Shown here: one piece after another, positions 1-20,270 of the stretch
Numbering within the stretch: position 1 is the stretch's first letter
How the letters are laid out: each line of letters begins with the position of its first letter
Origin: a virus
Virus record (IMG/VR): IMGVR_UViG_3300028571_000158
Location: 1-20,270 of that record
Reading direction: 5' to 3' (one strand)
Length of the DNA stretch: 20,270 nt
Translations under genes and position numbers: made by a program
The notes under the pieces: generated by a model
Seen by the model: only the letters and a program-made list of their open reading frames with translations
What the model was told of the DNA's origin: nothing
Database searches by the model: none

Positions 1-42
1 GTATTCCGCACGCACGCTTGCCGGAAAAAAACGCACATAGTT

Positions 43-300
43 TTAATCTACTTTACTGACCAATACATGCAGGGTACCTGAACCGGATTGGGCAACAGCC
101 CACAAATCTTCACCCTCAGCTAGAGATAGCCTTACCTCATCACCATTGTCTAACAAATAGCCATTGCTTGAAGTTACTCCACTGTTGCCAATGTTTATTG
201 CATGTTTGGCATGTAGTAATACATCCCTTGTTACATTATCAACACTAATTATTGACTGACTTGTTGTCGTCACTGTTACTTGACTTGTTATGATCGCCAT
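43..300 (-). CDS. small hypothetical protein, 85 aa
   Basis: I do not recognise a family with certainty. The protein has a Thr/Val/Ser-rich N-terminus, a middle with alternating hydrophobic residues, and a C-terminal stretch reading GEDLWAVAQSGSGTLHVLVS. That ending resembles the beta-rich tails of small phage virion or fibre-associated proteins, so a small structural (decoration or fibre) role is possible but inferred. The ATG start is supported by GAGGA eight bases upstream. The gene begins inside the last 56 bases of the glycosyltransferase, in another frame, which fits the tight packing here. It has no Cys, no membrane segment and no signal peptide. Confidence 0.7.
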   Translation of the reverse strand: MAIITSQVTVTTTSQSIISVDNVTRDVLLHAKHAINIGNSGVTSSNGYLLDNGDEVRLSLAEGEDLWAVAQSGSGTLHVLVSKVD

Positions 301-1018
301 TTATCTGTTCCTCACTTTGATGTCGTACTTGCCTAAACCTAGCAAAGTCAGCATGTTGCCTTTGACCTACCCAGTTCTTGCGTTGATGTTCCATTTGTAC
401 ACCGGTGTGTGCGTATATCTTATATCCAAAGCTTCTTGCTCTTATGCACCACAACAGATCTTCACCTATCCATTCATGGTGTAGTGGCATGTCCTGGTAA
501 TAGCCCCACATCTTGCCTTGGTGGGTAGGATCAGCTTCTTTTCTAAAGCGTTCCCATACGGATCTATGTACCAGGATTGCCCCAGTGCCACATGCATCAA
601 TCTCTAGTATAGAGTCCTTCTCATACTCATGTATTGCAAAGAGGCCACCTGTCTCACCTTGTTTAAATATGCAAGGTACCGGCTCAAGGTATGGCTCTCC
701 AACTTCCCAGCCACCATGTACAACAGCTGACACAATGGGTCTTGTCTTGGCATCCGCCGCCGCTACCAGCTTCTTAAAATCATCCACTGTAAATCTTTGA
801 TCTGTGTCTATCTGCAATAGCCAATCATCTTTTGTTTTCTCCAGGAATGTTGCAACTACTTGATTGCGTAAGCGGCTTATGACACCTGATCCTTGCAATG
901 ATATGAATTGACCCAATTGCTTTTGACTTCTTGCTACATCTAACAAGCTAGTCATAAAGTCTGTGACTATGTATCCAGGTGAGCAGATACCTATTGTGAT
1001 CTTTTCTGTGTCTTTCAT
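245..1018 (-). CDS. GT-A type glycosyltransferase, 257 aa
   Basis: This is a probable nucleotide-sugar-dependent glycosyltransferase with a GT-A fold. It has an N-terminal beta strand (ITIGICSPGY), a DxD metal-binding motif DTD at residues 71-73 after the strand WLLQI, a GTGAILVHRSV strand near 144-154, and GEDLLWCIRARSFGYK near 185-200, whose acidic pair is typical of the catalytic region. An in-frame ATG lies 21 bases upstream (1039). I chose 1018 because it forms an ATGA overlap with the preceding 33-aa gene and has GGATG just upstream. The last 20 residues are Asn/Ser/Asp-rich and probably disordered. Acceptor and sugar are unknown; host-surface glycans, virion proteins and DNA bases are all possible. 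The gene lies about 4 kb from the other sugar genes (4969-6524). Confidence 0.75.
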   Translation of the reverse strand: MKDTEKITIGICSPGYIVTDFMTSLLDVARSQKQLGQFISLQGSGVISRLRNQVVATFLEKTKDDWLLQIDTDQRFTVDDFKKLVAAADAKTRPIVSAVVHGGWEVGEPYLEPVPCIFKQGETGGLFAIHEYEKDSILEIDACGTGAILVHRSVWERFRKEADPTHQGKMWGYYQDMPLHHEWIGEDLLWCIRARSFGYKIYAHTGVQMEHQRKNWVGQRQHADFARFRQVRHQSEEQINGDHNKSSNSDDNKSVNN

Positions 1019-1116
1019 ATTGACATCCAGCCCTGCCATTTAGCATCAGGGTTTGCTTCAAGCCACTCTTGTCTCAGCTTGTTTTGATAAGCCCAATCAA
1101 TCTCATTCTTGGTCAC
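1015..1116 (-). CDS. mini-protein, 33 aa, coupled at both ends
   Basis: A 33-codon frame fills the gap between the lysozyme-like gene and the glycosyltransferase. Its GTG start overlaps the upstream stop (TAGTG), an AAGGG sequence sits about ten bases before it, and its TGA overlaps the ATG of the next gene (ATGA). The product is Trp-rich (four Trp) and predicted helical, with the segment LRQEWLEANPDAKWQGWM; it has no membrane segment. Function is unknown. The support is the exact fit between its neighbours and the ribosome-binding site, not homology. Alternatively the stretch is only a spacer and the next gene starts at 1039. Confidence 0.5.
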   Translation of the reverse strand: MTKNEIDWAYQNKLRQEWLEANPDAKWQGWMSI

Positions 1117-1460
1117 TAATGCCATCCCTTCATTAGCCAATGGCTCAATGCGCCACATGCGTTTGCGACACCAAACCTATCAGTGCCATAGCGGTTTTTG
1201 AGGTATTTGATGTGCCAAGTTATTTGTTGTTTATATGTAGCTGTAGCCAGGTATTCAGACTTACCTTGGGGTAAGCCATAATGTGACCCATTCTTTGCCT
1301 TAGTATCCCAGGTGCGGTTCTCTTGATGTATTAGAGCTACCAGGCAATTAGTCTGATCTACACTGTAATCTAATTGTTTGTAATACTCTTGTTTGTAAAT
1401 ATTTTTATTGTCTTTAGCAAAAGAATTATTTATTGTCAAAAGATTTATTATTACAATCAT
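1116..1460 (-). CDS. lysozyme / transglycosylase-like protein, 114 aa
   Basis: A probable peptidoglycan-cleaving enzyme of the lysozyme-like superfamily. The core covers residues 39-114: NCLVALIHQENRTWDTKAKNG carries the likely catalytic Glu at position 47, YGLPQGKSEYL (61-71) matches the glycine-glutamine strand after the active site, and YKQQITWHIKYLKNRYG followed by ALSHWLMKGWH is the usual C-terminal end of actinobacterial and actinophage members. The ATG at 1460 gives a short hydrophobic N-terminus ending NNSFA-KD, which could be a weak signal or anchor although it lacks basic residues. The frame stays open to 1598, but that extension overlaps a better small ORF and runs through a G7-TA-G7 tract. 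The gene is far from the M15 endolysin, so it may be a virion-associated or second lysis enzyme. The start is uncertain. Confidence 0.65.
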   Translation of the reverse strand: MIVIINLLTINNSFAKDNKNIYKQEYYKQLDYSVDQTNCLVALIHQENRTWDTKAKNGSHYGLPQGKSEYLATATYKQQITWHIKYLKNRYGTDRFGVANACGALSHWLMKGWH

Positions 1461-1474
1461 TGTCACTTGGGTGA

Positions 1475-1540
1475 CTAGATTCTTAGGAAAGCCCCCCCTA
1501 CCCCCCCAATTAAAAACATTGAGTAGGTAAGAGATGGCAT
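1475..1540 (-). other. possible 21-codon leader ORF across the G-rich tract
   Basis: An ATG at 1540 overlaps the upstream TGA (TGATG) and opens a 21-codon frame. It encodes a short hydrophobic peptide (MPSLTYSMFLIGGVGGAFLRI, shown here only as a candidate) and ends 14 bases before the lysozyme-like ATG. The Gly/Val centre comes from the G7-TA-G7 tract. It could act in translational coupling to the lysozyme gene. No clear Shine-Dalgarno sequence precedes it, so it may be chance. Confidence 0.2.
1492..1507 (-). promoter_or_regulatory. G7-TA-G7 tract, quadruplex-capable leader
   Basis: On the transcribed-sense (minus) strand the sequence is seven G, TA, seven G. It can be parsed as four G3 tracts with loops G, TA and G, a canonical intramolecular G-quadruplex pattern. 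It lies 32-47 bases before the likely ATG of the lysozyme-like gene. The adjacent inverted repeat GTCAC-CCAA-GTGAC (1462-1475) ends one base before that ATG, where a Shine-Dalgarno sequence would normally be. A control element for lysozyme translation is an inference; the tract itself is plain in the sequence. Confidence 0.4.
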
Positions 1541-1692
1541 CACTTGGTCTGACTGAGTTCCAGTGTAAGCCCCCCACAAAGCGGTTGAACCATAACATGA
1601 TCAGACCTACCTTTCAAGATAGCCTTTTCTGTGTCTTGCGTAGGATATAACAAACAGTGCAAGATTGACCGGGATACACCCAGGAACCGCAC
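1540..1692 (-). CDS. small hypothetical protein, 50 aa (GTG start)
   Basis: A GTG codon directly follows the TGA of the nuclease-like gene (TGAGTG), with GAGGTG a few bases upstream as ribosome-binding site. The frame runs 50 codons to a TGA at 1540-1542. The product begins VRFLGVSRSILHCL, which vaguely recalls a short helix-turn-helix, and ends in a polar stretch. It has two Cys and no membrane segment. If real, it makes the long N-terminal extension of the lysozyme-like frame (to 1598) unlikely. I do not recognise a family; support is the start context and coupling only. Confidence 0.4.
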   Translation of the reverse strand: MRFLGVSRSILHCLLYPTQDTEKAILKGRSDHVMVQPLCGGLTLELSQTK

Positions 1693-2193
1693 TCACACCT
1701 CTGTGGCTCTACCGGATGCACGCTCAAGTAATATATCTACTAAGTCTATAAAGGGTCTGCAATGCCTCTTTGTTGCAAAGTAAGCTTGATAATCTACATT
1801 CCGGTGCGGGTCATGGATCTCCCCTATTGTCCAGTGTTCTTTTGATGCACCTGCTATTGCAAACATCTTGCCGGTAATCTGACTGACCATAACATAAGCA
1901 AAGGGTTTGATAGCCTTTTTATCAAACCCATCTACTGTATCTATTAAGATCTTTTCATAGGGGAAGCTCTCAATATCCTCAAACTTGAGATTGCGGCTTT
2001 TGACTTCCAGCACTAAATCATCAACTAGGACATCTTTTTCATTGATGGTCTTATCCATTCTTTGCTCTGCATTTTCAGCATCCCACATCTCAGGCACCTG
2101 GACATCAGGCACACCAAAATGCTTTAACAAATCAGCCACATACATGTTGTATGCATGACCTTCATGAAATGCCTTCATATAATCAAAGCTCAT
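1693..2193 (-). CDS. PD-(D/E)XK-like nuclease, 166 aa
   Basis: A probable phage endo/exonuclease of the PD-(D/E)XK fold. The motif is seen as KDVLVDDLVLEVKSRN near residues 53-68: acidic residues at 58/59 and the E-x-K pair E63/K65 on the next strand. These are followed by a basic/acidic helix and a strand (KPFAYVMVSQITGKMFAIAG) as in this fold. The N-terminal helix YMKAFHEGHAYNMYVADLL is also usual for RecB-like phage nucleases. I chose the ATG at 2193 because it overlaps the stop of the zinc-ribbon gene (ATGA); an upstream in-frame start (2217) lies inside that gene. It sits with a prim-pol domain and a possible annealing protein, which suggests DNA recombination or replication. Exact substrate unknown. 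Confidence 0.65.
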   Translation of the reverse strand: MSFDYMKAFHEGHAYNMYVADLLKHFGVPDVQVPEMWDAENAEQRMDKTINEKDVLVDDLVLEVKSRNLKFEDIESFPYEKILIDTVDGFDKKAIKPFAYVMVSQITGKMFAIAGASKEHWTIGEIHDPHRNVDYQAYFATKRHCRPFIDLVDILLERASGRATEV

Positions 2194-2351
2194 TGTCTGC
2201 ATCCACACATAAAGCAAACCTTAAAGGTGCCTTCACGCAAGAGCCGGGCATCATTGCAAGCTACGCAACATTCAGCATCCGGCACCACATCTACAAAGAC
2301 ACCTCTGTCAGTAAAGGTTGCCTTGACCCCATACTGATCAATGATTTCCAT
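2190..2351 (-). CDS. zinc-ribbon-like mini-protein, 53 aa
   Basis: The C-terminal half carries two closely spaced cysteine knuckles, CCVAC and CFMCGC, separated by NDARLLREGTFKV. This is a typical four-Cys zinc-ribbon layout for a small nucleic-acid-binding or adaptor protein. The N-terminal half (EIIDQYGVKATFTDRGVFVDVV) looks like two beta strands. The frame is open upstream to 2513, but that part overlaps the previous gene out of frame. The ATG at 2351 follows that gene's stop almost immediately; an ATG at 2360 is an alternative start. Its TGA overlaps the ATG of the nuclease-like gene. Function is inferred only from cysteines and neighbours. Confidence 0.6.
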   Translation of the reverse strand: MEIIDQYGVKATFTDRGVFVDVVPDAECCVACNDARLLREGTFKVCFMCGCRQ

Positions 2352-2352
2352 G

Positions 2353-2937
2353 TCACCCATTAACAGGTTCCTTAAAGACAAAGGTGCCATCAGATTTAGC
2401 AGTACCCCAAACAGGTGGGCATTTTTGACCGCACACACAAACATACCCAGCAAAAGGTTTATTTGTAGTTTTGGAGATACCGGCTTTGTAGAGCATCCGG
2501 ACACCGCCATCACAATGTAACTCTGTTAGATGCTCAACCTCTCTAGTCAGTGTTGCCATTGGGTTCACCTGCAAAAGTTCCTGGTCAAGCTCTGACTTTG
2601 GTTCAATTGACCATTGAGTAGCGGCAATCATGGACTCTTTAGGTGCAGTCTTATTAGATCCTTTTACCAAAATCAGACATCTTGCAATACAGCTTGTCGC
2701 CGTATCTTCCAGGTACCACTTCCTCATATGCGTTGGGTACTGATCACGCTCCCCCTTAGCATAATTTGTGACAGCCGGGAAAGGATCATTTAGATCACGC
2801 CATACACTGCCTTTAAATACAACAATACCCTTATCAAGATCCAGGGAATGGATACCTAAATCAATCCTACCTACCGGATAATTATTGATAAACCACTTGT
2901 TTAAAGTGGCGGCATCTTCATATTGACTGTAATCCAT
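2353..2937 (-). CDS. putative ssDNA-annealing / recombination protein with Cys cluster, 194 aa
   Basis: The central segment RKWYLEDTATSCIARCLILV (residues 73-92) resembles the (N)AETSAIGRAL signature of many phage proteins grouped with single-strand annealing/recombination proteins. Before it, LDKGIVVFKGSVWRDL matches the substrate-strand region of the same group. The C-terminus has ELHCDGG, then KAGISKTTNKPFAGYVCVCGQKCPPVW, a Cys cluster likely to bind zinc. Length is normal for such proteins. The ATG lies two bases after the upstream stop, with GGGAG about 11 bases before it. The next gene is a zinc-ribbon protein and then a nuclease, so a recombination module is plausible. Family assignment is by motif resemblance and stays uncertain; the residues at the family Gly-Arg positions differ here (IARC). 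Confidence 0.5.
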   Translation of the reverse strand: MDYSQYEDAATLNKWFINNYPVGRIDLGIHSLDLDKGIVVFKGSVWRDLNDPFPAVTNYAKGERDQYPTHMRKWYLEDTATSCIARCLILVKGSNKTAPKESMIAATQWSIEPKSELDQELLQVNPMATLTREVEHLTELHCDGGVRMLYKAGISKTTNKPFAGYVCVCGQKCPPVWGTAKSDGTFVFKEPVNG

Positions 2938-2939
2938 TT

Positions 2940-3218
2940 TTACTTGCTCTCCCTATCCCAAAGACTTACAACCCTATGCATTAAGTAATCATTATCTTGC
3001 ACTAATTGTTTTTCACGCAATGATGGATGATTTGTGTAACGCACTCTTTGTATTTGTAAAGAGGGTTTTTTATTGTCAGCTTGACCGCGTTTGTAACCGG
3101 CCTTGAAGCCTTTGTCATAGCCATTTTCTACAGCTACAAACCAGGTGACTCCAATTAACAAAGCCACTAAAGTAAATAAACAGATTGTGACTAACCAACC
3201 ATATATTTCATAGTTCAT
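2940..3218 (-). CDS. single-pass membrane protein, 92 aa
   Basis: One strongly hydrophobic segment (about residues 7-30, GWLVTICLFTLVALLIGVTW) is followed by a repeated Gly-aromatic stretch (GYDKGFKAGYKRGQAD) and a basic, soluble C-terminal half of about 45 residues. The layout fits an N-terminal membrane anchor with a cytoplasmic or periplasmic tail. No family is recognised. The ATG overlaps the previous gene's stop by 11 bases, and the stop is two bases before the next ATG, so it belongs to the same transcript. A spanin- or membrane-anchor-like role is possible but unsupported. Confidence 0.7.
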   Translation of the reverse strand: MNYEIYGWLVTICLFTLVALLIGVTWFVAVENGYDKGFKAGYKRGQADNKKPSLQIQRVRYTNHPSLREKQLVQDNDYLMHRVVSLWDRESK

Positions 3219-3405
3219 ATTTCACCGCTTCCTTGAACTTGTCTAACCAATAACCCTCAACCATTTTGGCCGAGAGCCTTCCCCTGACCTGAGTAGCACC
3301 CATAGCTTTGCGTGCATATTCCCGGATCAGAGAAGCCTTAACAAAGTGTTTGCGTTTGTCATCTACATACGCCCCACTTATCTTGTCCCATTTAACTATT
3401 ACCAA
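3208..3405 (-). CDS. small basic protein, 65 aa (TTG start)
   Basis: A short, Lys/Arg-rich, probably helical protein (KHFVKASLIREYARKAMGATQVRGRL) with no membrane segment or cysteine. The only reasonable start is a TTG overlapping the stop of the prim-pol gene, with GAAGG eight bases upstream. There is no ATG or GTG near the frame start. It overlaps the following gene by 11 bases. The basic charge and its place directly after a primase-like gene would fit a DNA-binding accessory, but that is a guess. Confidence 0.55.
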   Translation of the reverse strand: MVIVKWDKISGAYVDDKRKHFVKASLIREYARKAMGATQVRGRLSAKMVEGYWLDKFKEAVKYEL

Positions 3406-3881
3406 GTCATTGCCTTCATAAGACCATCCGGTAACTGCACCGGTTCTACATCATTGATGACTGTGTATTGAGTCCCATTAGGATGAATTGATGGTGGTAG
3501 TACCACATAACCTTTGTGTTTGATGTCAATACCATTGGCTAACTTGCCTTTAAACTGTAAGCCAGGATCAGCTTTAAAATAAAAATGGTAACCATCATCT
3601 GTTTGTACAGTGTGTGTATTTAGTTTGACACACCATTCATAATAGTTTTGCCATTCCTGTTTGCTTACCGCATTGCGTTTGTCAAAATCTAATACAACCA
3701 AAGATGATTGTTTAATTGCCAAACCAATATTTAAATCAGTATCTTCAAACCATTTTGCAACTGTTTTAAGATCACCACTTGCATCCAGGTAACCATGTCT
3801 TAAAAACTTGCATGGTTCTTTTGATTGTTTTTTTAGTGGCATTACCCACCAACCTTTTTGTGCATAAGCTACAGCGTTCAT
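3399..3881 (-). CDS. bifunctional primase-polymerase (prim-pol) N-terminal domain, stand-alone, 160 aa
   Basis: This matches the archaeo-eukaryotic-primase-like prim-pol domain that primes or extends DNA. Motif I is VVLDFDKR with D65 and D67, motif II is DDGYHFYFKA with H99, and motif III is GIDIKHKGYVVLPPSIHPNG with D119 and PPS at 129-131. The N-terminal region (AYAQKGWWVMPLKKQSKEP) is the usual opening, normally followed by a Trp-rich segment as here (TVAKWFEDTDLNIGLAI). I chose the ATG at 3881, with AAGGG about eight bases upstream, over a TTG at 3896. Most relatives are fused to a helicase; this one ends right after the catalytic domain, so any helicase is outside the window or supplied by the host. 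Confidence 0.85.
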   Translation of the reverse strand: MNAVAYAQKGWWVMPLKKQSKEPCKFLRHGYLDASGDLKTVAKWFEDTDLNIGLAIKQSSLVVLDFDKRNAVSKQEWQNYYEWCVKLNTHTVQTDDGYHFYFKADPGLQFKGKLANGIDIKHKGYVVLPPSIHPNGTQYTVINDVEPVQLPDGLMKAMTW

Positions 3882-3942
3882 ATCCCATCCCTTCAAATGG
3901 ATTTACAAAAGCAATTGAACCATACCTTACTGACAATTGCAA

Positions 3943-4722
3943 CTACCCAAAGGCTTTGCCCAGGGCTACAAAACTCCCATCATTGTTAAACCTAATCATC
4001 TCAAAACTTACATTACCCCTTTTGACTGTCATGATGACCGCCCCGGCTTGCCAGTTTGCGTAGCCTCTAATGCCTAAATAAGACATCTTTGACATATCAC
4101 ATGTATGTCCTACCTCAACACCCACCAAAACTCTCTCTAAACGGCCATTAAAGGCCTCTGAGTGGCATGTGTAGCCCATTCTGTGAGAGTGACCCGTCAC
4201 GCTTGAACGCCCCCACCGCTTTGCTATGTTGAGCGCGGTAGAGCCGCCAACCCTGGACATAGTTCCTTCATCCCCATGACAGAGTACAAAGTCAGTACCA
4301 GGTATCTCATAAGGCTTCTTGGCGTAATAAATCCCAAGCTCTTTAAAATCCATAAACTTTTCATATTGCAACTCCGGCAACTCCATGAGACCAGGCACAC
4401 GCATTACCGCTTTATACAATCTATCGCCATGATTAGATCTTGAGACTACATCAGTCTTTAGATCATAAAGAATATCTTTACAAAGATCTCTGTCTGCGTT
4501 AAGAGTTTGCTCAAAAGATTCCGGCTTGCCCTCTGACCATCTTGATATAGTATTTAAATCTAGCTCATCACCAACATTTAAAACTAAATCAAACTTAAAG
4601 GTATTAACTAACTTTTTTAAATTGATGATAGCCTCATCAAATTGAAATGGGACTTGCATATCTGAACAGATCAGATACCGGGCGTTAAAACTCTTATCGC
4701 TCTTAATCTTCTTCCTCATCAT
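3943..4722 (-). CDS. metallophosphoesterase, 259 aa
   Basis: A calcineurin-like metallophosphoesterase with the metal-binding motifs in order: ICSDMQVP (D21; Gln replaces the usual His at 23), GDELD (51-55), NHGDR (97-101, a variant of GNHD/E), LCHGDEG (148-153) and GHSHR (177-181). The fold normally hydrolyses phosphodiesters or phosphomonoesters with two divalent metals. Phage members often sit near replication genes, but the substrate here is unknown. The frame extends to a TTG at 4794 inside the preceding gene; I prefer the ATG at 4722 (or 4719), just before that gene's stop. A 61-base gap separates it from the prim-pol ATG. The Gln in the first motif is seen in other phage members. Confidence 0.85.
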   Translation of the reverse strand: MMRKKIKSDKSFNARYLICSDMQVPFQFDEAIINLKKLVNTFKFDLVLNVGDELDLNTISRWSEGKPESFEQTLNADRDLCKDILYDLKTDVVSRSNHGDRLYKAVMRVPGLMELPELQYEKFMDFKELGIYYAKKPYEIPGTDFVLCHGDEGTMSRVGGSTALNIAKRWGRSSVTGHSHRMGYTCHSEAFNGRLERVLVGVEVGHTCDMSKMSYLGIRGYANWQAGAVIMTVKRGNVSFEMIRFNNDGSFVALGKAFG

Positions 4723-4954
4723 CTTCCCAAGGTTTTCTAATTGGATCATCCGGGGATACAATCCAATCCGGATAACTACTCCTATCCATTGCAAATGCTA
4801 GAGCTGTGCCTTCATCCATGTTAGCTTTACGGCAAGCCATATAAACCTCATTAGCTGCTATTGCCCAAAAATCTAATTTAGTTAAAGGTGTATCTTTTGT
4901 GGTACGCCTTTTTTTGGCTATCTTTTTGCTTTTGCTTTTGCGTGTAGTGGCCAT
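4703..4954 (-). CDS. conserved small protein, 83 aa, basic N-terminus and acidic C-terminus
   Basis: The first 20 residues are strongly basic (KSKSKKIAKKRR), the centre is helical (WAIAANEVYMACRKANMDEGTALAFA), then comes SSYPDWIV, and the end is acidic (DDEEED). The helix, the YPDW motif and the acidic tail resemble a small conserved protein found in many actinobacteriophages, often near structural or lysis genes. No function is known to me. It overlaps the metallophosphoesterase start by about 20 bases. The ATG at 4954 lies 14 bases after the epimerase stop, without a strong Shine-Dalgarno sequence. Confidence 0.75.
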   Translation of the reverse strand: MATTRKSKSKKIAKKRRTTKDTPLTKLDFWAIAANEVYMACRKANMDEGTALAFAMDRSSYPDWIVSPDDPIRKPWEDDEEED

Positions 4955-4968
4955 GGGTCAATTGTAAA

Positions 4969-5841
4969 TCACAACACTCCTGATATTGCCCGGTGGACAC
5001 CTTCCTCAAGTGTTATTTTTGGTGTGTAATAATCGCTCATCATTGTTGGATTACCTACCCGGTAGGCGACCCCTGCCGGCTTATCTGAGACAATATTAAA
5101 CTTGGGGTACTTATCAACACCTAAAGTATCCAGGACGATCTTGGCCAACTCTACAAAGGTGGTAGCCCGGCCTGTACATAGATTGACTGTTTGATTGCAG
5201 TCATTTTTGGCCATCTCACAAACTGCATCTACAACATCATCTATGTGTATAAAGTCTCTTGTTGTATTGGCTCTACCCCATATATCAAATGGATTTGAGT
5301 TCATCATGGCTCTTTGCATTATTGAGGGAAATGGATAGGTGAGATCCTGGTCAGTGCCATAGCCACTAAAGGGTCTAAGGGTTAAGACCTTTGTACCTGT
5401 CTCTCTAAGATAATTTACCAGCATTTCACCGGTCAATTTAGACCAGCCATAGGTCATATCCGGTGCGCCGATCTTTTTAAAGTTTATGTCATTTTCTTTG
5501 AGTTTATGTTTTTTTGCAATGGTTTGTAATTCAACTGGATAAGCGGCTGATGAGCTAAAATAAACTACATAAGGCTGTTTTGTAACCATGCACCAATTTA
5601 CAAACTCTGCATCTATGGCTAGATCTACCGCCAAGGTCAAGGGTGCCTGTTCAATCTGTACTCTGCCACCAACAATGGCGGCAAGGTGTATGACTAGATC
5701 ATATTGCTTTGTCTCTAGCTTAAAAAAGGCTCTGCAATCTGTACCATTTTTTAAATCTACCAGTGTGAACTTTGCGTAAGGTAAGGCACGCCTAAAAGCC
5801 CGGCCAACAAAACCATGTGAGCCGGTAAGTAAAATGTTCAT
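4969..5841 (-). CDS. NAD-dependent sugar epimerase/reductase (GDP-fucose-synthase-like), 290 aa
   Basis: An extended short-chain dehydrogenase/reductase acting on nucleotide sugars. The Rossmann glycine motif GSHGFVG lies at 7-13 (G7, G10, G13), an acidic residue (D29) ends strand two, HLAA is at 52-55, SSSAAYP at 96-102, and the catalytic YxxxK is Y131/K135 in MTYGWSKLTGE. LRPFSGYG (near 157) and TRDFIHIDDVVDA (near 190) are the usual substrate-side motifs. Length is close to the 300-320 of the family. The closest general type is GDP-L-fucose synthase or a UDP-glucose 4-epimerase-like enzyme; the exact sugar cannot be told. Its ATGA start overlap with the upstream glycosyltransferase argues for joint action in glycan synthesis. 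Confidence 0.88.
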   Translation of the reverse strand: MNILLTGSHGFVGRAFRRALPYAKFTLVDLKNGTDCRAFFKLETKQYDLVIHLAAIVGGRVQIEQAPLTLAVDLAIDAEFVNWCMVTKQPYVVYFSSSAAYPVELQTIAKKHKLKENDINFKKIGAPDMTYGWSKLTGEMLVNYLRETGTKVLTLRPFSGYGTDQDLTYPFPSIMQRAMMNSNPFDIWGRANTTRDFIHIDDVVDAVCEMAKNDCNQTVNLCTGRATTFVELAKIVLDTLGVDKYPKFNIVSDKPAGVAYRVGNPTMMSDYYTPKITLEEGVHRAISGVL

Positions 5842-6524
5842 CTGTACTGTCTAACAAGGGCGGCATACTCCTTGGTCAAAAAATACTGTTGCAGGGTCAA
5901 TAAATCTTTTTTATACCACTTAGGATCATTGACCCTAAGATAGCCCTCATCCATCTCAGCTTTACCGGCAACCGGATGCAGATGCTCAATAATCACATCA
6001 GGTAGATACTTTAAACAATTTAAATCAATGCCTAACTGTTTTACAAAGTTATCAAAAAACAGGTGTATGCATCCTGGAAAGGTCATACCTCTTAACTCAT
6101 TAACAAGAGACCTGCTCATTGCATAAGCTGTAGGCAGGTTGCCACCTTGCAAAAGATCATTGCCATAGGCAATACCACTATCAAAACCTATCGCTTCCAT
6201 AAGGGCTTTATCCCAGCCCTGGGTTCTAGGAAGGTGATCATCACCCATGAAAACAAAATAATCATATAAAGGGTATGTAGTAATATCCAAAAGCCTAACC
6301 GCACCATCATTAAGAGACTTAGCACAACCACCTGTTTTATTGTCAGCCGGTAGGCATCTATAGTTTTTTGCATCCTCTTCTTTGACATACTTACTCCAAA
6401 GGACATCATCATTGTCAATTACAAAATAAAGATCTGCCTCTGCACCGGTGTCAATAAAAGCTTGAGCAAGCCGGTAAGCATTTTCAGGTCTGCCCCTTGA
6501 AGGTACTACCACGCAACTCTTCAT
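5838..6524 (-). CDS. glycosyltransferase, GT-A fold, 228 aa
   Basis: The N-terminus KSCVVVPSRGRPENAYRLAQAF is the typical opening of family-2-like transferases. YFVIDNDD (33-40) is the nucleotide-binding strand, and YFVFMGDDHLPRTQGWD (89-105) carries the metal-binding D95-D96. A His pair (EHLHP, H181/H183) near the C-terminus could be the third metal ligand or catalytic-loop residues. This arrangement is seen in phage glycosyltransferases. The stop overlaps the epimerase start by four bases, so the two are translationally coupled. The ATG at 6524 has no clear Shine-Dalgarno sequence and lies 18 bases after the lysis gene. Sugar and acceptor are unknown. Confidence 0.82.
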   Translation of the reverse strand: MKSCVVVPSRGRPENAYRLAQAFIDTGAEADLYFVIDNDDVLWSKYVKEEDAKNYRCLPADNKTGGCAKSLNDGAVRLLDITTYPLYDYFVFMGDDHLPRTQGWDKALMEAIGFDSGIAYGNDLLQGGNLPTAYAMSRSLVNELRGMTFPGCIHLFFDNFVKQLGIDLNCLKYLPDVIIEHLHPVAGKAEMDEGYLRVNDPKWYKKDLLTLQQYFLTKEYAALVRQYR

Positions 6525-6542
6525 GGCAGTAGCGTAGATTGA

Positions 6543-6746
6543 TTACCTACGATTTATGAGCAGGTCATAAAGCGTGTCTAATTTAACCTCTATTTTTGCA
6601 ATCCTGCCCTCTAAATTGTGTTGGCCATTATTATCAGGTTTAAGCTCTGAGAGATAATGTTTGACTAACCACCGGACTGTGGCAACCAAAGAGCCTACAA
6701 TTGTGATTGTAGATACTGCCAAAGCCGCCCAGTCATTCATGCTCAT
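6543..6746 (-). CDS. small membrane protein with C-terminal coiled coil, 67 aa (lysis-associated)
   Basis: One hydrophobic segment (about 7-28, ALAVSTITIVGSLVATVRWL) is followed by a basic hinge, a polar stretch (KPDNNGQHN) and a heptad-like helix (LEGRIAKIEVKLDTLYDLL). This design is common in the second membrane protein of phage lysis cassettes (holin-like, antiholin or membrane-anchor protein). Its ATG shares a base with the stop of the preceding two-helix protein (TAATG). ATG at 6740 is an alternative start. Function is inferred from topology and position behind the endolysin. Confidence 0.65.
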   Translation of the reverse strand: MSMNDWAALAVSTITIVGSLVATVRWLVKHYLSELKPDNNGQHNLEGRIAKIEVKLDTLYDLLINRR

Positions 6747-6937
6747 TAGCTGTTAATACCAAAAGACTTGTCTTGAGGATCAAAGTAGCGTGCCAAAGGT
6801 GCAACCAAGGCACCAGCCAAGATTGATAACTCAGGTTTAACATCTGCAACCAAAGCCAAAACTGTGGTGACAGTGGCGGCGGCAATACTGCGTAGATATG
6901 ACTTAACAATTTCTTTTTGTTTTTTTGTCAGCTTCAT
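6746..6937 (-). CDS. putative holin, 63 aa
   Basis: A short protein with a basic N-terminus (KLTKKQKEIVKSYLR), two hydrophobic helices (about 17-33 and 36-50) joined by a short turn (DVKPELS), and a polar tail. Size, topology and position directly after the peptidase support a class II-like holin that would open the membrane for the endolysin. The ATG overlaps the endolysin stop (ATGA), and AGGA lies seven bases upstream. The helices are only moderately hydrophobic (Ala-rich), so another membrane role is possible. Confidence 0.65.
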   Translation of the reverse strand: MKLTKKQKEIVKSYLRSIAAATVTTVLALVADVKPELSILAGALVAPLARYFDPQDKSFGINS

Positions 6938-7407
6938 AATAATCCTAACTCTTTGATTTTTGTTTTGACCTGATTTTGATTTAAAGCAATCTCAAAGTGC
7001 ATATCATCTTTACGCCTTTTGTAATTGCCACCCCAAGCCAATCCATATTTAGTTATGAGTAAGGTAATTGTATTACGCTGAGCCTGATTAAAGGTATTTG
7101 ACTTGCCCAAAGGATGTTTAATTGCATTTAGATCAATTGCAGTCCCGGATGAATGATTGCTCAATACTTTGTCTGATGATCTAGTCATGCGGAAGGCATA
7201 ACCCCAGTCATCTAATTGGCCTTCATCTATTGGCTCAACCCATTCATGAAAGTCTTTAGCAAAATTGACAAGCAAAGGTGCAACCGCTTTTGCACATGCA
7301 AACTTAATTTTTGTGCCTGGCACAACAAAAGACTCTATACCTAGAGCTTTACGATCTCCACTGGCCGGCCATCCATTAGGGCTAGTGAGTTCTCTAATTA
7401 TTGCCAC
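6934..7407 (-). CDS. M15-type peptidase endolysin (D-Ala-D-Ala/L-Ala-D-Glu family), 157 aa
   Basis: A zinc peptidase of the M15/VanY type that cuts the peptide part of peptidoglycan. The zinc ligands are visible: H85 and D92 in SNHSSGTAIDLNA, and H137 in KDDMHFEI. The WGGNY segment before the last His is also characteristic. There is no separate cell-wall-binding domain and no signal peptide, so it is probably released through the holin encoded next. The start is a GTG; an in-frame stop two codons upstream excludes a longer protein. AGGGAA lies about 18 bases upstream, further than usual, so initiation may be weak or coupled. Substrate bond specificity cannot be told. Confidence 0.88.
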   Translation of the reverse strand: MAIIRELTSPNGWPASGDRKALGIESFVVPGTKIKFACAKAVAPLLVNFAKDFHEWVEPIDEGQLDDWGYAFRMTRSSDKVLSNHSSGTAIDLNAIKHPLGKSNTFNQAQRNTITLLITKYGLAWGGNYKRRKDDMHFEIALNQNQVKTKIKELGLL

Positions 7408-7437
7408 AATTTAAATGCACTATTCCCTAAGATTGTG

Positions 7438-7644
7438 CTAACTCAGTAAGAGTTTGGCTTCGTCTGCGCTTATGCCTAAGCGTTCCAATAAGTCAGCCTT
7501 AGCCTGTGCTTGTGCTTTAATTTGTGTTAATTGTGCCTCAACCGCTTTGTTATCTTTTTCCCATTGAGCATATTCTTCATCGTTCATTTCACGATCGATA
7601 AAGTTTTCTGTATCTGTGTAGATTCTTACCATTGGTTTTGTCAT
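7438..7644 (-). CDS. small fibre-associated accessory protein, 68 aa
   Basis: A short, acidic protein with an N-terminal beta-like part (MVRIYTDTENFIDREMNDEEY) and a long Ala/Gln/Lys helix (about 34-57) ending LLERLGISADEAKLLLS. This design is common for small proteins encoded directly after phage tail fibres and may help fibre folding, but no family is certain. Its ATG overlaps the stop of the fibre-like gene (TAATG). No cysteine, membrane segment or signal peptide is present. Confidence 0.6.
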   Translation of the reverse strand: MTKPMVRIYTDTENFIDREMNDEEYAQWEKDNKAVEAQLTQIKAQAQAKADLLERLGISADEAKLLLS

Positions 7645-8624
7645 TAATTTACTCCGTAGATAAGGACTGTTCCACCCATTGTAGGAGTTGAGCCAGTCAA
7701 GAATGTTAAAGTGCTGATTGCTGTCGTTTCAGTAATATAAGCAATGTTAAAAGTTCTACGAGCAGCGGTGTTTGCTTGATGAACAATAGCAGCCTTTGTG
7801 GTTGCGCTTGTGTTTGCATATTCTGGAAACTCTACTTTACCTGATGAATAATTTGTGCCCGTTACATTGTAGTCAAGCATTCTAAATGATGATGCTGGCG
7901 CATTAATAGTAAAAGTATTGTTTGCATCACTTAAAAAAGCATCACCATAATTATTACCAGTGTTACTATTTACTCTAATAGTAATTTGACCATTAATAGT
8001 TGTAGTAACTCCAAAAAAATGTAAAACCAAACTTTTATACGCCGTGCTAAAACTAGAAGTAGTTGTGGAAGTGCCAGACAAAGTTACTGTCTGGAGCAAA
8101 GTCATACCACCACCACCAGCAGGAGCAGCCCATTTAAGTCCAGTAGCCTCTGAACTATCCGCTACAAGTGTGGTGCCATCTGCGCCAACGGCTAATCTTG
8201 TATCGCTTGTACTAAAGGTGTATAGATCGCCTTTAGTAGTTAGTGGAGATACTGCACCGGTTTGTATAAAGTCATAAAATATTGCAACACCTGTAGATAC
8301 AAAATACAAAATACCTGCATCATTTGTTGGCAGGATTGTACTTCCGGCAGTTGATACTGTAGCTGTACCGGCTGTGACAGTGCAGTTACCACTACCTAGA
8401 TTTTGTATAAATACTGTGTCACCTGCGGCAAACAATCCAGTATTGACTGTGATTGTTGTAGCAGATGTAGATGTCATTGATATTGTTGTACCAGCATCTG
8501 CGGCCACCAAGGTATAACTTGCAGTCTTAGCTGAGGCCGCACCCCCACCCATTGAAGTTTGTTGCAAAGATGTAAGTTGCGCGGCGGTCAAGACTTGACC
8601 GACTGTAAAGGTTTGTTTTGCCAT
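7644..8624 (-). CDS. tail fibre-like / receptor-binding candidate, 326 aa
   Basis: A Thr/Ser/Ala/Gly-rich beta-structured protein. The N-terminus (KQTFTVGQVLTAAQLTSLQQTS) is the usual short attachment part. The segment SPLTTKGDLYTFSTSDTRLA, followed by VGADGTTLVADSSEATGLKW, is a motif often seen in phage fibres ahead of the distal domain. The distal part (about 180-326), after a poly-Gly hinge (GGGG), looks like a jelly-roll-type adhesion domain. Start supported by AGGAG five bases upstream. The gene follows the minor tail protein and precedes a small accessory protein. The receptor is unknown; host-cell glycans are likely by analogy. Confidence 0.75.
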   Translation of the reverse strand: MAKQTFTVGQVLTAAQLTSLQQTSMGGGAASAKTASYTLVAADAGTTISMTSTSATTITVNTGLFAAGDTVFIQNLGSGNCTVTAGTATVSTAGSTILPTNDAGILYFVSTGVAIFYDFIQTGAVSPLTTKGDLYTFSTSDTRLAVGADGTTLVADSSEATGLKWAAPAGGGGMTLLQTVTLSGTSTTTSSFSTAYKSLVLHFFGVTTTINGQITIRVNSNTGNNYGDAFLSDANNTFTINAPASSFRMLDYNVTGTNYSSGKVEFPEYANTSATTKAAIVHQANTAARRTFNIAYITETTAISTLTFLTGSTPTMGGTVLIYGVN

Positions 8625-8631
8625 TGATCTC

Positions 8632-9882
8632 CTAGTAACTCAAACTATCTTCATCTAATAAACCATCTACATCTGAGTCTAGCAAAAAACCCACCGCAAA
8701 GGGTTGCGCACATGAGAATGTAACAGAAAAACTATTAGGTGTGATTGCATATTGAACACCGGCTATAACGCTGTCACTGACCACATTGCCGGCTGGCAAG
8801 GTCTGTGTCACCTGGATAGGATTAAAAATATCTAACTCTAAAGCGGCGGTTACTCTTGCCGGATCATCCTCACCATAGGCATCTACTGTAAGTGAGTTAA
8901 GTTGGATATTAACACCTTGCTCTTTGCGTGAGGCAATAATCATTTGAGCTTGGTTTAGGGCATCTGCCTCTGTCTGCATGATGCCGGATCTAACCCTAGA
9001 GTGTTGAAAATAATTATCAATACTGGCCGTATCGCTTGCAGTCTGATCGGTCAATCCAGTTGGAGTAACTGTTACTTTATTGATCATTTGAAAATCAGAG
9101 ATGTCAAACTCAACCGCTTGATATGTTATATTACCGGATCCATCAACATCTGAAAACTCTGTGAGAGTGCCACCTGATGCAGTGATGATGTCATCCCTTG
9201 ACATAAACTTAACAAAGCCTCTTTGATCAACATACAAAGCCCCGGCCTCTGTCTGCTCTAATTCTTGCAAGGATGAGAGCAAAGATCTTGATGCGCCGGT
9301 ATCTGCCTGGACTGTAGTAGTAGCAGTTGTAGATATGTCTCTCATGCCGCCTGGCCACTCTCCTTGATCTAACAGACTGGTTACTCTTTGAGCTGTGGTC
9401 TGCCCGGCTGATGCACCTGAGACTGTGGTCAAGGTAGTTAAGTTGAGAAGCTGAAAACCATCCACACAATTAAGCGTTACATAGGCTGGGTCAAAGCCGG
9501 TTGGGCTTTGATAATTCCACTCTTGGACATAGAAAGAGCCAAGGTTGTAATTAACATTTAAATAAGATGCGGTGAATCTTATTTTACGCATTGGTTTGAT
9601 TTTGCCATATAAAGATGAACCTGTATTGGCTGGGTTAAAGGTACCAGTCTGATCAATAAAAACTACCTTGGCAGATCCACCAATAAAAGAGTCTGATGAT
9701 CTATTAAAGGCTCTGCGGATAAAACACTGAGTTACAAAGTTTGTTATATCTACAACATCTGCGGCGGCTGTACCCAATACTGCACTGTCCAAAGGTGTTG
9801 CCGGGTCATCCAAGACTAAAGCCGGACTAAAGTTTGCACCCTGAGAAAAATCAATCTCAGCTTTAAATGTTGCGGCTGGCAT
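8632..9882 (-). CDS. minor tail protein, 416 aa
   Basis: A beta-rich protein immediately after the tape measure. It has the region RKIRFTASYLNVNYNLGSFY, then VQEWNYQSPTGFDPAYVTLN (roughly residues 95-140), then CVDGFQLLNL, typical of the tail-tip proteins of Gram-positive siphoviruses. The C-terminal part, with MINKVTVTPTG and QAQMIIASRKEQGVNIQLN, matches the portion that resembles baseplate hub proteins. It would form or cap the distal tail and hold the fibre. The ATG shares a base with the tape-measure stop (TAATG). Whether it is distal-tail or hub protein is not decidable here. Confidence 0.75.
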   Translation of the reverse strand: MPAATFKAEIDFSQGANFSPALVLDDPATPLDSAVLGTAAADVVDITNFVTQCFIRRAFNRSSDSFIGGSAKVVFIDQTGTFNPANTGSSLYGKIKPMRKIRFTASYLNVNYNLGSFYVQEWNYQSPTGFDPAYVTLNCVDGFQLLNLTTLTTVSGASAGQTTAQRVTSLLDQGEWPGGMRDISTTATTTVQADTGASRSLLSSLQELEQTEAGALYVDQRGFVKFMSRDDIITASGGTLTEFSDVDGSGNITYQAVEFDISDFQMINKVTVTPTGLTDQTASDTASIDNYFQHSRVRSGIMQTEADALNQAQMIIASRKEQGVNIQLNSLTVDAYGEDDPARVTAALELDIFNPIQVTQTLPAGNVVSDSVIAGVQYAITPNSFSVTFSCAQPFAVGFLLDSDVDGLLDEDSLSY

Positions 9883-11735
9883 TATCTACCAAGGTTTGTA
9901 AGCTGTGTGACTGCCCCAGTGCGGTTGAGATTGTATAAAACATCCTGGATAACAGATTGCAATTGACCCTCAGAGATGACAGATCCGGCCACATTGATTG
10001 TAACCCTCTGACCCATATCGCCCATACGATCTAAAGGAATGACTGCCTCAGCCCCGGCCTCACCAATTAAGGCTTGGGTTGGCCTAGTAACAATACCCCC
10101 ATCTGCCATTTTAACAGTTCGATTTACCTTATCCTGCAAAGCCAAAATTGTTTTTGTAGCCGCATCTAGTTGCGCAATATTTTGTGAAAAAGGCACATCC
10201 GGCACTTTAACAGTTTGATTTACCTTATCCTGCAAAGCCAAAATTGTTTTTGTAGCCGCATCTAGTTGCGCAATATTTTGTACAAAAGGTGTTGCCTCCT
10301 GAATTGGCACACCTGGCACTTTGACATTTTGCACATAACTCATCATCTTCTTTAATTCTTCATTGGCCTCAAGTAATTTTTGTATGTATAACTCCACGCC
10401 TACTGTAGTCATGCCCCATTTTTTGGCTAGTTCATCAATCTCTTGGGTAGTTATTTTGCCATCCTCAATAACCTTTAAAACATCTGCGTAGCGTTGCGCC
10501 TCATCTACTGCGGCTTTTGTACCCTCTGCAAGTTTTTGCAAAATCTTTACACGCAATTCATCCTCTGCGGATAGTTTGCGACTTAGCGCGGCCTGTAGAT
10601 TGATCCGGTCTAAGTCAAACATTGATTCTAACTCTGCCTTTTTCTTTGCTAAAGCGGCTTGAGCCTGTTGTTCTTTTGTTGTGGCTTTTTGTCTAGCTAA
10701 AATCTGTGCCTGTATTTTTGCAAGGATCTGATCCTGAGTAAGTTTTTTCTTACCAAACTTTTCTTGCAATTCAAGAGCATCTATTGTTAATTGAGACAAA
10801 CCATAATAGCCTTTTGCCTTTAAGACTTGTTCATCCCTTATTTTGATGCCTTGTTTTTCAAGTCTTTGTAAGGTGCCGGTCTCCCCTACTAAACCCTCAA
10901 CCGCAATTTTAAGTATATCTAGATAACCACCCATACCTTTATTAGCAAAAGATCCTGCACCGCCTACAAAGATGTCAGTGAACTGTGTCGCTACGCCTTC
11001 AAGTTTTTTACCAAAAACATCAAGATTATCTGATCCAGTCACGATCAAAGATGCGGCTGTCAAAAATCCTTGACCTAAAGTTTCAGTAGCTTCACCTGCA
11101 CTGATCTGAAAGGATTTTAATTGACCTTCAAAAGTTTGTGTTGATGCCTCTGCCGCCCCTGCATATTTATCAAGATTGATCAAAAGTTTTTCAAAGCCCA
11201 TTGCTTCGGCCTCTGCGGCTGTAAAGCCAAGACCTAAATTACCTATTGCTTTAAAATTACCTACTGCCGCTTTTGTAATTGCATCTAAAACCTGAGTTAA
11301 GTCTGCACCTGTACCGGCTGAAATATCTAAAGATTTTTGAAGGAGATATTGTGAACTGTCAAGATCACCGGTTTGGTTGATCAATTGCCTTAGAGCCGGG
11401 ACAAGCTCATCCTCAGTAACATTTGTTACTCTTTGTAAATTATCTATAAAATCTTTGACATTGGGCAAAAGACCCTCTGCACCAATAGTTTGTAAGGTTA
11501 GCCTTAATTGTTTATCTAACTTTTCTTGAGCCAAGGCCGCTTCAATAGAGTTTTTGCCAAGCTTGAGCAGACCAAAACCGGCGGCTATAGCACCGGCATA
11601 AAGACCGGCTTTTAAAGCCCGGCGACTTTTGGCTACTGTTCTATCAAAACCTTTTAATTCTTTTGTGGCGCGATCTAATCCCTTTTTATCAAACTTGGTT
11701 AAAAAATTGACTACTACATTCTGACTTAGTGCCAT
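9882..11735 (-). CDS. tape measure protein, 617 aa
   Basis: The longest gene of the window. It encodes a mostly helical protein that sets tail length and is ejected with DNA. The N-terminus FDKKGLDRATKELKGFDRTV and a hydrophobic helix (about 43-60) are typical. The centre is rich in Ala/Lys/Glu/Gln coiled coil, and the C-terminus has MADGGIVTRPTQALIGEAGA with EAVIPLDRM, the common tape-measure ending. The length suggests a tail of roughly 90 nm at the usual ratio of about 0.15 nm per residue. Residues about 485-545 hold a duplicated 32-residue unit (see repeat). Ribosome-binding site GAGG precedes the ATG by six bases. Confidence 0.9.
   Translation of the reverse strand: MALSQNVVVNFLTKFDKKGLDRATKELKGFDRTVAKSRRALKAGLYAGAIAAGFGLLKLGKNSIEAALAQEKLDKQLRLTLQTIGAEGLLPNVKDFIDNLQRVTNVTEDELVPALRQLINQTGDLDSSQYLLQKSLDISAGTGADLTQVLDAITKAAVGNFKAIGNLGLGFTAAEAEAMGFEKLLINLDKYAGAAEASTQTFEGQLKSFQISAGEATETLGQGFLTAASLIVTGSDNLDVFGKKLEGVATQFTDIFVGGAGSFANKGMGGYLDILKIAVEGLVGETGTLQRLEKQGIKIRDEQVLKAKGYYGLSQLTIDALELQEKFGKKKLTQDQILAKIQAQILARQKATTKEQQAQAALAKKKAELESMFDLDRINLQAALSRKLSAEDELRVKILQKLAEGTKAAVDEAQRYADVLKVIEDGKITTQEIDELAKKWGMTTVGVELYIQKLLEANEELKKMMSYVQNVKVPGVPIQEATPFVQNIAQLDAATKTILALQDKVNQTVKVPDVPFSQNIAQLDAATKTILALQDKVNRTVKMADGGIVTRPTQALIGEAGAEAVIPLDRMGDMGQRVTINVAGSVISEGQLQSVIQDVLYNLNRTGAVTQLTNLGR
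10110..10281 (-). repeat. tandem 96-bp duplication inside the tape measure gene
   Basis: Bases 10110-10185 and 10206-10281 match at 75 of 76 positions (the only difference is at 10120 versus 10216), with an offset of 96 bases, exactly 32 codons. The spacer between the copies has diverged. The repeated peptide contains QNIAQLDAATKTILALQDKVN, and the linkers read VKVPDVP and, before the first copy, VKVPGVP. The near identity at DNA level points to a recent in-frame duplication that lengthens the tape measure. Confidence 0.9.
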
Positions 11736-11737
11736 TT

Positions 11738-12358
11738 TTAACCTCTAAAGTTTTCGCCTAGATATTTTTTTAATACTCCATAAAGGTTAGCATGAACCTG
11801 TGAAGCCATCTCATAAGCGGCTCTATAAACAAGTCTAGGTTTTTCAGCTTTGCCTACCTTTGCAATAAACAAATTGCTTGCGTCTTTGTTGCGGCTGACT
11901 CTCCTAGTTTTACCTTTACTGCGTGCAGTGCCAAAGCCGGCTAACTCATAAATAATACCTGGGACAGATCTACTCTGTAGAGACAGGGCAGATACGCCAA
12001 ACTCTGCGCCTTTAATGCGTTGCACTTTAGTTTTGGCCTCTGTGATAAAAATGCCTTTTACTACTTCATCTCTTGACCACTGCCATCTTGACTCATTTGT
12101 TTTGCCATAAGTCCTACCCCTATGAGTTGTATCAGTAGCCCAACCCCAAGCCGGTGGATAGTAAGGCTTGGTCTCACGCCACCCAGGAAATACTTGATTA
12201 GGTACAAAACTTTGAGCTTTACGCTGTACTGGTCTGACCGCTTTTTTTAATTCTTGTCTAAACTTTTTGGCTAGTTTTGCATCCATCTCTTTTAACCGGG
12301 CGTTTAGTGCATCAAAGTTTTTGATATAGATAGCATCATTTACTTTGAACTCAACCAT
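11738..12358 (-). CDS. HK97-gp10-like head-tail joining / tail completion protein, 206 aa
   Basis: The N-terminal half has an amphipathic helix LNARLKEMDAKLAKKFRQEL and KKAVRPVQRKAQSFVP, the usual gp10-like pattern of a helix followed by a conserved Ala-x6-P. The C-terminal half has SVPGIIYELAGFGTARSKG and a basic end with YRAAYEMASQVHANLY. Such proteins complete the neck or tail. Unusually, it lies between the tail-assembly chaperone and the tape measure rather than before the major tail protein. Its ATG overlaps the stop of the frameshifted chaperone (TAATG). The whole protein is basic, and a Trp/Tyr-rich loop (YYPPAWGWATD) is inserted in the middle. Confidence 0.7.
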   Translation of the reverse strand: MVEFKVNDAIYIKNFDALNARLKEMDAKLAKKFRQELKKAVRPVQRKAQSFVPNQVFPGWRETKPYYPPAWGWATDTTHRGRTYGKTNESRWQWSRDEVVKGIFITEAKTKVQRIKGAEFGVSALSLQSRSVPGIIYELAGFGTARSKGKTRRVSRNKDASNLFIAKVGKAEKPRLVYRAAYEMASQVHANLYGVLKKYLGENFRG

Positions 12359-12770
12359 TACTTACGCCTCATTGTCTTAGATTGTTGCGCTCTCTCTTGC
12401 AAGATTGCTTTGATGGCAAGATAGATTGCCGGATCAACCTCTAAAAGATCTTTAGGGCTGATACCTGTAGCCACCGACATAGATGCAATCTCCCATATCT
12501 GTCCATGCCGGTCTAGCCATTTTTTGGTTCATACAACAAATCAACATCTACATATTGGTTGATGTAATCGTCACCAAACTCTTTGTCTGTTTTACCTGCC
12601 GCTTTTTCAAGAGCGTGGGCAAACCACCAAAGATCTGACTCAAGTTGTAACTCACCCAACCTCTTACGCCATCCTGTTTTAAACTCAGCTTCAAAACCGA
12701 CCTTTACAGATGGCGTAAGTTCATAAGTAACCTTTTTGCCGTCTTTCTTTGTTATTTCAATTTTGTGCAT
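12358..12770 (-). CDS. tail assembly chaperone, -1 frameshift product (GT-type), about 136 aa
   Basis: The frameshifted long form of the tail assembly chaperone. Ribosomes read residues 1-84 of the short protein, slip one base back at A AAA AAT (12525-12519), and continue with WLDRHGQIWEIASMS and on for 53 codons to a TAA at 12358-12360. The extension contains SPKDLLEVDPAIYLAIKAIL and QERAQQSKTM, a helical T-domain-like ending. The extension frame has no stop and fills exactly the gap between the short ORF and the next gene. The product is expected in minority amounts and recruits the tape measure during tail assembly. Confidence 0.85.
12473..12525 (-). promoter_or_regulatory. -1 programmed ribosomal frameshift signal
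   Basis: The heptamer A AAA AAT (12525-12519) lies in the correct register (X XXY YYZ). It is followed by a six-base spacer (GGCTAG, containing the zero-frame stop) and a possible stem ACCGGCAT/ATGTCGGT (12512-12505 with 12480-12473). The stem has eight pairs including one G-U and a 24-base loop. The heptamer and the open -1 frame are seen directly; the stem as a frameshift stimulator is inferred. Confidence 0.8.
12513..12770 (-). CDS. tail assembly chaperone, short form (G-type), 85 aa
   Basis: The major product of the chaperone gene. The start MHKIEITKKDGKKVTYELTP is beta-like, then FEAEFKTGWRKRLGELQ and SDLWWFAHALEKAAGKTD form the helical core seen in the lambda G-type proteins of actinophages. 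It ends EPKNG at a TAG that directly follows the slippery site. AAGGTGGGAC precedes the ATG, a strong Shine-Dalgarno sequence. Position between major tail protein and tape measure is that of all known chaperone genes of long-tailed phages. The short form is expected in excess over the fused form. Confidence 0.85.
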   Translation of the reverse strand: MHKIEITKKDGKKVTYELTPSVKVGFEAEFKTGWRKRLGELQLESDLWWFAHALEKAAGKTDKEFGDDYINQYVDVDLLYEPKNG

Positions 12771-12784
12771 GTCCCACCTTTTCG

Positions 12785-13192
12785 TTATGCGCTAGTTGAT
12801 TTACTTAAAGCTGTTACCGGAAGAGTCACGCTGGCTGTCATTGCTGAATCTGTTGATCCTGAAATTGGTGTCCACTGGGTAATCAAACAAGACATACTGT
12901 AACTTGGGTTCGTTGCGGAGACTGTACCGGTTACTGGTATTAACTTGATTGCAAGTTTAGTACCAATTGCATCCTCAAAAAGACTATTTACTGATGCGGC
13001 GGCAAAATCATTAAATACTTCCAGCGAAACTGAGCTGACCTCAATCCCACCAATCATATTCTGTACAGTGTCATTCATACTTGTTATAGTTACCGCTTCA
13101 ACTTCTCTATTCAAACTGACTGTAGAGACATGATCGCTGATAGTGGTAGTACCAACAATCACTGCTACTTTGTTGCCCATAAATATTGCCAT
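12785..13192 (-). CDS. major tail protein, 135 aa
   Basis: A short beta-rich protein predicted to form the tail tube. It has VSLNREVEAVTITSMNDTV and EVSSVSLEVFNDFAAASVNS, then SYSMSCLITQWTPISGSTDS near the C-terminus, in line with tail-tube proteins of siphoviruses that carry a single tube domain and no Ig-like addition. AAGGA lies eight bases before the ATG. It stands directly before the chaperone gene, which is the expected order. No membrane segment or signal; one Cys. An Ig-like decoration domain, often fused in related phages, is absent. Confidence 0.85.
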   Translation of the reverse strand: MAIFMGNKVAVIVGTTTISDHVSTVSLNREVEAVTITSMNDTVQNMIGGIEVSSVSLEVFNDFAAASVNSLFEDAIGTKLAIKLIPVTGTVSATNPSYSMSCLITQWTPISGSTDSAMTASVTLPVTALSKSTSA

Positions 13193-13207
13193 GGGGTTTA
13201 TCCTTTC

Positions 13208-13618
13208 TTAACCTATTAGTTCTACTGAATACTGATAACTCAGGTAATCAATATTAGCGGATGTTATTGTGCCTGGAGATGCAGACACAACTCTTAAAGT
13301 TTGTACTGCACCGCTTAGTGTTTTATCAGCCTCAATTGCGGCTTTGATTGAGGTTGAACCGGATGACTGTAATAAACCATCCAATCTTGATTGCCCATCC
13401 TTCTCACTCATGCGACCTACCATGACAATGATGTTGCAGGTTGCAGAATCAAAGCCTCTGTTAAGTGTGTAGTCATAGTTCATAGACAATTGACCGATAA
13501 CTGCAAAAGCATTATTGGTTGGCACATTTGTAGAGTCCGGCACATAATCCATAACACGCAAACCTGTGATACTAGTCAAAGCTGTTTTAAGGTTTGCCCT
13601 TACTGTACTTGGTACCAT
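13208..13618 (-). CDS. probable tail terminator protein, 136 aa
   Basis: The N-terminal helix TVRANLKTALTSITGLRVMD and the following DYVPDSTNVPTNNAFAVIGQ match phage tail terminators, where a helix, a strand and a Pro-rich loop come first. The middle (CNIIVMVGRMSEKDGQSRLD, GLLQSS) and AAIEADKTLSGAVQTLRVVS complete the alpha/beta fold. It would cap the tail tube at the head side. The ATG shares a base with the adaptor gene stop (TAATG); the next gene is the major tail protein. I infer the function from fold pattern and order. Confidence 0.65.
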   Translation of the reverse strand: MVPSTVRANLKTALTSITGLRVMDYVPDSTNVPTNNAFAVIGQLSMNYDYTLNRGFDSATCNIIVMVGRMSEKDGQSRLDGLLQSSGSTSIKAAIEADKTLSGAVQTLRVVSASPGTITSANIDYLSYQYSVELIG

Positions 13619-14241
13619 TAGGCTATAGGTATCTTTTTATAGGCTCTTACTATTTGTGCAACATCTCTACCTACCGGTGACATGCGGATAACGCCAAGAT
13701 CTCCAAGACCTAAGACACCGCCCGGTGCATCTTTGCGTTTGTATAAATCTGCGGTCAGGGTCAAGGTGGCTACTGTTATGTCATCCGGCACGCTTGGCCA
13801 ACCCCATTTAGCAGTTACTTGAACTCCAGGGCGCAAACCATTTTGTGTCAATCCTGGAAATATTGGCCATGACTCTGTGTTTGAAACCATTGTCAATTGA
13901 GTAAAGGGTCTGCCTAAAGCTGAGGCAGTCAGTGGATCCATGATGAAATCTGTATCTAAAGTTAAGGTCTTGCTATAAGTGCCATTGCCATTTTCATCTA
14001 TTGCGACCACCAAACTTGTTGTGGTGGATATGTCATCTGTATAAACAAAGACATCTGAATAGGCTCTGTATCTTCTTGCAGATGCGGTTGAGTCTGCATA
14101 AAACCTGCGATTGGCAATGCGATCAATAGAGCGTGAAGCTGACTCAATAAGATCCTCTAAAAGATCATTGTCAGTGCTGTCAGAGATTGACAGGTAATTT
14201 TTTATTTGTGTGAGGGTTGCATAACCATTTGTTATAGCCAT
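13618..14241 (-). CDS. head-tail adaptor/connector protein, 207 aa
   Basis: The N-terminus YATLTQIKNYLSISDSTDND followed by LLEDLIESASRSIDRIANRRFY is the standard opening of HK97-gp6/phage connector proteins. The helix bundle seats under the portal. The C-terminal half is beta-rich and ends with VTAKWGWPSVPDDITVATLT and a helix LYKRKDAPGG. I chose the ATG at 14241, with GGAG seven bases upstream. The frame is open to a GTG at 14301, but that start has no Shine-Dalgarno sequence. The MCP hairpin lies upstream. The product presumably joins portal and tail terminator. Confidence 0.8.
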   Translation of the reverse strand: MAITNGYATLTQIKNYLSISDSTDNDLLEDLIESASRSIDRIANRRFYADSTASARRYRAYSDVFVYTDDISTTTSLVVAIDENGNGTYSKTLTLDTDFIMDPLTASALGRPFTQLTMVSNTESWPIFPGLTQNGLRPGVQVTAKWGWPSVPDDITVATLTLTADLYKRKDAPGGVLGLGDLGVIRMSPVGRDVAQIVRAYKKIPIA

Positions 14242-14316
14242 GACCGGTCTCCAAAATCTGTATTGCTCTGGGACATTAAGCAAACTCCATTTCTTAAACA
14301 CCGGCCATAGTTAGGA

Positions 14317-14348
14317 TCTAAGCCCCCTGGAAGGGTAGGGGGCTTAGA
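14317..14348 (-). terminator. strong hairpin downstream of the major capsid gene
   Basis: A perfect 12-bp inverted repeat (TCTAAGCCCCCT / AGGGGGCTTAGA) with an eight-base loop starts nine bases after the capsid stop. On the minus strand no T-run follows (TCCTAAC...), so it is not a classic intrinsic terminator. It may act as an attenuator or as a 3' barrier that stabilises the capsid mRNA. The hairpin is seen directly; its function is inferred. Confidence 0.6.
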
Positions 14349-14357
14349 AGATTATGG

Positions 14358-15716
14358 TTAGAAGCTTGGTGTTGCCAAACCTGTACCATTGATTTGTGCA
14401 ATTGCTTTTGAGTAACGCTCACCTGTAAAGGCTGACATTCCAAACAAAACAATGTTGATTGCAACTTTGCCGTTTGGTTCCTCAAAGGTCACATAGGTAG
14501 GGGCTGATGCCTCTTCCCATAGGTGACACTCATTTAGATCTACAACAAAGATTGTGTCTTGGTTTGTAGATGCACCCTTTGATGTGGAGATGTTAGCATC
14601 AACAATAATTGGCAAGCCAAGAAGTGAGTAGCCACTTGCACCATAAGTAGGTGTGCCGTTGCCAGTACCCATTGCATTAACTGGGTTATAGGCGTTTGGT
14701 ACAACCAATGGGCGATTTTGTGAATCCACTCCGGCTAGGAAGAAGCCTAAGCGGCGTGGGTGCATGATGATCGCGTTTGGATTTACAAAGATGTTACTTT
14801 GTACTTGTTGAATTGCATCTGCAATCTTTGGATATACACCGGCAACTGTTCCTGTTGTAGCTGTGTATGTAATCAAGATACCGCTAGTCATGCTGGCCAA
14901 ACCTAGAGGCTGACCGCTTGATCCTGAACCATTCAAGATAGCATCATCAAGTTTGGTGTGGTAGGCGCGGATTAAGTCACCTAAAACAATGCCTTCAATA
15001 TTGTATCCGCGTAGTAATGCTTGCTTGGATACTGATTGTTGTCCGGCAATTGTCTGCACATCAACTGTCAGCGTGGTATCTGCCATGTCTTGAGATACTG
15101 CGGCTGTGTTTTGTGATGTTTGGTATGCCACTGTGGTACCAGTGTTAATCTTTGAGATCACTACTGACATACCTTGAGCTGGCAAAACATGTTTGCGTGC
15201 GGCATCTGCAAATGGGCGACCTGCGCGTGCCAAAGGTGCATAGAGATCTACTAGGTACTGTGGTACTACTAGACCTGCAAATGAGGATGTGCTAACTGCA
15301 CGCTTCTCAATTGCCATCTCTCTTTGGTGGCGTTGGATGCGCTCTGTTGCATCACCATCTGTTTTAAATTGCGCTTTTAGCGCATCTGTTAGGAAATCGT
15401 AATCTCCGCGTACTGAGTAAGTAAGTTCTTCGCTTGCAACTGTAAAGCCGCCGGCGCGCACTTCTTTCTTGGTATCTGCCTTGACATCCACCTTTGCGGC
15501 CAACTCTGCGGCCTTTTGGTTGCGGATTTCAATATCAGACATCTGCTCAATTCTTTCATCCAACTTTTTGATTTCAAGGTTGAGTGCCTCTACATTGGCA
15601 AGCTCTACCTCTGTCAGATCGCGTACTTCTTCAGCCGCACGATCTAAGGTTGATTGAATAAGAGCAGTCTTTGATTCACGCTTCTCTCTTAGAGAAGCTA
15701 AAAATGCATTAGACAT
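14358..15716 (-). CDS. major capsid protein, HK97 fold, 452 aa
   Basis: Residues 1-75 form a Glu/Lys/Leu-rich coiled coil (scaffold-like delta domain) that the protease probably removes. The processing site is probably between the charged linker (about 80-135) and VSTSSFAGLVVPQYLVDLYA (141-160). The N-arm is followed by FADAARKHVLPAQGMSVVIS, QQSVSKQALLRGYN and KLDDAILNGSGSSGQPLGLA, all characteristic of HK97-type capsids. The C-terminus (ECHLWEEASAPTYVTFEEPN) is the A-domain/P-domain end. GGAG precedes the ATG by four bases. The gene has a candidate promoter upstream and a strong hairpin downstream, as expected for the most abundant virion protein. Confidence 0.93.
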   Translation of the reverse strand: MSNAFLASLREKRESKTALIQSTLDRAAEEVRDLTEVELANVEALNLEIKKLDERIEQMSDIEIRNQKAAELAAKVDVKADTKKEVRAGGFTVASEELTYSVRGDYDFLTDALKAQFKTDGDATERIQRHQREMAIEKRAVSTSSFAGLVVPQYLVDLYAPLARAGRPFADAARKHVLPAQGMSVVISKINTGTTVAYQTSQNTAAVSQDMADTTLTVDVQTIAGQQSVSKQALLRGYNIEGIVLGDLIRAYHTKLDDAILNGSGSSGQPLGLASMTSGILITYTATTGTVAGVYPKIADAIQQVQSNIFVNPNAIIMHPRRLGFFLAGVDSQNRPLVVPNAYNPVNAMGTGNGTPTYGASGYSLLGLPIIVDANISTSKGASTNQDTIFVVDLNECHLWEEASAPTYVTFEEPNGKVAINIVLFGMSAFTGERYSKAIAQINGTGLATPSF

Positions 15717-15789
15717 ATTTCTCCTATAAATTAGTTTTTGGTGAGAAGGTGTGACACGCTATAAAAGGGTCAGGTGTTCTACTGTTTGT

Positions 15790-15817
15790 ATTATATCTCT
15801 TTTGTCAAAGTTTGTAA
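15790..15817 (-). promoter_or_regulatory. candidate promoter for the major capsid gene
   Basis: On the minus strand a perfect TATAAT (15790-15795) follows a weak -35 box TTACAA (15812-15817) with a 16-base spacer. It overlaps the end of the preceding gene, and the 74-base gap before the capsid ATG is the largest non-coding gap in the head module. Transcription from here would give a leader of about 65 bases. The -35 match is weak, so this is tentative. Confidence 0.35.
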
Positions 15818-16492
15818 TATAAACAATGCTGTGTTGTATCTAGGTGTGTCATCATCCTCATCATAATCCCGGTCTTGATTTACAATTTTTTCTGCCCAAG
15901 ATTTACCGGCATCTCCACCCCATAATGCCCAAGCAATCCGGCCATTGCTAGGGTAGCCATCTTCTCCAGGGCTAAATCCCTCAGCTTGTTTATCTACTTC
16001 ATGCCTTGCAAAAAAAGAGACCATGCGATTGACTGTCTCAAGTGGTAGATTCTTGCCACCGGCAATATCCCTTGCTCTTGCAATACCAATCTCTGTACCG
16101 CCTCTGCCAAACTCCCTACGCCAATCTAAACCTCTTTGTGCCTCTGTCCTCATTGCGGCTGTAGGTGTAAAACTCTCTGCTCTATTTTCATTTTGCGCTG
16201 CCCATCTGTTGCAATAATAATCTGCCTGTACATTAGCTTCCCAAAGATCACAGTAACCTTGTTCATAAAAATAACAGTTTGCACAATTGCGGCCTTGCGG
16301 AACATCATCACTTGATGCCGGTCTGTAATTAGATGGCAAGGCTCTGTTGCCATACTCTGCAATGTTGATTGCAGTCAATTGCTCTTCCGCTTGGGCTTTA
16401 GTTTTGTGGCAACCTAATAACTCATTGTTTGAGTCTTTTACGACTGCAAACCCTTCACAATCCGGGTGGTCACTTTTTATGCTGTATGGCAT
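15791..16492 (-). CDS. three-part Cys4 protein, capsid-module accessory, 233 aa
   Basis: Three regions are visible. Residues 1-47 (PYSIKSDHPDCEGFAVVKDS, LLGCHKTKAQAEEQL) form a small domain often found C-terminal to prohead proteases. Residues 66-98 hold C70-x2-C73, C81 and C94 in NCANCYFYEQGYCDLW and YYCNRW; this four-Cys pattern resembles metal- or iron-sulfur-binding small domains. Residues 115-205 (RTEAQRGLDWRREFGRGGTE, VSFFARHEVDK, GRIAWALWGGDAGKSW) form a conserved phage domain of unknown function. The start overlaps the protease end by 23 bases. It may be a detached protease extension or a virion protein. I cannot assign a function. Confidence 0.75.
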   Translation of the reverse strand: MPYSIKSDHPDCEGFAVVKDSNNELLGCHKTKAQAEEQLTAINIAEYGNRALPSNYRPASSDDVPQGRNCANCYFYEQGYCDLWEANVQADYYCNRWAAQNENRAESFTPTAAMRTEAQRGLDWRREFGRGGTEIGIARARDIAGGKNLPLETVNRMVSFFARHEVDKQAEGFSPGEDGYPSNGRIAWALWGGDAGKSWAEKIVNQDRDYDEDDDTPRYNTALFILQTLTKEI

Positions 16493-17021
16493 TTAAAATC
16501 TTCTTTGCTTCATCAGCTCTTGGTGTTAGTAATGGTTCACCCTCACGCACACCTGCAATTGCGGCCATATCGCCATACGCGCCAAAGGTGACAAGTGATA
16601 CCTCTGCTAGATGAGCTTTGATTCTCTCCATAACACCATCAGGTCTTTTGCGGTTTTTAATAGGCATGAAGCCAATTGACAATTGATCTAGTGCGCCATC
16701 TTTGACAAGCTCTAAAGCTTCATCACCCTCTCTAGTTTTAGAGATCCTAAACTCTGCATAAAGACCTTCATCTGTCTCTCTAAGTAAAGTGGCTCTACCC
16801 AAAACATTATTCTCACCATGACCGCGTAACAATTTGACTCTATGAGGTGCGCGGATTACATCTGCAAAAACACCTTTTCTAAAGATCTCAGTCAGTGTGC
16901 CACTAATTCTTTGCTCTTTGTCATAAGGCACTGCAATGCCATAGATGGTGCGCCCATCACCACCGGCAAGGCGTAATTCAAACTCAACTGTGTATTGTCT
17001 GTTTTCTACTTCATTCTTCAT
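16470..17021 (-). CDS. HK97-family prohead protease, 183 aa
   Basis: A serine protease that removes the capsid delta domain during head maturation. Residues GRTIYGIAVPYDKEQRISG form the first strands, LLRGHGEN holds the catalytic His68, and ALDQLSIGFMP holds Ser115. Then AHLAEVSLVTFGAYGDM carries the acidic third member (E140) and the final strand. Length is typical of the family without a fused extension, and the ending RADEAKKILNAIQHKK is basic. The ATG overlaps the portal stop by 11 bases. The next gene, overlapping by 23 bases, may supply the extension found fused in other phages. Confidence 0.9.
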   Translation of the reverse strand: MKNEVENRQYTVEFELRLAGGDGRTIYGIAVPYDKEQRISGTLTEIFRKGVFADVIRAPHRVKLLRGHGENNVLGRATLLRETDEGLYAEFRISKTREGDEALELVKDGALDQLSIGFMPIKNRKRPDGVMERIKAHLAEVSLVTFGAYGDMAAIAGVREGEPLLTPRADEAKKILNAIQHKK

Positions 17022-18186
17022 ATCCAGGCACCTCTACTTGATTTTGTGTTGTGGCAACTTCAACATCATTTTCACCCTCTTCATAATCCATGCCATCTAA
17101 GTTTTCTTTGTCTCTTACTTCATCAACTGTCAAAAAGCCATTGGCCAAAGCAATTGCATAAGCGTTGTATCTGTTTAGAGTATCTGTCTTTAACATAGAC
17201 TCATATTTGAACTTAGCATACTGTCCACGCACTAAGAGATCTGAGAAGGCCGCCTCAATGCGCTCTGCTATTGGCTGGATGGAGAACTTGATGAGCTGTA
17301 GCGTTTCCTCTTCAACATTAGAATAAGTGCGGGATGAGTTTGGCGCACCTAAGTAGTAGGGTGGCAATCCTAAAATATTACTGGCCTCAGTTAGCCCGGC
17401 TGTTTGTGCCTCAACAAGCTGAGACTCTGCCGCGTTACTACTTAACACTTCAAAATCTGTAGATGCGTTCATAACTACCGGTGCGCGGTTGCGTGATGAA
17501 TACATTGACATCCATGCAGTCTTTAACGCATCAGCTTCCTCTGATGAAAGATCAGGATTTTGTGACTTAATTACTGCGGTGGGATTTACGCCGCCATCAA
17601 AATACTTTGATGCATATTCACTTATTGCAATCTCTTTACCAAGAGCTTGTTTTGCAATTGCTAAGATACCTCTGCCAACTAAATCTCCAGGCATAGTAAA
17701 GTTTTTGATGTGTAAGATCTCTGACTTATCATAAGTCTTTTCATCAATCTTATAGATGATGCGGCCTTTGTCTCTACTAACTTGCACGCGATCAGCCGCT
17801 ACCGGATAAATACTGTCAGGCAAACCATTAGCACCCGGCTCACCTAGCACTGCTAAGTAATTGCCATGCATAATTAAACTTGCCGCCATTGCAGAGATTG
17901 TTTCCATTCTTGTCTCTACTGGGTTTGGTCTTGCTAAGATTGCAGGTTTTGGTAAAACTTCTCTGTCATTACGATATGCGCAAAACTCTAACGCGCCAAC
18001 TGCATCTGCAATTAAAGATACACCACGATATATTGCAGGTATGCCAAGTGCTGTTCTATCATCTACATAGGCACCTGCCCAATTACCCTCAAAGAATCTT
18101 CCAACCCGGCCAAGTGAATCTACATAACCTTGGGATGTATAAACAGTGCCAGGTTGTATTTGTCTCTTCAAGAGCTTGCCTAGCAT
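17011..18186 (-). CDS. portal protein, HK97 family, 391 aa
   Basis: The dodecameric portal at the packaging vertex. Conserved parts are GIPAIYRGVSLIADAVGAL (near 48-66), the PNPVETRMETISAMAASLIM helix, HGNYLAVLGEPGANG, EILHIKNFTMPGDLVGRGIL (near 156-176) and, near 285-330, LGLPPYYLGAPNSSRTYSNV with ETLQLIKFSIQPIAERIEAA. These are the clip, stem and crown regions of HK97-like portals. The acidic C-terminus (MDYEEGENDVEVATTQ) is probably flexible. The ATG shares a base with the preceding mini-gene's stop (TAATG). Length is normal for the family. Confidence 0.92.
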   Translation of the reverse strand: MLGKLLKRQIQPGTVYTSQGYVDSLGRVGRFFEGNWAGAYVDDRTALGIPAIYRGVSLIADAVGALEFCAYRNDREVLPKPAILARPNPVETRMETISAMAASLIMHGNYLAVLGEPGANGLPDSIYPVAADRVQVSRDKGRIIYKIDEKTYDKSEILHIKNFTMPGDLVGRGILAIAKQALGKEIAISEYASKYFDGGVNPTAVIKSQNPDLSSEEADALKTAWMSMYSSRNRAPVVMNASTDFEVLSSNAAESQLVEAQTAGLTEASNILGLPPYYLGAPNSSRTYSNVEEETLQLIKFSIQPIAERIEAAFSDLLVRGQYAKFKYESMLKTDTLNRYNAYAIALANGFLTVDEVRDKENLDGMDYEEGENDVEVATTQNQVEVPGYEE

Positions 18187-18332
18187 TATTTACCTCTAAT
18201 TTCCAAAGCAATGCCAAATGTAATTAAGAATGCGCCGCCTAATATTACCCCTAAAAGTAAATTAAATGATACGACACCTGCAATCAAGACACCTGCACCC
18301 AGTATCTGCAATATGGATGGTATGTATTTCAT
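18186..18332 (-). CDS. small membrane mini-protein between terminase and portal, 48 aa
   Basis: An open frame of 48 codons lies exactly between the large terminase and the portal and shares a base with both (TAATG at each end). The product is almost entirely hydrophobic. It starts MKYIPSILQI and contains two Gly-rich helical segments (about 9-22 and 25-43: LGAGVLIAGVV and LLLGVILGGAFLITFGIAL), ending EIRGK. It probably inserts in the membrane as a hairpin. Membrane proteins are unusual in a packaging module; a small holin-like or host-interfering role is possible. The double coupling makes the gene credible even though it is short. Confidence 0.7.
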   Translation of the reverse strand: MKYIPSILQILGAGVLIAGVVSFNLLLGVILGGAFLITFGIALEIRGK

Positions 18333-19741
18333 TAGTACATCTTACTCCTTGCCACCGGCTTATCCTCAGTCTTTGTGACTACTCCATAGCGTGCCAGTGT
18401 TACCGCTACTAAAGGCGTGATGTTTGTTGTACTTGATCTATTCCAAGCCCAAGAATCTCCAAGTGGTCTTTTGGTTGATCCTAAGATTGCGGTTCTAAGG
18501 TTTGGATCATCTATGTGACAAACTATCTTTGCTTGCACTGCATCATAAAAAGATCCACAGGCTCTTGCATAATCGCGTAGATGTATAGCCATTACACCTA
18601 CCTCTTGTTTTTGTAACTCTAAAATAAGTGAGGCGGCAGGTGATCCGGTATCTATAACCACCTTGGTCTTATATTTCTTGCATAACTCAACAAGCTTAGG
18701 CAAGACCCAGGATGTACCCTCTTTGCACTCAATTAACTCTACCGGTGTGTAATCACGCACTAAGCCTGAGACTGCTATAGATGCTTTGTCTCTTTCCCTG
18801 GATATATCAACACCAAAGGTAACCTTGTCTCCCAGGATTATGTCTGTCCTAGCAAGTGAGTCCCACAGCTCTGTATTGATTACCTGGACTGCATCTTTAG
18901 CCGGCCAAACATTTAACCACTCTTTTGTAAAGATCTCCGGGCTGTTAGTTTGTGAGGCCTCTTTGACCGCCTCTAGTAAAACACCTTTTTCTTCATGCAA
19001 GGATGGGATTGCCTGATACCAAACTCTCTCATCCATATAATCAAAATCATCAGATAATGGTGACCACTCAAACCATGCTAGTTTGTTGGTTGGCTCTGCA
19101 ATTTCTCTATGACCAAGTTCCCGGTAATGTTCAAGTAACTCAGACTCACCTGGTCTGCCAGCATTAGACATGATCCACAATTGACCATTGCGTTTTGTGG
19201 CCAGGGTGGGTTGCAAGTTCGCAATCAAAGATAATGGATGTGTAAGTGCCTCATCAATAACCATAAGATTTAAACTCAGACCGCGTGCGCCCTTGTCATT
19301 AGGTGTAACAATCCCATAGGTAGATCCATTGCGCATGTAGATCTTCTCATTGCCATTGGTCTTAGATACCCTGGCAACCCTCTTGCTAAATCTAGGTGAC
19401 ATCATAAAACTTAAAACATGCTCTTCCCATTTGACCTTTGCCATGTTCCTATCTTGAGCTGTATAGGCAACATGTCTTTTTGGTTGCAATAATTCAAAAG
19501 CGATCCTGGTTTCTATAAGTTTTGATTTACCGGATTGCCGGCTGACTTGAGCCGCTACTGTCCGGTACTTATACATGCCATCAGCATCTTTTTCTAAACC
19601 TACATCAGAGACATATTGTTGCCAGGCAAAAAGATCAAAGCCCAAGATTTGTGCTACTTGAGCCATCTTGTCACCATCTGTAGCAGATGAATCATCTCTA
19701 GCTGATGCCCACCTGGGTGGACACTTACTTAAAAATGTCAT
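18332..19741 (-). CDS. large terminase subunit, 469 aa
   Basis: The packaging motor ATPase plus nuclease. Residues 64-75 (AQVSRQSGKSKL) form the Walker A-like motif, 160-165 (MVIDEA) Walker B, and 191-195 (MSNAG) the coupling motif. The C-terminal RNase H-like nuclease shows D312 in VTFGVDISRERDKAS and D364 in VVIDTGSPAAS. I chose the ATG at 19741 because the longer frame starts with a GTG (19759) inside the small terminase without a good ribosome-binding site. It overlaps the small terminase by 17 bases. The nuclease cuts concatemers for headful or cohesive-end packaging; the mode cannot be told here. Confidence 0.95.
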   Translation of the reverse strand: MTFLSKCPPRWASARDDSSATDGDKMAQVAQILGFDLFAWQQYVSDVGLEKDADGMYKYRTVAAQVSRQSGKSKLIETRIAFELLQPKRHVAYTAQDRNMAKVKWEEHVLSFMMSPRFSKRVARVSKTNGNEKIYMRNGSTYGIVTPNDKGARGLSLNLMVIDEALTHPLSLIANLQPTLATKRNGQLWIMSNAGRPGESELLEHYRELGHREIAEPTNKLAWFEWSPLSDDFDYMDERVWYQAIPSLHEEKGVLLEAVKEASQTNSPEIFTKEWLNVWPAKDAVQVINTELWDSLARTDIILGDKVTFGVDISRERDKASIAVSGLVRDYTPVELIECKEGTSWVLPKLVELCKKYKTKVVIDTGSPAASLILELQKQEVGVMAIHLRDYARACGSFYDAVQAKIVCHIDDPNLRTAILGSTKRPLGDSWAWNRSSTTNITPLVAVTLARYGVVTKTEDKPVARSKMY

Positions 19742-19994
19742 CTTGTTCCGGCAGACCACAGTAATCCCATATTTCTCTCAGCTCTCTTGAGATAGATGGA
19801 ATGGTGTGTGTATTTTCTCCGGTTTTCTCTATGTAATCCCAAGCGCGTGATAGACCTAATAGCATCTCTTGTTTTACCCAGTCAATATCTTTGCGCCCCT
19901 TGAGCGCATTGATCATTGCCGCAGTGTGTACACCATGAAGCGGTGATTTACCACTTACGACTGTTTTTGATGGCTTTCCTTTTTTTGTTGCCAT
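19725..19994 (-). CDS. small terminase subunit, 89 aa
   Basis: A short protein with a basic N-terminus (ATKKGKPSKTVVSGKSPLHG), then ALKGRKDIDWVKQEMLLGLS and a C-terminal region SISRELREIWDYCGLPEQDD, fitting the HTH-plus-oligomerisation layout of small terminases although it is shorter than many. The longer frame starts at 20027, but the ATG at 19994 has AAGGGGGG about seven bases upstream and is the better start. It precedes the large terminase, with a 17-base overlap. The assignment rests mainly on position; sequence similarity is weak. Confidence 0.7.
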   Translation of the reverse strand: MATKKGKPSKTVVSGKSPLHGVHTAAMINALKGRKDIDWVKQEMLLGLSRAWDYIEKTGENTHTIPSISRELREIWDYCGLPEQDDIFK

Positions 19995-20208
19995 AAATCG
20001 CCCCCCTTGAGTAGTTGCAATGCGCACATGATGGTCTTAGACTCCCCACCCACAGTTCAGGTGTAGGGAAGGAATCTATAGGTGGATCATGGTCAATAGT
20101 CGTAGCTTGAGCCTTTTTACAATAAAAACATTGCGGCAAAGTAGCCAATATCAATTGCCGCAATCTTTTGTAATTCGCGCTGTATTTTCTTGTTTTTATG
20201 TTTTTCAT
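19948..20208 (-). CDS. HNH endonuclease, 86 aa
   Basis: A small HNH nuclease with two CxxC knuckles (C27/C30 in QCFYCKK, and C61/C64 in SCAHCNYSRGA) and the catalytic DHDPPI core (H40-D41). The N65 that follows the second knuckle completes the H-N-H pattern. It has a basic N-terminus and C-terminus (KKRKAIKN). Such genes next to terminases in HK97-like phages are needed for specific DNA cutting at packaging in several systems; this is known for relatives and inferred here. The C-terminus overlaps the small terminase start by 47 bases. The start has no strong Shine-Dalgarno sequence. Confidence 0.88.
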   Translation of the reverse strand: MKNIKTRKYSANYKRLRQLILATLPQCFYCKKAQATTIDHDPPIDSFPTPELWVGSLRPSCAHCNYSRGAIYGNKKRKAIKNSRKW

Positions 20209-20217
20209 AACAAAAGC

Positions 20218-20223
20218 GTTATA
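20218..20223 (-). promoter_or_regulatory. possible -10 box just before the HNH gene
   Basis: On the minus strand TATAAC lies nine bases before the HNH ATG. There is no clear -35 box at the right distance and no Shine-Dalgarno sequence. If used, it would give a nearly leaderless transcript for the whole packaging and head module. The 62 bases from here to the window edge are A/T-rich near the gene and C/T-rich further out; no gene is seen there. Confidence 0.2.
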
Positions 20224-20270
20224 TTTTTTGGCAAAAAAAACCTAGTTGCGGGGAGAGAGAATCGCGGAAC

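Follow-up and report, generated by a model that had tools for sequence, protein, structure and literature searches.

The locus examined here, on the minus strand of a 20,270-nt viral sequence (IMG/VR record IMGVR_UViG_3300028571_000158; its full length is referred to as the window), raises the question of how a reading frame is expressed that continues in the -1 frame beyond the stop codon of one gene and ends at the start codon of the next. The genes are arranged in the order major tail protein, G, T, a gene weakly resembling that of HK97 gp10, and tape measure protein (Table 1), where G denotes the zero-frame gene and T its extension in the -1 frame. The best-supported answer is that -1 programmed ribosomal frameshifting, already put forward in a first-pass annotation of this DNA, extends the product of a tail assembly chaperone gene of the lambda G/GT type. 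This answer is based on the slippery heptamer, the selection that acts on T, and a conserved stem; the chaperone role is putative. We assign this reading a probability of about 95%.

Table 1. Features of the G/T locus and its neighbors in the window
Feature	Position	Strand	Evidence
Major tail protein gene, upstream neighbor	12785..13192	-	phrog_4574 major tail protein, E 1.9e-13
G, zero-frame ORF, 85 aa, putative tail assembly chaperone	12513..12770	-	ORF; pN/pS 0.052; next gene after that of the major tail protein
Slippery heptamer A_AAA_AAT, zero-frame register	12519..12525	-	identical in all 117 unique relatives with an intact G frame
Zero-frame stop TAG, 3 nt past the heptamer	12513..12515	-	seen in the window and relatives
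T, -1-frame extension, 53 codons plus TAA	12358..12519	-	open frame; pN/pS; homology to the phiPsal1 -1 frame
Hairpin 5' arm, starts 6 nt past the heptamer	12503..12512	-	covariation, folding, helix scan
Hairpin 3' arm	12473..12482	-	stem of 10 pairs; 98.3% of cells paired; compensatory change at 3 pairs
Weakly HK97-gp10-like gene that follows T and precedes the tape measure gene	11738..12358	-	PF04883, E 0.0034, below cut-off
Tape measure protein gene	9882..11735	-	phrog_10093 tape measure protein, E 5.3e-9

On the minus strand, the 3' end of G reads ...TAT GAA CCA AAA AAT GGC TAG. The heptamer A AAA AAT occupies 12525-12519 and, as had been claimed, is in register with the open reading frame 12770-12513; the TAG stop, previously placed within six bases of the heptamer, follows after three (12515-12513). 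The -1 frame is open for the predicted 53 codons, from TGG at 12519 to 12361, and closes with TAA (12360-12358), the last base of which is the A of the ATG at 12358 of the next gene. The window is AT-rich and its genes contain 42 in-register heptamers of the XXXYYYZ type, so that the heptamer alone is not diagnostic and comparative evidence is needed. Among the heptamers located no more than 60 nt from a stop in the genes of the window, just one other has a -1 frame that continues beyond the stop, and this frame is the next open reading frame, which has its own ATG. The heptamer in question, T_TTA_AAT, lies in register in ORF 6934-7407 (minus strand), 42 nt short of its stop codon, and would lead into ORF 6746-6937 (minus strand); it probably arose by chance. 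A Shine-Dalgarno-like stimulator in the 18 nt preceding the G heptamer was absent in 118 of 118 sequences.

The sequences for comparison were obtained in four scans of IMG/VR, performed with the G protein, one T alignment and two G alignments, which yielded 80 loci each with overlap and collapsed to 118 unique sequences, 117 of them with an intact G frame. The peptide patterns used in the scans cover none of the six A of the heptamer; the Trp of one T pattern touches the last base only. AAAAAAT at the same position together with the TAG stop was found in all 117 intact unique relatives, a count that does not represent independent events since the G of each relative shares approximately 80% identity or more with its query. 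One further chaperone gene (L092) carries an upstream single-base indel, probably an assembly error, that breaks the G frame; the heptamer is still present. The heptamer takes its first A from a codon that may be TCA, CCA or GCA, such that the amino acid varies and the third base never does. Lys83 is encoded by AAA in every sequence, while the other lysine codons of G are divided between 704 AAA and 486 AAG. G is conserved in its own frame across the 118 sequences (pN/pS 0.052). A relative in which the heptamer is destroyed and the -1 frame remains intact with a start of its own, the case that the first-pass annotation had named as speaking against a frameshift, was sought and occurs in none of the 117. 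In-register heptamers being as common in the AT-rich window as they are, the open -1 frame and the heptamer might be ascribed to chance, to a decayed gene or to a sequencing error. Such an origin is extremely improbable given an arrangement that is common to 117 intact unique relatives from many metagenomes and a pN/pS of about 0.05 in the -1 frame.

The selection on T was determined in the window and 117 relatives. Codons 1-43 display a pN/pS of 0.049 in the T frame versus 1.8 and 3.4 in the two alternative frames, and no sequence has a T-frame stop within these codons. Codons 1-13 alone, which begin WLDRHGQIWE..., give a value of 0.069. Purifying selection acts strongly on T, codons 1-13 included. 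T also weakly matches phrog_166 "tail protein" (E 0.0047). The conservation of the first codons bears on another explanation, according to which T is a separate short protein that is initiated internally at codon 14 without any frameshift. Codon 14 is ATG in the window, where GGGAG is located nine bases upstream, and mostly GTG in the relatives, and a Shine-Dalgarno-like core precedes the possible start in 31 of the 118 sequences. Arguing against initiation at this site is the conservation in the -1 frame of the 13 codons upstream of it; moreover, in 12 relatives with ATT as codon 14 the first 20 T codons lack ATG, GTG and TTG, and an internal start leaves the invariant heptamer unexplained. 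We regard it as very improbable. Ahead of codon 14, neither ATG nor GTG is found in any of the 118 sequences examined, and TTG is found in only 5. In 114 of the 118, no more than three open codons precede TGG in the -1 frame; the -1-frame stop upstream and the zero-frame TAG thus confine the shift in these sequences to about 13 nt, which comprise the heptamer and its immediate surroundings.

Additional support for the ribosomal frameshift comes from a hairpin downstream of the heptamer. The first-pass annotation had described a stem of eight pairs six bases downstream. The spacing proved to be right, with the stem starting at 12512, but the conserved stem consists of 10 pairs, formed by 12512-12503 with 12482-12473. 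Over 76 distinct 70-nt sequences it is 98.3% paired, and two-sided changes occur in three pairs (AU/GU/CG/UG; CG/UG/UA; CG/UA). None of 500 shuffles equaled the stem in paired percentage or covariation score, and sliding the partners against each other destroyed both. Covariation in related phages, recommended earlier as a check, is therefore present, with three compensatory pairs that outperform 500 of 500 shuffles. RNAalifold, unaided, predicts nine of the ten pairs, and when all helices that the region could form were compared, the stem was the longest and had the most compensatory pairs. The hairpin of the window itself folds better than shuffled sequences (z -2.3), and its spacing of 6 nt agrees with the approximately 5-9 nt expected for a stimulatory structure. 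Twelve relatives (L146, L178, L156, L220 and similar) have a C-U mismatch at one internal stem pair, which is linked to the ATT at T codon 14. An extra lower stem in the minimum-energy fold of the window was rejected, as it is not conserved, and a scan of all helices for a pseudoknot revealed weak candidates only, such as 280-284 with 321-325 (numbered from the first base of G).

More distant homologues provide a view of the site beyond the close relatives. In a phage collection, the sole match of T was Pontimonas phage phiPsal1 (MG835450.1), the genome of which came from the sequencing of a streamlined marine actinobacterium (PMC6106888); a search of the collection with G found nothing. Gene 016 of phiPsal1 ends TCA AAA AAA TAA, and the protein read in the -1 frame from A_AAA_AAA is homologous to T (hhalign probability 96, E 2.9e-9). 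The similarity between G and gene 016 is weaker (hhalign probability 39). phiPsal1 thus resembles the window in its homologous T frame, its gene order and an in-register heptamer at the G stop, but differs in that A_AAA_AAA directly precedes TAA, in its hairpin, and in the weak similarity of G. The phiPsal1 record annotates neither the frameshift nor T and calls the matching protein hypothetical. The unannotated T-like -1 frame occupies 11065-11229 of the record (2066-2230 of our locus L320) and is overlapped by the start of the annotated gene 017. A gene similar in size to the gp10-like gene of the window (11738-12358) is found at the corresponding place in phiPsal1. A scan with the phiPsal1 T, together with five loci found with the phiPsal1 G, resulted in a wider set of 62 unique loci. 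In 61 of the 61 loci with upstream DNA, an in-register heptamer is located at the zero-frame stop or no more than 12 nt away from it; it is C_CCA_AAA in 46 and A_AAA_AAA in 15. The downstream regions of 19 loci fold on average better than shuffled sequences (mean z -1.6), but not uniformly. Bacterial genome contigs scanned with T and with the capsid protein yielded no relative and hence no prophage or host.

The wider set also bears on slippage during transcription, in which the RNA polymerase would slip on the A6 run, giving transcripts that have gained one A and from which the fusion is translated in the usual way. Such slippage is documented for runs of A, mostly for those longer than 7 A (PMC3711429), and the run of six in the window is extended to A7 or A8 in some distant relatives. 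However, a long homopolymer run is not common to the family, as C_CCA_AAA, with just four A, is present at the equivalent place in 46 of 61 distant T homologues. Furthermore, the covarying hairpin six bases downstream is situated where a stimulator acting on the ribosome is expected. That the type of heptamer changes while its register and position are kept favors tandem tRNA slippage over slippage of the RNA polymerase, for which we see very little likelihood.

The heptamer of the window is expected to be a weak one in E. coli. Tetramers rank in E. coli slippage as A_AAG > U_UUY > C_CCY > A_AAA, the remainder having little or no activity, and A_AAA_AAC, despite its low efficiency, is very likely employed by insertion sequences (PMC4066793); a separate value for A_AAA_AAU was not found in the text consulted. 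The earlier remark that A/AAT slips are less common fits this literature, in which the nearest heptamer tested is the inefficient A_AAA_AAC. Two phage tail-chaperone genes that were tested displayed 6-7% frameshifting (PMC3711429), and a weak slippery site is compatible with the low ratio needed by such chaperone genes. A literature search for AAAAAAT at a phage tail chaperone found no report, which is weak evidence, subscription papers being mostly outside its coverage. An unlikely but conceivable reason for the fixation of A_AAA_AAU in the clade is that the tRNA-Asn or the ribosomes of the hosts, probably actinobacteria, slip on it differently. If this were true, the frameshift efficiency of the family would be tuned to the host tRNA, and the C_CCA_AAA and A_AAA_AAA sites would track a change of host.

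G did not match any Pfam or PHROG family. Its predicted fold (pLDDT 82) had no match in the PDB at E <= 0.001, and good matches were obtained solely to uncharacterized phage proteins. Because G resembles no characterized chaperone by sequence or fold, we infer the chaperone role from position and architecture. The gene order is kept in 109 of 118 relatives; the other nine miss one or more of the end genes, most likely because the fetched stretch was short. The architecture of a short G and a frameshifted GT from one start is present at the sequence level, and a mode of action like that of G/GT is, by analogy, well supported. As in lambda, a small open reading frame follows the major tail protein gene, an in-register heptamer is placed near its 3' end, the -1 extension is short, and the tape measure gene lies downstream. 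The heptamer of lambda G/GT is G_GGA_AAG; that of the window is A_AAA_AAT. The window further differs from lambda by the lack of recognizable sequence similarity, by its clear stimulatory hairpin, and by the additional gp10-like gene between T and the tape measure gene. In the haloarchaeal tailed virus HCTV-2, the corresponding pair of genes has its g-t frameshift at A_AAA_AAC (PMC5009743), which is almost the heptamer of the window, the last base being C rather than T; this virus is archaeal, and the comparison covers the heptamer and the gene pair. Rhodococcus phage Jflix2 (OQ938594.1) has a major tail protein distantly related to that of the window, and its chaperone is annotated as a frameshifted joined gene before the tape measure gene. 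Jflix2 differs in its longer G and T, is a high-GC actinophage, and has no match to the G or T of the window.

According to the proposed mechanism, most ribosomes would terminate at the TAG and produce G (85 aa). A minority, paused by the hairpin six bases ahead while tRNA-Lys occupies AAA and tRNA-Asn occupies AAT, would move back by one base to AAA/AAA and resume at TGG in the T frame. The predicted minor product is a G-T fusion of about 137 aa. In lambda, G and GT associate with the tape measure protein, and the binding partner of T is the major tail protein (PMC5009743). By analogy, G may bind the tape measure protein and T may recruit the major tail protein.

G and T of the window are a well-supported new and apparently unannotated example of a probable tail-chaperone frameshift. 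The principle is already known from many tailed phages; what is added to these cases is a viral protein family that is abundant in metagenomes and called hypothetical in its one named phage record. Without the frameshift, the T frame drops out of the annotation, as it did in phiPsal1. The homologous sites with their three heptamers constitute a natural series in which the slippery sequence changes while the proposed frameshift is kept.
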